A DNA stretch of 59,245 nucleotides from Candidatus Rokuibacteriota bacterium (GTDB lineage Bacteria > Methylomirabilota > Methylomirabilia > Rokubacteriales > CSP1-6). This document shows, one piece after another, positions 1 to 59,245 of this stretch. Position numbers and translations under genes: made by a program. A model generated the notes under the pieces. The model saw only the letters and a program-made list of their open reading frames with translations. It was not told the origin of the DNA and did no database searches. Numbering within the stretch: position 1 is the first letter of the stretch; the number at the start of each line of letters is the position of its first letter. Location of the stretch: assembly GCA_003221615.1 (NCBI GenBank), contig QHSQ01000104.1, positions 1 through 59,245 of the forward strand, written 5' to 3'.

Positions 1-1539
1 ATCCCCGGGGCGGGCGACCAGGTGGTGGGCTACCCGAGCCATCCGTACGCGATGAAGATGAACTCGGAATACTTCGTCGCCCTGGCGCGCACTTTCGAGG
101 CGCGCTACGGTGTCGAGTTCCAGGGGATCAGCCAGGGACCGGTGACCGACCCGCGGGAGCGGCTCATCCAGTTCAAGACCAACATCGACGTCGTCATGTC
201 GGTGCTCGAGCGCGATGGCCTGGGGGACTGGCTGGCCGATCGTCTGGTCGAGATCGGCGACTCGGTGCCGGCCGAGATCCCGCTCCGCGTCGACGTGAAG
301 CACGACCCTTTCCTCGACGACCGTCTCAAGGTCGCTAATCTCCCCGAAGAGCCGCAGACGCTCACCGTGAGGAATTCGATCTCGGGCAAGGAGAAGCAGC
401 TCAAGATCGCGCTGTTCCGCAAGGCGGGCGAGACGGCGGGCGCCCGCCGGGCCGTGTCCGAGATCGTCAAGTGGCTGAACCACGTCACCGACAACCGCGT
501 GCTGACCTTGGCCGCCGACCTCTCGGAATCGATCAACCTCGAGCACGGCAGCATCTGGGGCCACTACGATCCCGAAACCAACGCGCTGGGGACACGGCTC
601 AAGGCCGCGATCGAGGAAGCGGGCAACGCGTCGAGCGCCATCGGCCTGGTTGGCCAGAGCGCGTCGCTGGACCCCGATCAGTTTGCCGGGGTATGGGCGT
701 TCAGCGGTACCTACGGCGCCTTCACGCCGCTGATGTACCTGCCCGCGCGCGTCTGGAGCCAGCAGAACCAGGACAGCAAGTTCCGCACCGGCGTCCTGCA
801 CATCCTCGCCGGGCACTCCGGCCCGGAGACCGCCGCCGACGCGCGCACACACTTCGGGATCTTCGCGCCCCAGGTGTGGAAGCTGTTCCCGCGTGACCAG
901 GTCATCAACCTGAGCTTCTGGGACTACAACGACGTGGCCCCCGGCTACTTCGCCGCCGCCGAGATCGCCGCGCGCGAAAAGAAGGTCGGCGTCATCGTCA
1001 TCGAGGTGGCACGCCCCGACTTCCGCGTCGCCGACCGCAACACGTTCGCGGACTCCGATCTACGGGCCGCCGCTAAGGGTCTCTACGTCATCCGCGACTT
1101 CGCGCCCGGCCAGCCCCGACACGGCTACGTCGTGGCCCAGGGATCGAGCTCGACGTTCAATCTCGTGAGCGTGCTGCCGCGGCTGACGGGAGCCGGCATC
1201 AACGTGAAGGTCATCGCGGCGATTAGCGAGGAGCTGTTCGACCGCCAGCCCGAAGCTTATCGGAACGACGTGCTGCCGCCCGAGGCGCGCCAGGACCTCA
1301 TGTTCGTGATGAGCGGAACGCGCCGCATGTGGCCGCTGCGCAACGTCGGCTCGCTGACCGATGAGTACTCCCTCACCGCCGACCAGGACAACGCGTGGCT
1401 CACCGGCGGCACTGAGGCGGACGTGATTGCCGAGGCGCACCTGGACCCGGACTCGATCTTCGCCGGGGTGCAGCGGTTCGCTCAGGAGCGTCCGACGCGC
1501 CTGAGCCGGCAGCGCGCATTGCTGAACGTGCTGGGATGA
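1..1539 (+). CDS. Transketolase-like protein, 5' truncated by the window edge
   Basis: The reading frame is open from base 1 (IPGAGDQVVGYP...), so the true start lies upstream and 512 residues are visible. The region near residues 255-345 (ILAGHSGP, then THFGIFAPQVWKLFPRDQV, then a V-I-V-I-E strand) resembles the pyrimidine-binding domain of transketolases and related thiamine diphosphate enzymes, where a homotropic loop is followed by a 'competitor for position' segment. The C-terminal part resembles the transketolase C-terminal domain. By family knowledge the protein would transfer two-carbon ketol units using ThDP. The N-terminal ThDP/Mg-binding GDG motif is not in view, and the sequence is divergent from classical TktA, so the substrate is unknown. 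It ends in TGA, 22 bp before the MmgE/PrpD gene on the same strand, so the two may be co-transcribed. Confidence 0.68.
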   Translation: MPGAGDQVVGYPSHPYAMKMNSEYFVALARTFEARYGVEFQGISQGPVTDPRERLIQFKTNIDVVMSVLERDGLGDWLADRLVEIGDSVPAEIPLRVDVKHDPFLDDRLKVANLPEEPQTLTVRNSISGKEKQLKIALFRKAGETAGARRAVSEIVKWLNHVTDNRVLTLAADLSESINLEHGSIWGHYDPETNALGTRLKAAIEEAGNASSAIGLVGQSASLDPDQFAGVWAFSGTYGAFTPLMYLPARVWSQQNQDSKFRTGVLHILAGHSGPETAADARTHFGIFAPQVWKLFPRDQVINLSFWDYNDVAPGYFAAAEIAAREKKVGVIVIEVARPDFRVADRNTFADSDLRAAAKGLYVIRDFAPGQPRHGYVVAQGSSSTFNLVSVLPRLTGAGINVKVIAAISEELFDRQPEAYRNDVLPPEARQDLMFVMSGTRRMWPLRNVGSLTDEYSLTADQDNAWLTGGTEADVIAEAHLDPDSIFAGVQRFAQERPTRLSRQRALLNVLG

Positions 1540-1561
1540 AGGAAGTGCCCCGCGCCGAAGA

Positions 1562-2920
1562 ATGAGCATCGCGGGAGAGCTGGCGCGGTTTCTGGCGCGC
1601 ACGAACGTCACCGACCTGCCGCCGCTCGCGCTGGAGCGCGCGCGAATGGTGATCGCCAGCACGATCGCCAGCGCGGCGATGGGCGCGGACATCGTTTCCT
1701 CGCGAATCATCCGCGAGCTTGCCAAGGAGCGCGGAGGCGCGGAGCAGGCCACCCTCTGGTTCGACGGCGGACGCAGACTGCCCATCGCGGACGCGGCGCG
1801 GGTCAACGCGGTGATGAGCGACGCCGCCGCTTCGGACGACAGCGACCTGCGCAGCATCGCGCATATCGGCACGATCGTCTCGACGAGCTCGATCGCCATG
1901 GCGGAGCAGACCGGCGGGGACGGCCGCGACGTGCTCGGGGCAATGGTGTACGGCTACGAGATCGCGGGGCGCATCGACGAAGCGCTCACCCCGGGGCGCA
2001 GCGAGCGCGGCTTCCACGGCTCGATCGCCACGATCTTCGGCGGCGCGGTCTCGGCCGGCACGCTCCTCAAGCTGACGCCGGGACAGATGACGCAGGCGAT
2101 CGCGCTCGCCGCGACCTCGATCGGAGGCCTGATGGTGGCCGCCAACACCAGCGTGGCGCGCGAGTATCACGCGGGACTCTCGGCGATGCTCGGCATCCAT
2201 GCGGCACTCGCCGCGCACAAGGGACTGATGGCCGAGGAAAACGTGCTGGAGATGCCGCGCGGCTTTTTCTCCGCTTACGGCGGAGATCACCTGGAGGACG
2301 TGACGAAAGATCTCGGCCAGGCGTGGGACATCACCACGGACATGGCGATCAAGCTGGTGCCCGGCGGTCATCCGCACCACGCCGCGGCGGAGGCAGCCGC
2401 CAATGCCGCGATCGCCGGACACGTCGACCCGGCGGACGTGGCCGACATCAGGCTCTCATCGGCGAAGTACCGTACACTGCCCGGCCCCAGGCATCCGACC
2501 GACCTGATCGGCGTGGCGCACAGCCCCGCCTACTTCATCGCGGCCGCGGTAGCGGACCGGGACTACGGCTGGATCCACGTCTCGCCCACGAAGGTCGCCG
2601 ACCCGGTGATTCGACAGCTCATCGACAAGGTCACGGTGGACCCGAACCCGCCACCGTACCCGGACCGCTTCCCGCACCACCACGGCGCGACGGTCACGAT
2701 CACCTTGAAGGAGGGCCGACAGTTCTCTGCTCACGTGGACTTTCCGCGCGGGTCCGCCCCCCGCGGAATCGAATGGGCCGACGTTGACGCAAAGTACCGG
2801 AGGCTGGTGCCGCTGTCCGGGCTGGCCCCGGAAAAGGTCGAGGCCAGCCTCAGGGTGGTGCACGAGTTCGAAACGGTCAAGACCGTGTCTGAACTCACTC
2901 GCCTGCTGACGTCGGGTTGA
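1562..2920 (+). CDS. MmgE/PrpD family protein
   Basis: This 452-residue protein has the length and layout of the MmgE/PrpD family, which includes 2-methylcitrate dehydratase, cis-aconitate decarboxylase and many uncharacterised soil homologues. The N-terminal helical domain runs to about residue 270. The motif KLVPGGHPHH near residues 261-270 corresponds to the active-site K-P-x-x-x-H segment that precedes the small lid domain. The family dehydrates or decarboxylates small tricarboxylic acids without a metal cofactor. No 2-methylcitrate cycle partners (prpB, prpC) are nearby, so PrpD function should not be assumed. The ATG at 1562 gives a normal N terminus. The 3' end overlaps the convergent LLM gene by 26 bp. 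Confidence 0.88.
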   Translation: MSIAGELARFLARTNVTDLPPLALERARMVIASTIASAAMGADIVSSRIIRELAKERGGAEQATLWFDGGRRLPIADAARVNAVMSDAAASDDSDLRSIAHIGTIVSTSSIAMAEQTGGDGRDVLGAMVYGYEIAGRIDEALTPGRSERGFHGSIATIFGGAVSAGTLLKLTPGQMTQAIALAATSIGGLMVAANTSVAREYHAGLSAMLGIHAALAAHKGLMAEENVLEMPRGFFSAYGGDHLEDVTKDLGQAWDITTDMAIKLVPGGHPHHAAAEAAANAAIAGHVDPADVADIRLSSAKYRTLPGPRHPTDLIGVAHSPAYFIAAAVADRDYGWIHVSPTKVADPVIRQLIDKVTVDPNPPPYPDRFPHHHGATVTITLKEGRQFSAHVDFPRGSAPRGIEWADVDAKYRRLVPLSGLAPEKVEASLRVVHEFETVKTVSELTRLLTSG

Positions 2921-4031
2921 TTGGGGTCGGCATGGCCTGCACCGCGGGAAGGACCTTCTCCGCGAACAGCCGCAGGCTCTTCTCCGCCTTCGCTCGGGGC
3001 ATCCCCCCGTAGAACATGTGGATGACCACCATCTCCAGGCTGAGGGCGTGCTGCAGCGTTCTGATCTTCTCGATGATCTCGTCGGGAGTTCCGATCGGCT
3101 GGGTGGCGCGGCGCGCCGCGAGGCTCGCGTCGGCCACACCGACGTCGGCGGTCTGGCGCTTGAGGTACTCCTCGTAGCCGGGAATGCCTGCGTAGCCCGG
3201 GTTGTTCCACTCGAAGTAGTGGTGCTGCGCCGCGAGGAGCTGGTGGCGGAAATACTCCCATCCCTCCTCGGCCTCCGAGGCGGTCTCCGCGCAGTACATC
3301 CACAAGAGCGTGGTGGGCTGATCCGGCGGCAGCCCCATCCCCGCCCGGATCGTGTTGAACCGCCGCACCTGCGCCGTCATCTCGTCGAGGCCCGCGCCCG
3401 CGACGAACATCTGCCCAAGCCCGTTCTCGGCGGCCATCCGCGCGGAGGCCTCGGTGGTGAACGCCGCCTTGATTCGCGTGGTGAGCTCGCCTTTGTGCCG
3501 CGCCTGTGGGCGGATGGTGGTCGGCGGAATCTTGTAGATCTTGCCGTCGAAGGTGAAACGCTCAGCTCCATCTGACGCCCGGAGGGCTCCGATCACGTCG
3601 TAGAAGTACGCGTGCGATTCTCCGATCGGGTACCCGAGCGACGCATACTCGTGGGGAGAGATGCCGCGCCCGATGCCCAGGTGGAGGCGACGGCCATTGA
3701 GGAGAATGTCGAGCATCGAGATCTCGCTCGCGAGCCGCACGGGATTCCACCACGGGGCCACGATCACCGCCGTCCCCACATCGACTCGCCTGGTGCGTCC
3801 GGCCCAGTACGCGAGGTACTGAAGCGGATTCGGCTGCATGGAATAGGCGGAGCCGTAGTGCTCGGTGGCCCAGATCGAGTCGAACCCGAGAGGCTCGACG
3901 AGCTCGCCCAGCTGGAGGGTGTCGTCCATGTTCGCGGCGTCCGACACCGCGGGCGGGCGGCTGTAGTCCTCTGCCAGAAGGCGCTCCCAGTCGCCCTGGT
4001 TGTAGCCGGTCACCATCACGCCGCAGTGCAT
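2895..4031 (-). CDS. LLM class flavin-dependent oxidoreductase (1 of 5)
   Basis: A 378-residue bacterial luciferase-like (TIM-barrel) protein. It shows an early strand (MHCGVMVTGYNQ), a D-S-I-W-A-T-E-H segment, the conserved GRRLHLGIGRG motif and a C-terminal segment ending in a helical region. LLM proteins are FMN or F420 dependent monooxygenases or dehydrogenases acting on sulfonates, alkanes, polyamines or xenobiotics. I chose the ATG at 4031, not more upstream codons, because GAGAGG lies about 8 nt before it and homology begins there; the upstream 40 codons are low-complexity and Arg rich. Convergent with MmgE/PrpD (26-bp overlap) and divergent from the lactonase gene, leaving a 132-bp shared upstream region. 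The substrate cannot be predicted. Confidence 0.88.
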   Translation of the reverse strand: MHCGVMVTGYNQGDWERLLAEDYSRPPAVSDAANMDDTLQLGELVEPLGFDSIWATEHYGSAYSMQPNPLQYLAYWAGRTRRVDVGTAVIVAPWWNPVRLASEISMLDILLNGRRLHLGIGRGISPHEYASLGYPIGESHAYFYDVIGALRASDGAERFTFDGKIYKIPPTTIRPQARHKGELTTRIKAAFTTEASARMAAENGLGQMFVAGAGLDEMTAQVRRFNTIRAGMGLPPDQPTTLLWMYCAETASEAEEGWEYFRHQLLAAQHHYFEWNNPGYAGIPGYEEYLKRQTADVGVADASLAARRATQPIGTPDEIIEKIRTLQHALSLEMVVIHMFYGGMPRAKAEKSLRLFAEKVLPAVQAMPTPINPTSAGE

Positions 4032-4163
4032 GCGTGTCTGCCTCTCTTGCTCAGTTGAGCGTCCACGATACGCATCACGGGTCCCCTTCCGCGTCGAACC
4101 GTTCGCGCGGGCGATAGTGTACTGTCTCAACACGATCCCGAGAAGCGACACAGGAGGAGCGAC

Positions 4164-5222
4164 ATGCCGGACGTGCTGTACGTTGGCCTGCAGGATGACG
4201 ACAAGATCGTGCGCTTCGATATCGACGCCGGCAGCGGCAAGCTCGCGCCCCGTGGCGAAATGCCGGCCGCCGGCGCGCCGTCAGTCTTCGCGCTGAGCCC
4301 GGACCGGCGCGTCCTGTATGTCGGCTATCGCGGGACGCCGGCCATCGAGAGCTGTCGCATCGACTCGGCCAGCGGCGCCTTGACGTCGCTCGGGCGCGTC
4401 GCGACCGAGCATGCGCCGACCTATCTGGCTTCCGACCGAGCCGGCAAGTACCTCCTGTCGGCCCACTACCAGGGTGGCTACGCGGCCGTGCATCCGCTCG
4501 GACGCGACGGCGCGGTGAGCGGGCCGGCGCTCGACCGGCAGAACACCGCCCCGGGAGCGCACGCAATCCTGACCGACCCGTCGAACCGCTTCGCCTTCGT
4601 GCCGCACATCGCCCGGCAGAACGACAACGTCCTGGAGCCGCCGAAAAACATCCCCGGCCCGAATTTCATCGCGCAGTTTCGGTTCGACGCGGCCACCGGA
4701 CGGTTGAGCCCCAACGCGCCATTCAAACTCGATCCGCCCGGGCCGATCGGACCGCGGCACTACTGCTTCCATCCCACGCTCGATCTCGTCTACTTCTCCG
4801 ACGAGCAGGGGTGCAGCGTAACGGCTTACAGGGTCGATCGTTCCTCCGGCACTCTCTCCGCCGTGGAAACGATCCCCTCGCTGCCCGAGGGTGTGACCGT
4901 GCGCAATACTTGTTCGCAGATCTATCTGACGCCGCCGGGCCGCTTCCTCTATGTCGGCAACCGCGGCCATAACAGCATCGCCGGGTTCGCCGTCGATCCG
5001 GCGACCGGGCGCCTGACACGAGCCGGGCATGCGCCGACCGAGGCGGTCCCGACCGCGTTCGGTCTCGATTCGAGCGGGACGTTCCTGTACGCCGCGGGAA
5101 CGGCGTCCGGACGTCTGGCCTCGTATCGGCTCAATAGTGAGACCGGCGCGCTGACCCCGCTGGAAACCTACACGGTTGGACGGCGGCCCGCGGCGGTGCT
5201 GGCGATCCCTCTCGGCCGCTGA
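4164..5222 (+). CDS. Lactonase family beta-propeller protein (YbhE/Pgl-like)
   Basis: A 352-residue seven-bladed beta-propeller of the 6-phosphogluconolactonase/carboxymuconate cyclase family (COG2706). Repeated blades show motifs such as LSPDRRVLYVGYRG (residues ~45-58), TPPGRFLYVGNRGHNS and DSSGTFLYAAG. E. coli YbhE hydrolyses 6-phosphogluconolactone, but most members are uncharacterised. There is no signal peptide, so it should be cytoplasmic. A strong ribosome site (ACAGGAGGAGCGAC) precedes the ATG at 4164. The last 67 bp and the following 37 bp are repeated, 89% identical, at 6666-6769, which marks this gene as one edge of a past rearrangement. Confidence 0.85.
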   Translation: MPDVLYVGLQDDDKIVRFDIDAGSGKLAPRGEMPAAGAPSVFALSPDRRVLYVGYRGTPAIESCRIDSASGALTSLGRVATEHAPTYLASDRAGKYLLSAHYQGGYAAVHPLGRDGAVSGPALDRQNTAPGAHAILTDPSNRFAFVPHIARQNDNVLEPPKNIPGPNFIAQFRFDAATGRLSPNAPFKLDPPGPIGPRHYCFHPTLDLVYFSDEQGCSVTAYRVDRSSGTLSAVETIPSLPEGVTVRNTCSQIYLTPPGRFLYVGNRGHNSIAGFAVDPATGRLTRAGHAPTEAVPTAFGLDSSGTFLYAAGTASGRLASYRLNSETGALTPLETYTVGRRPAAVLAIPLGR

Positions 5223-5259
5223 CTCGCGCGACCGACGCCCGTCGGTCACATCGCGGTGT
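5156..5259 (+). repeat. 104-bp direct repeat, copy 1
   Basis: Ungapped alignment with 6666-6769, with 11 mismatches in 104 positions by my count. It covers the last 22 lactonase codons, its stop and 37 bp beyond. The final bases (5241-5259, minus strand) read as the last codons of an SDR gene (...G-D-T-A-M-stop), matching G-Y-T-A-M-stop of the real SDR. Confidence 0.9.
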
Positions 5260-5318
5260 CACCGCTGTGACGTGTGCGCGAGCGCGCGGTGATGGCGAAG
5301 GGAGCGCGACCGTTCAGC

Positions 5319-6518
5319 TCAGTCGCAACGCGACGCATCCTCGGGGCGCCAGGGATTCGAGAACGTGCTCAACGACTCGAGGAAGACCACCAGGTCGGTT
5401 TGCTCGCGCGGGGTGAGACCCGGCGAGCCCGCGGACTGCCCGTCCCCGGCGTGGCGACGCACCACCTCGGCGATCGTGTCGACGTCGCCGTCGTGGCCGT
5501 AGGGCGCCGTCAGCATCAGGTTGCGCAAGGTCGGCACCTTGAACTCGCCGTCGCTGCCGCTCGCGAGGGCAACCCGCTGCGCGCCGGCGGCGCGGCTCGC
5601 GTCGTCGCTGTAGGAGCCCAGCAGATTGAAGCGGCTCTCTCGCACCTGTCGGATTCCCTCAGGGCGCCCGGGATCGGGTTTCCCGAGCGGCTTCTCTCGC
5701 GAGAGGCCGGTCTTGAAGAACTCGCCGCTGGTGAAGTTCGCACCCGAATGGCAGCGGCTACACCCGCCCTTACCGATGAAGATCTGGAGCCCTCGCTGCG
5801 CGGGCGTGGAATAGGTCTGTGCAGACGGCGACTCTCCGCGCGCCAACGCGTCCCGGAACTGGTCGAACGGCGTGCGCCCGCTGACGAGCGTTTCCTGGAA
5901 CGCGGCCAGGACCTTCCCGACGTTCACGAACACCGTCTCGTCGTCGATGGGTGACGGCGGGGCGCCGAATACCCTGCGGTAGCGGCAGGACAGCTGCTCG
6001 TCATTGCGGAGCAGGTTCGCCACGTGACGCGGCGTCGCCGCCAGCTCGCGGGCGTCGAGGATCGGTCGCAGGCTCTGAGACCAGAGGCTGTCGGCGGCGC
6101 CGTCCCAGCCGTACCAGCGCTGACCGCGAAGGTTCATGAGCGTCGGGGTGTTGCGATCGACCTGCGCCATGCCGACCCCGTGCGGCAGGTTGTCGGTCCA
6201 GTTGCGCTCCGGAACGTGGCAGGTGGCACAGGCCTTCGTGCCGCTGCCGGAGAGGCGTTGATCGAAGAAGAGGACCGTCCCGAGCTCGATCGCGTCCGGT
6301 TTTCCCGAAACGCGGTTGCTCGGATCGGGCCCCACGCGCGTCGGCCACGGACCGTGGGACAGGATGATCTTGATTTCCGCGTCGCTGAACGACGGCTCGG
6401 CCGCCAGACCCTCATCCGCTGCGCTGACGCAGGACCACAGCACGACGCAGGCGAAGCCCACGACGGCGAACGCGATGCGAGACATGTCGAGGCTGGCACG
6501 ACTGGTCGCTGAGATCAT
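5319..6518 (-). CDS. Di-heme cytochrome c peroxidase / MauG-family protein
   Basis: A 399-residue exported protein with two c-type heme motifs, CATCH at residues 97-101 and CSRCH at 253-257, which is the arrangement of bacterial cytochrome c peroxidases and MauG-like proteins. Features typical of the family include FFDQRLSGSGTKACATCH at the first heme and FKVPTLRN followed by APYGHDG near residues 328-345. An N-terminal hydrophobic segment (AFAVVGFACVVLWS) is a signal peptide, so the protein acts in the periplasm, reducing H2O2 or oxidising a protein or small substrate. I chose the ATG at 6518 because CGAGGAG sits 8 nt upstream; the ATG at 6485 is an alternative. The gene lies wholly between the two copies of a 104-bp direct repeat and may have been inserted there. 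Confidence 0.88.
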   Translation of the reverse strand: MISATSRASLDMSRIAFAVVGFACVVLWSCVSAADEGLAAEPSFSDAEIKIILSHGPWPTRVGPDPSNRVSGKPDAIELGTVLFFDQRLSGSGTKACATCHVPERNWTDNLPHGVGMAQVDRNTPTLMNLRGQRWYGWDGAADSLWSQSLRPILDARELAATPRHVANLLRNDEQLSCRYRRVFGAPPSPIDDETVFVNVGKVLAAFQETLVSGRTPFDQFRDALARGESPSAQTYSTPAQRGLQIFIGKGGCSRCHSGANFTSGEFFKTGLSREKPLGKPDPGRPEGIRQVRESRFNLLGSYSDDASRAAGAQRVALASGSDGEFKVPTLRNLMLTAPYGHDGDVDTIAEVVRRHAGDGQSAGSPGLTPREQTDLVVFLESLSTFSNPWRPEDASRCD

Positions 6519-6665
6519 GGCGTCCGCTCCTCGAGCCGCGTTGCGCTGGTGCGAGTCACTCCAGAATCCTTCGCTATGCTACCAGGGAATCCGCGGGTCG
6601 TGGTCGTGGGCTGCGCGCAGGCTCGCACAGCAACGTCACCGGCCCAGCGTGGGGCGCTGGTCCGG

Positions 6666-6732
6666 CCCGCTGGACATCTACACGGTCGGACGGCGGCCGG
6701 CCGCGGTGCTCGCGGTCCCTCGCGGGCGCTGA
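6666..6732 (+). pseudogene. 3' fragment of a lactonase gene
   Basis: The frame reads ...YTVGRRPAAVLAVPRGR-stop, matching the end of the intact lactonase at 4164-5222 (YTVGRRPAAVLAIPLGR). Nothing upstream of 6666 resembles the rest of that gene, so this is a terminal remnant only. Confidence 0.85.
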
Positions 6733-6769
6733 CTCGCGCGGCCGAGGCCCGTCGGTCACATCGCGGTGT
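6666..6769 (+). repeat. 104-bp direct repeat, copy 2
   Basis: Partner of 5156-5259. It runs from the lactonase remnant into the last codons of the SDR gene on the opposite strand. The two copies are 1,510 bp apart and enclose the di-heme peroxidase gene. Confidence 0.9.
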
Positions 6770-7523
6770 AGCCGCCGTCGACGAACAGCAAGGTGCCGGT
6801 CACGTAGGAGGCGTCGTCAGAGGCAAGAAACAGGATGCCGGCGGCGACTTCGTCGGGCGTACCGTGACGCCGGAGCAAGGTGCCCTTGGCGGCGTCGTCC
6901 CGGTACTGCTCGAACGTCCGGCCGATCGCTTGATTGCGCGTCTCGTGAAAGGGCGTGTAGATCGGCCCGGGGCAGACCGCGTTCACCCGGATGCCGTCCG
7001 CGGCGTGATCCGCCGCCATCCCGCGTGTCAACCCGGCGACCGCCGCCTTGGTGGTGTCATACTGCGTCGTCTTGCCGATGCTCGTCACGGACCTGACCGA
7101 GGCGACGTTGACGATGCTGCCCGGAGCGGCCTGCCGGAGGAGCGGAATCGCCGCCTTCGCGCAAAACGCGTAGCCCTTGAGGTTCACGCCGAGGATCTCG
7201 TCCCAGCTCTCGGCGCTGGCTTCTTCCACCGTGTGATAGAGCCGGACGCCGGCGTTATTGACGAGGATGTCGAGCCGGCCGAAGCGCTGCGCGGCCTGCC
7301 GAATGAAGGCCGCGGCCTCGGCCTCGCGTTCGACGTGCGCTTCCACGAACGCGACCCCGCCGCCGCTCGCCGCGATCTCCTCCGCGACCCGCTTGCCCCG
7401 TTCGGCATCGCGGTCTGCGAAGGCCACCTTCGCGCCTTCCTTCACGAACCGCCGGACGGTGGCCTCGCCGATCCCCGAAGCTCCGCCGGTCACCGCCGCC
7501 ACCTTCCCGTTCAGTCGTGTCAT
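6756..7523 (-). CDS. SDR family NAD(P)-dependent oxidoreductase
   Basis: A classical 255-residue short-chain dehydrogenase. Visible motifs are the cofactor loop TGGASGIG at 12-19, the acidic-ended second strand AFADRD, NNAG at 89-92, catalytic Ser142, Tyr155 and Lys159 (YDTTK), and the PGPIYTPF segment after strand 6. It would oxidise or reduce an alcohol/carbonyl substrate; the A-D-R-D strand favours NAD(H), which is inference. The C terminus (FVDGGYTAM) is duplicated as a short relic at 5241-5259. Its ATG at 7523 faces the dioxygenase gene divergently across 145 bp. Confidence 0.92.
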   Translation of the reverse strand: MTRLNGKVAAVTGGASGIGEATVRRFVKEGAKVAFADRDAERGKRVAEEIAASGGGVAFVEAHVEREAEAAAFIRQAAQRFGRLDILVNNAGVRLYHTVEEASAESWDEILGVNLKGYAFCAKAAIPLLRQAAPGSIVNVASVRSVTSIGKTTQYDTTKAAVAGLTRGMAADHAADGIRVNAVCPGPIYTPFHETRNQAIGRTFEQYRDDAAKGTLLRRHGTPDEVAAGILFLASDDASYVTGTLLFVDGGYTAM

Positions 7524-7668
7524 GCTCGATGCCTCTCTCTCCGCGCCGCGATCGCGGCACAGCCGGAACCATACGGCAGGCGAGCGCCGAGATCCAGGGA
7601 CGATGGCGCCCTCGATGCGCTAACATCGCCGTCGAAGCGGCCATGCTCAACCAGCGGGGGAGTCACCG

Positions 7669-8514
7669 ATGTCGATGAAAGTCGTTCCGACCGCCGCCGT
7701 GCTCGGGGCGGAGATCGCCGGCGTGGATCTTTCCCGCGCCCTCGACGATCCGACGTTCGCTGCGATCGAGCGCGCCTACAACGAATACGGTGTCATCTTC
7801 TTCCGCGGGCAGTCGATCACGCCCGCCCAGCAGGTGGCGTTCACCCGCCGCTTCGGCGAGATCGAATTCAATATCTTCGGCGAGCGCTGGAGCGTGCAGG
7901 GCAACCCCGAGATCGTCGTCCTGTCCAACGTAACGGAGGGCGGCCGACCGACCGGCGTCCGCCGTGCTGGCGAGCGCTGGCACAGCGACATGTGCTACAC
8001 CGCGAGACCGCCGCGCGGGACCGTCCTGTACGCCATCGAGGTCCCCGAGCTGCACGGGCTCTCGCTGGGCGACACCGAGTTCGCCAGCGCCGCCGCGGCC
8101 TGGGACGCCCTGCCGGACGCGATGAAGCGCGCCCTCGAGGGCCGGCGGGCCGTGTTCGATTTCCGGGGACGCAAGCGGGCCCTGACACCGACTCAGGAGG
8201 AAATCGACCGCAATCCCCCGGTTCGCCATCCGATCGTGCGGACTCACCCGTCGACCGGTCGCAAGTGCCTCTACGTGATGCGCGACGACTGCACCGGCAT
8301 CGAGGGTATGGAGCCCGACGAGGCCGAGGCATTGATCGCGGCGCTGGCGGATCACATCGTCAAGCCGGCGTTCGTGTATCGCCATCAATGGCGCCCGGGT
8401 GATGTGCTGATGTGGGACAACTGCACGGTCCAGCACCGGGCGATCCAGGACTACGACATGCCCCAGCGCCGCTTGATGCATCGCACGACGATGGGTGGCG
8501 CCGTCCCCGCGTAA
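7669..8514 (+). CDS. TauD/TfdA family Fe(II)/2-oxoglutarate dioxygenase
   Basis: A 281-residue TauD/TfdA protein. The iron ligands are visible as H105 and D107 (WHSDMCY) and H256 (VQHRAIQDY), and the downstream arginines R267/R268 and R272 are candidates for 2-oxoglutarate binding. Such enzymes hydroxylate sulfonates, phenoxyacetates, carnitine-like or related compounds, releasing succinate and CO2. A GGGGGAG element lies before the ATG at 7669; a second in-frame ATG two codons later is possible. The gene is followed by a convergent PhyH-type dioxygenase, so two enzymes with the same cofactor chemistry are side by side. The true substrate is unknown. Confidence 0.9.
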   Translation: MSMKVVPTAAVLGAEIAGVDLSRALDDPTFAAIERAYNEYGVIFFRGQSITPAQQVAFTRRFGEIEFNIFGERWSVQGNPEIVVLSNVTEGGRPTGVRRAGERWHSDMCYTARPPRGTVLYAIEVPELHGLSLGDTEFASAAAAWDALPDAMKRALEGRRAVFDFRGRKRALTPTQEEIDRNPPVRHPIVRTHPSTGRKCLYVMRDDCTGIEGMEPDEAEALIAALADHIVKPAFVYRHQWRPGDVLMWDNCTVQHRAIQDYDMPQRRLMHRTTMGGAVPA

Positions 8515-8572
8515 CGAACCCGCTTGGCGGAGGCGCGATAACCCTCCAGCCACCAGACGCCTTGCGGCGCCT

Positions 8573-9397
8573 CTACCGCTCCACGCCGGGTCCGTCGCTG
8601 AAGAGTGACGGAACGAACGTATGTGGATCCGCCGGCTCGGTGAGGAGCGCTTGCTGTCGCGGCGTGAGCGGAACATCGGGTGGCGGAAGGACCCGCGCCC
8701 GCGACCACGCCATCTGGGAGACGCAATACTTGTAGAGCAGAGTCCGGCGCTCGTGGTCGGCTCTCCATGGAGCCGTTCCGTGCATCACCGCCTCGGAGAA
8801 CAGGACGACCGACCCCGCCGGGACGTCCGGAATGACCACGCAGGAGGCCCTTTCCGGGGCCTCGTGGATCTGACGCGGCAGCTTGAAGTGACTCTTGTGA
8901 CTCCCGGGAATGCACCAGAATCCCCCCGATGCCGGTCCGCAATCGGTAAGATTCCAGGCCACCACCGTGAACCCCTCGTAGATGCCGTTGGGAGCAAAGT
9001 GAAAGCGCTCTCCGGGCTTCGTGAAGGCGTTGCGCGCCGAAGCCCCGTAGTCCGCGTGCATGGCCCCCATGGTCTGCCCCTTGTGCATGCGGATGCCGTA
9101 GAGGCGGTCCAGCCGAAAGCAGTCCCCCAGCCGAAGGCGAAGAATTGGCAAGATCGCCTCATGATCCAGCAGGCGACAGAACGGCTCCCCCCAGTTGAGG
9201 AAGCCATGATCCGGTCCGTGCACGCCGGCGGCGGAGCCAAAGCGGATTTTTTCCCGGGGGCTGGGGAGCCGCTGCGCATCGATCAATCGATTCAGCTCGG
9301 CCACCTCCGCCGCGCCCAGGACGTTGGGGATCACCAGATAGCCTTGTAGATCGAAAAGGTACTGTTGCAGCTCCTGGTCCGAAGCGTCCACGGTCAC
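8573..9397 (-). CDS. Phytanoyl-CoA dioxygenase (PhyH) family protein
   Basis: A 274-residue PhyH-superfamily Fe(II)/2OG oxygenase. The iron-binding HxD is H114-A-D116 (GAMHADYG), the distal histidine is H206 (VMHGTAPWRADHERRTL) and the following arginines are positioned to bind 2-oxoglutarate. CIPGSHKSHF near 162-171 is the typical G-S-H-K segment. Members hydroxylate phytanoyl-CoA, ectoine or diverse natural products. There is no signal peptide. It is convergent to the TauD-type gene and divergent from the carboxymuconolactone decarboxylase-like gene; neither neighbour defines a substrate. Confidence 0.88.
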   Translation of the reverse strand: MTVDASDQELQQYLFDLQGYLVIPNVLGAAEVAELNRLIDAQRLPSPREKIRFGSAAGVHGPDHGFLNWGEPFCRLLDHEAILPILRLRLGDCFRLDRLYGIRMHKGQTMGAMHADYGASARNAFTKPGERFHFAPNGIYEGFTVVAWNLTDCGPASGGFWCIPGSHKSHFKLPRQIHEAPERASCVVIPDVPAGSVVLFSEAVMHGTAPWRADHERRTLLYKYCVSQMAWSRARVLPPPDVPLTPRQQALLTEPADPHTFVPSLFSDGPGVER

Positions 9398-9585
9398 ACC
9401 CTCCCTGCTTTTGCTGTTACGGCCGATTTGGTCCGGGCATCAACGCTAACATGTCTGCGCCGGTGCCCGCACATCCCGGTGATCAGGCTCGCGGCCGCTC
9501 CGTCCACCTGCTACTCTTCCGGCGCGAGGCGCCCGGGCTTCGCGGCGGCCCGAGGGTCGGGTCGAAACCATCAGGGAGGAACGCG

Positions 9586-10143
9586 ATGAGTGAGCCGAGA
9601 TTCACGACGCTGACGCCGGAGACGATGACCGCGGATCAAAAGCGCGTGGCCGACGCGATCCAATCAGGCCCACGCGGCGCCGGCCTCCGCGGTCCCTTCA
9701 ATGCGCTTCTGCGAAGCCCCGAGCTCTGCGACCTCGTCCAGCGGCTCGGCGCCTTCGTGCGGTTCGGGACCTCCATCCCCCAGCGACTGAACGAGATGGC
9801 GATCATTATGGCCGGTCGTAAGTGGACCGCGCAGTACGAGTTCTACGCGCATCGCCGCCTCGCCCTCGAAGCGGGATTGAGCCCGGCCATCGCTGATGCC
9901 ATCGCAGCGAACCAGCGCCCTGCGAGCATGGCAAAGGACGAGGAGACCGTCTACGACTTCGTCTCGGAGCTGCTGGCGACGGGCAGCGTCTCGGACCCGA
10001 CGTTCCGGCGCGTCAACGACACCTTCGGCGAGCGCGGCGTCGTCGATCTCGTCGGCGCCGTCGGCTACTACAGCCTGGTGTCGATGACGCTGAACGTTGC
10101 GCAGGTGCCACTGCCCGCCGGAGTCACGCCGCCCCTGAAGTAG
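9586..10143 (+). CDS. Carboxymuconolactone decarboxylase family protein
   Basis: A 185-residue all-helical protein related to the CMD/AhpD fold: PFNALLRSPELCDLVQRLG, then EMAIIMAGRKWTAQYEFYAHRRLA, then VVDLVGAVGYYSLVSMTLNV. Many soil homologues carry the segment W-x-x-x-Y-E-F-x-x-H, as here, and lack the AhpD C-x-x-C. The in vivo role is usually unknown; assignment to protocatechuate catabolism would be unsafe. The ATG at 9586 follows a good AGGGAGGA ribosome site, so I reject a longer version starting at 9451. Confidence 0.85.
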   Translation: MSEPRFTTLTPETMTADQKRVADAIQSGPRGAGLRGPFNALLRSPELCDLVQRLGAFVRFGTSIPQRLNEMAIIMAGRKWTAQYEFYAHRRLALEAGLSPAIADAIAANQRPASMAKDEETVYDFVSELLATGSVSDPTFRRVNDTFGERGVVDLVGAVGYYSLVSMTLNVAQVPLPAGVTPPLK

Positions 10144-10180
10144 AGCGGCGAGCTCACGATGGGCCAAGCGCCTGCCCGCT

Positions 10181-10199
10181 CGTGACCGACTTCCTGCAG
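10181..10199 (+). repeat. 19-bp dispersed repeat, copy 1
   Basis: The 19 bases are identical to 42450-42468, and both copies lie just upstream of a gene on the plus strand. It includes the palindrome CTGCAG. The function is not known. Confidence 0.5.
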
Positions 10200-10231
10200 C
10201 GCAGTCGTGGAAAGCGAGCTATCGTTGCCGC

Positions 10232-11470
10232 ATGTCGCGCCTCAGCACGAGAAGGCGAGCGCGCCTCCCGGACAGAGCCTTCGCGTATGTCGACTCTCGC
10301 GGGCGCCGCCGGTTGCCGGTCCACGACAAGGCGCACGTGAAGAATGCGCTCGCCCGGTTCAGCCAGGTGGTGTTCGAGACGGATGCCGCGCGCGAGCAGG
10401 CACGCCGCCGCCTGCTCAACGCGGCCAAGAAGTTCCGCATCGTGCCGGTCGGATTCATCACCGGCCAGCTGCAATCCGAGCAGCGGCACGCCAAGACCGG
10501 GCGCCTCGTGATCGAGCTCGGACGGAACCCCGCACCGGGCGAGCTCGAACGGCGGTTGCGAACGGTCCTTCGTGATCCGACGCTTGCTGTTCTGCACTGG
10601 TCCGACGCTTCGGGGGCATACGTGGACGCCACCGGCAAACCTGTGCCCCTACCGGCGGAGGGGGACCAGCGCGGCGTGACGTTTCTCGAGCGCCAGGGGC
10701 GCCCAATGACGGCGCTAGTGCACAATCCGATGCTCCTCGATGATGCGGATCTTTCGGAGACCGTGCTGACGGCCGTGCGTTTCGTGATCGAAAAGGAGCG
10801 CCTACGCGGCCAGATCCAGGCAACATCGACCGATGCCGCGGCGCTGCCCAGCGGGTTCGTCACACTTCTCATGACCGATATCGAGGCGTCCACCGCCCTG
10901 CTCCGCAGGCTGGGCGATGGCTACGGCGCGCTGCTGAACGACGTCCGGTCCATCGTCCGGAGAGCGGTGTCACGCGGGAGCGGCCGCGAAATCGATGCGC
11001 GTGCCGACGAGTTCTTCGCGGTCTTCGATCGCCCCGCGGCGGCTGTCGAGGCGGCGGTGGCCATCCAGCGGGGGCTCGGCAACCGCACATGGCCCGACGA
11101 TCTGGAGGTGCGGCTGCGTATCGGGATTCACAGCGGTTACCCGACACTAACGGATGTCGGGTACATCGGCCTGGCCGTCCATACCACGGCCCGCGTCTGC
11201 GCGGCGGCCCATGGTGGGCAGATCGTCGTGTCAGCCGCCACCAGAGCGGCCGCTGGAAAATCCGCAGCGACCGGCTTCCGATTTCGGAGCCTCGGTCGAC
11301 ATCGCCTTCCTGGTCTTCCCGACGCTGAGGTCCTGTTTCAGGTTCAGGCGCAGGGTCTACGGCTCAGCTTCCCACCACCCCGCACTGGCCGTCGCTCGTC
11401 GCCGCGCCACCGCGCCAAGGATCGGACGCCTCCTGGGCACGGCCAGCTGCAGCTCCCGGAACTCACCTGA
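10232..11470 (+). CDS. Class III adenylate/guanylate cyclase with N-terminal DUF6582-like domain
   Basis: A 412-residue protein in two parts. Residues ~12-80 (AFAYVDSRGRRRLPVHDKAH then VKNALARFSQ) look like the small DUF6582-type domain often seen in phage or prohead-related proteins. Residues ~210-370 are a class III nucleotide cyclase: FVTLLMTDIEAST holds the first metal Asp, RADEFFAVFD the second, and IGIHSGYP with a following V-H-T-T-A-R helix completes the site. The usual G-D-G is A-D-E and the usual N-x-x-A-R is H-T-T-A-R, so activity or substrate preference may be altered. There are no membrane segments. The ATG at 10232 lacks a strong ribosome site. Confidence 0.8.
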   Translation: MSRLSTRRRARLPDRAFAYVDSRGRRRLPVHDKAHVKNALARFSQVVFETDAAREQARRRLLNAAKKFRIVPVGFITGQLQSEQRHAKTGRLVIELGRNPAPGELERRLRTVLRDPTLAVLHWSDASGAYVDATGKPVPLPAEGDQRGVTFLERQGRPMTALVHNPMLLDDADLSETVLTAVRFVIEKERLRGQIQATSTDAAALPSGFVTLLMTDIEASTALLRRLGDGYGALLNDVRSIVRRAVSRGSGREIDARADEFFAVFDRPAAAVEAAVAIQRGLGNRTWPDDLEVRLRIGIHSGYPTLTDVGYIGLAVHTTARVCAAAHGGQIVVSAATRAAAGKSAATGFRFRSLGRHRLPGLPDAEVLFQVQAQGLRLSFPPPRTGRRSSPRHRAKDRTPPGHGQLQLPELT

Positions 11471-11524
11471 ACACCACCTATCGCGATATAGATGACGAAC
11501 CCGTTGACACGGAGGAACGTCCCG

Positions 11525-12367
11525 ATGGCGATCATCGATTCCCAAGTCCACTGCTATGAGGCGAACACCCCGAAACGACCCTGGCACAGTGTCCCGAATT
11601 GGCCTGATCATGCCACCGGCGACGAGATGGTGGCGGCCATGGACACGGTCGGCGTCGACGGCGCGATCTTCATCTCCGCGTTTTCGATGTACCGCTACGA
11701 CGCGAGCTATGCCGTGGAAGTGCAACGGGCTCATCCCGGCCGGTTCGCCCTCGTCAAGCCGGTCGATCCGGATAATCCGGCGGTAGCCGATGTCATCGGG
11801 GACTGGAAGAAGACGCCGGGCGCCGTCGGCATCCGGATCATGATGACGAAAGAAGCGGGGCGCGATCCGAACGACCCGGGCCTCGACCGGATCCTGCGCG
11901 CCGCGGTTCGGTACGACTTGCCGGTCAACATGCTGTGCTGGGGCAACGTGGACGCGGGCGCGGCGCTGATCGACCGCCACCCCGACACGCGATTCATCAT
12001 CGACCATCTGGCCATCATGCAGCCTCGAACGCCGCCCGCCCCGCCGCAGCCCTTTGCCGATCTGCCGAAGGTGCTGGACCTCGCCAAGCGCCGGAACGCG
12101 GTGATCAAGGTCAGCGGTGCCTGCACGCTATCCAGGGAACCATATCCTTTCCCGGACATCTGGGACCCCCTCGCCCGCGTGTTCGACGCCTGGGGTTTCG
12201 AACGCTGCCTGTGGGGTACCGACTGGACTCGCGCCTTTGCAGTCGTCAACTACGAACAGGCCGTCGAGCCGTTTCGCCGAACCGATCGCCTGAGCGCCAG
12301 TGAACGCGCGATGCTGATGGGCGGTGCCTGCGCCAAGGCGTATGGCTGGTCTCCAAAGAAGGCCTAG
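11525..12367 (+). CDS. Amidohydrolase family protein (amidohydrolase_2)
   Basis: A 280-residue TIM-barrel metal-dependent hydrolase. It begins AIIDSQVHCYE, where the usual D-x-H-x-H is D-S-Q-V-H, so one histidine is replaced by Gln. Later motifs are IIDHLAI (third-strand His) and CLWGTDWTR (catalytic Asp with the typical G-T/S-D-W). Such proteins hydrolyse lactones or decarboxylate aromatic acids (ACMS decarboxylase type). The ATG at 11525 follows GGAGG by 8 nt; an upstream ATG at 11492 has no such site. The histidine change in the first motif occurs in some family members and does not by itself imply loss of function. Confidence 0.87.
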   Translation: MAIIDSQVHCYEANTPKRPWHSVPNWPDHATGDEMVAAMDTVGVDGAIFISAFSMYRYDASYAVEVQRAHPGRFALVKPVDPDNPAVADVIGDWKKTPGAVGIRIMMTKEAGRDPNDPGLDRILRAAVRYDLPVNMLCWGNVDAGAALIDRHPDTRFIIDHLAIMQPRTPPAPPQPFADLPKVLDLAKRRNAVIKVSGACTLSREPYPFPDIWDPLARVFDAWGFERCLWGTDWTRAFAVVNYEQAVEPFRRTDRLSASERAMLMGGACAKAYGWSPKKA

Positions 12368-12397
12368 TCGCGCCGGGCTTCACGCGCGCTCTGGCGT

Positions 12398-13522
12398 TTA
12401 GCGAGCGCCGGCGAAGCGGCCGGGCGCGAAGGCGTCGAGCGCGACCCGCGTGTCCCGACCGAGGACGAGATCGGCGATCGCCTGCCCCATGGCGGGGCCG
12501 TAGAGGATGCCCTTGCGGGCACCGCCGGTGGCCACGTAGACCTGATCGAGCCCGGGCACACAGCCGAGCACGAGGAGCCCGTCGGCTGCCACCGGACGCA
12601 AGCAGGCGGTCTGCTGGGCAATCTGAGCGTCCGCCATCGCGGGCAACATCCTCAGGAGCGCGGCACCGATCTCGTCGCGGGCCGCAAGCGTCGACTCCTC
12701 GTCGAAGCCTGCCTCTTCCTCGGTGGTCCCCGCCCACAGGAGGCCGTCGGTCTTGGTCGTGGCGTAGTTGTGGCCCCAGCCGACCGAGCAGACGACCGGC
12801 GGCCCCGGAGCCTGCAGGCGGAGGATCTGGCCCTTGAGCGGACGGACATCGATCGGCACGCCGATCCAGTCCGATGCCTCGGCGCTCCACGGGCCGAGCG
12901 CGAGCACCGCGGTGGCGCAGCTCAGCACCTTCCGCTCCAGGACCACACCGGTGACGCGCCCGCCGTCGCGCCGCAGGCCGATCGCGCGCCCGTGCCGGAC
13001 CCTGACGCCGAGGCGTTCTGCGGCCCGGGTGAGTGCCAGCACCAGACGATAGGGCTCGACGGCGCCCCCACCCTCGATCAGCGTTGCCCCGAGCGCCTCG
13101 TCCGCGATCCGCGGCTCCACCCGCCGCGCCTCGGCGCCGTCGAGCCAGCGCACCGCGTAGCCTGGCTGCTGCTGCTGCCACGGCAGCGCGGCCCGAAGCT
13201 TCCGCACGTCCGCCTCGGTGAAGGCCAGCGCCAGAGACGAGCGCATGCGGAAATCCACGTCGATCCCGGTCTCCTCGAGGAGGCTCTTCGACAACTCACG
13301 ATGCAACCGCATCCCGTCCATGGCGATCTCGGCCTGGGGCCCGGGGATCCCGAAGCCACTCAACGGGCTCAGCCCTCCGTACGCGAAGCCAGAGGCGTGA
13401 CTGCCGATCGCGTCGCGCTCGACGACCAAGCTCGGCACGCCAGACTTCGCGAGGTAGTAGGCAGTGGTCATGCCTGCGATGCCGCCGCCCACGATCACGA
13501 TGTCGGCAGAGCTCTCAGCCAT
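12398..13522 (-). CDS. FAD-dependent oxidoreductase (DAO / glycine oxidase-like)
   Basis: A 374-residue DAO-family flavoprotein. The dinucleotide-binding GGGIAG is at residues 12-17, followed by E/V-V-E-R-D at the end of the second strand. The C-terminal part has YVATGGARKGILYGPAMG, the FAD-binding segment typical of ThiO and sarcosine/glycine oxidases. The reaction is expected to be oxidative deamination of an amino acid or an N-methyl amine. No thiamine genes are nearby, so ThiO is not supported. Convergent to the amidohydrolase with a 30-bp gap. Confidence 0.87.
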   Translation of the reverse strand: MAESSADIVIVGGGIAGMTTAYYLAKSGVPSLVVERDAIGSHASGFAYGGLSPLSGFGIPGPQAEIAMDGMRLHRELSKSLLEETGIDVDFRMRSSLALAFTEADVRKLRAALPWQQQQPGYAVRWLDGAEARRVEPRIADEALGATLIEGGGAVEPYRLVLALTRAAERLGVRVRHGRAIGLRRDGGRVTGVVLERKVLSCATAVLALGPWSAEASDWIGVPIDVRPLKGQILRLQAPGPPVVCSVGWGHNYATTKTDGLLWAGTTEEEAGFDEESTLAARDEIGAALLRMLPAMADAQIAQQTACLRPVAADGLLVLGCVPGLDQVYVATGGARKGILYGPAMGQAIADLVLGRDTRVALDAFAPGRFAGAR

Positions 13523-13572
13523 CGGCCGGAGATCCTGTCAAAGTCCACCGGAACGGTCAAATAGCAAACCGG

Positions 13573-14316
13573 TCAGCATAGTGACCCATTCCCGACCTCG
13601 CCGACCGGAGGCGGAATGCCGTAGAGCTGCCACGCCCGCGCCGGTCCCAGGGCACGCCGGAAGACCGATTGCCAGAAACTCGCGGTGTCGTTGACGGCCT
13701 GGTCCCACGCGCTGTCGGTCACACGCTCGATCTCGCGGTCGAAGAAGAGCGCCCGTGCATGCTGCGAGGACTTCTCGGCAATCGAATACGCGAAGCAGGG
13801 GTAATTCTTGATGAGCATGAAGCCGCGGTACGTGTGGTCTTTCTGCCAGGAACGGTAAAGCATCTGGTCCTCGACTTCGTGGTGCTCGGCGCGGGTCTCG
13901 CCCCACGCGCCGTGGAGAGGCTGATTAAGGTCCTGCACGAAGTGGGTCGCCTGCCCGAGGACAAAAGACACCTCATCGAGCCCGCGTCCGAGCCGGATCA
14001 TCTCTTCGGCATCTGTCGCAAATCGCTTGAGAACATCCGCGGCCTCGCTACGCGGCGGTGGTGGCGTCCCGCGAAGCGAGAGGATCGGGATCTTGTGACT
14101 CACGACGCGGTTGAAATCGGGTTCGAGCAGACCCGCCAGCAACGCTGATGCGTGTGGTGTGAGCGCCTCCCTCATCGGCGCTGGCAACACGGTCAGCGCG
14201 TCCAGCGCGATCAAGCGATGTCCCGTGAGATTCCAAGCCCACGAGGTGCGGATCGACGTGTGCTGGACCGACACGATGATGCAGAGCAGCAAAGCGACGG
14301 CTCGGATGTGTCTCAC
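13573..14316 (-). CDS. Secreted S1/P1 nuclease / zinc-dependent phospholipase C-like protein
   Basis: A 247-residue protein with a signal peptide (VALLLCIIVSVQH). The probable mature start WNLTGHRLIALDA resembles the N-terminal Trp plus GH zinc ligands of S1/P1 nucleases and zinc phospholipase C. The core motif GQATHFVQDLNQPLHG gives H125, D129 and H135, and EHHEVED (145-150) supplies further ligands. These enzymes carry three Zn ions and cut nucleic acids or phospholipids outside the cytoplasm. GTG start at 14316 without a strong ribosome site. It is 21 bp downstream of HpaB on the same strand. Nuclease versus lipase cannot be settled from sequence alone. Confidence 0.72.
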   Translation of the reverse strand: MRHIRAVALLLCIIVSVQHTSIRTSWAWNLTGHRLIALDALTVLPAPMREALTPHASALLAGLLEPDFNRVVSHKIPILSLRGTPPPPRSEAADVLKRFATDAEEMIRLGRGLDEVSFVLGQATHFVQDLNQPLHGAWGETRAEHHEVEDQMLYRSWQKDHTYRGFMLIKNYPCFAYSIAEKSSQHARALFFDREIERVTDSAWDQAVNDTASFWQSVFRRALGPARAWQLYGIPPPVGEVGNGSLC

Positions 14317-14337
14317 GCCGGCTCGTTGACGCGCGCG

Positions 14338-15777
14338 TCAGTATCCTTCCAGGCAGCGGTCGACCATGGCGCGCCCGCGGCTCCAGTCATACCAGCGGTA
14401 CAGCCGCATGTCCGCGACGTGCTGCGCGGCTGAGTAGAACATGTCGTACTGGAGCTGGCGGCCGCCGAACTCGGTGCCGACCAGGTCCCAGATCAGCTTG
14501 AGGAGCTTCACGCGCTTCTCGGGCGGCGTGTCCCCGGCCTGGAAGTAACGCATGTCCTCGGCGGTGTCGACGCCGACGAACGCGCGATCCGACGAGGGCA
14601 CGGCGATGAAGGCGCCACCGCCGAGCTCGCGGAGCGTCCGCATGAGGTCCGGAGCCTGCCGGCGCTGGAGGTTCATCGCGGCGTAGATGTAGAGCGGGTT
14701 CGGGCGCGCGACGCCCCCGCGCACGAGCGGTAAGGTCTGCGCCGCGTGCGCCAGAGCATCGATCTGGGCGCCCAGCAAGGCGACCTCGGCCCCGAGCTGC
14801 GTCTGCACCGGAGGCAGCGTGTGAATACCGTGGAGCTCTGCCAGCTTCAGCGCGAGCCCGGCGACGAATTCCATCTTCACGGAAAAGCGGACGAGCGTGT
14901 GGAAGTTCACCAGCGTGTGGGCGGCCGTGTCGTGCCATTGGGCGTTCACCACGTCCACGTTCCGGTAGATGAAGACGTGCTCCCACGGGACGAACACGTC
15001 CTTGAGCACGACGACGGTGTCGATCTCGTCGAAGCGCGACGAGAGCGGGTAGTCGTACGTGCTCGTGGCCATGGTGCTGTAGGGACGACGCGGATAGATG
15101 CGGAGTCCCTCCGCGTTGGCCGGGATCATGGCGCAGAACGCGTAGTCCTCGTCGCCGGCGACGAGCGGCGTGATGTAGGTCACGAGGAGGTAATGCGCCA
15201 TGACCGCCGATGTGGCGATCATCTGGGCGCCGCGGAGCACGATGCCGTCGTCCCGCTCTCGGACCACGCCGGCGTAGAGGAACGGCTCACGCTGCTTGTG
15301 CGCGGGCTTCGAGCGATCCCCCTGCGGCGGCACTACCGCGTACGGGATGAAGAGGTCTTCGTCCCGCGCCCGCGAGTAGAAGCGGAGCAGGTTCTCGGCG
15401 AATTGCTTACCGCCTCGCGCGAAGACGTCGGGCGTGCCGGCAAACCCCGCGAGGATCGAAGCACCCGAGTCGGCCGTGCGTCCCATGACGCCGAACGAGC
15501 ACTCCGACCACGCACGGTGAATGTGGCGGCGGAGCGCGAGATCGGCCGCGGAGCGAGGGATGAGCCACATGGCAGACGTGCGGCTGCCCGTCGCCGGTTC
15601 GACGTATGTCGTCGTGTCGGGATCCCAGCGCTCGCGCGCCAGATCGTACATCGTCGCGACCTGGCGGATCGGCTCCGCGAAGGCCGGATGGCTGGTGACG
15701 TCGGTCACTCGCTCGCCGTCCAGGTATACGGCGCGCCCGTCGTGGAGACTCTCGAGGAACTCTCGCCCCGTTCGCAT
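14338..15777 (-). CDS. 4-hydroxyphenylacetate 3-hydroxylase (HpaB) family monooxygenase
   Basis: At 479 residues this matches the usual length of the HpaB/PvcC family, FADH2-using oxygenases structurally like acyl-CoA dehydrogenases. Supporting segments are the N-terminal DGERVTDVTSHPAF, WSECSFGVMGRTAD, the FAD-site region VVRERDDGIVLRGAQM, and DVFVPWEHVFIYR near residues 263-275. It would hydroxylate a phenol or halogenated phenol and needs a flavin reductase partner. The gene is divergent from a large Fe-S flavoenzyme only 30 bp away, which could share its promoter region and possibly supply electrons; that link is inference. Confidence 0.9.
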   Translation of the reverse strand: MRTGREFLESLHDGRAVYLDGERVTDVTSHPAFAEPIRQVATMYDLARERWDPDTTTYVEPATGSRTSAMWLIPRSAADLALRRHIHRAWSECSFGVMGRTADSGASILAGFAGTPDVFARGGKQFAENLLRFYSRARDEDLFIPYAVVPPQGDRSKPAHKQREPFLYAGVVRERDDGIVLRGAQMIATSAVMAHYLLVTYITPLVAGDEDYAFCAMIPANAEGLRIYPRRPYSTMATSTYDYPLSSRFDEIDTVVVLKDVFVPWEHVFIYRNVDVVNAQWHDTAAHTLVNFHTLVRFSVKMEFVAGLALKLAELHGIHTLPPVQTQLGAEVALLGAQIDALAHAAQTLPLVRGGVARPNPLYIYAAMNLQRRQAPDLMRTLRELGGGAFIAVPSSDRAFVGVDTAEDMRYFQAGDTPPEKRVKLLKLIWDLVGTEFGGRQLQYDMFYSAAQHVADMRLYRWYDWSRGRAMVDRCLEGY

Positions 15778-15807
15778 CGCAGGTGGCGGCTATGATATAG
15801 CGAGAGC
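15778..15807. promoter_or_regulatory. Compact divergent upstream region (HpaB / flavoenzyme)
   Basis: Only 30 bp separate two divergent start codons. The core TATGATATAG (15791-15800) reads as a -10-like hexamer on both strands (TATGAT forward, TATATC/TATCAT reverse) in an otherwise GC-rich area. No good -35 is seen at proper spacing, so this is a candidate only. Confidence 0.3.
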
Positions 15808-17772
15808 GTGTCGATAAGAGGTGGTTTCCCCCACGTCTTCTCTCCGTTCCGCATCGGATCGGTCGAGCTGCGAAACCGCATCTTCGTCCCCGCCCACACT
15901 ACCAACTACGGCGATGACCACCTGCCGAGCGAACGGCACGTCCACTATCACGCCGAGAAGGCCCGGGGTGGGGTCGGCCTCATCATCTTCGAGGCGATCC
16001 GGGTTCATCCGACGAGCATCGGTCGCGCTCAAGGCGTGATCGGCTACGATCCCCGCTGCGTCCCGAGGTTCCGGCGCGTCGCCGACGCGGTTCATGGTCA
16101 GGGCGCGCGGCTCTTCGGCCAGATCGTGCACGTCGGTCGGCACGCCGAGGGTTACTTCGGGCGCACCGCGACGTGGGGTGCCTCGCCGATTCCGTGGTCA
16201 CCGACCGGGCCGATTCCGCACGAGATGAACGAAGACGACATGGCCGAAGTCGTGGCGGCGCACGTGCTGACAGCGCGCCATCTGAGGGAGGCCGGGCTCG
16301 ACGGGCTCGAGGTCCACTTCGGCCACGGGCATCTGCTCCAGCAATTCCTCTCGCCAGCGTCGAACGTGCGGACCGACGCCTACGGCGGCAGCGAGGAGAA
16401 CCGACTGCGCTTCCCGCTCCAGGTACTCGGCGCGGTGCGCGAGGCCATGGGAGCGGACTACCCTGTCGGGATCCGTATCAGCGCCGAGGAATTCATGAGC
16501 CCCGGCCTGACGCTCGAGGACATGCAGCGGATCGTCCCGCGCATCGTCGCCGCGGTGCCCGTTCACTTCGTCAACGTCTCCCACTCGGCCTATCACGCGA
16601 GCTACTCGCTCGCGACGCAGATGGCCGACATGCACTTCCCGCGCGCGGCGTTCCGCTATCTTCCGGCCGGTATCAAAGCTGCGGTCCCGAATCTCCCGGT
16701 CTTCGCGGTCTGCCGGTTCAATCGCATCGAGCTCGCCGAGGAGGTCCTCGCTGCCGGCGACGCCGATCTGGTGGGCATGGCGCGGGCCCATATCGCCGAC
16801 CCGTTCCTCGTCGCCAAGGCGCAGAAGGGTCGGCTCGATGAGATCCGGCCGTGCATCGCGTGTAATCAGGGGTGCATCGCGATGGTCGAGCTTCATCAGC
16901 CGATCACGTGCCTGATGAACCCGACGGCGGGGCGCGAGGCGGACTGGGGCGAGGGGACGCTCAGGCCGGCGCCTGTGCAACGGCGAGTTCTCGTCGTTGG
17001 TGGTGGACCGGCGGGGCTCGAAGCCGCCCGGACCGCCGCCCTGCGTGGCCATGCTGTAACCATCTGGGAGCGCGAGGCGGAGGTCGGTGGCCAGGTGAAC
17101 ATCGCCGGGCTGATCCGATCACGGAGCGAGTTCACGTACGCCCGCACGTACTTCGAGGGGCAGTGCCGGGCTCTGAAGGTCGCGATCCAGTGCGGAATGC
17201 AGGCAACTGCCGAGCGCGTCCTCGCGTTCCAGCCAGATGCGGTTGTGCTGGCGACCGGGGCCCGGCCCACGCCGATCGCGATCCCCGGAGCGGCGCGCGT
17301 GTACTCGGTATGGGATGCACTGCTCGAGCCCGACCGACTGGGCCACCACGTCGCGTTCATCGACGCCGACGGCAACTGGCCGTCGGTGGCGACGGCCGAA
17401 CACCTGGCCGAGCTCGGCAAAAAGGTGACGCTGATCACGGCGGAGGCCGGCTATGGGTCACGGATCACGATCTACAGCATGCTCGCGGTCCGCCATCGGT
17501 TCCGGGAGAAGCAAATCCGCGTGATAGTGCTCAGGGCCGTTCGCGCCCTGGAGGGCTCGACGCTCGTGCTCGAGGATGTGTCGACCGGCGGACCCGATCG
17601 ACTCGAAGGCGTGGACAGCGTCGTGGCCGCGGCGGGCAGCATGGCCGACGATCAACTTTATCGCGAGCTCCGGGGTCGGGTCGCGGACCTCCGAATGGTC
17701 GGCGACTGTGTCGCCCCGCGCACGGCGCTCGAGGCCATCTACGAGGGCCACGCTGCTGGGCGAGCGCTGTAG
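15808..17772 (+). CDS. Old-yellow-enzyme / 2,4-dienoyl-CoA reductase-like Fe-S flavoprotein
   Basis: A 654-residue protein with three parts. Residues 1-345 form an OYE-type FMN barrel (EVHFGHGHLLQQFLSP, residues 168-183, is the active-site strand). C349, C352, C356 and C368 (CIACNQGC...C) bind a 4Fe-4S cluster. Residues ~393-654 form an NAD(P)/FAD domain starting VLVVGGGPAG. This is the layout of 2,4-dienoyl-CoA reductase FadH, trimethylamine dehydrogenase and related enzymes. The exact substrate is uncertain. The start is GTG at 15808, 30 bp from the divergent HpaB gene. It is followed 63 bp later by an LLM monooxygenase on the same strand. Confidence 0.9.
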   Translation: MSIRGGFPHVFSPFRIGSVELRNRIFVPAHTTNYGDDHLPSERHVHYHAEKARGGVGLIIFEAIRVHPTSIGRAQGVIGYDPRCVPRFRRVADAVHGQGARLFGQIVHVGRHAEGYFGRTATWGASPIPWSPTGPIPHEMNEDDMAEVVAAHVLTARHLREAGLDGLEVHFGHGHLLQQFLSPASNVRTDAYGGSEENRLRFPLQVLGAVREAMGADYPVGIRISAEEFMSPGLTLEDMQRIVPRIVAAVPVHFVNVSHSAYHASYSLATQMADMHFPRAAFRYLPAGIKAAVPNLPVFAVCRFNRIELAEEVLAAGDADLVGMARAHIADPFLVAKAQKGRLDEIRPCIACNQGCIAMVELHQPITCLMNPTAGREADWGEGTLRPAPVQRRVLVVGGGPAGLEAARTAALRGHAVTIWEREAEVGGQVNIAGLIRSRSEFTYARTYFEGQCRALKVAIQCGMQATAERVLAFQPDAVVLATGARPTPIAIPGAARVYSVWDALLEPDRLGHHVAFIDADGNWPSVATAEHLAELGKKVTLITAEAGYGSRITIYSMLAVRHRFREKQIRVIVLRAVRALEGSTLVLEDVSTGGPDRLEGVDSVVAAAGSMADDQLYRELRGRVADLRMVGDCVAPRTALEAIYEGHAAGRAL

Positions 17773-17835
17773 CGATGGAGTAGATGGCGAGATCTCGCGT
17801 GAGGATCACGTACCAGCCTGGACAGGAGTGAGCCC

Positions 17836-19185
17836 ATGTCTGCGAAGCGGCGTGAGATGCACTTCGGCGTGTTCGTGCTCGGCACCGGCAATCACTCCGC
17901 CGGATGGCGTTACGACGGTGCGGCCACCAGCAACAACGACCTGTCGGTCATCCAGGAGATCGCCCATCACGCCGAGCGTGGCAAGTTCGACCTCCTGTTC
18001 GTGTCCGACGGGCTGGTCATGGACCCCGGGGACCACCCATCATTCCTGTGTCGGTTCGAGCCGACCACGCTCATCTCGGCGCTGAGCGCCTCGACACGGC
18101 ACATCGGCCTCGGCGCCACCGTGTCGACCAGCTTCGGCGAGCCCTACCACGTCGCCCGAACCTTCGGCTCCATCGACCACATCACCAAAGGCCGGGCGGC
18201 CTGGAATGTGGTGACGAGCTCGGCGGGCAAGGCCGCGCTCAACTTCAGCCGCGAAGCCCACATGGAGCACGACCTGCGCTACGAGGTCGCTCAGGAGTTC
18301 GTCGACGTCGTGAAGGGCCTCTGGGACTGCTGGGAGGACGGCGCGATCGTGGCGGACAAGGCGACCGGAGTCTATATCGACCCGTCGAAGGTGCGCGCGC
18401 TCGACCATCGTGGCCGGTTCTTCCAGGTGAAGGGCCCCATCAACATGGCTCGCTGCCCCCAGGGTCATCCGGTCATCATTCAAGCCGGCGGCTCGGAGGC
18501 CGGGCTCGAGCTCGCCGCGCGGACGGCCGACGTCGTGTTCTCCGTCGTCCAGGAGCTGTCGGCCGCGCGGCGTGCCTATCGCGATCTGAAGGCGCGCATG
18601 GCAAAGTATGGCCGCACGCCGGAACAGATCACGGTTTTGCCCGGCGTGATGCCGATCATCGGAAGCACCGAGGCGGAGGCCCGCGACAAGCTCTCGCTGC
18701 TCCAGAGCTGGCTCACGCCGACCAACGCCCTCACGCTGGTCACCAGCCGGATCGGATACGACGTGACCGGCTTTCCTCTCGATGGGCCCGTGCCGGCTCC
18801 GCCGCCTGACGCGAGCAGCCAAACCTTCTCACGTGTCCTCTACGAGACCGCGCGACGGGAACACATGACCCTGCGCGATCTCTACAACCTCACCGCGGCC
18901 GCCCGCGGCCACTGGGTCCTCTGCGGGACGCCCAAGCGCATCGCCGACACGCTCGAGGAATGGTTCGTCGAGGAAGCCGCGGACGGTTTCAACGTCCTTC
19001 CCCCGTACTTCCCTGGCGCGCTGGTCGATTTCGTCGATCAGGTCGTACCGGAGCTTCAAGCGCGCGGATTGTTTCGGCGTGAGTACGAGGGGACGACCTT
19101 GCGTGACCACTTCGGGCTGCCGCGCGTGCCGACGCCAGGCTTCTCGATCAGTCAGGTTCCGAACGTGAAGACTACTTCCCCTTGA
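17836..19185 (+). CDS. LLM class monooxygenase, NtaA/SnaA/DszA subfamily (2 of 5)
   Basis: A 449-residue protein of the nitrilotriacetate / dibenzothiophene-sulfone monooxygenase subfamily. Typical segments are GVFVLGTGNHSAGWRY at the start, SIDHITKGRAAWNVVTS near residues 115-131 and PVIIQAGGSEAG near 213-224. Members use FMNH2 supplied by a reductase to break C-N or C-S bonds. A good ribosome site (GACAGGAG) precedes ATG 17836. Its last 14 bp overlap the convergent substrate-binding protein gene. Confidence 0.92.
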   Translation: MSAKRREMHFGVFVLGTGNHSAGWRYDGAATSNNDLSVIQEIAHHAERGKFDLLFVSDGLVMDPGDHPSFLCRFEPTTLISALSASTRHIGLGATVSTSFGEPYHVARTFGSIDHITKGRAAWNVVTSSAGKAALNFSREAHMEHDLRYEVAQEFVDVVKGLWDCWEDGAIVADKATGVYIDPSKVRALDHRGRFFQVKGPINMARCPQGHPVIIQAGGSEAGLELAARTADVVFSVVQELSAARRAYRDLKARMAKYGRTPEQITVLPGVMPIIGSTEAEARDKLSLLQSWLTPTNALTLVTSRIGYDVTGFPLDGPVPAPPPDASSQTFSRVLYETARREHMTLRDLYNLTAAARGHWVLCGTPKRIADTLEEWFVEEAADGFNVLPPYFPGALVDFVDQVVPELQARGLFRREYEGTTLRDHFGLPRVPTPGFSISQVPNVKTTSP

Positions 19186-20701
19186 GCCGCACGTCCTCGT
19201 ACGGGGCGGAGAACGAGTAGCCTGTGATCAGCCCGAGACCCGACTCCTCCACTCTCGGCCCGTAGCCGCTCATCAAGCCGACCTGGACGATCGGCGCGAC
19301 CATCGCTTTCTCGTGGATGAGCTGCTGGATGCGCTGCAGTGTCGCCTCGCGCCGCTTCTTGTCGAGCTCGGTGGCCTGCTCGCGGAAGAGCCCATCGATG
19401 TCCGGGTAGCTCCCGTACACGTACGCGCCGCCCGATGCGATGAAGGCTTCGATCCGCGTTGCGGCGTTGCCGAAGGCGGCGCTTCCGCTGTGCACGAGGT
19501 TTCTGTACTTCTTGTCGCTATAGCCCTTCTGGAATGCGGCGCGCTCGAGAGGCCGGAGCTTCACGCGAATGCCAGCCGCCTGGAGCGAGTTGACGACCGG
19601 TTCGCCGATGGCCACGGCCGCGGCATCGACGGTGTAGTCACCGGCGTCCAATCCGTTCGGATATCCGGCCTCGGCGAGGAGCTTCTTCGCGCGGGCGCGA
19701 TCGTACTGCGGAGGAGGCGGCGCCCAGAAGAAGTCGAAGGTGTTGGGGATGATCGAGTTCGTGAGCAGCGAGTGTCCGAGCGTCTCGGCCTGGTTGATCG
19801 TCTGCCGGTCGATCGCGAGGTTGGCGGCGAGACGCACTCGCCGGTCGTGCCACGGTGATTTCGGATCCCACTGGTCGACGAAGGCTACCCATTGCATCAC
19901 GCTGGACACGACCGGCCTGAGCGTGAGTCCGGGCGTCCGGCGAAGATCCTCGCCGAGCGACGCCGTCATCCAGTACGTGGCGTCGATCTCGCCGCTCTTG
20001 AGCGCGGCGTATCGCGTGGTCGGATCCGGAATCACGCGCAGGACCAGGCGCTTCACGCTCGGCGTCTTGCGCCAGTACCCCTCGACCGCCTCCATGACGA
20101 GCTCGACGCCGGGCGTGAACGAGACGAACCGGTAGGGGCCGGCGCCGATGGGCGCCTTCTTGAATCCTTCGTCGCCGACCTTCTCGACGTACTTCTTCGG
20201 CACGATCCAGCCGGCGCCGGTCGCCGTCGAGTAGAACATGACGAAGTCAGGCCATGGCTGCTTCAGCCGGAAGCGGACGCGGCCCGGATCCGGAGTCTCG
20301 ACCGCGGCGATCCTCTCTTTGAGGGTCTTGTTCGCGGAGCCGCGATAGCGCTCGAACGAGAACTTGACGTCCTCGGCGGTGACCGGCTCGCCGTTGTGGA
20401 ACTTCACGCCGCGGCGCAGGACGAACTCATACGTGAGCCCATCGGGGGAGACGGCCCACGATTCGGCGAGCGCCGGCGCCAGCGGGTTGCCGGGCAGCGC
20501 CTTCAGCATCGCGTCGTGGAGTCCGTAGAGCACCATGAACGGCGTGACGATCCCGGGGGTTTCGGCTGGATCGAACCACGTCGGAGCGAGCGAGATGTGG
20601 ACGCCCCAGGTCACCTGGCCGTCGGGCGTGGCGGCAGCGGGTACGGCGGCGACCGCCGAGATCAGCAGAACGAGGACGGCGACTGAGAGGAGGGGCCTCA
20701 T
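19172..20701 (-). CDS. ABC transporter substrate-binding protein, family 5 (peptide class)
   Basis: A 509-residue extracellular binding protein. The signal peptide MRPLLSVAVLVLLISAVAAVPAAA is followed by family-5 hallmarks: WFDPAETPG, a long segment with GLTYEFVLRRGVKFHNGEPVTAEDVKFSFER (SBP_bac_5 signature region) and GAGPYRF. It delivers peptides, nickel, opines or similar ligands to an inner-membrane importer. No permease or ATPase genes are adjacent, so it is an orphan here. An ATG-ATG pair at 20704/20701 follows GGAGG; the second has the better spacing and begins the signal peptide. A 95-codon N-terminal extension in the same frame is not supported. Confidence 0.9.
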   Translation of the reverse strand: MRPLLSVAVLVLLISAVAAVPAAATPDGQVTWGVHISLAPTWFDPAETPGIVTPFMVLYGLHDAMLKALPGNPLAPALAESWAVSPDGLTYEFVLRRGVKFHNGEPVTAEDVKFSFERYRGSANKTLKERIAAVETPDPGRVRFRLKQPWPDFVMFYSTATGAGWIVPKKYVEKVGDEGFKKAPIGAGPYRFVSFTPGVELVMEAVEGYWRKTPSVKRLVLRVIPDPTTRYAALKSGEIDATYWMTASLGEDLRRTPGLTLRPVVSSVMQWVAFVDQWDPKSPWHDRRVRLAANLAIDRQTINQAETLGHSLLTNSIIPNTFDFFWAPPPPQYDRARAKKLLAEAGYPNGLDAGDYTVDAAAVAIGEPVVNSLQAAGIRVKLRPLERAAFQKGYSDKKYRNLVHSGSAAFGNAATRIEAFIASGGAYVYGSYPDIDGLFREQATELDKKRREATLQRIQQLIHEKAMVAPIVQVGLMSGYGPRVEESGLGLITGYSFSAPYEDVRLKGK

Positions 20702-21203
20702 CATGAGCCTCCAGCCGGGTGGGTCGATGGGCCACCCGCGATCGTCCGGATCACGGCGGTGTCGTAGTTGTCGCGGTAGCCCGCCTCCATGGTGAGCGAT
20801 AGAGGCTTCGATGCCGGCCCCGCCGATGCGGGCTCGGGATTCTGCGACGCTCCACAAGGCTGTGGCGACACGACGGTGAGAGGAGGTGGTGAAGGCAGCG
20901 GCGCTGCTAAGCGAGTCTGACTCGTGAGCGCCCTCGGATGAGGCACGCGCAAATCCTAACGCACCCAGCGCAGCGAGCGTAGCCACAAAGACTCACAGTA
21001 CGGTTTTGATCTCAAACGGTTTCACTTGGAAACTCTTTGCACTCGAAGTGTCGCTCGAGTGCGTCGACGCGCGAACTAGGGCAACCCCTACAAAATGGGA
21101 GCGGAGAGTTCCGGATCGAGAGTCCGTGATTTCATTGCGCGCTGAACGCCCGTGCCCGTCGGACGGGAGTGAGACCGGCCAGTGGCTGCCCCCCGGTTTG
21201 CCG
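20702..21203. other. Region without a convincing gene
   Basis: About 500 bp. On the minus strand a short frame ends at 20701 with an ATGA overlap onto the binding-protein start, but its sequence is Pro/Ala/Ser rich and unrecognised. From about 20,940 the base composition becomes visibly AT-richer. I see no RNA gene or clear promoter. Confidence 0.4.
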
Positions 21204-21707
21204 TCAGCAGGACATGCAGCTCGGGATAAGTAGCCACTTGCCCGAGCCCATCAGTATAGACAACACGGCTGCGGCCAGCGCCATCCCGAAACAGATACGC
21301 TGCATGTACAACCAGTGGGTACCCTTCAGCCAACGCGATCTGAACGGTCCGATCTTTGCCGCGCACAGCTCGCCCCGGCTCCTGAAATCCGCGCAGCGGC
21401 TCGCGACGACCCCGGCCGCCACCCCAGCCAGACAGCTGAAACCGACGGCGAGGCTCAGGAAACCTCTGTGAAATTTGAACCCCGTCGGCTCGAATGAAAG
21501 CGCGATCGCGAAGATGACCGCGACGGCGGCGCACAAGCCGAGATCAAACTGTACATAGCCGAGAAGCCGCTCGAGCTCTTCGAGCCCCTTCTCTCTTTCG
21601 GCCGCCAAGGCGAGGACCCACTCATTCGCCGTCTCCGACCGCGCCATTACTTCGGATCGCGCACGCTCCTGGGACGCTTGCTCCAAGCCTTCGAAGAACG
21701 TGCTCAT
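21204..21707 (-). CDS. Small membrane protein of unknown function
   Basis: A 167-residue protein from the ATG at 21707. Residues ~5-45 are charged and helical (FFEGLEQASQERARSEVMAR), likely a coiled coil. Three hydrophobic stretches follow: FDLGLCAAVAVIFAIALSF, FLSLAVGFSCLAGVAAGVVA, and a last one ending in MGSGKWLLI. I do not recognise the family. The local sequence is AT-richer than most of the window, which may mean recent acquisition. An upstream 46-codon extension in frame has no good ribosome site and was left out. The neighbours give no functional hint. Confidence 0.5.
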   Translation of the reverse strand: MSTFFEGLEQASQERARSEVMARSETANEWVLALAAEREKGLEELERLLGYVQFDLGLCAAVAVIFAIALSFEPTGFKFHRGFLSLAVGFSCLAGVAAGVVASRCADFRSRGELCAAKIGPFRSRWLKGTHWLYMQRICFGMALAAAVLSILMGSGKWLLIPSCMSC

Positions 21708-22255
21708 GAAACCACCAGTCAGCGCAGCGGGCCACGCAAAGGCATCAAGAGGTCTACGACGAACTATCGACTTCTGCCCGTATCCGGCGTATGGACCATG
21801 AACCTTCGCAACGAAGATAGTCAAGAGCTCATTTATCCGCGTCAATGGCGGGAGGGGGCTCCGTCTCCATCGCGCGAACCCGTAGAATGTTCGGAATTTT
21901 CGGTGCTACCCATAGAAGCGCAACCCACCGTCGTTTTCCGAGATCTCGACCGCGACAGCGCGTCAATCCAGGCGATTCTCATGTTGTGGGCAATTGTGGA
22001 TATGTGGGCAGTCTCCCTGTATTCGTGCCTCGTCCTCGAGAGGGTTCGACACGACGCCTTGGTCTGCCAGCTGGGCGGGAGCATCGACGAAATCAGAATG
22101 GTGGCCCCAACCGGACACGATCGAACTTGTAGAATTCAAGTGCGGGATTTTATTGCGAGTTGATTCCGGGTACGCAGCCCACGCGGTTGCCAATGTTCGC
22201 TTGTTGCGGGGGGCCCGCAACCCGGCAAACAGATTTCTAGAGCCTCGCTTCCAAC
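21708..22255. other. AT-richer region without a convincing gene
   Basis: About 550 bp with several short frames in both directions, none with a recognisable domain or ribosome site. The base composition differs from the surrounding genes. It ends in a hairpin that may terminate the selenoprotein transcript. Confidence 0.4.
22203..22221 (-). terminator. Hairpin downstream of the selenoprotein gene
   Basis: Perfect 8-bp stem GTTGCGGG/CCCGCAAC with a 3-nt loop, 35 nt past the stop codon. There is no U-tract, so its role as a terminator is tentative. Confidence 0.35.
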
Positions 22256-23923
22256 CTATTGCTTCTTCAGCTCCGCGACGGAGCGGAGCGGCGCGCCGTC
22301 GGCGCGGAGGAGCGGCAAGGTGACCGACCGCGAGTACCACCCCGGGATCGAGGCTGAGTGATTCCCGGCGCCGCCGGCCACGACGACGATGATGTCGTCC
22401 GGCTTCTCGACGATCCGCAACGACCGCCGACCGTCCCGTTCCTCGATACAGTTGCCGCGCCACACGCTCAAGACGTCCGCGTTGCTCCGGCCGATCTGCT
22501 CGAAGGGGATACGGGCGTGCTCGAACAGGGCCAGACGCACCCGCTGCTTGTCGAAGCCCTGCTTCGCCGCGAGCGAGGCATGCTCGGGGCCGAGGACGAT
22601 GAGCGCCTCCTGGCTCATGAACATGTTGTTGGAGCCGGAGACGGCGACGGCCCGCGCGATCGTTTCGAGCATCTCGTTGGCGGTCTTGCTCTTCTCGATA
22701 ATGTTGGCGGGCGCGGCACCGCCGAAGGCGGTGACGGTGCTCGTCTCCGCTTCGAAGCCACGCTCGACGTGAAGCGGCGCCCAGGGGTTGTCCGCGTCGT
22801 TCTCGGCGAAGCAGCAGGTGTACTTGGCGGGGTTGCCGAGCGTCGACTTGTCGGCCTGCTGCGGCACGCCGCCGCCGATCGTCGTCATGATCAGCCGAAT
22901 CGCGCGACCGATGGTCGCGTTGGCCCGGAATCCTGGACCGAACAAATTCCCCCGCCCATTGATCCCGATCTCGCGAGCAATCGGCCCGTTGACGATAAGC
23001 ACCGGGCTGGCCGGGTTCGTCGTCCCTTGGATGCCGTACAGGTTGAACGGCTTGCTGAGGATGGCCTTCACCGCCGTCACGACGAGGGGGAAATACTCCG
23101 GTTTGCACCCGGCCATCACCGCGTTGACGGCCAGCGTGGCGATCGTCGCCTCTCCCCAGCGCGGCGGCATCGGACCTAGCGACGAGCATGGGTCGACCTC
23201 GCTGAAGGCGAGCATCTGTGCAACCCGGTCCTCGGTAGGTGGCACGATCGGCAGCCCGTCGGTCCAGCCTTCGCTGGCGAACCGCTCGAAGATCGCCTCC
23301 GGGTCATCCGCCACGGTGATGCGCTCGGCGACGGCCACGGCGCCCGGCCGATTCGCAGCCGCGGCGGCATGCAGTCCGGCGGTTGCGTACGCGCCCGTCT
23401 CGGTGGCGATCTCCACGATCGCCGCCATCACGGGCTCGGCCCGCCCACGCATGTCCCGGTGAGGCACGCTGACGATCGGATGCCGCACGTACAGGGCCGG
23501 AAGGCTCGGCTGGCCGAGACTTGTCGTGACGATACCGTACAGCGTCCGGAATTCGTCAGTGACAATCGTCGCGGTCGGAACGCCGCGCTTCTCGAGTTCG
23601 ATGCTGTCGTGGACACTCCACGACGTGCACGATCCTCAATCGGCGATACCGTTGATCACCAGGTCGCATTCGCGCGCCGCCGCCTCGAGCATTTCGTCGG
23701 GTATGGGGAGCGCCGCGGCCTTCTTGTCGTACCGGATAGTTCTGGACACGCCGTGCGCGCTCCTGAGCAGCTCCTCGACGCGATCCAGGAACGGGCGGGT
23801 GCCGGACTTCGAATTGTTGAGGAGACCGACGACTCGACCCTCGAGCGTTGGAACGCGCTTCGCCAACGGCACGGCGTTCCCGGCGACTCCAGCGACCGGC
23901 GCGAGCAATTCGATCGTGGCCAT
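22256..23923 (-). CDS. UGSC family selenoprotein (Sec at residue 96), fused to a large C-terminal domain
   Basis: A single 555-residue frame interrupted only by TGA at 23638-23636. Read as selenocysteine, it gives ...INGIAD-U-GSCTSWSVHDS..., the UGSC motif of a described selenoprotein family. U96 and C99 form a U-x-x-C redox pair. The N-terminal domain also has VVGLLNNSKSG (residues ~31-41) and, after the motif, ELEKRGVPTATIVTDEF. A SECIS-like hairpin lies 11 nt past the TGA. The start ATG 23923 has GAGAGGTG upstream. Residues ~190-555 (GWTDGLPIVPPTEDRV..., KYTCCFAEN, GGAGNHSASIPGWYSRSV) form a conserved-looking domain I cannot name. A thiol/selenol redox role is expected but the substrate is unknown. 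It is divergent from an ABC importer. Standard gene callers would split it into two false genes at 23636-23923 and 22256-23488. Confidence 0.88.
23602..23638 (-). promoter_or_regulatory. Sec UGA codon and bacterial SECIS-like hairpin
   Basis: On the mRNA, UGA (23638-23636) is followed by 11 nt, then a perfect 7-bp stem GUCGUGG (23624-23618) / CCACGAC (23612-23606) closing a 5-nt loop AGUGU. An outer UGC/GCA pairing (23629-23627 with 23604-23602) extends it through a small internal loop. Loop position (18-23 nt after UGA) and a GU in the loop fit known bacterial SECIS elements read by SelB. Confidence 0.75.
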
Positions 23924-23996
23924 ATCCGAGCACCTCTCTTTCCAACGACGCAGTGGTCGCTCTCTGCTTACGGCATCTTGAGGCTCTCCGCAACCC

Positions 23997-24025
23997 TTGA
24001 CAGCCGCGGGTGGCTCACAAATAAT
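23997..24025 (+). promoter_or_regulatory. Sigma-70-type promoter for the MalEFG-type importer
   Basis: Perfect -35 TTGACA (23997-24002), 17-bp spacer, -10 AATAAT (24020-24025). It lies 69 bp before the binding-protein ATG and is one of the few A/T-rich spots in the area. Confidence 0.65.
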
Positions 24026-24093
24026 CACGCCACTTCGAGACGTGACGCCCGGGAGTACCCATGATGGCGAGAGCCGCGAGAGGAGACACGTCC

Positions 24094-25389
24094 ATGCAGC
24101 GCATCACTCGGCGGAGCTTCCTCCGGACCACCGGTCTCGTGGGCACCTCGGCCGTCCTTGCCGACGGGCTCCTCGGCGCGGCACGCGCGGGCAAGCCGAT
24201 CAACTTTGCCGGCTGGGTTTTCAAGCCGGACACGGTCCAGGACTACGTCAACTTCTACAACCAGAAGCTCAGCGGCCAGGTGAAGTACGAGGCCATTCCG
24301 TGGGCCCAGTACCATCCGACGATGGAGACTCGCGCCTTCGGCGGCGAGATCTTCGACGTCATGTACTGCGCCCACAACTTCCGGCAGCGCTGGTACGAGA
24401 ACGGTCTCGTCCGACCGCTCGACGACCTGCCCGGGATCGACGAGCTGAAGAAGAAGATGAACCCGCAGAACCTCGAGAGCCTCAAGGCCAAGGACGGCAA
24501 GCTCGCCGGCGTGCCGTACTTCACGAGCCTCTTCATCCTCATCCACAACGAGCCGATGCTTCAACAGGCAGGGATCAAGGCGCCGGCGAAGAGCTGGGAC
24601 GAGCTGGTCGAGCACAGCCTGAAGTTGAAAAAGGACAAGGTCAGCGACTATCCGTTCCTTCCGAACTGGAACGTGAGCCCCTCCGGCACCATGCCGCAAT
24701 TCATGACCGACTCCTTCTCGGAGGGCGCGAACGTCTTCGACGCCAAGAACCGGGTCATCGTAGACCAGGAGCCCGGGGTCGCCCGCGCCATGGAACGCTG
24801 GCAGAAAGTCTGGAAGGCCGAGCTGGTCAATCCGGAGGTGCTGACCAAGACCTCCTCGACGGACACGCACCGCCTCTTCTGGACCGGCCGCTATGCCTAC
24901 CACACGAACCACTCGTACTACCTCAAGACCATCGCTGGTGAGCCCGAGAACTCGAAGCTCGCGCCCAAGAAGGCCAAGATGACGATGTACCCCGGGACCG
25001 GTCAGACCTACATGTGGACTGACTCCTATACGATCAACGCGAAGACGAAGATCCTGGACGATGCCTGGAAGCTCGTTCGTTTCCTCGGCGGCAACCTCAC
25101 GGGCGATTGGTACGTCCAGCGGCAGTGGTGCTTGATCTCCGGTCTCGACAACCCCTACCCCGAGATGTACGAGCACCCGGAGATCATCGCCTCGTACGAC
25201 CGCTGGGTGGATCTGAAGCTCCTTCGAAAGCAGTACGAGAAGGGCCGGGTCATCGCGGCCTACAAGGAGCCCTGGTACAGCGAGTACGACGTCAAGGCGG
25301 TGCCGATCGTTCACAACCTCATTCGCGGCGGCATGACCGTTCCCCAGGGGCTCAAGGAGCTCGTGAAGCTCCAGAAGTCGCTGGAGTAG
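24094..25389 (+). CDS. ABC transporter substrate-binding protein, family 1 (sugar class), Tat-exported
   Basis: A 431-residue extracellular solute-binding protein. The start MQRITRRSFLRTTG carries a twin-arginine signal (RRSFLR) followed by a hydrophobic stretch and an A-R-A cleavage region, so it is exported folded. The body has typical family-1 segments: GGEIFDVMYCAHN, KDGKLAGVPYFTS and a long C-terminal helical part. It binds a sugar or polyol-like ligand and hands it to the two permeases that follow. The ATG at 24094 is preceded by GAGAGGAG; an upstream ATG at 24061 would place the RR motif too far in. No ATPase gene follows, so the complex must borrow a MsmK/UgpC-type ATPase from elsewhere. 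Confidence 0.9.
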   Translation: MQRITRRSFLRTTGLVGTSAVLADGLLGAARAGKPINFAGWVFKPDTVQDYVNFYNQKLSGQVKYEAIPWAQYHPTMETRAFGGEIFDVMYCAHNFRQRWYENGLVRPLDDLPGIDELKKKMNPQNLESLKAKDGKLAGVPYFTSLFILIHNEPMLQQAGIKAPAKSWDELVEHSLKLKKDKVSDYPFLPNWNVSPSGTMPQFMTDSFSEGANVFDAKNRVIVDQEPGVARAMERWQKVWKAELVNPEVLTKTSSTDTHRLFWTGRYAYHTNHSYYLKTIAGEPENSKLAPKKAKMTMYPGTGQTYMWTDSYTINAKTKILDDAWKLVRFLGGNLTGDWYVQRQWCLISGLDNPYPEMYEHPEIIASYDRWVDLKLLRKQYEKGRVIAAYKEPWYSEYDVKAVPIVHNLIRGGMTVPQGLKELVKLQKSLE

Positions 25390-25392
25390 GCG

Positions 25393-26331
25393 CTGACGGT
25401 CCGGCGTTTCCGACTCTCCGAGCGATGGTTCGCCTCCATCCTGATTCTCCCGGCTTTCCTCGTGATCTCCCTTGTCGTCGGCTTCCCGCTCGTCTACTCG
25501 CTCTGGATGAGCTTCGCCGACGTGAACCTGCTCCGCACGACGGGCCCCGCGCTGGAGATTTCCGGCCTGCGCATCCCGTTCTTCCGCTATGTCGGGGTCC
25601 AGAACTATGCCCGGCTTCTCGCCGATCCCCTCTACTGGGACTCGTTCTGGCGGACGGCCTACTTCGTGGGCGCTTTCGTCGTCGAGACCACGGTGGTCGG
25701 GCTCGGGATGGCCCTGGTTCTTCAAGAGCGTTTCCTGGGGCGGCCGGTGATGCGGAGCCTGCTCCTCATCCCTTGGTCGCTCTCCCGCGTCGTCGTAGGG
25801 CTTCTCTGGATCGGCCTCCTCGACGTCGAGTTCGGTGCGCTGAACGGCCTCCTCTACAAGGCCGGGCTCATCGACAGCTACATCTCGTTCCTCAAATCTG
25901 GCTTCAGCGCGCTCAACGTCCTCGTCTCCGTTTACATGTGGAACCAGGCGCCGTTCGCGACGCTTTTGTTGCTCGCGGGGATGCAATCCATTCCCACGGA
26001 GCTCTACATGGCGGCCGAGGCGGACGGTGCCGGCTACTGGCAGCGCTTACGCTACGTGACGCTGCCGGCCTTGCGCGGGATTCTCTTCCTCGTCCTGGTC
26101 GTGTCCACGGTCAACGGGTTCCTCATGCTCGACCTGATCTACATGCTGACGATGGGCGGGCCCGCCAACGAGACGACGACGATCTCGTGGCTCGGCTTCC
26201 AGACAGCGTTTCAGTTCTTCAAATTCGGGCCCGGCACGGCGATTCTGTACACGCTTACGGTCTTGTGCCTCATTCTCACCGTGGTGTACCACAAGGTCGT
26301 GTTCCGCAGGCTCGAGGCCGAGGAGGTTTGA
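25393..26331 (+). CDS. ABC transporter permease, MalF/UgpA type (probable CTG start)
   Basis: A 312-residue inner-membrane permease when started at the CTG at 25393. Residues 1-35 then read LTVRRFRLSERWFASILILP..., the usual charged N terminus plus complete first membrane helix. The first conventional start, GTG at 25462, would cut away half of that helix, so I prefer the upstream start; GGAGTAGG at the end of the preceding gene is well placed as ribosome site. The EAA loop appears as AAEADGAGYWQRLRYVTLPA near residues 204-223. It is in the same frame as the preceding stop (tag, 25387) and ends in TGA overlapping the next ATG by one base. Confidence 0.88.
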   Translation: MTVRRFRLSERWFASILILPAFLVISLVVGFPLVYSLWMSFADVNLLRTTGPALEISGLRIPFFRYVGVQNYARLLADPLYWDSFWRTAYFVGAFVVETTVVGLGMALVLQERFLGRPVMRSLLLIPWSLSRVVVGLLWIGLLDVEFGALNGLLYKAGLIDSYISFLKSGFSALNVLVSVYMWNQAPFATLLLLAGMQSIPTELYMAAEADGAGYWQRLRYVTLPALRGILFLVLVVSTVNGFLMLDLIYMLTMGGPANETTTISWLGFQTAFQFFKFGPGTAILYTLTVLCLILTVVYHKVVFRRLEAEEV

Positions 26332-27200
26332 TGATGCCCGGGGCGATCAAGCGACGAGCGAGCCGGGCGCTCGTTTACACGCTCCTCGTCGGCGTTGTCC
26401 TTTGGCTCGTCGGTCCGTTCATCTGGCTTTTCGTCACCAGCATCTCGTATCAGCGCAACCTCCTGGCCCGCCCGCTCGCGCTCATCCCACCCGAGATCAC
26501 TCTCGACAATTACCGGATGGTCCTCGGTATGCTCCGCTTCCACGCCGAGGGGCAGGCCGCCAAGATCCTGCCCTCCATGCTCAACAGCCTCGTGGTCGCG
26601 GCGGCGGTCACGCTCGTGAACCTGGCAGTCGGCACAACAGCCGGCTATGCCTACGCCCGTTTCCGTGTGCCGCTGAAAGCGTTCTCGCTCTTCGCGCTCC
26701 TGTTCACCCGGATGCTGCCGACGGTCGTCTTGATCCCGGCGTACTTCCTCCTCTTCAAAGCGCTCGGGCTCCAGAACACGCTGACCGGCCTCGTGCTAGC
26801 CTACTGCTCGTTCACGCTCCCGTTCACCGTCTGGATCATGAAGGCGTACTTCGAGACGATCCCGGCCGACCTCGACAAGAGCGCGCTCGTGGACGGGTGC
26901 AACCGCCTCCAGGCCTACTACCGGGTCGTTCTTCCCGTCTCGGGCCCCGGACTGGTTGCCGCCGGGGCTTTCACGTTCATGCTGTGCTGGAACGAGTTCA
27001 TCGTGGCGCAGATTCTGAACACCAAGCTCGGCATGACGACACTCCCGCCCGTGATCGCCGGCATGAACGCGCAGATCAACATCGACTACTCGGTGATCGC
27101 CGCCTCGGGCTTTCTCGCCGCGCTCCCCGCCGTGCTCCTCGTCCTCGGCTTTCAGAGATACCTGGTCCAGGGCCTGACGGCGGGTTCGGTCAAGGGGTAG
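26331..27200 (+). CDS. ABC transporter permease, MalG/UgpE type
   Basis: A 289-residue permease with the MalG layout: an N-terminal helix (LVYTLLVGVVLWLVGPFIWLF) and a periplasmic loop SITLDNY-like segment (ITLDNYRMVL). The EAA motif is SALVDGCNRLQAYYRVVLPV near residues 184-203, and FMLCWNEFI begins a late helix. It forms the translocation pore with the MalF-type partner. ATG-ATG at 26331/26334 follows GGAGG; the first overlaps the upstream stop (TGATG), which suggests translational coupling. No ATPase gene follows; instead a 195-bp gap leads to an unrelated secreted protein. Confidence 0.92.
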   Translation: MMPGAIKRRASRALVYTLLVGVVLWLVGPFIWLFVTSISYQRNLLARPLALIPPEITLDNYRMVLGMLRFHAEGQAAKILPSMLNSLVVAAAVTLVNLAVGTTAGYAYARFRVPLKAFSLFALLFTRMLPTVVLIPAYFLLFKALGLQNTLTGLVLAYCSFTLPFTVWIMKAYFETIPADLDKSALVDGCNRLQAYYRVVLPVSGPGLVAAGAFTFMLCWNEFIVAQILNTKLGMTTLPPVIAGMNAQINIDYSVIAASGFLAALPAVLLVLGFQRYLVQGLTAGSVKG

Positions 27201-27266
27201 CTTCGAGCGGTTCCCCTCCAGGTCAAGCCCCTTACGAGACAAAAATCTCGGCGCGGCAGAATTCGT

Positions 27267-27295
27267 TTGACACCTCTTTATCCGCGCTGTATGCG
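27267..27295 (+). promoter_or_regulatory. Candidate promoter for the cyclase-family gene
   Basis: Consensus -35 TTGACA (27267-27272), 17-bp spacer, weak -10 TATGCG (27290-27295), about 100 bp before the ATG at 27396. Confidence 0.4.
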
Positions 27296-27395
27296 GGAGC
27301 GGGCGAATCGATCGTCGAGAAGGGGCGTCAATGTCTCTTCGCTGTCCTGAACCTGTCCAGGCGTGATGGGAGTCACCTTCCGGGGAGGAGAAGCC

Positions 27396-28493
27396 ATGCA
27401 ACGGCTGAGATCTCTGCTCGTAGGCGTGGGAAGCTTCGTGCTCGGAGTTCTCTTCCTGTCGATCGCGGGCACGAACGCCCAGCAGTCGCCGCAGTACCCG
27501 CTGGACGACAAGCTGGCGCGCGAGCCGGCGCCGTGGACGGTGCCGGGCAAGTGGGGCAAGCGCGGCAACTGGGGGCGATGGGGTGAGCAGGACAAGCGGG
27601 GAATGCTCAACGCCATTACTCCGGAGATGATCGTTAAGGCCGCCGGGCTGGTGAAGACGGGGAAGGCCTATGCCCTCGGCGAGGAGCTCCACGACGACGT
27701 CGCCCGGGTGGTGCGGCCGGCGCGCTTCGGCGTCCAGGTCATTCAGGAGCTCGATGGATATGATCGGGTTGCGGCGACGACGGGCAAATTCGACCCGCAG
27801 CGCTATCAGGGCGCGGCCAGCTTCACCGTCATGCACAACCACACCGGCTCCCATCTCGATACCTTCGCGCACATCTACCGGGAGAACTCGCTGTTCAACA
27901 ACATGCCGCCGCCCAAACCGGCCGGGACGGTGCATGGCGACGCGGCGAGCGTGAAGTTCATGGTCGGCCGCGGCGTGTTGCTCGACGTCGCGAGATACAA
28001 AAAAAACGATCCCCTTCCCGGCGACTACTGGATCACGCTGGAGGATCTTCAGAACACGGCCAAGTCACAGAACGTCGAGATTCGAAAGGGCGACATCCTG
28101 CTAGTCCGGACGGGCTGGCGCAAGACGTGGGACGAGCCGGATGCCTCCGGGCGTCTCGATGCGGCGCACACGAAGTGGCACCAGCCCCAGCCCGGCGTGG
28201 GTCCCGATAGTCTGAAGTTCTTCAACGACATGGACATCGTGGCCGTCGGCTCCGACAACGCGGCGCTCGAATGGGGATTCCCGCCGGATCCGAAGTATCA
28301 GCGAAAGGCCTTTGGCTATCTGGCGCTGCCGATTCACACCGATTTCCTCTGGAACCGCGGCGCCTACATCATGGAGATCCTCAACCTCGACGAGCTGGCC
28401 AAGGACCAGGCGTACGAGTTTCTCTTCGTCCTCGGGCCGCTGCTGCTGCGAGGTGGGATCGGCGTGCCGATCAACCCCATCGCCATCCGGTAA
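27396..28493 (+). CDS. Secreted cyclase family protein (KynB-like metal-dependent hydrolase)
   Basis: A 365-residue member of the 'cyclase' family, which includes arylformamidase KynB and isatin hydrolase. The metal site motif is visible as HNHTGSHLDTFAHI near residues 146-159 (family H-x-G-T-H-x-D-x-P-x-H). GRGVLLDVARY and DILLVRTGWRK are further family segments. Unlike cytoplasmic KynB it has a signal peptide (LLVGVGSFVLGVLFLSIAGTNA), so it acts in the periplasm. It begins at ATG 27396 with GGGGAGGAG upstream. By family it hydrolyses a cyclic amide, lactone or formyl amide using Mn/Zn; the substrate is unknown. Confidence 0.87.
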   Translation: MQRLRSLLVGVGSFVLGVLFLSIAGTNAQQSPQYPLDDKLAREPAPWTVPGKWGKRGNWGRWGEQDKRGMLNAITPEMIVKAAGLVKTGKAYALGEELHDDVARVVRPARFGVQVIQELDGYDRVAATTGKFDPQRYQGAASFTVMHNHTGSHLDTFAHIYRENSLFNNMPPPKPAGTVHGDAASVKFMVGRGVLLDVARYKKNDPLPGDYWITLEDLQNTAKSQNVEIRKGDILLVRTGWRKTWDEPDASGRLDAAHTKWHQPQPGVGPDSLKFFNDMDIVAVGSDNAALEWGFPPDPKYQRKAFGYLALPIHTDFLWNRGAYIMEILNLDELAKDQAYEFLFVLGPLLLRGGIGVPINPIAIR

Positions 28494-28502
28494 ACCGCTG
28501 AT

Positions 28503-28538
28503 CGCGGGTGGGGCGTCCAGCGCGGAGCCCCGCCCGCG
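28503..28538 (+). terminator. Strong GC hairpin after the cyclase-family gene
   Basis: Twelve-bp stem (one G-U pair) CGCGGGTGGGGC/GCCCCGCCCGCG with a 12-nt loop, starting 10 bp after the stop codon. No T-run follows, and the next gene starts 10 bp later, so it could also be an attenuator. Confidence 0.4.
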
Positions 28539-28547
28539 CGACGACCG

Positions 28548-29264
28548 ATGACAGAGGTGCCGGCGGCTGTCACCCTGCACGGGGTGAAGAAGGCGTTTCC
28601 GCTCGGGAATGGCCGCACGCTCGACGCGCTCAACATCGAGCACTGGGCGGTTGCGGCCGGGCGCTGCACGGTCCTGACGGGAGCGAGTGGCTCCGGCAAG
28701 ACGACGCTTCTCAATTTGATCGCCGGCGTGTCGCTGCCGACCGCGGGAACGATCCTCGTCCGCGATACGGATATCTCGGCCTTGCCCGAGCCGCGCCGGG
28801 ACCGCTTCCGGGCGCAACACATCGGCTACGTCTTCCAGACGTTCAACCTGCTCTCGGCCTTCACCGCCCTCGAGAACGTGATGCTCTCCATGATGTTCGC
28901 CGGCGCGAGCCCGAAGCCCGAGCAGCGCCGGCGAGCTGCTGAGATCCTCGCGCGCCTGGGTCTCGGCGCGCGGCTGTCGCACAAGCCTCACCAGCTCTCG
29001 CGAGGCGAGCAGCAGCGGATCGCGATCGCACGTGCGCTGGCCAACCACCCTCCGTTGATCCTTGCGGACGAGCCGTGCGCCAGCCTTGATGCCGGCACCG
29101 CCCACGAAGTGCTCGACGAGCTCCTGAGCGTCTGCCGCGAGGACGGCACCACCCTGCTCGTCGTCTCGCACGAGGCTGCGGTGCTGGCGGCGGGCGATCA
29201 GGTCGTCGACATCACGGCGATCAATCGCCCGGAGTACCGCGCACACGCCGTGGAGCGCGGATGA
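28548..29264 (+). CDS. ABC transporter ATP-binding protein (LolD/MacB type)
   Basis: A 238-residue ATPase with Walker A GASGSGKT (45-52), Q-loop FQTFNLLSAF (~96-105), signature LSRGE (150-154, a variant of LSGGQ) and Walker B LILADEP (170-176). It belongs to the LolD/MacB/FtsE group that partners FtsX-fold permeases. The 3' end overlaps the permease start by 4 bp (ATGA). Together with the permease and the DUF3299-like gene it forms a cassette resembling the Zur-regulated PA4064-PA4066 genes of Pseudomonas, so a metal-related role is possible; no Zur box was identified. Confidence 0.9.
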   Translation: MTEVPAAVTLHGVKKAFPLGNGRTLDALNIEHWAVAAGRCTVLTGASGSGKTTLLNLIAGVSLPTAGTILVRDTDISALPEPRRDRFRAQHIGYVFQTFNLLSAFTALENVMLSMMFAGASPKPEQRRRAAEILARLGLGARLSHKPHQLSRGEQQRIAIARALANHPPLILADEPCASLDAGTAHEVLDELLSVCREDGTTLLVVSHEAAVLAAGDQVVDITAINRPEYRAHAVERG

Positions 29265-30451
29265 CGATTCTCGCGGTCGCCCTGAAATATCTGCGGGGGC
29301 GATTGGTCGCGAGCGCGTTGACATCCCTGTCCGTGGCACTCGGTGTCAGCCTGATCATTGCCAGCGTGCTCCTCAGTCGAGGCATCCAGCAGGGGTTCAT
29401 CGAGGGGACGACCGACTACAGCCTGCTCGTCGGCGCCAAGGGCAGCCCGACCCAGCTCGTCCTGAACGTCGTCTTCCGGATGGACGTGCCCACGCCGAAC
29501 ATCTCCTACAGCACCTATCGTGACCTACGAGACGACCCTCGCGTCGACGTCGCCGTTCCCGTCGCGATGGGAGACGCGTATCAGGGCTACCGCTACGTGG
29601 CGACGACGAGCGGGTACTTCGCGCCCTTCCCGTGGCGTCGGAAGACCTTCGCGATTTCCGAAGGGCGGTTCTTCCGCGACGATCCGCCCGATCAACCGGC
29701 GTACGAGGCCGTGCTGGGCGCCGACACCGCGCGCCGGACGGGCTTGCCGGTTGGTGCTCGGTTCCACGAGGGCGAGGAGATGGCCGAGTATCCGATGACG
29801 GTGGTCGGGATACTCGGCTCGACCAACAGCGCCGACGATCGCGCGATTTTCATCTCGCTGGCGAGCTACTGGGAGATGAACGAAGTCTCCCGGAAGATGA
29901 AGGTCAAGCCGCTCACCGCCGTCCTGGTGCGGCCCAAGCGCATGTCCGATTTGGCCGGCCTCCATCGAGGGTTCAACGTCAGCGCGGAGACTCAGGCCGT
30001 CTTCCCCAGCGCCGTCCTGCTCAACATCTTCAATATCCTCAGCCTGGTGGACGAGATCGTCGCCGTCATCCTTGTGTTCGTCGTCCTCGTCGTGCTGCTC
30101 TACCTGTTCGTCTCGATGTACAGTGCCGCCCTTGAGCGCAAGCGCGAGATCGCCACTATGCGCGCGCTCGGCGCCCGCCGGGCGACTATCTTGGGCATCG
30201 TCTTGCTGGAGTCCTGCGCGTTGGCGGTCATCGGCGGCGCGCTCGGGATCGCCGGCGGACACGGCCTGGCGTATCTGGGCGCGTCTATGCTCGCGGGCCG
30301 CGGCGGACCGGTCGCGAATCTCTTCGTCGTCGGCGCGCTCGAGCCCGTGGTCTTCGGCGGTGCTGTCGCCCTGGGCGCGCTCGCCGGGCTGCTACCGGCC
30401 GTGCTCGCGTATCGCACGGAGGTGGCTGAGAATCTTGCGCCCCTGTCTTAG
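29261..30451 (+). CDS. ABC transporter permease, FtsX/MacB type
   Basis: A 396-residue permease with an N-terminal membrane helix (SALTSLSVALGVSLIIASVLLS), a large periplasmic MacB-like domain (residues ~45-250), and an FtsX domain with three helices (IVAVILVFVVLVVLLYLFVSM; GIVLLESCALAVIGGALGIAG; GAVALGALAGLLPAVLAY). Between them is the conserved ERKREIATMRALGARR segment of mechanotransmitting permeases. Such proteins do not import solutes through a channel but move lipoproteins, peptides or act on periplasmic partners. It overlaps the ATPase gene and the following DUF3299-like gene. Confidence 0.9.
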   Translation: MTILAVALKYLRGRLVASALTSLSVALGVSLIIASVLLSRGIQQGFIEGTTDYSLLVGAKGSPTQLVLNVVFRMDVPTPNISYSTYRDLRDDPRVDVAVPVAMGDAYQGYRYVATTSGYFAPFPWRRKTFAISEGRFFRDDPPDQPAYEAVLGADTARRTGLPVGARFHEGEEMAEYPMTVVGILGSTNSADDRAIFISLASYWEMNEVSRKMKVKPLTAVLVRPKRMSDLAGLHRGFNVSAETQAVFPSAVLLNIFNILSLVDEIVAVILVFVVLVVLLYLFVSMYSAALERKREIATMRALGARRATILGIVLLESCALAVIGGALGIAGGHGLAYLGASMLAGRGGPVANLFVVGALEPVVFGGAVALGALAGLLPAVLAYRTEVAENLAPLS

Positions 30452-30974
30452 AGCCTGGGCGTTCGAGCGAGTTCGCGCGACACTGGCGGCGAGCTTGTGT
30501 CTGGTGAGCGCGAATTTCGGTCTGACGCTACACGGTCAGTCAGCCTTCGGAGAAGAGGTGCCACGCCTGACGTTTGCCCAGCTGGTCGATTCGATCAGGG
30601 CGAATTTCGAAGTGACCCAGACGATGAAGTCCCACAACGGGAAGGAAGTCGAGATCCACGGCTTCATCATTCCGGCCGGGCCCCCTGACCTCTCGTTCTT
30701 CCTGCTGAGTCGCGTCTCCGCGATGGGCAACTATTGCTGCGAGGTGCCGGTCGGGCAAGACGAGACCGTCTACGTGTACGCGCCGAAAGGGGTAAAGATC
30801 CTCTACGATCCGCTTCGGGTCTACAAGGTCCGCGGCGCCTTCGAGGCCGGCCCGCACACCGATCGCACCTACGGCTTCAGCCTCTTCCGGGTCCGCAACG
30901 CGCGGGTGGAGGAAGCTGTGGGCGCGAAGATCTTCAAGGTGGGAGAACCGCCGGCGCCCACCCCGGACAAGTAG
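30435..30974 (+). CDS. DUF3299-like exported protein
   Basis: About 179 residues from a TTG at 30435 (a CTG at 30426 is possible); there is no ATG that keeps the signal peptide (ATLAASLCLVSANFGLTL). Conserved-looking segments are VEIHGFIIPAGPP and NYCCEVPVGQDETVYVYAP, with a Cys pair, then a beta-rich C terminus. This fits the DUF3299 family, which in Pseudomonas and Vibrio sits beside the same ATPase and permease in zinc-regulated operons. The start overlaps the permease by 17 bp. The exact molecular role is unknown. Confidence 0.72.
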   Translation: MRPCLRAWAFERVRATLAASLCLVSANFGLTLHGQSAFGEEVPRLTFAQLVDSIRANFEVTQTMKSHNGKEVEIHGFIIPAGPPDLSFFLLSRVSAMGNYCCEVPVGQDETVYVYAPKGVKILYDPLRVYKVRGAFEAGPHTDRTYGFSLFRVRNARVEEAVGAKIFKVGEPPAPTPDK

Positions 30975-30987
30975 ATTCGCTTGTGCA

Positions 30988-32416
30988 TCATGAGAGCTCT
31001 TGCAGCAAGTGACGCGCGTCTCGCACATCGCTTGTCTCGAGGCCATCGGAGAACCATTGGGCGGCTTCGGTGAGCAACCGGTGGGCATCCTGGCCGCGGC
31101 CTCGTTGCCGCCAGAGACGAGCGAGGCTCGCCGTAGTTCGTAGCTCGAAAGACCTCGCCTGCTGCTGGCGAGCGACGTCGATCGCGCGCAGGAAGTACGA
31201 TTCCGCGCGTGTCGAGTCAGGTGCCGCATTCGCGAGGAGGGCCTCACCGCGGAGGCGGTGAAGTTCGGCTTCGTAGAAGCGCTCGCCATAGGTCTCGATC
31301 CTCCTGGACGCGTCGTCGATCAACCCGAGCGCCGGGGCGACGTCACCGCGAGCGACCTCTGCCTCGGCGATGAAGGCGAGGAAGACCGGAATCATGATCC
31401 CGGCTCCGGTGGCTTGCCATCCGGCGAGCCCGCGACGCATCTCGGTGAGCCCCCCGTCGACGCTCCCCGACGCGACCAGTGTCGATCCGCGGACGATGGT
31501 GCAGAGCGCGCCCCACTGAGGGAACCCATAGTCTGTCGACACGGCCAGTCCCGCTTCCGCCACTTCGCCGGGGAGGCTCCAGGACCAGAGCGACCTCGCG
31601 CTCTCGACCGACGAGCGGCGTCGTCCATGCCGCGGGCAGACTGTCCCTGCGCCCGGTCGTGATCCGTTCGCCCAGCACGTGATAGACCGACTGCGGACCG
31701 GCAACGCCTCGCAGAGTGTGAGCGCCAAGGTCGCGACAGCTGAAGCGCTGCTCGACGAGGCGATGCGTGGCCGCGCTGACGACGACGGTTCCGGGCTCGG
31801 CTAGGGCTTCGATCCGGGCCGCGACGTTCGGTGTCTCGCCGAGTGCCAGCTGCTCGCGCCGGCTGCCGCTGCCGACCTCGCCCACGACGACGAGTCCGGT
31901 GTGAATGCCGACACGGACGGCGAGCGCGACTCCGCCCGGTGGTTGTCGCGCACTGAGGGCGACGACCGCGTCGACGACGGCCAGCCCGGCGCTCACCGCG
32001 CGCTGGGCATCGTCCTCGTGCGCCGACGGGTAGCCGAAGTAAACCAGGAGGCCGTCGCCCAGGTACTGCGCGATGTGGCCCTCGAAGCGGGCGATCACCT
32101 CGGCGCTGACGCCCTGGTAGGCGCGCACATGCTCACGGAGCTCTTCGGGATCGAGGCGGCCGGCGAGCGCAGTCGAGCCGACAAGATCGCAAAACATGAC
32201 GGTGAGCTGCCGCCGCTCGGCGTCGCGCGGAGCACCCTTGTGTTGTGCGGGTTCCGCCGTGGCCACACTCACTCGCTGGCCACATCCGCCGCAGAACTCG
32301 TCGCCGGGGTCGTTGATGAACCCGCACCCGCTGCACGCTCGTGACAGCGCGGCGCCGCACTTCGAGCAGAAGCGTCGTCCCTCGCGGTTCTCCGCTCCAC
32401 AGCCTGGACATGTCAT
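30988..32416 (-). pseudogene. Collapsed zinc-ribbon / nucleotide cyclase / AAA ATPase / TPR regulator
   Basis: The 5' part (32416 to ~31580) encodes a double zinc ribbon (MTCPGCGAE..FCSKCG..CSGCG..FCGGCG), a class III cyclase domain (VMFCDLVGST, YLGDGLLVYFG, VRVGIHTGLVVVGEVG) and the very beginning of an ATPase domain (TPLVGREREVALVLE). At about 31575-31585 the frame changes, and the remaining part (to 30988) encodes the C-terminal TPR region of the same large family (MRRGLAGWQATGA, RRIETYGERFYEAELHRLRG, SLARLWRQRG). Complete members have the ATPase core and most TPRs between these parts, about 600-700 residues, which are missing here. I read this as an internal out-of-frame deletion. A short cyclase protein might still be made. 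Confidence 0.8.
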
Positions 32417-32734
32417 CGCGACGGGTCGCTATCGACGATCGGAATGCCGCTCCTGCCCATCACTCCACCACGAGCGGCGAGTCTACTCCATCGGGGAAGT
32501 TTGGGCACTATCGCGCATCGTTGCGACGCAGGGGGCGGCGTGGTGACTAGAATGCCACGCGAAGGTTTCCCGGTTTGAGGCTCCGACCGTCGCCACTGAA
32601 CCGCGCTGCCGCGGGTGGACCAGTCGCGGCAGAAAATTCAGCTTCTCCAACAGTAGCGAGCGGGAACGAGCGCGGTCAAGTTCTGGGCCCACGGGGAGGA
32701 ACCGCAGCTCCCCGTGGGCCCGACGACGACTTCG
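32417..32734. other. Intergenic region, 318 bp
   Basis: No gene seen. It holds the strong hairpin at 32685-32721 beyond the pilin gene and the upstream region of the cyclase pseudogene. Confidence 0.5.
32685..32721 (-). terminator. Perfect 14-bp hairpin downstream of the pilin gene
   Basis: Arms GGGCCCACGGGGAG (32685-32698) and CTCCCCGTGGGCCC (32708-32721) pair perfectly around a 9-nt loop, 13 bp past the pilin stop. Probable terminator or mRNA-stabilising end for the minus-strand transcript; no U-tract. Confidence 0.6.
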
Positions 32735-33148
32735 TTACGGCAGCGAGACGGTGACGTTGTCACCCGACGCCGAGATGTTGAACGTTCCCAACGCCGTATC
32801 AGAGGCGTACGTATAAGTCGTCCAGTTGGCCGGCGGTGCCGGAATCCTCGCCATGAACGGACCGGCCCACTGGGTCTGCGCGTTAGACACGGAGACCGTC
32901 AGTGCGGCGAGGTTGCCAGAGGCCGGAAGCGAGCCCATGTGAGCGGCGTAGATGGAGACCGCCGAGGCCAGGGCCCGCGAGTCGGCCTGGGCCTTGGCGA
33001 TCCGCGCCCGCGCCTGAACGTTGGCGTAGAGCGGGATGGCGATGGCCGCCAGGATGCCGATGATCGCGACGACGATCATCAGCTCGATGAGGGTGAAGCC
33101 GCGCTGGTTGCGAATGTTCAGATGGCGTTTGTTCCAAAAGCGAAGCAT
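32735..33148 (-). CDS. Type IV pilin-like (prepilin N-terminal methylation) protein
   Basis: A 137-residue prepilin. After a short leader comes the prepilin peptidase site G|FTLIELM followed by the hydrophobic helix IVVAIIGILAAIAIPLYANV and a soluble C-terminal domain with no obvious Cys pair. A strong ribosome site (AAGGAGGAACGT) fixes ATG 33148; an upstream in-frame extension was rejected. The helix assembles in type IV pili or type II secretion pseudopili and is processed at the inner membrane. No pilus assembly genes (pilB, pilC, pilD) occur in the window, so it is an orphan here. A strong hairpin follows the stop. Confidence 0.92.
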   Translation of the reverse strand: MLRFWNKRHLNIRNQRGFTLIELMIVVAIIGILAAIAIPLYANVQARARIAKAQADSRALASAVSIYAAHMGSLPASGNLAALTVSVSNAQTQWAGPFMARIPAPPANWTTYTYASDTALGTFNISASGDNVTVSLP

Positions 33149-33224
33149 ACGTTCCTCCTTGAATGTTCGAAGTTCCCTCCCCAGATATTCCTGCCCCAAG
33201 CTGCCGCCTTGTGGCGGAGCGCCG

Positions 33225-33554
33225 CTAAACGTGGGACGGGATTGGGTGCGGAGGAGCGCGACACTCCGAGAGCCGGATGGTGATGAGAGCTACGGGGCAC
33301 GATTCGAGCGGAATATACGTGGCGTGACAGGCATCGCCGACCGTAGGCGCGCTGGGTTCAGTGGCGTCGTTGAGGAGGATGAGCCGGTTGAAAATCTCAT
33401 CGCCGTCGGGCTTGTCGTTGTTCTCGATCCGCACGACGCCGGTCGAGTCGAAGTCCTGTTCGGCCAGCCGGCGCTCCACGTGGGCGAGGAGCACCAGACC
33501 GCAGAATAGGAGCGTGAGGGGCGTCTGCCAGTGGCCGCGGGAACTCGATTCCAT
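33225..33554 (-). CDS. Small exported or membrane-anchored hypothetical protein
   Basis: A 109-residue frame from ATG 33554 with one hydrophobic segment (TPLTLLFCGLVLLAHV) near the start and a soluble remainder containing three Cys. It lies 76 bp upstream of the pilin gene on the same strand, so an accessory role with the pilin is possible. No strong ribosome site and no recognisable family, so the call is tentative. Confidence 0.4.
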   Translation of the reverse strand: MESSSRGHWQTPLTLLFCGLVLLAHVERRLAEQDFDSTGVVRIENNDKPDGDEIFNRLILLNDATEPSAPTVGDACHATYIPLESCPVALITIRLSECRAPPHPIPSHV

Positions 33555-34010
33555 GCCGGTGACTCTATCGTGCAGTTCTGGTGCCAGGGCGCCGGCCTTT
33601 TCAATTCGGTGGCTTGGACGCGCTGTATTTCCGGACAGGTGACGCGCGCGGGTAGGCGACTGACGAAGTTGGTCACCCACGCTCGGCGGCTAGCGCGGAA
33701 GGAACCAACGCCGGGAGCACTCACCGAAGGTAAGCCTCGGCGGCCCGCTAGTCTTGGACACGCGCGAGAGCCGCTTTGTCCGCTCGGCGGAGGGGTGGTG
33801 CAAGGGCTCCGCCGGCGGACCGGCTTTCCACTCCGCTACGCTCGCTGGGACGGCACCGTCGTGGGTGATCTTTCGAGTAGAAGCACCACAACTCTGCCGG
33901 ACGTCTGGGAAAAGCCGGCGAACTAGGACCACTTGCTATGAGCGCCATAGCTAAGGTACCGTCTGCGGGATCTGAAGCCGACTTAAGGTCCCGGTCCCAG
34001 CGAGGGCGCA
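33555..34010. other. Region without a convincing gene, 456 bp
   Basis: Short frames on both strands but none with homology I recognise. This must hold the promoter of the peptide transporter operon starting at 34011; no clear -35/-10 pair is seen. Confidence 0.4.
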
Positions 34011-34931
34011 ATGCAGCGATACATCGCGAGACGGGTACTGCAGAGCTTCCTGGCCATCTGGGTCATGAGCCTGATCGTGTTCTCCCTGGCTCGGCTGAGC
34101 GGCAACGCGCTCGACGTCATGCTGCCCATGGAGTCCACGCAGGAGGACTACGACCGGCTGGCGAAGTACTGGGGGCTCGATCAGCCGGTCCACTTCCAGT
34201 ACGGCATCTTCGTCGCCCGGGCACTCCAGGGCGACTTCGGCATGTCCTGGAAGTGGCCCGGGCACTCGGCGATGGGGCTCGTGATGGATCGCCTCCCCGC
34301 GACGCTCCAGCTCGCCGGCTTCGCGCTGTTCGTCAGCGTCTTGATCGCGCTGCCCATCGGGGTCCTGTCCGCGGTGAAGAAGGGGACCGCGTGGGACAGC
34401 GGGGCGAAGGTCATCGCCCTGCTCGGGCAGTCGCTGCCTGGATTCTGGCTCGGGATCGTGCTGATGTGGGTCTTCGCAGTGCATCTCGGCTGGCTACCGA
34501 CCTCGGGCCGCGGCGGGATCCAGTACATGATCCTTCCCGCCATTACCCTCGGCTGGTTCCAGGTCGCTGCCATCATGCGGCTGGTCCGCTCCTCGATGCT
34601 GGACGTGCTGGACACGGAGTTCGTGAAGCTGACCCGGATCAAGGGGCTCGCCGAGTGGAAGGTCGTCTGGAAGCACTGCCTCCGGAATGCGTCGATCGCC
34701 CCGTTGACGTTCTTCGCGATCATCGCCGGCGTCCTGATGACGGGATCCGTCGTGACCGAGAGTGTTTTCTCCTGGCCCGGAACCGGGCTCCTGGCGATCG
34801 ACGCCGTGAGAGCTCGGGACTACCAGGTTGTCCAGGCCGTCGTGATCGTGTTCTCCGCCATCTTCATCATGACCAACCTCCTGGTCGACATCCTCTACGC
34901 ATACCTCGACCCGAGAATCCGCTACCGGTGA
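34011..34931 (+). CDS. Peptide/nickel-class ABC transporter permease (DppB type)
   Basis: A 306-residue DppB-type inner-membrane permease. It starts MQRYIARRVLQSFLAIWVMS, the classical N terminus, then a periplasmic loop ending in GLDQPVHFQYG. Helices run from ~95 on, with the DppB-type EAA loop (TRIKGLAEWKVVWKHCLRNA, residues ~205-224) and SVVTESVFSWPGTG near 245-258. First gene of a five-gene cassette in the order permease, permease, binding protein, ATPase, ATPase. Imports oligopeptides or another family-5 ligand across the inner membrane. 13 bp before the next gene. Confidence 0.94.
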   Translation: MQRYIARRVLQSFLAIWVMSLIVFSLARLSGNALDVMLPMESTQEDYDRLAKYWGLDQPVHFQYGIFVARALQGDFGMSWKWPGHSAMGLVMDRLPATLQLAGFALFVSVLIALPIGVLSAVKKGTAWDSGAKVIALLGQSLPGFWLGIVLMWVFAVHLGWLPTSGRGGIQYMILPAITLGWFQVAAIMRLVRSSMLDVLDTEFVKLTRIKGLAEWKVVWKHCLRNASIAPLTFFAIIAGVLMTGSVVTESVFSWPGTGLLAIDAVRARDYQVVQAVVIVFSAIFIMTNLLVDILYAYLDPRIRYR

Positions 34932-34944
34932 GGGAGGAATCTCG

Positions 34945-35841
34945 ATGGCGACAGTAACGGCGCGATCGCGGCCATGGTACGCACCTCCACAGATCGCGCT
35001 GGCCTTGCGCGAGGCGCGCCGGTACCCCGTGGTGGCGCTCTCGATCCTCATGTTCCTACTTGTCATCCCGGCCGTGTTCGCGCCGTATGTCGCACCCCAC
35101 GACCCGTTGAAGGGATCGCTCGCCAAGCGCCTCAAGCCGCCGGTGTGGCAGGACGGCGGCAGCTCCGCCCATCTCCTCGGAACCGACAAGCTCGGCCGTG
35201 ACATCCTGAGCCGGCTGATCCACGGCGCCCGGGTGTCCCTGACGGTGTCGGCGATCGCGATCTTCGTCGGCGGCATCGTCGGAACCGCGCTGGGCCTGAT
35301 CTCCGGATACTTCGGCGGTCGGATCGACAGCCTGCTCATGCGGCTGGTCGACATCTCGCTGTCCTTACCTACGATCTTGCTGGCACTGGTCCTGGTCGCC
35401 GCGGTGGGGCCGAGCTTCAGCACCGTCATCATCGTGCTGGTCGTGCTGCTGTGGGCGCGTTATGCCCGGCTCGTTCGCGGGGAGACGCTCGCCATCAAGG
35501 AGCGGGACTTCATTGCGCGCGGGCGCGTGGCCGGCGCGTCACACATGCGGATCATGGTGCACTACATCTTCCCGAACGTGGTCAATTCCCTCATCGTGCT
35601 GGCGACGCTGCAGGTCGGCTACGTCATCCTGCTCGAATCGGCGCTGAGCTTCCTGGGCGCCGGCCTTCCGCGTCCCCTGCCCGCATGGGGTCTGATGGTC
35701 GCCGACGGCCGCGAACTGATCGTCACCGCCTGGTGGGTCTCGATGTGCCCGGGACTCGCGATCATGCTGACCGTGCTCTCGTTGAACCTGCTGGGCGACT
35801 GGCTCCGAGATCATTACGATCCGAAGCTCAGAAACGTGTAA
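34945..35841 (+). CDS. Peptide/nickel-class ABC transporter permease (DppC type)
   Basis: A 298-residue DppC-type permease. After a first helix (YPVVALSILMFLLVIPAVFAPYVAPHDP) comes LGTDKLGRDILSRLIHGARVSL, the family signature at residues ~74-95, then several helices and the EAA-like segment GRVAGASHMRIMVHYIFPNV near 193-212. It pairs with the DppB-type protein to form the pore. Preceded by GAGGGAGGAATCTCG; ATG 34945. Confidence 0.94.
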   Translation: MATVTARSRPWYAPPQIALALREARRYPVVALSILMFLLVIPAVFAPYVAPHDPLKGSLAKRLKPPVWQDGGSSAHLLGTDKLGRDILSRLIHGARVSLTVSAIAIFVGGIVGTALGLISGYFGGRIDSLLMRLVDISLSLPTILLALVLVAAVGPSFSTVIIVLVVLLWARYARLVRGETLAIKERDFIARGRVAGASHMRIMVHYIFPNVVNSLIVLATLQVGYVILLESALSFLGAGLPRPLPAWGLMVADGRELIVTAWWVSMCPGLAIMLTVLSLNLLGDWLRDHYDPKLRNV

Positions 35842-35875
35842 AAGACGCGGCGACCCGCCGCGGAGGATAAAGCTG

Positions 35876-37480
35876 ATGAGACTGCGACTCACGGTCGTAC
35901 TCATAACCGCCGTGGCGCTCGTCTTGGGTCTCGTGTCCACGACGACGCCCGCCGCCGCGCAGGCGAAGGTGGAGAAGCTCGTGTTCGCCTCGGCCGGCTT
36001 CGAGGACACGAACCGGTTCTGGATGGTGGCCCGTCCGGACCATCTGCAATTCGACCCGTTCCTCGAGACGCTGCTCGAGGTTGACCCGAAAACCGGCACC
36101 TACACGCCGCGCCTCGCCGAGAAGTGGGAGGCCAGCCCGGACTTCCGGCGGTGGACGTTCTGGCTTCGCAAGGGCGTCCAGTTCCACTTCGGCTACGGGC
36201 CGTTCACCGGGAAAGACGTTGCGCACAGCTACGCGCTGACGCAGCGGCCGGAAGCGAAGATGACCCTCGGGCCGTTCTGGCGGGGTGTGGAGGAAGTGAA
36301 GGTCGTCAACGACTACCAGGTCGTGTTCTACATGAAGAAGCCGGCGACCACCATGGACTACGCGGTCTCGCGCGCCGGCGACTTCCGGATCGTCAGCAAG
36401 GCGCAGTGGGACAAGGAAGGGCTGGAAGGCTTCGACAAGCGTCCCGCCGGCACGGGCTCGTACCGCTACGTCGGACGACAGCAGGGCATCTCGATCACGT
36501 TCGAGCGGCAGGACAACCACTGGCGCGACAAGCCGGCGTTCAAGCAGCTCGAGTTCCGGATCGTCCGCGAGGAGCCGACGCGACTGGCGATGCTGCTGTC
36601 CAGCGAGGCGCACATCGCCGACCTGCCACGCGAGCTTCAGAAAGATGCGCTGAAGAAGGGCATGAAGATCTTCACGTCCACGTTCCCGGTGGACTGGATG
36701 ACGGTCTACTTGGGCGGGCAGTACTACCTGCCGGGAGACCCGGCCTTCAAGCCCGACGTGCCGTGGACGAACAAGAAGATCCGGCAGGCGCTCAACATGG
36801 CGATCAACCGGAAGGAGCTCAACGCGTCGGTGTTCGCCGGCAAGGGCACCCCGACGTACGTCACCGGCTGGTCCGACAAGTCGGAGGGATTCAACTCCGA
36901 GTGGGCGAGCCGCTTCGACAAGATGTACGGCTTCAACCCGGCCCGGGCGAAGGAGCTCCTGAAGGAAGCCGGATACGGCCCGGGCAAGCCGCTCAAGTTC
37001 AAGGTCGTCGCGTTCACCGAGCCTGGAGAGTCCGAGGGCCCGCAGGTGGCCGAGGCGCTCGGCATCTACTACAGGGAGATCGGGATCGAGACCGAGATCG
37101 AGGTGCTCGACTGGGCCAAGGTGCGCGAGATGTTCCGGAAGAAGGCGATCGGCTGCTGCATCTGGCCGAACATCATCTCGTGGCGGCCGTCCGAAGAGTG
37201 GATCCGCACGAGCTACTGGAGCAAGAGCCCGAACCACCACTACGAGAACGAGTTCGTCGACAAGCACTACGAGATGCTGACGAACGCCGTGAACCCCCAG
37301 GAGCGGGACAAGGTCGCGCGCACCATTGGTGACCACCTCTTCGAGGAGTTCGCGGACATCCCGCTGTTCTGGTTCGCGAACGAGGTGATGGCGAACCCGA
37401 AAGTCGTCGGCGAGTGGGTGTACCCGGGGCTCGGCGCCGGCCGATCGACCCACTTCCACCTGATCAAGGCGACGAAGTAG
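35876..37480 (+). CDS. Substrate-binding protein of the Dpp-type transporter (family 5)
   Basis: A 534-residue exported binding protein. The signal peptide (LTVVLITAVALVLGLVSTTTPAAAQA) is followed by family-5 regions: WTFWLRKGVQFHFGYGPFTG, AGTGSYRYVGRQ, and NKKIRQALNMAINRKEL near residues 298-314. It captures the ligand in the periplasm for the permeases encoded just upstream. Ribosome site GGAGGATAAAGCTG, ATG 35876. A 12-bp hairpin immediately after its stop may raise its level relative to the ATPases downstream. It shares sequence style (HFGYG/HHGYG region) with the convergent binding protein at 39572-41281. Confidence 0.93.
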   Translation: MRLRLTVVLITAVALVLGLVSTTTPAAAQAKVEKLVFASAGFEDTNRFWMVARPDHLQFDPFLETLLEVDPKTGTYTPRLAEKWEASPDFRRWTFWLRKGVQFHFGYGPFTGKDVAHSYALTQRPEAKMTLGPFWRGVEEVKVVNDYQVVFYMKKPATTMDYAVSRAGDFRIVSKAQWDKEGLEGFDKRPAGTGSYRYVGRQQGISITFERQDNHWRDKPAFKQLEFRIVREEPTRLAMLLSSEAHIADLPRELQKDALKKGMKIFTSTFPVDWMTVYLGGQYYLPGDPAFKPDVPWTNKKIRQALNMAINRKELNASVFAGKGTPTYVTGWSDKSEGFNSEWASRFDKMYGFNPARAKELLKEAGYGPGKPLKFKVVAFTEPGESEGPQVAEALGIYYREIGIETEIEVLDWAKVREMFRKKAIGCCIWPNIISWRPSEEWIRTSYWSKSPNHHYENEFVDKHYEMLTNAVNPQERDKVARTIGDHLFEEFADIPLFWFANEVMANPKVVGEWVYPGLGAGRSTHFHLIKATK

Positions 37481-37490
37481 GACGGCATGC

Positions 37491-37518
37491 CGCGCCGAGG
37501 GGCCGACCCCTCGGCGCG
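37491..37518 (+). terminator. Intra-operon stem-loop between binding protein and ATPases
   Basis: Perfect 12-bp stem CGCGCCGAGGGG/CCCCTCGGCGCG with a 4-nt loop CCGA, 10 bp after the binding-protein stop and 10 bp before the next ATG. Such hairpins after binding-protein genes often block 3' decay or cause partial termination; that role is inferred. Confidence 0.55.
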
Positions 37519-37527
37519 TCTCACGGC

Positions 37528-38547
37528 ATGGCCAGACAGATCGGGGACGTCATCCTCGAGGTCGAAGACCTCCACACCTACTGCTTTACTCGTTGGGGTG
37601 TGGTGAAGGCCGTCGACGGTGTGAGCTTCTCTGTCCGCGAGGGCGAGACGCTCGGCATCGTGGGCGAGTCCGGCTGCGGCAAGACGATGACGGCGCTGTC
37701 CCTGCTGCGGCTCCAGCCGCGACCAGTGGCGCGGATCGTCCACGGCGTGATCCGTCTCCAGGGCGAAAATCTCCTCGAGAAGACGGAGCGCGAGATGCGG
37801 CGCGTCCGCGGTCGTCGCATCTCGATGATCCTTCAAGACCCGCAGACGTCACTGAACCCGGTGTTCACGATCGGCAACCAGCTGATCGAGGCGATCAAGA
37901 CGCACCACGCCGACGGGCGCAGCTCGTTGCTGCGACGCGCCGTCGAGAGGCTCAGGCAGGTCCGGGTCGCCGCCGCCGAGCGTCGCGTGCGCGACTACCC
38001 GCACCAGATGAGCGGCGGGATGAAGCAGCGCGTCGTCGGGGCCATCGCGATCTCGTGCGAGCCGCGGGTGATCATCGCCGACGAGCCAACGACGGCGCTC
38101 GACGTCACGATCCAGGCGCAGTATCTGCGGCTCCTGCGCGAGCTGCAGGAGCAGACGAACCTCGCGATCATCTTCATCACGCACGACTTCGGCGTCGTCG
38201 CGAAGATGTGCGACCGGGTGGCCGTGATGTACGCCGGACGCATCATCGAGCAGGGCCCCGTGCGCGACATCTTCAATCATCCGGCCCATCCCTACACCCA
38301 GGCGTTGCTCCACTCGGTGCCCAGCATGGACGAGGACATCCAGCGGCTCTATTCGATCGAGGGGCAGCCCCCCGCGCTCTGGGACCTGCCGCCCGGGTGC
38401 CGCTTCGCGGCCCGGTGCCCGCACGCCGAGGAGCAGTGCCGCGAGAGCTATCCGCCCGAGTTCTCGCTGAACGACGGCCATACGGCCCACTGCTGGAAGC
38501 TTTCACCCGAATGGCAGACGAGCCCGTCCTTCGCGTTGAAGGCCTGA
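37528..38547 (+). CDS. Peptide/nickel-class ABC transporter ATPase (DppD type)
   Basis: A 339-residue ATPase with Walker A GESGCGKT (46-53), Q-loop [11 protein letters not shown], signature MSGGMKQR, Walker [13 protein letters not shown] and H-loop ITHDFGVV. The C-terminal oligo_HPY region ([15 protein letters not shown] then [14 protein letters not shown]) with its Cys cluster is typical of DppD/OppD, some of which bind a 4Fe-4S cluster there. ATG 37528 begins the normal N terminus ([13 protein letters not shown]). It overlaps the DppF-type gene by 37 bp. Confidence 0.93.
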
Positions 38548-39482
38548 CCAAGCACTTCCCGGTCACCGAAGGCCTTCTGTGGATGAAGGTCGTCGGCGCG
38601 GTGAAGGCGGTCGACGGCATCAGCTTTTCGGTCCAGCAGGGCGAGACGCTCGCGATCGTCGGCGAGTCCGGCTGCGGGAAGACCACGACCGCGAAGTTGA
38701 TCCTGCGACTGGAGGAGCCGACATCCGGCCAGGTGTTCGTCGACGGCAAGAACGTACACGCGCTCGCCGGCCACGAGCTCAGCGAGTATCGCACCACGGT
38801 GCAGGCGGTCTTCCAGGATCCGTGGTCCTCGCTGCCGCCGAGGATGCGCGTGCAGGACATCGTGGCCGAGCCGCTCGTCATCAATCGCTCGGTGCCCGCG
38901 GCGGTAATCAAGGAGCGGGTGGCGGCGATGCTGTCGCGCGTTGGGCTGCGCCCGCAACAGGCCGCGCTCTACCCTCACGAGTTCAGCGGCGGGCAACGCC
39001 AGCGCATCGCGGTCGCGAGCGCGCTCGTCTCGGATCCGAAGCTCATCATTCTCGACGAGCCCGTGTCGGCGCTCGACGTGTCGATCCGGGCGCAGATCAT
39101 GAACCTGCTCGTCGACCTACAGCGAGAGTACGGCGTCAGCTATCTCCTGATCGCTCACCACCTGGCGACGACCCGCTACATGGCCCACGAGGTCGCGGTC
39201 ATGTATCTGGGCAAGCTCGTCGAGCGGGCCCGCACGAAGACACTCTTCGAGAACCCCTTGCACCCGTACACGAAGGCGCTCTTCTCGGCCGCGCTCCCGG
39301 CGCACCCCGACATCGTGCGGCAGGAGATCATCCTGCCGGGCGAGGTCCCGTCGCCAATCAATCCGCCGTCAGGCTGTCGCTTCCATCCGCGCTGCAGCTA
39401 CGCGATGCCCCAGTGCGCCGAGGTCGTGCCGGAGGAGAAGACGCTCGCCGGCGGTCATACCGTGGCGTGTCATTTGTATTGA
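38511..39482 (+). CDS. Peptide/nickel-class ABC transporter ATPase (DppF type)
   Basis: A 323-residue ATPase from ATG 38511, which lies inside the end of the DppD-type gene. Walker A GESGCGKT (51-58), FQDPWSSLPPRM Q-loop region, signature FSGGQRQR, Walker B LIILDEPVSALD. The C-terminal region has HPYTKALFSAALP and the Cys motif CRFHPRCSYAMPQC. It pairs with the DppD-type subunit to drive import. The frame is open far upstream, but homology starts here ([15 protein letters not shown]), so the longer version is rejected. Last gene of the operon; hairpins follow. Confidence 0.93.
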   Translation: MADEPVLRVEGLTKHFPVTEGLLWMKVVGAVKAVDGISFSVQQGETLAIVGESGCGKTTTAKLILRLEEPTSGQVFVDGKNVHALAGHELSEYRTTVQAVFQDPWSSLPPRMRVQDIVAEPLVINRSVPAAVIKERVAAMLSRVGLRPQQAALYPHEFSGGQRQRIAVASALVSDPKLIILDEPVSALDVSIRAQIMNLLVDLQREYGVSYLLIAHHLATTRYMAHEVAVMYLGKLVERARTKTLFENPLHPYTKALFSAALPAHPDIVRQEIILPGEVPSPINPPSGCRFHPRCSYAMPQCAEVVPEEKTLAGGHTVACHLY

Positions 39483-39494
39483 GTTCGAATTGAT

Positions 39495-39556
39495 GGGGGG
39501 CCTCGAAGGGCCCCCCAAGCCCCCCGCGCTCGGAGACGGCCCGGCGGAGCCGGGCC
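39495..39556. terminator. Two tandem hairpins between convergent genes
   Basis: Hairpin 1: GGGGGGCC (39495-39502)/GGCCCCCC (39509-39516). Hairpin 2: GGCCCGGC (39538-39545)/GCCGGGCC (39549-39556). They lie between the end of the Dpp-type operon and the end of the convergent binding-protein gene and could terminate both transcripts. Confidence 0.55.
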
Positions 39557-39571
39557 GCCCCTCGACCGCGG

Positions 39572-41281
39572 CTACTTGCAGGGCTTCTGGTCTCTACACG
39601 CCTTGATGAGCCACGTGTGACCGATGTCTCCCCCGTCCCAGCCCGAAAACGGCCAGTCGGCGACGATCTTCGGGTCCACGACGACCTCGATGTAGACGTC
39701 GAAGAGCGGGATGGTTTCGAAGTTCTCGAACTTGTAGTTGCCGATCTTGCGGAGCTGCGCATCCCGGGCTCTAAGATCGGTGATCTGCAGGAGGTCTTCC
39801 CACATCTTGTAGATCTCGTCCGTCTGGAAGATGTGCCCGATCCCCTTGCCGACGTTGAAGACGGCGAGCTGCGGCTCGACCGCCTTCTTCGAGGGCGGAA
39901 TGGCCCAGAGGTACCCGTGCGCCTCTCGCCTCTGTAGCTTGGGGCGCACGGCCGCCACCCAGTCGGCCTCTTCCAGCGCGATGTCGACGCCCACCTCGCG
40001 CAGCTGAGCGGCCACGGCCTCCATGACCGCGATCATTTCCGGGGCGCCGGCGAAGGGATAGAGCCACGCCTTGGCTTTGAAGCCGTTGGGATACCCCGCC
40101 TCCGCGAGCAATCGCTTCGCCGCCGCCGGGTCATAGCCGTACATCTCCGGGAACCGTTTCTCCCAGCTCGGGTCCCAGCCTTCGAGCCCCGGGTAGAAGC
40201 CATGCACGTACATCGGGCTTGCGCGGTTCTTGTAGAGGGCCCGGAGCAGCTCCTTTCGGTTGATCGCCTTGTTCATGGCCTGCCGCACTTTGACGTTCGT
40301 CCAGGGCAGCTTCGGGTCCAGCTTGCCAGTGGTGCCGCCGTACTCCGTGTAGCGCCCCGTGGCCTTGTCCTCGGTGCCGAAGTAGAGCCCGCCGAAGTTG
40401 ATCTGCATCTGCTGCGCGGTGTCCCGGCTCCGGATGAGCTTGTAGCCCTTCGCAACCAGCTCGTCTGTCAGGTCCTTGTTCACTTCGGTGAGATGAGTCT
40501 CGCCGGTGATCAGCTGGGCGAAGCGCGTGGGCTCCTCGAGCGTCCACGACATCTTGATCTCTTTCCAGTCGACGACGCCGTGCTTCCAGTGTGGCGTGGG
40601 TGCCCGCTCGTACAGGACGTAGCGCCCCAGCTGTCGCTCCTTGAAGATGTACGGGCCCGTCCCGGCGGGCTTCTTCTCGTAGCCCATTTCGCCTTCGGCG
40701 TCCCACTGCTTCTTGCTGAAGATCATGACGTTCGACGCGCTCGAGTAGTAGAACGGCATGTCGAGACACACGACCTTGCAGTGCATGGTGATCTCGTGGG
40801 GATTGACCACCTCGATCTTCTGCACCTGACAGATGCCGGCCCGGTAGCCGGCGACCGGTGGGTCTTTGCGGCCGGGGTAGTTCGGCTCACACCACAAGGC
40901 GTGCGTGTGGACCACGTCCTGCGCCGTGAACTCGCCGTAGCCGTGATGGAACTGGACGCCCCGATGCAGCTTCACCCGCCAGGACCTCCCGTTGGGGCCC
41001 TGTGTCCAGCTATCCGCCAACCAGGGCTTGTAGTGGCCCGAAGGGTCGACCTCGATGAGCCACTCGTGCATGGGGTCGTGCTGGATGTTGTGATCGGCCG
41101 TCCCGTTGATCCAGGGGCGCACGTAGTCCAGGTACGGCGTGATCAGCCCCATCACCAGGCGGTCCACTTTGGCCTTGCCCGGCGTCTGCGCACCCGCGGT
41201 CGTGGCGGCAACCAGGAGAAGGATCGGCAGCAGCACGACGTAGCGGAGCGCGCCAGTCTTCCGAATGTGTTTTCGCTCCAT
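39572..41281 (-). CDS. ABC transporter substrate-binding protein, family 5 (second copy)
   Basis: A 569-residue exported binding protein. Signal peptide in residues ~12-31 (LRYVVLLPILLLVAATTAGA), then family-5 segments WRVKLHRGVQFHHGYGEFTA, AGTGPYIFKERQLG and VRQAMNKAINRKEL. Several Cys in the middle (CEPNYPG, GICQVQ, MHCKVVCLDM) are unusual for this family and may form disulfides. It starts at ATG 41281; a 29-codon upstream extension lacks support. It faces the Dpp-type operon tail to tail and may supply a second ligand to that permease pair, since no other permease is next to it (inference). Confidence 0.92.
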   Translation of the reverse strand: MERKHIRKTGALRYVVLLPILLLVAATTAGAQTPGKAKVDRLVMGLITPYLDYVRPWINGTADHNIQHDPMHEWLIEVDPSGHYKPWLADSWTQGPNGRSWRVKLHRGVQFHHGYGEFTAQDVVHTHALWCEPNYPGRKDPPVAGYRAGICQVQKIEVVNPHEITMHCKVVCLDMPFYYSSASNVMIFSKKQWDAEGEMGYEKKPAGTGPYIFKERQLGRYVLYERAPTPHWKHGVVDWKEIKMSWTLEEPTRFAQLITGETHLTEVNKDLTDELVAKGYKLIRSRDTAQQMQINFGGLYFGTEDKATGRYTEYGGTTGKLDPKLPWTNVKVRQAMNKAINRKELLRALYKNRASPMYVHGFYPGLEGWDPSWEKRFPEMYGYDPAAAKRLLAEAGYPNGFKAKAWLYPFAGAPEMIAVMEAVAAQLREVGVDIALEEADWVAAVRPKLQRREAHGYLWAIPPSKKAVEPQLAVFNVGKGIGHIFQTDEIYKMWEDLLQITDLRARDAQLRKIGNYKFENFETIPLFDVYIEVVVDPKIVADWPFSGWDGGDIGHTWLIKACRDQKPCK

Positions 41282-41372
41282 GGCTCGATACCCCCGTGTT
41301 CCCCAGGGTTGAAGGTTCGTCGATGGATGGCTGGAGACGCTCGGACAGATACGCTCCGATGTCAACAACTTA

Positions 41373-41401
41373 TTGACCCACCCGATGGCAAGAGCTAATT
41401 T
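41373..41401 (+). promoter_or_regulatory. Candidate promoter for the DUF6282-like gene
   Basis: -35 TTGACC (41373-41378), 17-bp spacer, -10-like TAATTT (41396-41401), 52 bp before ATG 41453. The weak -10 keeps confidence low. Confidence 0.35.
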
Positions 41402-41452
41402 CCTGCCGCGATGGCCGCGTGCCTAAACCGTCCTTCGAGAAGGAGAACGCCA

Positions 41453-42439
41453 ATGAAGCCGTTCCAGCTTCCGCGATGGAAGTTCTCGAGCTGCTGCGGT
41501 CACGAGTGCGGCTATGACGAGGCGCATGAGGGCTCGCGCGCCGGCGCGACGCGGCGCGATTTCATCAAGGGCGCCGCGGCAAGCATCGCAGGACTGGCCG
41601 CGGGGGCCGCGCTTCCGGTGGAAGCCGTTGCGCAGGGTCGCACGTATCCACCGCCGCCGCCGGCGACGAGCCCGGTCGATGGGCTGATCGACTTCCACGT
41701 CCATACCGCGCCCGACGTGTTCGGACGCGCCCTCACCGACGACGAGGAGGCCGCGCTCTCGAAGGATCGCGGGATGGAAGCGGTGGTCCTCAAGAGCCAC
41801 ACGGCTCTCACCGCGGATCGCGCGTGGATCGCGCGCCGGCGCGTCCCCGGCATGAAGATTTTCGGCGGCATCACGCTCAACGGCGCCGCCGGCGGTATCA
41901 CGCGGCTCAAGGATGCTCCCTCCGGGATCAAGGTCGTCGGCGACGACGGCAAAGTGCTACCGGCTGTGCGCGAGGTCCTGAAGGAGTGCGGCGCGCAGAA
42001 GCTCGTCGTCGAGACTGGGCACTCGTCCGGAGAGGAAGCCCTGGCGATCATCGAAGCGGCGCGTGATGCCGGCTGCGACCGCATCGTCGTCACCCACGCG
42101 GAGTTCGAGGTCATCGGGATGACCGTGGATCAGATGAAGAAGGCGGCGTCGATGGGCGCAAAGATGGAGATCGCCACGCTCGGCGCACTGTCCGGGCCGC
42201 AGGCGCACCTCGCCTTCATGCGGAACTCGAAGAACATCTCGTTCAAGGAATCGGCGGATCACATCAAACAAGTCGGCGCCGCGCACTTCATCATCTCGAC
42301 CGATCTCGGACAGACGGCGAATCCGTCGCCGCCAGACGGGCTCGCGTGGCTCGTCGGCGGGCTGACGTCCCAAGGGATCACGAAGGAGCAGATACAGACG
42401 ATGGGACGCGAGAACCCCGGGAAGCTGCTCATGGGGTAG
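41453..42439 (+). CDS. Tat-exported metal-dependent hydrolase (DUF6282-like amidohydrolase)
   Basis: A 328-residue protein. Residues 34-39 RRDFIK begin a twin-arginine signal, preceded by an unusual 33-residue leader holding CCGHEC (14-19). The hydrolase domain begins LIDFHVHTAPD (H82, H84 metal ligands) and continues with VVETGHSSGEE, IVVTHAEFE and IISTDLGQTANP, which supply further His/Asp ligands. Homologues as I remember them have an extra segment of roughly 35-45 residues, with a V-V-W-x-P-T core, after the GGITLN strand; here GGITLNGAAGGITRLKDAP runs straight on, so an in-frame internal deletion is suspected. ATG 41453 follows AGAAGGAGAACGCC. Confidence 0.75.
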   Translation: MKPFQLPRWKFSSCCGHECGYDEAHEGSRAGATRRDFIKGAAASIAGLAAGAALPVEAVAQGRTYPPPPPATSPVDGLIDFHVHTAPDVFGRALTDDEEAALSKDRGMEAVVLKSHTALTADRAWIARRRVPGMKIFGGITLNGAAGGITRLKDAPSGIKVVGDDGKVLPAVREVLKECGAQKLVVETGHSSGEEALAIIEAARDAGCDRIVVTHAEFEVIGMTVDQMKKAASMGAKMEIATLGALSGPQAHLAFMRNSKNISFKESADHIKQVGAAHFIISTDLGQTANPSPPDGLAWLVGGLTSQGITKEQIQTMGRENPGKLLMG

Positions 42440-42449
42440 CGCGGCCGCG

Positions 42450-42468
42450 CGTGACCGACTTCCTGCAG
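42450..42468 (+). repeat. 19-bp dispersed repeat, copy 2
   Basis: Identical to 10181-10199. It lies between the DUF6282-like stop and the DUF922 start. Confidence 0.5.
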
Positions 42469-42476
42469 GGCCGCGT

Positions 42477-43316
42477 GTGAGCGCGCGGAGCGTGGTCGCC
42501 GCGCTCGCACTGCTCGCGAGCCCCGGCCTCACCGCCTGCTCGAGCCCGTCGCCCGCGCCGCCGCGGCAGCCGGTCGGGGTCGAGACGAGCGTCTCGACCC
42601 GCTACTACCCGGTGCGCGGGACGACGACGGCGGCGATCTTCGCGGCCATCGACGCCAACGGCCTCGTCGAGACGAGCGGCCACCGTGCGGTGGGCCTGAC
42701 GTCCGCGGAATGGAAGCTGACCTCGGGCGACGTGGACGCCCGCGCCGTGCCCTGCGTCTTTCCGTCGCTGACGATCATGCTCCACCTCGCAGTCATGCTG
42801 CCGCGACACGAGGCGCCGGAGGTCCTGCCGGCCGACCTCCGGGACCGCTGGGAGCGCTTCGTCGCCCGGGTCGCCGCCCACGAGCAGCGTCACGTCGACA
42901 TCTACCTGGAGGGCGCGAAGGCGATGAAGACTCGCCTGGAGGCGACGCGGACGGCCGTGCCCTGCGCGGACCTCGAGAAGACGATCGACGCCGCGTGGCG
43001 GGCCCAGCAGTCGGACATCGAGCGCGCGCAGACGGAGTTCCACGCCGCTGACGAGACGAAGGCCCGGAGCGAGCGCGAGGCGCTGCAGGCCCGGCTCGAC
43101 GGCACCCGCGCGCGGCTCGAGCCCGTGGACGCGGAGATCCGCCGCCTCGACGCCGAGCTCGCCGATCTTCGGCGTCAGGTCGACGCCGGGCGCGCGGACC
43201 TCGTCGCGCAGCACCACGCCCTCGCCGGGCGGCGCGGCGCGTTCGCGGAGGAGTACAACCGGCTCGTCGCGGACGCCAATGGCCTGATCGACGCCCTCAA
43301 CTGGGCGCGCTGGTGA
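42477..43316 (+). CDS. DUF922 lipoprotein, putative zinc-dependent protease
   Basis: A 279-residue protein. The N terminus has a lipoprotein signal (ALALLASPGLTAC, with Cys21 as lipidation site). Residues ~40-165 match DUF922: an early SVSTRYYPVRG strand and the motif AHEQRHVDIY (HE-x-x-H type metal site). After about residue 170 a long charged helical region (EREALQARLDGTRARLEP, DAELADLRRQVDAG) predicts a coiled coil, not usual for small DUF922 proteins. Probably anchored to a membrane and facing the periplasm. GTG start at 42477. Protease activity is presumed from the motif only. Confidence 0.78.
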   Translation: MSARSVVAALALLASPGLTACSSPSPAPPRQPVGVETSVSTRYYPVRGTTTAAIFAAIDANGLVETSGHRAVGLTSAEWKLTSGDVDARAVPCVFPSLTIMLHLAVMLPRHEAPEVLPADLRDRWERFVARVAAHEQRHVDIYLEGAKAMKTRLEATRTAVPCADLEKTIDAAWRAQQSDIERAQTEFHAADETKARSEREALQARLDGTRARLEPVDAEIRRLDAELADLRRQVDAGRADLVAQHHALAGRRGAFAEEYNRLVADANGLIDALNWARW

Positions 43317-43360
43317 ACGTGAGCGTCCCGTGGGGGCGCAGGAAGTGTTAGCCTTCCAGC

Positions 43361-43828
43361 GTGCCAAGCCCTATCCACTTCGACGGCGGCGCCGACGCCG
43401 ACCACAAGGCCATCCTCGCCGCCCACGACGCCTACCTCCGTGCCAACGCCGCCTTCGACTGGCCGGCCCTGAAGCCGATCTGGAGCGACGATCCCACCAG
43501 CGTCTTCTTCAACATGAATGGCCACACCTACGTGGGGCTCGAACACTGGAGCCGGCTCTGGCAGTACTACGCCGAGCACAAGGAGAGCGGCTGGTGGGAG
43601 CCGTTCGACGTGAAGGTGATCGTGCGGGGCGACATGGCGGTGGTGACGTGCCATCGCAAGACGACGTCGCGCTGGAAGCCGGAGACGGGCAAGCCGGACG
43701 TTGGACACGTGGACAAGTCGTTCATCTCCCGCTCGACGATGGCGCTGTTGAAACAGCACGGCCAGTGGAAGACGGTCCACGCCCACTTCTCCGAAGGCCG
43801 CGACACGCCCCGTCCGGGGAATGTCTAG
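43361..43828 (+). CDS. SnoaL-like / NTF2-fold protein
   Basis: A 155-residue alpha+beta-barrel protein of the SnoaL/YybH type: an initial helix (AILAAHDAYLRANAAFDWPA), then WSDDPTSVFFNMNGHTYVG, a DMAVVTCHR strand and LLKQHGQWKTVHAHFSEG at the end. Such proteins act as isomerases, dehydratases or ligand carriers. GTG start at 43361. The last 8 bp overlap the start of the LLM gene, so both are likely co-translated and may act on the same compound. Confidence 0.75.
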   Translation: MPSPIHFDGGADADHKAILAAHDAYLRANAAFDWPALKPIWSDDPTSVFFNMNGHTYVGLEHWSRLWQYYAEHKESGWWEPFDVKVIVRGDMAVVTCHRKTTSRWKPETGKPDVGHVDKSFISRSTMALLKQHGQWKTVHAHFSEGRDTPRPGNV

Positions 43829-44828
43829 CCCGACCCGGCCGGCTCTCGCGCTGCGCTGCCATGGCGGTCTGACGTCTCAGCAGTGCGTCGAACAGGCCGT
43901 GGCCGCCGAGCACGCCGGCTTCTCTACGGTCTGGTTTGCGGAGAATCCCTTCGGAAGAGGAGCGTGGCCGGGGGCGGCGGCGTGCGCCGTGGCGACCCGG
44001 CATGTACGGATCGGCCTCGGCGTCCTCAATCCCCACCAGCGCCACCCCACGCTGATGGCGATGGAGATCGCGGCGTTCGACGAGCTGTCCGAGGGACGGG
44101 CCGTGCTGGGCATCGGCGCGGGGATCCCGTCGCGCATCAAGAAGACGCATGCGCCCGTCGATCGGCCAATCGCCGCCGTGCGCGACGCGGTGACGATCAC
44201 GCGCGCGCTGCTGCGCGGCGAGACCGTCACCTACACCGGCAAGGCGTTTTCTGCCGACGGCGTGCGGCTGGACTTCACGCCACGGCGCGGGAACCTGCCG
44301 ATCCTGACCGCGGCGATGGGCGAACAGGCGCTGCGCCTGTGCGGTGAGATCGCCGACGGCGTGATCATCTCCAACCTCGTGCCGACGGCGTTCACGCGGC
44401 GCGCCGTTGCGATCATCCACGAGGCCGCGACGCGTATGAACCGCCGCACGCCGCGCGAGATCGTCCAGTACGTGCCCGGCGCGGTGCGCGACGACGGGGC
44501 CGAGGCGCGGCGGATCGCGAAGCGTAGCGTCGCCGCGATGCTCACCGCCTACGCGCAGACCGCATCGGCCGCGACGCGCGCGGCGATCAGCGAGTACGGC
44601 CGGCCGGAGGACTTTGCGCGTGCGATGAGCCGCCTCGCCCGCGGCGAGGCCCCGGAAGACGTGATCGATGATGGGCTGCTCGCGGAGTATGCGATCGCCG
44701 GCACGCCGGAACAATGCCTGGCGCAGGCGGAGGTCTACGCCGAGGCCGGCGTGAGCGAGCTCGCGATAGCGCCGATCGGCGAGCGTCCCGCCGACGACAT
44801 TGCGCGACTCGGCCTCGCGATCAAGTAG
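43821..44828 (+). CDS. LLM class flavin-dependent oxidoreductase (3 of 5)
   Basis: A 335-residue LLM protein of the F420-dependent (MER-like) style. Supporting segments are VEQAVAAEHAGFSTVWFAE, RHVRIGLGVLNPHQRHP, GRAVLGIGAGIPS and PILTAAMGEQALRLCGEIADGVI. ATG 43821 lies inside the end of the SnoaL-like gene. Oxidises or reduces a small organic substrate with F420 or FMN; the substrate is unknown. Confidence 0.9.
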   Translation: MSSPTRPALALRCHGGLTSQQCVEQAVAAEHAGFSTVWFAENPFGRGAWPGAAACAVATRHVRIGLGVLNPHQRHPTLMAMEIAAFDELSEGRAVLGIGAGIPSRIKKTHAPVDRPIAAVRDAVTITRALLRGETVTYTGKAFSADGVRLDFTPRRGNLPILTAAMGEQALRLCGEIADGVIISNLVPTAFTRRAVAIIHEAATRMNRRTPREIVQYVPGAVRDDGAEARRIAKRSVAAMLTAYAQTASAATRAAISEYGRPEDFARAMSRLARGEAPEDVIDDGLLAEYAIAGTPEQCLAQAEVYAEAGVSELAIAPIGERPADDIARLGLAIK

Positions 44829-44876
44829 CGAGCCGGTTAGCCGTTGTTCCCGCGTGATCTCCTCGGTGTCGAGGGA

Positions 44877-45701
44877 TCAGCGGCGGGCCACGAGCACGCT
44901 GATGGGATAGAGACAGTAGTAGTCCGGATCGTCCAGGATGAAGGTCGCCGACTCCGCCTCGCAGAGGGCTGAGCGGCGCGTCCAGTCGTCCGGGGCGAGG
45001 CGATCGCGCAGGCGCGGGCCCCAGTTACGCTCGAAGACGACGTGCTGGATGTAGTCGCGCGCGGCGTGGGGCAGCGGCGCCCGGCGCTCCAGCAGGTACG
45101 TCCGGAAGCCCTCCACCGACAGTCCGGCCGCGCGCAGCGACGCGAGGGTACGCTGGCGGCGCTCCTCGAAGGAGAACTCACCGCCCTCGTGGCGGCTCCA
45201 CTCCATCTCGGCCTGGCGCAGACGACGCTCGAGGGCGGGATGTCCGGGCAGAAACACTCCTTGCAGCAGCTGGGATTCCTTCACGACGATCCGGCCTCCG
45301 GGGCGAACGACGCGCGCAAACTCGCCGAGCGCCCGGCCTGTCTCCTGGACGTGGTGGAGGACGTCGCCGCACCAGATCCAGTCGAACGTCGCGTCCGGCG
45401 CGTCGAGCTTGGTGGCGTCACCCTCGTGGAACTCGAGACGCGAGGCGAGGGGCCCGTGGCCGACCAGCGCGCGCGCCGCTTCCACGCGCTCCGTCGATGG
45501 CTCGATGCCCACCACGCGCCCGCGTGGCCCGATCGCCTCCGCGAGCCAGAGGGCGAAGAGCCCGGCGCCGCAGCCGACGTCGAGGCCGCGTGAGCCCTCG
45601 GGCAAGCCGAGGTCGGCGATGAGGACGCGCGCCTCGGGCTCCTGGAAGAGGTTCATGCGCTCCAGCGACTTCGTGAAGGGTTCGGTCTCGGGCTGGGTCA
45701 T
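44877..45701 (-). CDS. SAM-dependent class I methyltransferase
   Basis: A 274-residue methyltransferase. Motif I is GLDVGCGAGLFALWLAE (residues 39-55); E of VVGIEPS is the acidic residue after strand 2. FDWIWCGDVLHHVQETGRAL is motif IV plus the following helix, and VRPGGRIVVKE is motif VI. The fold is Methyltransf_11/25-like; the methyl acceptor is unknown. ATG 45701 overlaps the preceding gene's stop by one base (TGATG) with GGGGGAA upstream, so translation is coupled to the oxidoreductase. Confidence 0.88.
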   Translation of the reverse strand: MTQPETEPFTKSLERMNLFQEPEARVLIADLGLPEGSRGLDVGCGAGLFALWLAEAIGPRGRVVGIEPSTERVEAARALVGHGPLASRLEFHEGDATKLDAPDATFDWIWCGDVLHHVQETGRALGEFARVVRPGGRIVVKESQLLQGVFLPGHPALERRLRQAEMEWSRHEGGEFSFEERRQRTLASLRAAGLSVEGFRTYLLERRAPLPHAARDYIQHVVFERNWGPRLRDRLAPDDWTRRSALCEAESATFILDDPDYYCLYPISVLVARR

Positions 45702-46951
45702 CAAGGTTCCCCCGTCTTGGCCGCGGCCTCGGCGAGCAGCGCGTACTTGGCCAGCGTGCGCTCGGCGAGCGCGGTGGGCCATGCGTGATCGTCCACGATC
45801 CTCAGGAACTCGTCGAGGACCCTGGCGAAGTGAGCCTCGTGGCCCCCGTCGAGCTGGGGCGGCACGGCCACCTCGTACGTTTCCGGGCCGGCGGGCACGA
45901 CCTCGACACCGGGGAGCTCCGCCTGCCACGCCGTGACCGTGTCGCGGAGCGCACGCGCGACCCCGGCGGCATTGGCGCGGGGCTCGAGGAACACTCTGCG
46001 GCGGTGGCCCGTGCGGGCGCTCTGCTCCATGCGGATGTCGGCGCGAGTCCCGTGAGCGACGCTGTGGGAGGCGTCTCCCCCACCCGGCGACGGCGAGAGG
46101 TTCCAGCGCGTCGCGGCGCTCGCGGTGACGTGCCCGATCCGGTACACGAGCTCGGCATTGCATCGATAGCTCAGATCGTCGCCATCGACGAAAGGCTGGA
46201 GCTCCCGCGGAAATCCCGCCTCTCCTGTGATCCGCCGGAACGCTTCCACGGGCACCCGCGTCGACCACGCGCGAGCCGAGAGGAGCACCAGCGCCGCGCG
46301 GTCACCGTCCACGAGCCACTGCGCCTGGTCCACGACGTGGGTGGGAATGTCGACCGGGCCGCTGCCCTGCACGCGCACGTCGAAGAACCACCACGGACGT
46401 CTGAGGGGGGCGCCATCGACGAGCTTCTCAAGATGATGCACGCTCTCCTGCACGATGGCCGCCCCATCGTCGCGGAAGGCACCGAAGAGCGCTGGAGTAC
46501 CGACGAGCCTTTTGACCAGTCCGGCTGCCACGTCGTGACGCCCCGTCATGATCTCCGCGGCCAGCGGCCAGCCCTCGAGGCTCGCCCGCACGTGCTCGAG
46601 GTCGGCCGGCTGCACGAGCCACGGCTTGTCGGCGAGCACGTGGAAGCCCGATTCGTGCAGCCGTCGGATGGTGCGTGCCTTGCCCCCATTCTTGCCCGCG
46701 AGGACCACCACGTCTCCACGTCGCTCATCGACGAGCCGCTCGAGCGGGTCATCGCACGTCGTCACGACGGGACGCCAGCGCGTCGGGTTCGGCGAGCGCC
46801 GGCTGAAGCGCTCGACCAGGGCGAGGAAGTCGCGCAGCTCGGCGCCCTCGCGCGCGTAAACGAACACCTCGTCGGCCGCGCGCGCCTGCGGTGAGCGCAG
46901 GGTCAGGGCCGCGTGGAAGTGCCCCGGGTCGAGGAAGAGCAGCGTGTGCAT
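45701..46951 (-). CDS. Gfo/Idh/MocA-like oxidoreductase with 'putative oxidoreductase C-terminal' domain
   Basis: A 416-residue protein. The N-terminal half looks like the NAD(P)-binding fold of this superfamily: TLLFLDPGHFHAAL, then DVVVLAGKNGGKARTIRRLH, then VLADKPWLV, where DKPW replaces the usual EKP. The C-terminal half resembles the oxidoreductase C-terminal family (GPVDIPTHVVDQAQWLVDG). Members oxidise or reduce sugars or cyclitols. Head of a three-gene minus-strand group with the methyltransferase; the LLM gene 6 bp away lies upstream. Confidence 0.8.
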   Translation of the reverse strand: MHTLLFLDPGHFHAALTLRSPQARAADEVFVYAREGAELRDFLALVERFSRRSPNPTRWRPVVTTCDDPLERLVDERRGDVVVLAGKNGGKARTIRRLHESGFHVLADKPWLVQPADLEHVRASLEGWPLAAEIMTGRHDVAAGLVKRLVGTPALFGAFRDDGAAIVQESVHHLEKLVDGAPLRRPWWFFDVRVQGSGPVDIPTHVVDQAQWLVDGDRAALVLLSARAWSTRVPVEAFRRITGEAGFPRELQPFVDGDDLSYRCNAELVYRIGHVTASAATRWNLSPSPGGGDASHSVAHGTRADIRMEQSARTGHRRRVFLEPRANAAGVARALRDTVTAWQAELPGVEVVPAGPETYEVAVPPQLDGGHEAHFARVLDEFLRIVDDHAWPTALAERTLAKYALLAEAAAKTGEP

Positions 46952-46957
46952 GGGTGC

Positions 46958-47830
46958 TCAGACGCCGTCGAGCGCCGGCTTCATTTTCAGGATCGCGTCG
47001 ATGTGGCCGCGTGGCGAGAGGCCCGAGCCCATCGTGTTCACCGACAAGTGGGTGGCACCGAGGTCGCGCCACTCCCGGGCGCGCTTCACCCACTCGCTCG
47101 GGCCGCCGATCCCGTAGCCGAAGCGGCCCTCGATCCCCACGGCGGAGAGCGGGCGGCCCGCCTCCTTCATATACGCGCGCACGCGTTCGAGCGTGTGGCT
47201 GGCCTCGTCACCGGGCTGAAACTGCGGAAACCAGCCGTCGGAGATCTGGGCTACTCGCTTGAGCACCGGCTCGGCCATGCCGCCCATCCACACCGGGATG
47301 GGACGCTGGACGGGCAGAGGGTTGATGCCGGCCCGATCGAGGTGATGATACGAACCTTTGAAATTCACGACGGGCTCGGTCCAGAGCTTCCGCATGACGG
47401 CGATCTGCTCGCTGACCCGGCGGCCCCGCGTGTGGAAGTCCTCGTTCAGCGCCTCGTACTCGACATGGTTCCAGCCGATGCCCACCCCGAGGCGCAGGCG
47501 CCCGCCGGTGAGGACGTCGACCGCGGCAGCTTGCTTGGCCACCAGCGCAGTCTGGCGCTGCGGCAGGATGACGATGCCGGTGACGAGCTCGAGGCGCTGA
47601 GTGCAGGCGCCCAGGTAGCCGAACAGAACGAACACCTCGTGGAAGGGGCTCTCGTCGGTATAAGGCGGACGGCGACCGAGCTTGTCGAAGCGCTCCAGCT
47701 TGCCGCCCAGCACGTGATCGAAGACGAGCAAGTGATCATAGCCTGCGCTCTCGGCGGCCTGGGCGTAATCGCGGATCACCGAAGGGTCCGAGCCGATCTC
47801 CGTCTGGGGAAACACCACGCCGAGTTTCAT
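46958..47830 (-). CDS. LLM class F420-dependent oxidoreductase (4 of 5)
   Basis: A 290-residue protein of the TIGR03619-like F420-dependent subgroup: MKLGVVFPQTEIG, AGYDHLLVFDHVLGG, LELVTGIVILPQRQT, GGRLRLGVGIGWNHVEYEAL and VWMGGMAEPVLKRVAQISDG. F420 use is by family resemblance. Upstream member of a probable minus-strand operon with the Gfo/Idh/MocA and methyltransferase genes (6-bp and overlapping junctions). Confidence 0.92.
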   Translation of the reverse strand: MKLGVVFPQTEIGSDPSVIRDYAQAAESAGYDHLLVFDHVLGGKLERFDKLGRRPPYTDESPFHEVFVLFGYLGACTQRLELVTGIVILPQRQTALVAKQAAAVDVLTGGRLRLGVGIGWNHVEYEALNEDFHTRGRRVSEQIAVMRKLWTEPVVNFKGSYHHLDRAGINPLPVQRPIPVWMGGMAEPVLKRVAQISDGWFPQFQPGDEASHTLERVRAYMKEAGRPLSAVGIEGRFGYGIGGPSEWVKRAREWRDLGATHLSVNTMGSGLSPRGHIDAILKMKPALDGV

Positions 47831-47873
47831 CTCGTCTTTCTCCTCTTCGCCGAAGTTCCTGGGACCAGGCCGA

Positions 47874-48953
47874 TCAACGAACGATCAGACCCTGAGGCTC
47901 GGTCCCCGCCTTGATCCGGCTCGTCAGCGCCAGCTTCTCAATGTCGATCACGGCAACGTTGTTCGCACCGCGCACCGCGATGAACGCCGTCCTGCCGTCC
48001 TTGCTGAACCCGATGTTGGAGCCCCCCTGCCCGATCGTCAGACGCTTCACTTCCTTGAAGGTCCGCGCGTCGAAGATCTGGGCGAAGGTGTCCTGGCCAT
48101 TTGTCACGAGCGCGTAGCGCCGGTCGCGGGTCCACGCGTTGGTCACAGGCTGCTTTCCGGTCGGCTGTGTCGCAAGCACCGCCAGATCGGCGGCGTCGAG
48201 AACCACGTTCGTATTGGCGTCGGCTGTCTGCACCCAAACCTCCTTCCCATCCGGCGACACCCGCAGCATGTGCGGCTTGCTGCGAGCGGGGAAGGGAACA
48301 GTCTTGACGAGCTTTCGGCTCGCCATGTCGATCTTCGAGACCGTGTCCGCCTCGCGTTCCGGGGTGTAGCCGAACCGACCGTCCGGCGTCAAGTGGAGGT
48401 CTCACGGAAATGCTCCGGTCTGGAGCGTGGAGTCCACGCTGCCGTGCTCGAGATCGAGGAACGCGATGAGGTTGTCCCCCGCGACGTTGACCGCGGCCTT
48501 CTTCTTGTCGGGCAGCACGACCAGGCTGTGGCCGGGTCCCTTGCCGAGCCCGCCGATCGTCCTGGTGACGGCCACCTGCCTCGGATCGATCGCGATCGCC
48601 TGGACTTGATCGTTGGGAAAGTCGTAGGTCCAGATGCGCGCCCCGTCCCAGTACGTCTGCTCGTTGGACAACCAGCGCACCGAGGCGCCGAGCGGTCGGG
48701 TTTCGCGAACCTGGCGGTTGGCGACGTCGATCAGCGTGACATCTTTAGAACCAACGTTGAAGACGTACACCGTCTCGCGGCCTTCTGCGCCGCCGGCGGT
48801 TGCCGATTGCGCGGGGGCCGAGCTCGTCTGCGAGGCACTGGATGGTCCGCAGGTGGAAGCAATGAGTCCGAGCGCTGCGCTGCCCGCACCTTTGAGGACC
48901 GTGCGGCGGTCGAGACTCGAGGAGAGGAACCAATTCGAGCCGCCGACGAACAC
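47874..48953 (-). pseudogene. YncE-type beta-propeller lipoprotein gene with an in-frame TGA
   Basis: One frame of 359 codons with TGA at codon 184 (48404-48402). The first half has a Tat-like or lipoprotein leader (RRTVLKG then LIASTC) and propeller blades (YVFNVGSKDVTLIDVANRQV). The second half continues without a gap or shift (LTPDGRFGYTPEREADTVSKID; SKPHMLRVSPDGKEVWVQ; VRGANNVAVIDIEKL). By blade alignment the TGA replaces a residue equivalent to the His in SKPHML. Three readings are possible: nonsense mutation, base-call error, or Sec. A 6-bp hairpin 14 nt after the TGA is weak evidence in GC-rich DNA. GTG start at 48953. If functional, it would be a periplasmic propeller of unknown role. 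Confidence 0.65.
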
Positions 48954-49252
48954 GCCTGTTGCCTCGCCACGCGAGGCGCAGTCTTCGGGCGCTCAGTGTG
49001 AGGGGGGCTGGGCCGACGCCAGGGGATTCACTATCGCATTCGACATCGTGCGTCTCCTTCAAGGCCCCGACTTGCACTCGACACGCCCGAGAGTCTGCCG
49101 AAAGAGCCTGCCCGTCAAGCGGCTTTCGGCACACACCGACGCGATGCGTGGCAATCTCCTGTCTCATCGACGAAACTTGCCAGGTCGGCTACTGTGTGGC
49201 CGAGGCGCCGCGGCGGTGATTCCCATACCGAGAAAAAGAGGATGGAGCGCAC
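48954..49252. other. Intergenic region, 299 bp
   Basis: Separates divergent genes (beta-propeller, EVE). No gene, RNA or clear promoter recognised. Confidence 0.4.
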
Positions 49253-49663
49253 ATGGCACATTGGCTCCTGAAGTCCGAGCCCGACGAGTGGTCATGGACC
49301 CAGCAGGTCGCGGAAGGGCGTGGCGGGGCGGAGTGGACCGGCATCCGCAACTTCTCGGCCCGGAACCACCTGCGCGCGATGAAGAAGGGGGAGCAGGCAT
49401 TCTTCTATCACACCGGAAAGGAGCGCGCGATCGTCGGCATCGTCAAGGTGATCGCGGAGGCGCATCCGGATTCGACCGACTCTGCCTGGAGCGCCATCAA
49501 TGTCGCCGCGGTTCGGGCGCTCCCGACACCGGTCAGCCTCGACCAGATCAAAACGGACAAGCGCCTCAAAGGCATGGTGCTGGTCAGGCTCGGGCGCCTG
49601 TCGGTTCAGCCGGTGACGGACGCCGAGTGGCGGATCGTCTACGAGATGGGAGGACTCGGCTGA
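49253..49663 (+). CDS. EVE domain protein
   Basis: A 136-residue stand-alone EVE domain (thymocyte nuclear protein 1 / PUA-like fold). It starts HWLLKSEPDEWSW, followed by WTGIRNFSARNHLRAMKKGE, YHTGKERAIVGIVKV and the late motif LVRLGRLSVQPVTDAEW. The middle segment after HPDS is a few residues shorter than in many homologues. EVE domains bind modified bases in DNA or RNA, for example 5-hydroxymethyl- or N4-modified cytosine. ATG 49253. Confidence 0.93.
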   Translation: MAHWLLKSEPDEWSWTQQVAEGRGGAEWTGIRNFSARNHLRAMKKGEQAFFYHTGKERAIVGIVKVIAEAHPDSTDSAWSAINVAAVRALPTPVSLDQIKTDKRLKGMVLVRLGRLSVQPVTDAEWRIVYEMGGLG

Positions 49664-49901
49664 TCACATTACATTTAGGGTAATTGATTGCCTCTCCGGC
49701 CGCGTGGACGATGCCACAGGAGCAACAGCTCACCAGCCCTCGGACGGATCACGCTCGACGGCTTCTTCTCTGTCATGGCCTGGCACGACGATAATCATCT
49801 CGACCAGCTCATTGCGCGCACTTCAGGGGCGAGCTTGACCTCGGCGGACAGCGGAACTTCGGGTGCAGGGGTGATGGCCGGTCTTCGTGAGTGGCGGAGC
49901 G

Positions 49902-51122
49902 CTAGCGCAGCCGCGGACCCGGGTCCATCTTCAGGAAGACCCGGCCACCCATCGGATACCATTCCGGCGCGAGCGTGGCCGCCTGGCCGACGACTTGGAG
50001 ATCACGCCAGCATTCGGCCAGGCGGCTCTCGCGCCGGTACGACGTGCTGCCACCGTGCCGGTACATCAGATCCATCGCCTCGCGGGCATTGTCGGCGGCG
50101 TGGACCGCGGCCAGCCTGCAACGCGCCCGTTGCTCGAGGGTTGTGTCCCCGCCGGCCGCGACGGTGTTCCAGATCTCGGTGATCATCGCGCTGCGGTACG
50201 CGCGACCGGCATTCAGGATCGCGTCGGCCCGACCGACCGCGTCCTGAACTTGAGGGTTCTCGCAGAGCCGGCCGGTCCGGCCTCGCGGTGTCTTCTCGCC
50301 CGCCAGCTCGATCAGCGCATCGATGCCGGCCCGGGCGATTCCGGTGATCACGGCGCTATGGTGGGGTCCGACCCAGGCCTGGGCCGGCAGGGCATACGAG
50401 ATCCCCGGCCAGCGCTTCCACTGGTTGTCGAGCGGGACGCCGGCGTGGACCATCGTTCGCCGCTCCGGCAGAAAGACATCGTTGACCGTCCAGTCGAAGC
50501 TGCCGGTCGCACGCATCCCGGATACGTCCCAGCTTCCCTCGACGATCTGCGCTTCCGAACGCTGGAAGATCCCTCGCCAGTGGACCGATGAGCCGTCCGG
50601 GCTCCGGCGCGGCTGGTCGCCGTCGAGAATCTGGAAGCTGCCCAGCATCCAGGAGCTCTCCTGACAGCCGGTGCCGAAGGGCCAGCGACCGGTGACCCGG
50701 TAGCCACCAGCGACAGGCACGGCCCGCCCGCCCCCCATCACGGCGGTGCCGGCGATGACGGTGTCGGCTCCGCGCGCGTAGATCTCGTGCACGCCCTCGT
50801 CCGGCAACCCGAGCGTGACGAGCTGGCCGATGCTGCTGTTGGCGACATTCCAGCCGACCGACCCGGCGGCCTCGGCCAGCAGCTCCACGACGCGCACGTA
50901 GGTCAGCGGGTCGGCCTGCAAGCCGCCCAATGCACGCGGCATCACCAGGCTGTAGAAGCCGGCGGTGTGAAACTGCTCGACCAGCGCCTTCGGCAAGCGC
51001 TGCTCGCGCTCGATCTCGTCGCGATAGCCGCGGATGACCGGGCGCAGAGCGGCCGCGACCTGCACCGGAGGCTCCGCATCGATGTCGGTGGGCAAGAGCT
51101 TGTCTTCCGCAATTTGTCGCAT
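49902..51122 (-). CDS. Acyl-CoA dehydrogenase-fold flavin monooxygenase (HsaA/DszC-like)
   Basis: A 406-residue protein with the acyl-CoA dehydrogenase type-2 fold. Evidence is LPKALVEQFHTAGFYSLVMPRALGG, AAGSVGWNVANSSIGQLV, VAGGYRVTGRWPFGTGCQESSWMLG and a C-terminal helix pair with LMYRHGGSTSYRRESRLAECWRD. This layout (no catalytic Glu of dehydrogenases visible, presence of GSTS-Y region) matches FADH2-using monooxygenases such as HsaA or DszC more than true dehydrogenases. ATG 51122 chosen; ATG 51176 is possible but would overlap the divergent LLM gene start. Likely works with a flavin reductase. Divergent partner is another flavin monooxygenase. Confidence 0.82.
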   Translation of the reverse strand: MRQIAEDKLLPTDIDAEPPVQVAAALRPVIRGYRDEIEREQRLPKALVEQFHTAGFYSLVMPRALGGLQADPLTYVRVVELLAEAAGSVGWNVANSSIGQLVTLGLPDEGVHEIYARGADTVIAGTAVMGGGRAVPVAGGYRVTGRWPFGTGCQESSWMLGSFQILDGDQPRRSPDGSSVHWRGIFQRSEAQIVEGSWDVSGMRATGSFDWTVNDVFLPERRTMVHAGVPLDNQWKRWPGISYALPAQAWVGPHHSAVITGIARAGIDALIELAGEKTPRGRTGRLCENPQVQDAVGRADAILNAGRAYRSAMITEIWNTVAAGGDTTLEQRARCRLAAVHAADNAREAMDLMYRHGGSTSYRRESRLAECWRDLQVVGQAATLAPEWYPMGGRVFLKMDPGPRLR

Positions 51123-51174
51123 GGGCCGGATGTTCCGCTGGCGAAGCGGAGGTGTCAAGGAGTACTGTCTGCTC

Positions 51175-52419
51175 ATGTCACGCTTAGGCTTCGGCGCGTT
51201 CCTCGCACCACACCATCCCATCGGGGAGCATCCGATGCTGCAGTTCCGCCGTGATCTCGACCTCGTCGAGCACCTCGACAAGCTCGGGTACGACGAGTTC
51301 TGGTGCGGCGAGCATCATTCCAGCGGCTGGGAGATGATCGGCTCGCCCGAGATGTTCCTGGCCGCGGCGGGCGAACGATCCAAGCGCATCAAGCTCGCTA
51401 CCGGGGTCGTCTCGCTGCCATATCACCATCCGTTCAACGTGGCGCAACGGATGGTGCAGCTCGACTACATGACTGGTGGACGGGTGATCTTCGGCTCAGG
51501 ACCGGGCGCGCTGGCGTCGGATGCCCACACGCTCGGAATCGATCCGATGCTGCTGCGCGATCGTCAGGATGAGGCCATCGGCGTCATCCGCCGCCTGATG
51601 CGCGGCGAGCGCCTGAGCGTCAAGTCCGACTGGTTCACCTTGCAGGACGCCGCCCTGCAGCTACTGCCGTTGCAGGAGGACATGCCGTTCGCGGTCGCCT
51701 CCCAGATTAGTCCCTCGGGCATGACCCTGGCCGGAAAGCACGGCATCGGCATCATCTCGATCGGCTCCTTGTCCGAGGAAGGTCTGAACGCCCTGCCGAC
51801 GCAATGGGGCTTCGCGGAAGCCGCCGCCGCCGAGCACGGCCAGACCGTCGATCGCAAGAACTGGCGCGTGCTGATGAGCTGGCACATCGCGGAGACCCGC
51901 GAGCAGGCCCGCGCCGAGGCTCGCGAGGGCCTGCTCCGGCACCACAACGAGTACATCACGGCGACCCTGCAACGGCCCGGCGCGCGTGCCTTCAAGACCC
52001 CCGACGAAGCCGTGGACAAGACAGCCTTCGCGCCCGGCGCCGTGGCCACGATCGGCACGCCGGACGATCTCGTCGAGCGGATCAAATCGGTGCTCGAGAT
52101 CTCCGGCGGGTTCGGGACGGTCGTCGGCTTCGTCCACGATTGGGCCAACCCGGAGAACACGAGGCGAAGCTGGGATATGGTGGCGCGCTACGTGGTGCCG
52201 GAGATCAACGGCTATCTCGCCGGCTTGCGAACGTCCCGCGAATTCGTCGCCAGCAACCGCGAGTATTTCAACCGCGCTCGCGAGGCCGTGATGGCGAAGA
52301 TCACCGAGAACCCGGCTGCGGCTGCCGCGCTCAAGGTGACGAAGTCGCCTTTGCTGGCCGCCTCGGCCGGTAACGTGCCCGATCTGGACCAGGCCTCCGA
52401 CGGCGTAGCGCCGCGGTGA
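51175..52419 (+). CDS. LLM class flavin-dependent monooxygenase (5 of 5)
   Basis: A 414-residue LLM protein of the long, luciferase-alpha-like type: RLGFGAFLAPHHPIGEHP, LDKLGYDEFWCGEHHSSGWE, IKLATGVVSLPYHHPFNVAQ, GGRVIFGSGPGALASDA. It resembles limonene/alkane-type LLM monooxygenases from actinobacteria. Both this and the divergent acyl-CoA-dehydrogenase-fold enzyme need reduced flavin, suggesting a shared substrate or shared reductase. ATG 51175 with AAGGAG 12 nt upstream. Confidence 0.92.
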   Translation: MSRLGFGAFLAPHHPIGEHPMLQFRRDLDLVEHLDKLGYDEFWCGEHHSSGWEMIGSPEMFLAAAGERSKRIKLATGVVSLPYHHPFNVAQRMVQLDYMTGGRVIFGSGPGALASDAHTLGIDPMLLRDRQDEAIGVIRRLMRGERLSVKSDWFTLQDAALQLLPLQEDMPFAVASQISPSGMTLAGKHGIGIISIGSLSEEGLNALPTQWGFAEAAAAEHGQTVDRKNWRVLMSWHIAETREQARAEAREGLLRHHNEYITATLQRPGARAFKTPDEAVDKTAFAPGAVATIGTPDDLVERIKSVLEISGGFGTVVGFVHDWANPENTRRSWDMVARYVVPEINGYLAGLRTSREFVASNREYFNRAREAVMAKITENPAAAAALKVTKSPLLAASAGNVPDLDQASDGVAPR

Positions 52420-52468
52420 CGGGTCGCGCCTGCACCTCCTCGAGGAGGTCTGCCCCGCCACCGGCGGC

Positions 52469-52930
52469 TTAGCACCCAGGACCGGTCGCGGCGAGCCGGC
52501 CAGGGGCCGACTCCTGCTTGTCCAGGTTCAGCATGGTCGTCCTTCCGTTCATTCTGTCCTTCGTCAGTCCGTAGAGTGTGTCGCCGGAGTGAGCGAGAGT
52601 GATCTGTGATCCCGACGAGTCCTGGAGGATGACGCGATTCCCTTGAGCGGAGAGGGTGCCCGTACTCGGTGCCCGATTCCCCCACTTGAGCGTATAGGTG
52701 GAATCCCCGGCGATCTGAAGCGTGAGGGCGCTCCCACTCGACGACGTATGGTCGCCGGCCACGGCCCAGAAATAGCCCTGCCAGGTCCCGCAGAGTGGGG
52801 TGGCCGACGGTGACGAAGCAGTGGCATCTGCAAGAGCGGCCCGGTTCTCGTTCGCCGGTCCGGCACAACCCACTACGATCAAGCTCAATAGCGCGGTGGT
52901 GATAACGATCGGGATTCTGTGGTAGGACAT
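52469..52930 (-). CDS. Small lipoprotein of unknown function
   Basis: A 153-residue protein with a lipobox (SLIVVGC, Cys at residue ~22). The mature part has beta-rich sequence: GTWQGYFWAVAGDHTSS, SALTLQIAGDSTYTLKWG and GNRVILQDSSG. This resembles small lipocalin-like or copper-resistance-type domains but I cannot name the family. ATG 52930 follows AAAGGAGACCGCGT. Membrane-anchored, most likely outer membrane or periplasmic. Confidence 0.72.
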   Translation of the reverse strand: MSYHRIPIVITTALLSLIVVGCAGPANENRAALADATASSPSATPLCGTWQGYFWAVAGDHTSSSGSALTLQIAGDSTYTLKWGNRAPSTGTLSAQGNRVILQDSSGSQITLAHSGDTLYGLTKDRMNGRTTMLNLDKQESAPGRLAATGPGC

Positions 52931-53000
52931 ACGCGGTCTCCTTTGCACGGTTTGCATCGTGTCGGAACCTTCTAGGTCTCGGGCTGAGCGCAGACCGCAG

Positions 53001-53046
53001 CAAAAACAAAAAAGGCCGCTCGGAGCACTAAGACTCCGAAGCGGCC
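53001..53046 (-). terminator. Rho-independent terminator for the DUF2292 gene
   Basis: On the minus strand a hairpin GGCCGC-TT-CGGAG / CTCCG-A-GCGGCC is followed by TTTTTTGTTTTTG (53013-53001). The U-tract makes this the most classical terminator in the window. It lies 46 bp past the DUF2292 stop. Confidence 0.8.
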
Positions 53047-53092
53047 TCCTGTCTGTCAGGTCAGCCCACGCGCCTGAAACGATCGACTCTCG

Positions 53093-53296
53093 CTACATTG
53101 AGAGCCTCTTCAGCAGGTCATGGTCAATCTTCTCGATCACCTCGACATCGACCACCCTTCCGTCGCTGACCGTCAAGGTCAGCCGGCCGAACCGGCGTTC
53201 CTTCAGGCGCGCGAGCGCGTCTAGCAACAGTATTGCTTCTCGGTCGCTGACGCCGTGAGGCACGCCCACCGCCGAGTTCAGCTTGTCGACAGCCAC
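53093..53296 (-). CDS. DUF2292 (YezD-like) small protein
   Basis: A 67-residue protein with REAILLLDALARLKERRFGRLTL and VSDGRVVDVEVIEKIDHDLL, matching the DUF2292/YezD pattern (short helix, then two strands ending in E-K). In Bacillus yezD sits near sulfur assimilation genes; no such genes are here. GTG start at 53296 preceded by GGGAGGG. A clear terminator follows, so it is transcribed alone. Confidence 0.78.
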   Translation of the reverse strand: MAVDKLNSAVGVPHGVSDREAILLLDALARLKERRFGRLTLTVSDGRVVDVEVIEKIDHDLLKRLSM

Positions 53297-53730
53297 AGGC
53301 TACACCCTCCCGATCTCTGTATCGAACGGGGGCCACACATGGCGGATTCCCCCTGTTGTGGGATGCCACCTTTCGAGAGCGAGATTCAAAGATCTCGAAA
53401 GAGCCGCGCGACGCCCGGCTCGTATGCTCCTTGAGGTTGCTCTGCTCATCACCCTGCTCTTGACTGAGCCACAACACCGGCTAGGGCGCAATCGCGAAAG
53501 CGCTACGGCCGATTTTTCACGACCGCGACGACTTCACCACCCGCCCGAACCCGTGCGGCCCACTCACGGGATCACGAAGGTGATGATCCGAGAACGGGTC
53601 CGGGACCGCAGGCCTGAAGCCGCTGGGTTGCGCCATAAAGCGTTGCGCAAGTGTGCGACCCACCGGTCGGTTCTAACGAGCCCACCGATCGTGTCGGGAT
53701 TGCAAATCGACCACGTTACGATCGATAGAC
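53297..53730. other. Intergenic region with a hydrolase-like fragment, 434 bp
   Basis: No intact gene. The minus strand around 53575-53637 can be read MAQPSGFRP..PDPFSDHH, resembling MMQPSGFRP..PDLFYQNN of the alpha/beta hydrolase at 58490-59245. The match is centred on a 23-bp exact repeat, so a decayed hydrolase fragment is possible. Confidence 0.4.
53609..53631 (+). repeat. 23-bp exact repeat, copy 1
   Basis: Identical to 58861-58883, which lies inside the alpha/beta hydrolase gene. Confidence 0.8.
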
Positions 53731-56697
53731 ATGTGGACGTTCGTGTCCCTCATGGCGGCCGCCCTTCCCGGTGTCGTGGCGTGGTGGACCGGCCGCCGGC
53801 TGCTGGTCCGTCGCGATGACCCGGCGTTGCCAGAACGGATCGTCGCGCGCTCCTACCGCCTTGTTCAGGTTATGGGGGCCGCAGTCGGCGTCATCTTCTT
53901 CGTCAGTCCGCACACCCCCTGGCTGCTGGTTCTCCCGCTGCTCGGCTTGTACGTGGGCGGTTTTCCGGCTCACAAGGTCCTGCACGAGGAGCGCCGGGGG
54001 TTGGCCAGCTATCTCCTCTCGTCGGCACGCTGGTGGCTCGCCGCGTTCGGCATCTGGACCTTGCTCGCCTTCTCGCCGGCGATCATCTCCGCGGCTGGCG
54101 CGGCGCGGTGGCCCGTAGCGGCTCTGCTCGCCGTCGCGCTCGTCCTGTGGAACATCTTCTACGCACAGATTCTGCGGCTCGTCCTCGACGCCCGCCCGCT
54201 ATCGCGCGAAGATCTGGGGCCGCGCTTCGCCGCCATCGTGGCCCGGGCGCGGGCGGCCGACCCGCAGGTGCTGCGATTCGGCTTCCCCGGCGGACGCGTC
54301 GTCAACGCGTTCGCACTGCCCGCGCGACAACGTGGAACCGTTCTCTTCGGCGACCAATTGCTCGAGCTGCTCGAGCCCGACGAGGTCGCCGCCATCTTCG
54401 CGCACGAGGTCGCGCACCTCGAGCACTTCGACGGCAAGCGCCTGCTGCGCGCGCGCGTCACGATGTGGGCGATCATCGGGCTCACGGTCGCGGTCGTCCC
54501 TCTCCTCGACCAGTGGATGCTCGCGTTGCCTCACTTTCTGGAGTCCGCCTGCGTGGTGGCGGTGGGCATCGGCCTCCTGATGCTGGGCGCCGCACGCCAG
54601 AAGCACGAGGCGGAGAGCGATCTGCGCGCTGTCGAGCTGTGCGGTGATCCGGAGGCGCTGATCAGGGCCCTCGTCAAGCTCCACGCGCTGGCGCAACTGC
54701 CTCGGCGCTGGGCCCTCGATTTCGAGCGACACGCTTCGCATCCGAGCCTGGCTCGCCGTGTCCAGGCCATCCGTGCCGTTGCCAATACCACGCCCGCACG
54801 GTTCGATCGACCGCTTGTCATACCAACCGCCACGACCGGCACCTTTGTCGTACTCGATTCCGAGCGGGCCGAGTGGCTCGAAGGAGTTGCCGTCGGTACC
54901 CCGATCGAGGCGACTGCGTTGCGCGAGCACGCGTCCAGGTCTCAAGGCTGGCGCTATTCCGAGCTGGTCGAGCTACGCGTGCGTCCCGGGTCCGGTGACA
55001 GGATCTTCCTCGTCGCCGCCGAGCGGGCTGGGAGCACCTGGTCAGTCCCGCTGCGCCCCGAGGACGTGGGCGTGGTGCAGAGCGCGCTCGACGTCGTCGA
55101 CGTTTTCCTGGCGCACCGCTCCGCGCCGACGCGCTGGCCGGCCCTGCTCGTGCGCGCCGTGGCGGCGGTCGGCATGATGGCGGCCCTCGTCGCCAGCAGC
55201 GCGCTCAGCGTCTTCGTGGCCGGGCTCATCGCACTCATCCGACCACACGTGGCACCGCTGGCGGCCCTGGCGGTCGCGTCGATCGGCGCCGCTCTCCTCG
55301 CGGCGAGTCGGGGTGATCCGAGCGCGGAAGCGCCGGCTCCGACCGCGGTCTTGCTGGCACTTCTGAGCGCGGTCGCGCTGGCCGCGCTCCTGCTCGTGCG
55401 GCGCGGTCAGGAGAACGCCGGCGATCCGTACCGCCGGGTCCCGGCCGTGACCTCGGGCGCGCTGGCGGTCGTGGCGGTCGCGTCTTTGTTCCCGCTCTTG
55501 TACCGGAGCGATCCTCGGCCACTCGACCACTGGGGATTGATGGCGACCGTCCCGAGTGTCTTCATCGCGGCCTCCGGCGCCGGTGCGGCATTGCTTGCGC
55601 GCGACCGCCGGTGGGTACGCTGGGCTGGGATCGCCCTCGTGATCGTCGGGATCGTGCCGCTCGGACTTGGCGCCGCCTGGCCGAGCGTGCGATCGGCGAT
55701 CCACTGGCAGCACGTCACCCCGACGCTCCTCCACCGGACCGAGCTGGAGCGACCCGGGACCAACCTGCGCAGCTCACCGTCGGGTCGACGCCTGGCAGTT
55801 CGTGTCGCTAGTCGCATGGCCGCGGAGGCGCCGTGGGCGTTTCGGGTGCTTGGCGCAGCCAACGACGGGTGGGAGCTGGCGGCCGACGACCTCGCCTTCC
55901 TCGACGATGAACGACTCGTCGTCTTGAGGCGCGAGGACAACACGCTTCGGCTCGCGCTGATCAGCGGCGGCTCAGCGGCACCGGCGTGGCGCGTGACCTT
56001 GCCCGACATGACGGGTGCTCAAGTCACGGCCTCTCCCGAGACTGGCGCGTGGACCGTCATCGGCAACGCGCCCGAATCCGAGTCCACTATCGTCGCGGTC
56101 GCTGGTGTCGTCGGGCACCAGGAGACCCGCGTGAAGCGATGGGCACTCGCCTCCGAATCGGACGAGCGGTCGGCCTGGGCCGTGACAGGCCTCGAGAGCG
56201 CGTTCGAGGTGCGTACCCGGCTTCGCGGCGACTGGTACTGGCGCTGGCCCCTGCTTCCGATTCTGCTTCCGACCTTGCTCGGCCACGTGCCGTTCGACTC
56301 CGAGATCTGGCACCGAGGTCCAGCCGGCGACCGCCGCCTCGCCAGCGCCTCCTCCGTAATCCGATGCATGGCCGCTGCTGACCAGATGGTCGTGTGCCTG
56401 GGCTACGGAACGACGGAACGAGTTGTGTGGGCCTTCCGAGACGGGCTGCCCGAGCCGGAGATGCCGGCGATCCTGCCCGCCTCCACCTGGAAGGTGGGGC
56501 TCTTCAAGAACCGGCTCCTGGGCATGACGGCGGCCAATGCCGTCCTGATCCTCGACGAGGACAGACAACGAGGCATCCAGCTGAATCTCCCTCCAGAAGA
56601 GGGCCGAGCGGTGGATGCGCTCCTCGTCGGGGGACGCCTCGCCGTCTTGTCGAGCCGTCGGCCCGGCGGAGCTGTTAGCGTCTACGCGCTGCCGTGA
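53731..56697 (+). CDS. Large membrane M48-family metallopeptidase with C-terminal extension
   Basis: A 988-residue protein. Residues ~1-150 have four hydrophobic segments. Residues ~155-360 form the M48 (HtpX/Ste24-like) zinc peptidase domain: HEVAH at 225-229 is the HExxH site and KHEAESDLRAVEL (291-303) supplies the third ligand. Residues ~468-655 contain several more membrane segments. Residues ~670-988 form a soluble region with short beta repeats (LRSSPSGRRLAVR, LAFLDDERLVVLRRED, VGGRLAVLSSRR) that look like a degenerate beta-propeller. HtpX has only about 290 residues, so this is an unusual fusion. Probably degrades membrane proteins, with the C-terminal region as sensor or binding module (inference). 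ATG 53731. Confidence 0.8.
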   Translation: MWTFVSLMAAALPGVVAWWTGRRLLVRRDDPALPERIVARSYRLVQVMGAAVGVIFFVSPHTPWLLVLPLLGLYVGGFPAHKVLHEERRGLASYLLSSARWWLAAFGIWTLLAFSPAIISAAGAARWPVAALLAVALVLWNIFYAQILRLVLDARPLSREDLGPRFAAIVARARAADPQVLRFGFPGGRVVNAFALPARQRGTVLFGDQLLELLEPDEVAAIFAHEVAHLEHFDGKRLLRARVTMWAIIGLTVAVVPLLDQWMLALPHFLESACVVAVGIGLLMLGAARQKHEAESDLRAVELCGDPEALIRALVKLHALAQLPRRWALDFERHASHPSLARRVQAIRAVANTTPARFDRPLVIPTATTGTFVVLDSERAEWLEGVAVGTPIEATALREHASRSQGWRYSELVELRVRPGSGDRIFLVAAERAGSTWSVPLRPEDVGVVQSALDVVDVFLAHRSAPTRWPALLVRAVAAVGMMAALVASSALSVFVAGLIALIRPHVAPLAALAVASIGAALLAASRGDPSAEAPAPTAVLLALLSAVALAALLLVRRGQENAGDPYRRVPAVTSGALAVVAVASLFPLLYRSDPRPLDHWGLMATVPSVFIAASGAGAALLARDRRWVRWAGIALVIVGIVPLGLGAAWPSVRSAIHWQHVTPTLLHRTELERPGTNLRSSPSGRRLAVRVASRMAAEAPWAFRVLGAANDGWELAADDLAFLDDERLVVLRREDNTLRLALISGGSAAPAWRVTLPDMTGAQVTASPETGAWTVIGNAPESESTIVAVAGVVGHQETRVKRWALASESDERSAWAVTGLESAFEVRTRLRGDWYWRWPLLPILLPTLLGHVPFDSEIWHRGPAGDRRLASASSVIRCMAAADQMVVCLGYGTTERVVWAFRDGLPEPEMPAILPASTWKVGLFKNRLLGMTAANAVLILDEDRQRGIQLNLPPEEGRAVDALLVGGRLAVLSSRRPGGAVSVYALP

Positions 56698-56721
56698 GCT
56701 GCGCTGGTCTCTCTCTGTGCT

Positions 56722-57162
56722 CTATCGCCCGCGGGGCTCCGCGAGGAAGACGGGGATCTGGCGGGTGGTCTTCGCCTGGTAGTCCTCGTACGGCGGATAC
56801 GCCGCGACCGCCAGCTTTCACAGCCGTGCTCGCTCCGCCGCGTTGTTGACCTCGCGAACCCGCATCGGCTGTGCCACGGTGTGGTCACGGATCTCGACGT
56901 CGGGGTTCGCGCGCAGGTTGTGAACCCAGACCGGGTTTGTCGGCGCTCCTCCCATCGAGCCGACAAGGACGTAGCTGGCGCCGTCCGTGACGCGCATCAG
57001 CGGAGTCTTACGAATTGCACCGGTCTTGTTGCCGGTGTGCGTGACGACGATGACCGGCAGCCCGGTGTCTCGGAGAGTCGTGCCCTCGGTCCCACCACTG
57101 CGCTCGTAGAGCTCGACTTGATCGCGCACCCACTGCCTGGGGCTAGGGATGTAGTCCGGCAT
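56722..57162 (-). pseudogene. Deazaflavin (F420)-dependent nitroreductase-family gene with in-frame TGA
   Basis: The frame from ATG 57162 encodes a Ddn/F420-dependent quinone reductase-like protein: PSPRQWVRDQVELYERSGG, VIVVTHTGNKTGAIRKTPLMRV, YVLVGSMGGAPTNPVWVHNL. TGA at 56820-56818 (codon 115) falls after NNAAERARL, where homologues have Trp in an ...ELW... helix. The frame then continues KLAVAAYPPYEDYQAKTT and IPVFLAEPRGR to TAG at 56724-56722, the normal family C terminus. TGG to TGA is a one-base change, so this is a nonsense mutation or base-call error. The truncated product would lack the last helix and strand. Confidence 0.8.
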
Positions 57163-57258
57163 GCTGATCTCCCGGTCTTGGCGAAGGCGGAGCTTCGGCG
57201 GCTCCTCGCGCGCCGCACGCCGTTACACGGGCGCGGCGAGGAGCCGTCGCGCAAGCTA

Positions 57259-58473
57259 TCAGATGACGTCCTGGGCCTTGAGATCCTCCAGATCCCGCAC
57301 GGTCAAGCCCAGCCACTCGGAATAGATCTTGGCATTGTGCTCGCCGAGAAGCGGTGAACGGTCCACCGCGACATGGGAGTCTGACATCTTCACCGGCCAC
57401 CCGGGCAGCGTGAATTTGCCGCGCTTGGGATGGTCGACGGTCACGATCATCTCGCGCTTCTGGATCGCGGGATCCTGCGCGATCTCCATCGTGTCGTACA
57501 CGGCCCCGGCGGGGACGCCGGCATCGCCCAGGACCTGCATGACCTCGGCCTTGGTACGGCTCTGGGTGAACTCGGTCAGGATGCGATCCACTTCGTCATG
57601 GTTGGCCCAGCGTCGCTCCGGCGAGTTGAAGCGCTCGTCACCGATCAGCTCCGCTCGGCCGATGGCCTTCAACAGCCGGTCCCAGTGCCGGTTGCCGGCG
57701 CGGGTGGTGTAGATGAAGCAGTAGTCGTTGAGGCCACCGCCCTTGCACTTGTAGAGGCCGCTGGGCGCCGTCGTGCCCAGCGCGCTCCGGTTGCCCGAGC
57801 GCACCGCGGCCTTGCCGCTGGCGGCCTGGCGCGCGAAGGCGATCCGGCTGAAGTTGATCACGGCGTCCTGCATGGCCACTTTGATCTGCTGGCCCCGTCC
57901 TGTGCGCTCGCGCTGATGCAGGGCGGCCAGGATGCCGATCGCGCAGTGCAGCCCGGTGCCCGTGTCGCCGATGGTCGGTCCGGGCTTGAGGGGCTCGGTC
58001 TCCGTTGTGCCCGTGAGGCTCAGGGCTCCGCCGACGGACTGCGCGATCATGTCGAAGCTCACGTAGTTCTCGTAGGGGCCTTCGCCGAAGCCCTTGACCT
58101 GCGCGTAGATGATCCGGGGATTGATCTCCCGGACAACGTCGTAGCCGAAGCCCAGACGCTCGATGGCGCCGGGGGCGAAATTCTCGATCATGACGTCGGC
58201 CTTCTTCAGCATGTCCGTGAAGATCTGGCGACCGCGTGGGCTGCCGAGGTTCAGCGTGACGCTCCGCTTGTTGGCGTTGAGCAGCATGAAGTAGTGCGAA
58301 TCCACCCCCTGCGTGTCGGTGGACGCACCGCGCCCCTGGTCGCCGCCCCGGGGATTCTCGACCTTGATGACATCGGCCCCCAGCCATGCGAGCGCCTCGG
58401 TGCACGAGGTTCCGGCCTCGAATTGGGTCAGATCAAGGACCTTCACGTCCTCTAGCGCAGTCTTCTGTGACAT
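57259..58473 (-). CDS. CaiB/BaiF family (class III) CoA transferase
   Basis: A 404-residue class III CoA transferase. LGADVIKVENPRGGD (31-45) and NANKRSVTLNL are N-terminal hallmarks, and D170 in TIGDTGTGLHCAIG is the catalytic Asp that forms a mixed anhydride. C-terminal GDAGVPAGAVYDTMEIAQDP is also typical. It moves CoA from a donor thioester to a carboxylic acid, activating it for catabolism. The gene follows the alpha/beta hydrolase by 16 bp on the same strand, so both form an operon that continues beyond the window. Confidence 0.94.
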   Translation of the reverse strand: MSQKTALEDVKVLDLTQFEAGTSCTEALAWLGADVIKVENPRGGDQGRGASTDTQGVDSHYFMLLNANKRSVTLNLGSPRGRQIFTDMLKKADVMIENFAPGAIERLGFGYDVVREINPRIIYAQVKGFGEGPYENYVSFDMIAQSVGGALSLTGTTETEPLKPGPTIGDTGTGLHCAIGILAALHQRERTGRGQQIKVAMQDAVINFSRIAFARQAASGKAAVRSGNRSALGTTAPSGLYKCKGGGLNDYCFIYTTRAGNRHWDRLLKAIGRAELIGDERFNSPERRWANHDEVDRILTEFTQSRTKAEVMQVLGDAGVPAGAVYDTMEIAQDPAIQKREMIVTVDHPKRGKFTLPGWPVKMSDSHVAVDRSPLLGEHNAKIYSEWLGLTVRDLEDLKAQDVI

Positions 58474-58489
58474 GCTGTGGACTCTCCTG

Positions 58490-59245
58490 TTAGCGGCCTT
58501 GACGTCCGGCTGTGACGGGTTCGTGTGCCTTGAGGAAGCGCCGCGCGTGCTCCACGACTTCGTCGATGTGTTCCTGCGAATCCTTCCAGGGATAGATGGT
58601 TACCTCGGCGTTCGGGGCGAGGCTGGCCACCTCCATCGCGACCTTGTACGGGTGCGCGGGCACGTCGTCAGGCGCGATCAACAGCGGCGTCTTGATGGAG
58701 CGCACGAAATCGCGCGACACGGTGAACACGAAGTCGGCGCGCTTGGTGTACATGCTGGTGAGGAAGTTGTGGACCATGTCCATCGTGACGTCGGAGCGCT
58801 TCTCACAAAGCGGCGGCCCCCAGCCCTTCATGTTGTTCTGGTAGAAGAGATCCGGGAGCTCAGGCCTGAAGCCGCTGGGTTGCATCATCGCGGCCGCGAC
58901 GACGCGCTCCGGAGCCCGCCGAATGAGGTTGTGAATCATCGGCCCGCCGATGCAGAAGCCCATCACCATGAACTCCCCGATGCCGAGGTGGTCCATCAGC
59001 CCGAGCTGGTCGTCCGCGTAGGCGTCCCAGGGGCGGTCGATCTCCAGCGGGCCGCTGGACCGACCGGGGTTGGCGTTGCGCAGGTCAGCGCAGATGCAGC
59101 GAAAGTCGTCCTTGTACCTTTCCATCGGGTTGAAGGGCGAGGCTGTCTGCCAGGATGAGAGGGCTGAATTGAGCCCGCCGCCCGGGATGAGCAGCAGGGG
59201 GAAGCCGGAACCGACCTCTTCGTAGTGGATGCGGACAGGGCCTCT
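58490..59245 (-). CDS. Alpha/beta hydrolase with Cys nucleophile, 5' truncated by the window edge
   Basis: The frame is open to base 59245 and the real start lies beyond. The visible N-terminal strand reads IHYEEVGSGFPLLLIPGGG. The nucleophile elbow is MGFCIGGP (GxCxG instead of GxSxG). The late Asp is in LLIAPDDVPAHP and the catalytic His in SQEHIDEVVEH. A Cys nucleophile is known in dienelactone hydrolases and some esterases. It probably hydrolyses an ester, lactone or C-C bond. Starting at ATG 59125 would remove the first strands and oxyanion region, so that start is rejected. Upstream partner of the CoA transferase. Confidence 0.85.
   Translation of the reverse strand, partial: RGPVRIHYEEVGSGFPLLLIPGGGLNSALSSWQTASPFNPMERYKDDFRCICADLRNANPGRSSGPLEIDRPWDAYADDQLGLMDHLGIGEFMVMGFCIGGPMIHNLIRRAPERVVAAAMMQPSGFRPELPDLFYQNNMKGWGPPLCEKRSDVTMDMVHNFLTSMYTKRADFVFTVSRDFVRSIKTPLLIAPDDVPAHPYKVAMEVASLAPNAEVTIYPWKDSQEHIDEVVEHARRFLKAHEPVTAGRQGR
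58861..58883 (+). repeat. 23-bp exact repeat, copy 2
   Basis: Within the hydrolase gene, encoding Q-P-S-G-F-R-P on the minus strand. Identical to 53609-53631. Confidence 0.8.

Follow-up and report, generated by a model that had tools for sequence, protein, structure and literature searches.

A TGA-interrupted gene in a Rokubacteria genome as a probable two-domain UGSC selenoprotein with a widespread partner domain

A minus-strand gene in a 59,245-nucleotide stretch of Candidatus Rokuibacteriota DNA (the window) is interrupted by an in-frame TGA, which raises the question of whether it is broken or encodes a single selenium-containing protein, and of what such a protein might do. The gene (22256..23923, TAG included) starts with an ATG at 23923 and ends with a TAG at 22258-22256. 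The only internal stop in its 555-codon frame is the TGA at codon 96 (23638-23636), and the two same-frame segments that it separates form one continuous 555-residue protein once it is read as selenocysteine (Sec, U). The initial annotation, made from the DNA sequence alone, had proposed this arrangement, and the motifs that it cited, LLNNSK, DUGSCTSWSVHD and ELEKRGVPT, are present in the translation with U. Its measurements need small corrections: the frame does stay open past the TGA, for 459 rather than 460 codons, and the C-terminal domain that it left unnamed spans approximately residues 206-536, the 331 residues matched by a profile of relatives, rather than 365 residues. It also foresaw that automatic annotation would produce two wrong genes, and the list of open reading frames contains both (23636-24028, 130 aa, and 22256-23488, 410 aa). 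The apparently broken gene is very probably one intact two-domain selenium protein.

When the joined protein is searched, its N-terminal part (residues 6-174; 23402..23908, minus strand) belongs to the UGSC family, as initially suggested: it matches PF24696 with E 1.1e-48 and 166.1 bits against a cut-off of 25, and NF041046 with 140.2 bits against a cut-off of 125. The motif U96-G-S-C99 is present, with its Sec codon at 23636..23638 on the minus strand, and TGA occupies the equivalent motif position in homologues. A linker, residues 175-205 (23309..23401, minus strand), with its minimum of model confidence at 184-192, leads to the C-terminal domain (CTD). In a comparison with the closest relative (L025), differences fall at third codon positions in 23 of 31 cases before the TGA and, after it, in 14 of 21 in the remaining UGSC domain and 68 of 108 in the CTD, with fewer (11 of 23) in the linker. 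The changed codons are synonymous in 22 of 28 cases before the TGA, and after it in 10 of 19 (UGSC part), 7 of 18 (linker) and 61 of 104 (CTD). Within the named genome collection, the closest locus is that of Candidatus Rokuibacteriota AR31, whose CTD is 87% identical. The strength of the family match, the third-position-rich differences on both sides and the recurrence of the TGA in all of the UGSC matches above cut-off in the source genome thus place the frame beyond chance.

The source genome (7.24 Mb, 596 contigs) has a completeness of 96.5% and a contamination of 8.6%, so absences from it are uncertain. The four genes for Sec synthesis and insertion, which the initial annotation had pointed to as the natural check, are all present, selC as a tRNA-Sec. 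On contig C263, selA adjoins selB, and the tRNA-Sec lies approximately 1.1 kb from selA (69.8 bits, anticodon TCA; ARAGORN reports tRNA-SeC(tca)); selD is above cut-off on C106. The selD match (L126) itself contains one in-frame TGA, and is probably a selenoprotein as well. Seven UGSC matches in the genome are above cut-off, each with exactly one in-frame TGA, and in one of the seven U-S-T-C replaces U-G-S-C. An eighth piece, on C572, is weak and under the cut-off. That contig (positions 1-618; L005, L008) carries a UGSC gene at its end with an adjoining reversed partial match to the same end, which may be an assembly fold-back. Within the order, UGSC occurs in 60 of 60 genomes searched, with one TGA each among the matches listed. 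Judged from sequence, the TGA at 23638-23636 is almost certainly read as Sec, and the gene is almost certainly that of a selenoprotein.

A bacterial SECIS element directly after the UGA, also anticipated at the outset, is present as judged from stem pairing and conservation. The predicted hairpin core (23606..23624, minus strand), defined by folding and family-wide conservation, consists of an 8-bp stem and a GUG apical loop at 23616-23614, 19 nt downstream of the UGA. The 44 nt from the UGA have a minimum free energy of -18.2 kcal/mol (z -2.55; shuffles mean -11.9, sd 2.5), which is equalled by 8 of 200 shuffles and is modest on its own. The family comparison draws on 81 Sec sites (this gene, five paralogues, Acidovorax and genome loci with UGSC above 110 bits), one of which is too short at a contig end; the USTC site (L006) was left out, and 79 sequences are distinct. 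In these 79, the 8-bp stem is paired in 586 of 632 cells, and at least seven of the eight pairs form in 68, whereas 200 synonymous shuffles give 11.2 on average and never more than 22. One stem pair is G-C in 66 and C-G in 11, a two-sided change. The loop position is GT in 74 of the 79 distinct Sec sites versus 0 of 9 distinct Cys homologues, and 63 of 66 loop Ser codons are AGT, a triplet that accounts for 89 of 1268 Ser codons across CTD genes. In minimum-energy folds, a loop starts 19 nt after the UGA in 62 and 18 nt after it in 11 of 80 Sec sites; the corresponding figures for ten Cys sites are none and three. A looser criterion (loop 14-37 nt after the codon, G in the first two bases) was dropped: it accepts 80 of 80 Sec sites and also 7 of 10 Cys sites. 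In the nine distinct Cys homologues, 49 of 72 stem cells are paired, again more than in their synonymous shuffles (5.4 pairs versus 4.2, sd 0.5), so some of the pairing is either carried along by the protein sequence or vestigial. A search of the window at Rfam gathering thresholds returns no match. SECIS-directed readthrough of the UGA as Sec is nevertheless strongly supported for this gene.

The gene could instead be truly split or decayed, with the TGA a nonsense mutation or sequencing error and the open reading frames remnants or separate genes. The single point in favour is the TGA itself; annotation does split such genes, as on a plasmid of Paracoccus ferrooxidans, where the UGSC gene (L176:4932-5501) is annotated as two hypothetical fragments flanking the UGA (TGA at 5217), with selB approximately 4 kb away. 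However, L025 carries the same TGA, and the changes to either side of it fall mainly at third positions; the codon recurs in seven of seven UGSC matches above cut-off in the source genome and across the family together with a conserved SECIS, and the genome has the Sec machinery. On these grounds a pseudogene or sequencing error was rejected, and a true split is scarcely credible.

The family itself has been described. The 2008 Global Ocean Sampling selenoproteome (PMC2398784), in its accessible text, lists a "UGSC-containing protein", ranks it first in frequency of use among the selenoprotein families of non-marine water samples, proposes a thioredoxin (Trx)-like fold and assigns no function. 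It also mentions a fusion of UGSC to a conserved domain, "Unknown_1", so the long fusion, initially thought to be possibly undescribed, is not novel as such; "Unknown_1" may be the same domain as the CTD. The searchable literature (the accessible text of PMC2398784 and PMC13188914, and later surveys and reviews, with subscription papers and supplements outside this scope) contains no function for UGSC and no link to GrdB/PrdB. The fusion was thus known in outline beforehand, and the new element is the unnamed, near-constant partner domain.

The CTD comprises residues 206-555 (22259..23308, minus strand), as delimited by alignments, conservation and the structural model. Its conserved motifs are DGLP, NAVMAGC (containing Cys273), GR, PW and GG, and near-invariant residues include D222, G223, N267, A271, G272, C273, G313, G339, R340, E374, W381 and G517. 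Cys273 is kept in 82 of 84 CTDs. The domain is indeed without a name: neither its own sequence nor 58 members scanned singly have a convincing Pfam or NCBIfam match, the strays among the members being one NCBIfam match at E 0.003 and a best Pfam match at E 0.018. A sequence search of the PDB with the CTD finds nothing at E 10, and one with the full-protein profile finds weak, scattered matches (best E 0.2). The full two-domain model is confident (pLDDT 94.1, pTM 0.93) and has no Foldseek match in the PDB at E 0.001. The pTM of this prediction suggests a defined packing of the two domains.

The CTD proves to be a widespread and near-constant partner of UGSC in the best 80 of at least 506 loci, a relationship that is new here. 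The alignment scan confirmed at least 506 stretches, of which the best 80 loci were kept, a sample biased to relatives of this CTD. Matches above 200 bits (CTD) and 110 bits (UGSC) were counted, and 5 of 96 CTD and 4 of 83 UGSC matches at or below these values were dropped. Among the resulting 91 CTD places, UGSC is fused in 23, encoded by a separate gene in 57, in the same frame with an intervening TGA in two and not found within approximately 1.5 kb in nine. It is therefore in the same gene, or nearby on the same strand, in 82 of 91 (23 plus 59), and two adjacent genes are commoner than fusion. The 57 separate genes lie on the same strand within approximately 1.5 kb, 49 before the CTD and eight after it. 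Of the nine CTDs without a UGSC partner, five lie no more than 160 bases from an end of the fetched sequence and four are from Poribacteria, for which a sensitive search likewise failed to reveal UGSC. Within the UGSC match of the 82 partnered CTDs there is a TGA in 76 and a Cys in five (CGSC in L026, L076, L078 and L087, CGTS in one of L037); in L082 the match is split and the TGA is on the other piece. Homologues in which the two parts are always separate genes, with a different residue at this position, had been named initially as the pattern that would speak against the reading; in these 80 loci 23 of 91 are fused and Sec is usual.

The source genome has eight full-length CTDs, seven of them with UGSC. 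The domains are fused on C37, C83, C147 and C595; on C572 the CTD follows UGSC in another frame, and on C234 and C329 it precedes UGSC. The eighth, on C442, lacks a UGSC match, and two CTD pieces lie at a contig end on C262. Within the order, CTD matches occur in 59 of 59 genomes searched, up to 14 each, and genomes have 1 to 12 UGSC (among the matches listed) and 1 to 14 CTD matches. A tblastn search of plasmids with the whole protein gives 24 records, some matching the CTD alone, and these include haloarchaea, Roseovarius, Paracoccus, Acidovorax, Variovorax, Neorhizobium and Arthrobacter. Plasmids of Sporomusa termitida (L023:8320-10044) and Vibrio europaeus (L024:6734-8419) encode fused UGSC-CTD proteins with GDMGTS and ADMGTS, respectively, in place of DUGSC. 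Neither protein has Sec or Cys at either position, and aconitase X and DUF126 genes are nearby in both cases.

The UGSC model (pLDDT 92.9) consists of alternating strands and helices, five beta-alpha units in all, with Sec96 immediately before the third helix. By the strand and helix order of this confident model, the domain looks Rossmann-like. A thioredoxin fold was considered and set aside, since the predicted order of strands and helices differs. Foldseek returns seven matches at E 0.001 or better (query TM 0.43-0.56), all weak and none of them thioredoxins; they are Bacillus beta-N-hexosaminidase entries and one IF2 model. Sequence searches of the PDB with the domain give weak, scattered matches (best E 0.038). 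The modelled order and the Foldseek matches together disfavour the Trx-like fold given in the accessible text of PMC2398784. Every one of the 78 rows of alignment A3, which were picked as UGSC matches and have U written as C, carries U or C at the first motif position; at the second, 73 have C and five have S. There are UGTS, UGSS and CGTS variants without the second Cys in place. An Arthrobacter UGSC protein (L022:10024-10839) has a C-terminal extension of approximately 100 residues with a CxxC pair, NifU-like by eye, and its gene is adjoined by CTD, thioredoxin and thioredoxin reductase genes.

GrdB carries a U-G-T-C motif, which offers a lead for comparison. A search of the phylum with PF07355 is positive for 68 of 95 genomes, a minority of them with full-length matches. 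At 13 full-length loci the model stops just before the TGA, and the frame continues as U-G-[TS]-[CSG]-[TN]-R (one is cut by the stretch), followed by E(I/L/F)E..G and mostly [IL]P; only six of the 13 sequences listed have the second Cys. In hhalign, UGSC aligns to Sec-containing GrdB at 94.2% (P 1.1e-7) over 93 columns, with Sec on Sec, and the alignment runs on through E..G[IV]P to HP. The score of 56.8 compares with at most 31.2 in 60 column shuffles, and the reversed profile reaches 0.3%. With the four motif columns masked, the match falls to 50.3% and a score of 36.6, which is above the shuffles and not decisive. Against GrdB and PrdB combined the values are 93.7% and 51.9, where 100 shuffles reach no more than 23.9; masking the motif lowers the score to 34.5, and PrdB alone, unmasked, gives 46%. 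The active-site half of UGSC is thus probably homologous to GrdB/PrdB, though this is not proven.

This relationship does not extend to the whole system. PF07355 does not match the 555-residue protein at E up to 1, and attempts to align the CTD as GrdE (0.4%) or as part of GrdB (19%; 17.5% with A1) were rejected. The source genome was searched for GrdA, GrdE and full GrdB without a match. Since the CTD is not GrdE and none of these components was matched, the classical glycine-reductase cycle does not apply here. Two PrdB-like frames of the source genome continue across a TGA in UPxC (L163, C145:4000-7500; L164, C393:38000-41000); PF07355 matches only their pre-Sec part, and both are probably selenoproteins. 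Other genomes of the genus have Sec-containing GrdB beside GrdE (L132-L137, L145, L146, L151-L162). GrdA is found in seven and GrdE in eight of nine genus genomes, and neither in the source genome, so the glycine/betaine-type reductase appears to be patchy within one Rokubacteria genus.

The genomic neighbourhood is less constant than the partnership. A divergent ABC importer, a solute-binding protein and two permeases by Pfam (24061..27200, plus strand), had drawn attention initially, and is best treated as context only: its solute-binding protein and first permease match L025 (93%) and none of 86 other stretches (79 genome loci and seven own-genome stretches besides L025, at E 1e-10). The Pfam neighbours in the window are Bac_luciferase, Oxidored_FMN, HpaB, SBP_bac_5, the ABC importer and a Cyclase-family protein, and the neighbourhood looks catabolic. 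Seven of these proteins were compared with 87 stretches: the HpaB and luciferase-like proteins have no match in them, and distant relatives of SBP_bac_5, Oxidored_FMN and Cyclase occur in three, one and one of these. Neighbours of UGSC-CTD loci thus vary. The commonest among 134 first-neighbour open reading frames scanned (141 selected by a mechanical caller, seven long ones omitted) are TctC receptors, with a raw count of 26; such receptors are very numerous in some Betaproteobacteria.

Among the 24 plasmid matches, 16 regions were inspected and 14 are annotated, with genes picked by product name. They contain CoA transferases, acyl-CoA dehydrogenases, TRAP and TctC receptors, PEP-mutase and SDR genes. 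In Roseovarius, Variovorax SRS16 and Arthrobacter, a thioredoxin reductase gene (TIGR01292 above cut-off) lies no more than three genes from the pair, in Arthrobacter together with thioredoxin, and V. boronicumulans and Haloterrigena have nearby relatives whose best match is TIGR01292, under the cut-off. Five of the 14 annotated plasmid regions therefore have the reductase or a relative within three genes. At genome loci a relative was detected by tblastn in only 4 of 80, at a distance of up to 250 bases in three. Phosphosulfolactate synthase, PEP mutase and thioredoxin were rejected as recurrent neighbours (tblastn matches at 0, 1 and 0 of 80 genome loci).

Sec is thought to act as a nucleophile in GrdB/PrdB-type reductases. 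It may be that UGSC and the CTD, fused or as two subunits, form one enzyme, a Sec/Cys reductase that acts on small organic acids and is recycled by thioredoxin; this is offered as the leading, though tentative, working model, for which the odds are a little short of even. In it, the CTD would bind a small organic-acid-type substrate, and Sec96, placed where the third helix of the Rossmann-like UGSC domain begins, would attack that substrate as a selenol nucleophile, with reductive cleavage of a C-X bond. Cys99 would then resolve the selenyl intermediate to give a selenylsulfide, and thioredoxin with thioredoxin reductase would regenerate the selenol. Cys273 of the CTD may aid substrate binding or resolution.

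Two other functions would also suit a Sec/Cys protein of this kind. UGSC could be a general thiol/selenol oxidoreductase, peroxidase- or disulfide-reductase-like, active in redox defence, with the CTD positioning it or serving as its protein substrate. The UxxC motif, the thioredoxin reductase neighbours at some loci and the 2008 survey, which in its accessible text (PMC2398784) reads UGSC as a likely Trx-fold redox protein, are consistent with this. However, the modelled strand and helix order is Rossmann-like rather than thioredoxin-like, many of the neighbours are transport and catabolic genes, and the 1 to 12 UGSC and 1 to 14 CTD copies per genome in one order suggest substrate-specific paralogues, which leaves a general oxidoreductase unlikely. 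Alternatively, Sec or Cys could act as nucleophile or base in a non-redox reaction of the isomerase, lyase or hydrolase type, for which thioredoxin would not be needed. The Sporomusa and Vibrio proteins, with Met for Sec and Ser for Cys (DMGTS) and aconitase X and DUF126 genes near both, point in this direction, as do the variants lacking the second Cys and the small number of genome loci with thioredoxin reductase. The two Met/Ser members would be unable to use the proposed Sec/Cys chemistry, and they argue, as sequences, that the UGSC scaffold may also serve without it. Where Sec is preferred to Cys, however, the chemistry is usually redox, and U or C in 78 of 78 and C in 73 of 78 A3 rows at the two positions fit a redox pair, so that a non-redox function is improbable.

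If the reductase model is extended beyond this gene, UGSC and the CTD could represent a widespread two-part class of Sec/Cys reductases in bacteria and haloarchaea. Such a class would pair a GrdB/PrdB-like Sec module with a domain that binds the substrate and has a fold without a PDB counterpart. It would be recycled by thioredoxin, would have multiplied to many copies per genome in Rokubacteria to serve different substrates, and would include a side branch in which both redox residues have been lost. This broader proposal is speculative, and should be held somewhat more loosely than the model for the single enzyme. The partner, the likely fold and the probable relation to GrdB/PrdB nevertheless make UGSC a testable enzyme, and the pair may form a selenium-based enzyme as yet unstudied. 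There is also a practical rule for annotators: a CTD gene beside a short or split open reading frame, as in Paracoccus ferrooxidans, likely marks a hidden selenoprotein.

Among known systems, the closest is the UGSC protein of the 2008 survey (PMC2398784, accessible text), which is of the same family by PF24696 and NF041046 and shares Sec in U-G-S-C, a SECIS and a fusion to an unknown domain; there the fold was suggested to be Trx-like, whereas the present analysis proposes a Rossmann-like fold, a site resembling that of GrdB/PrdB and a near-constant partner. Thioredoxin-fold selenoproteins resemble UGSC in the UxxC motif and in an apparent link to thioredoxin reductase at some loci, but differ from it in the predicted order of strands and helices. 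In GrdB/PrdB (PF07355) the Sec site, U-G-[TS]-x, is similar, with E..G[IL]P after it and an HP-like stretch further on. However, UGSC lacks the GrdB N-terminal part and any PF07355 match, and its partner is the CTD rather than GrdE.
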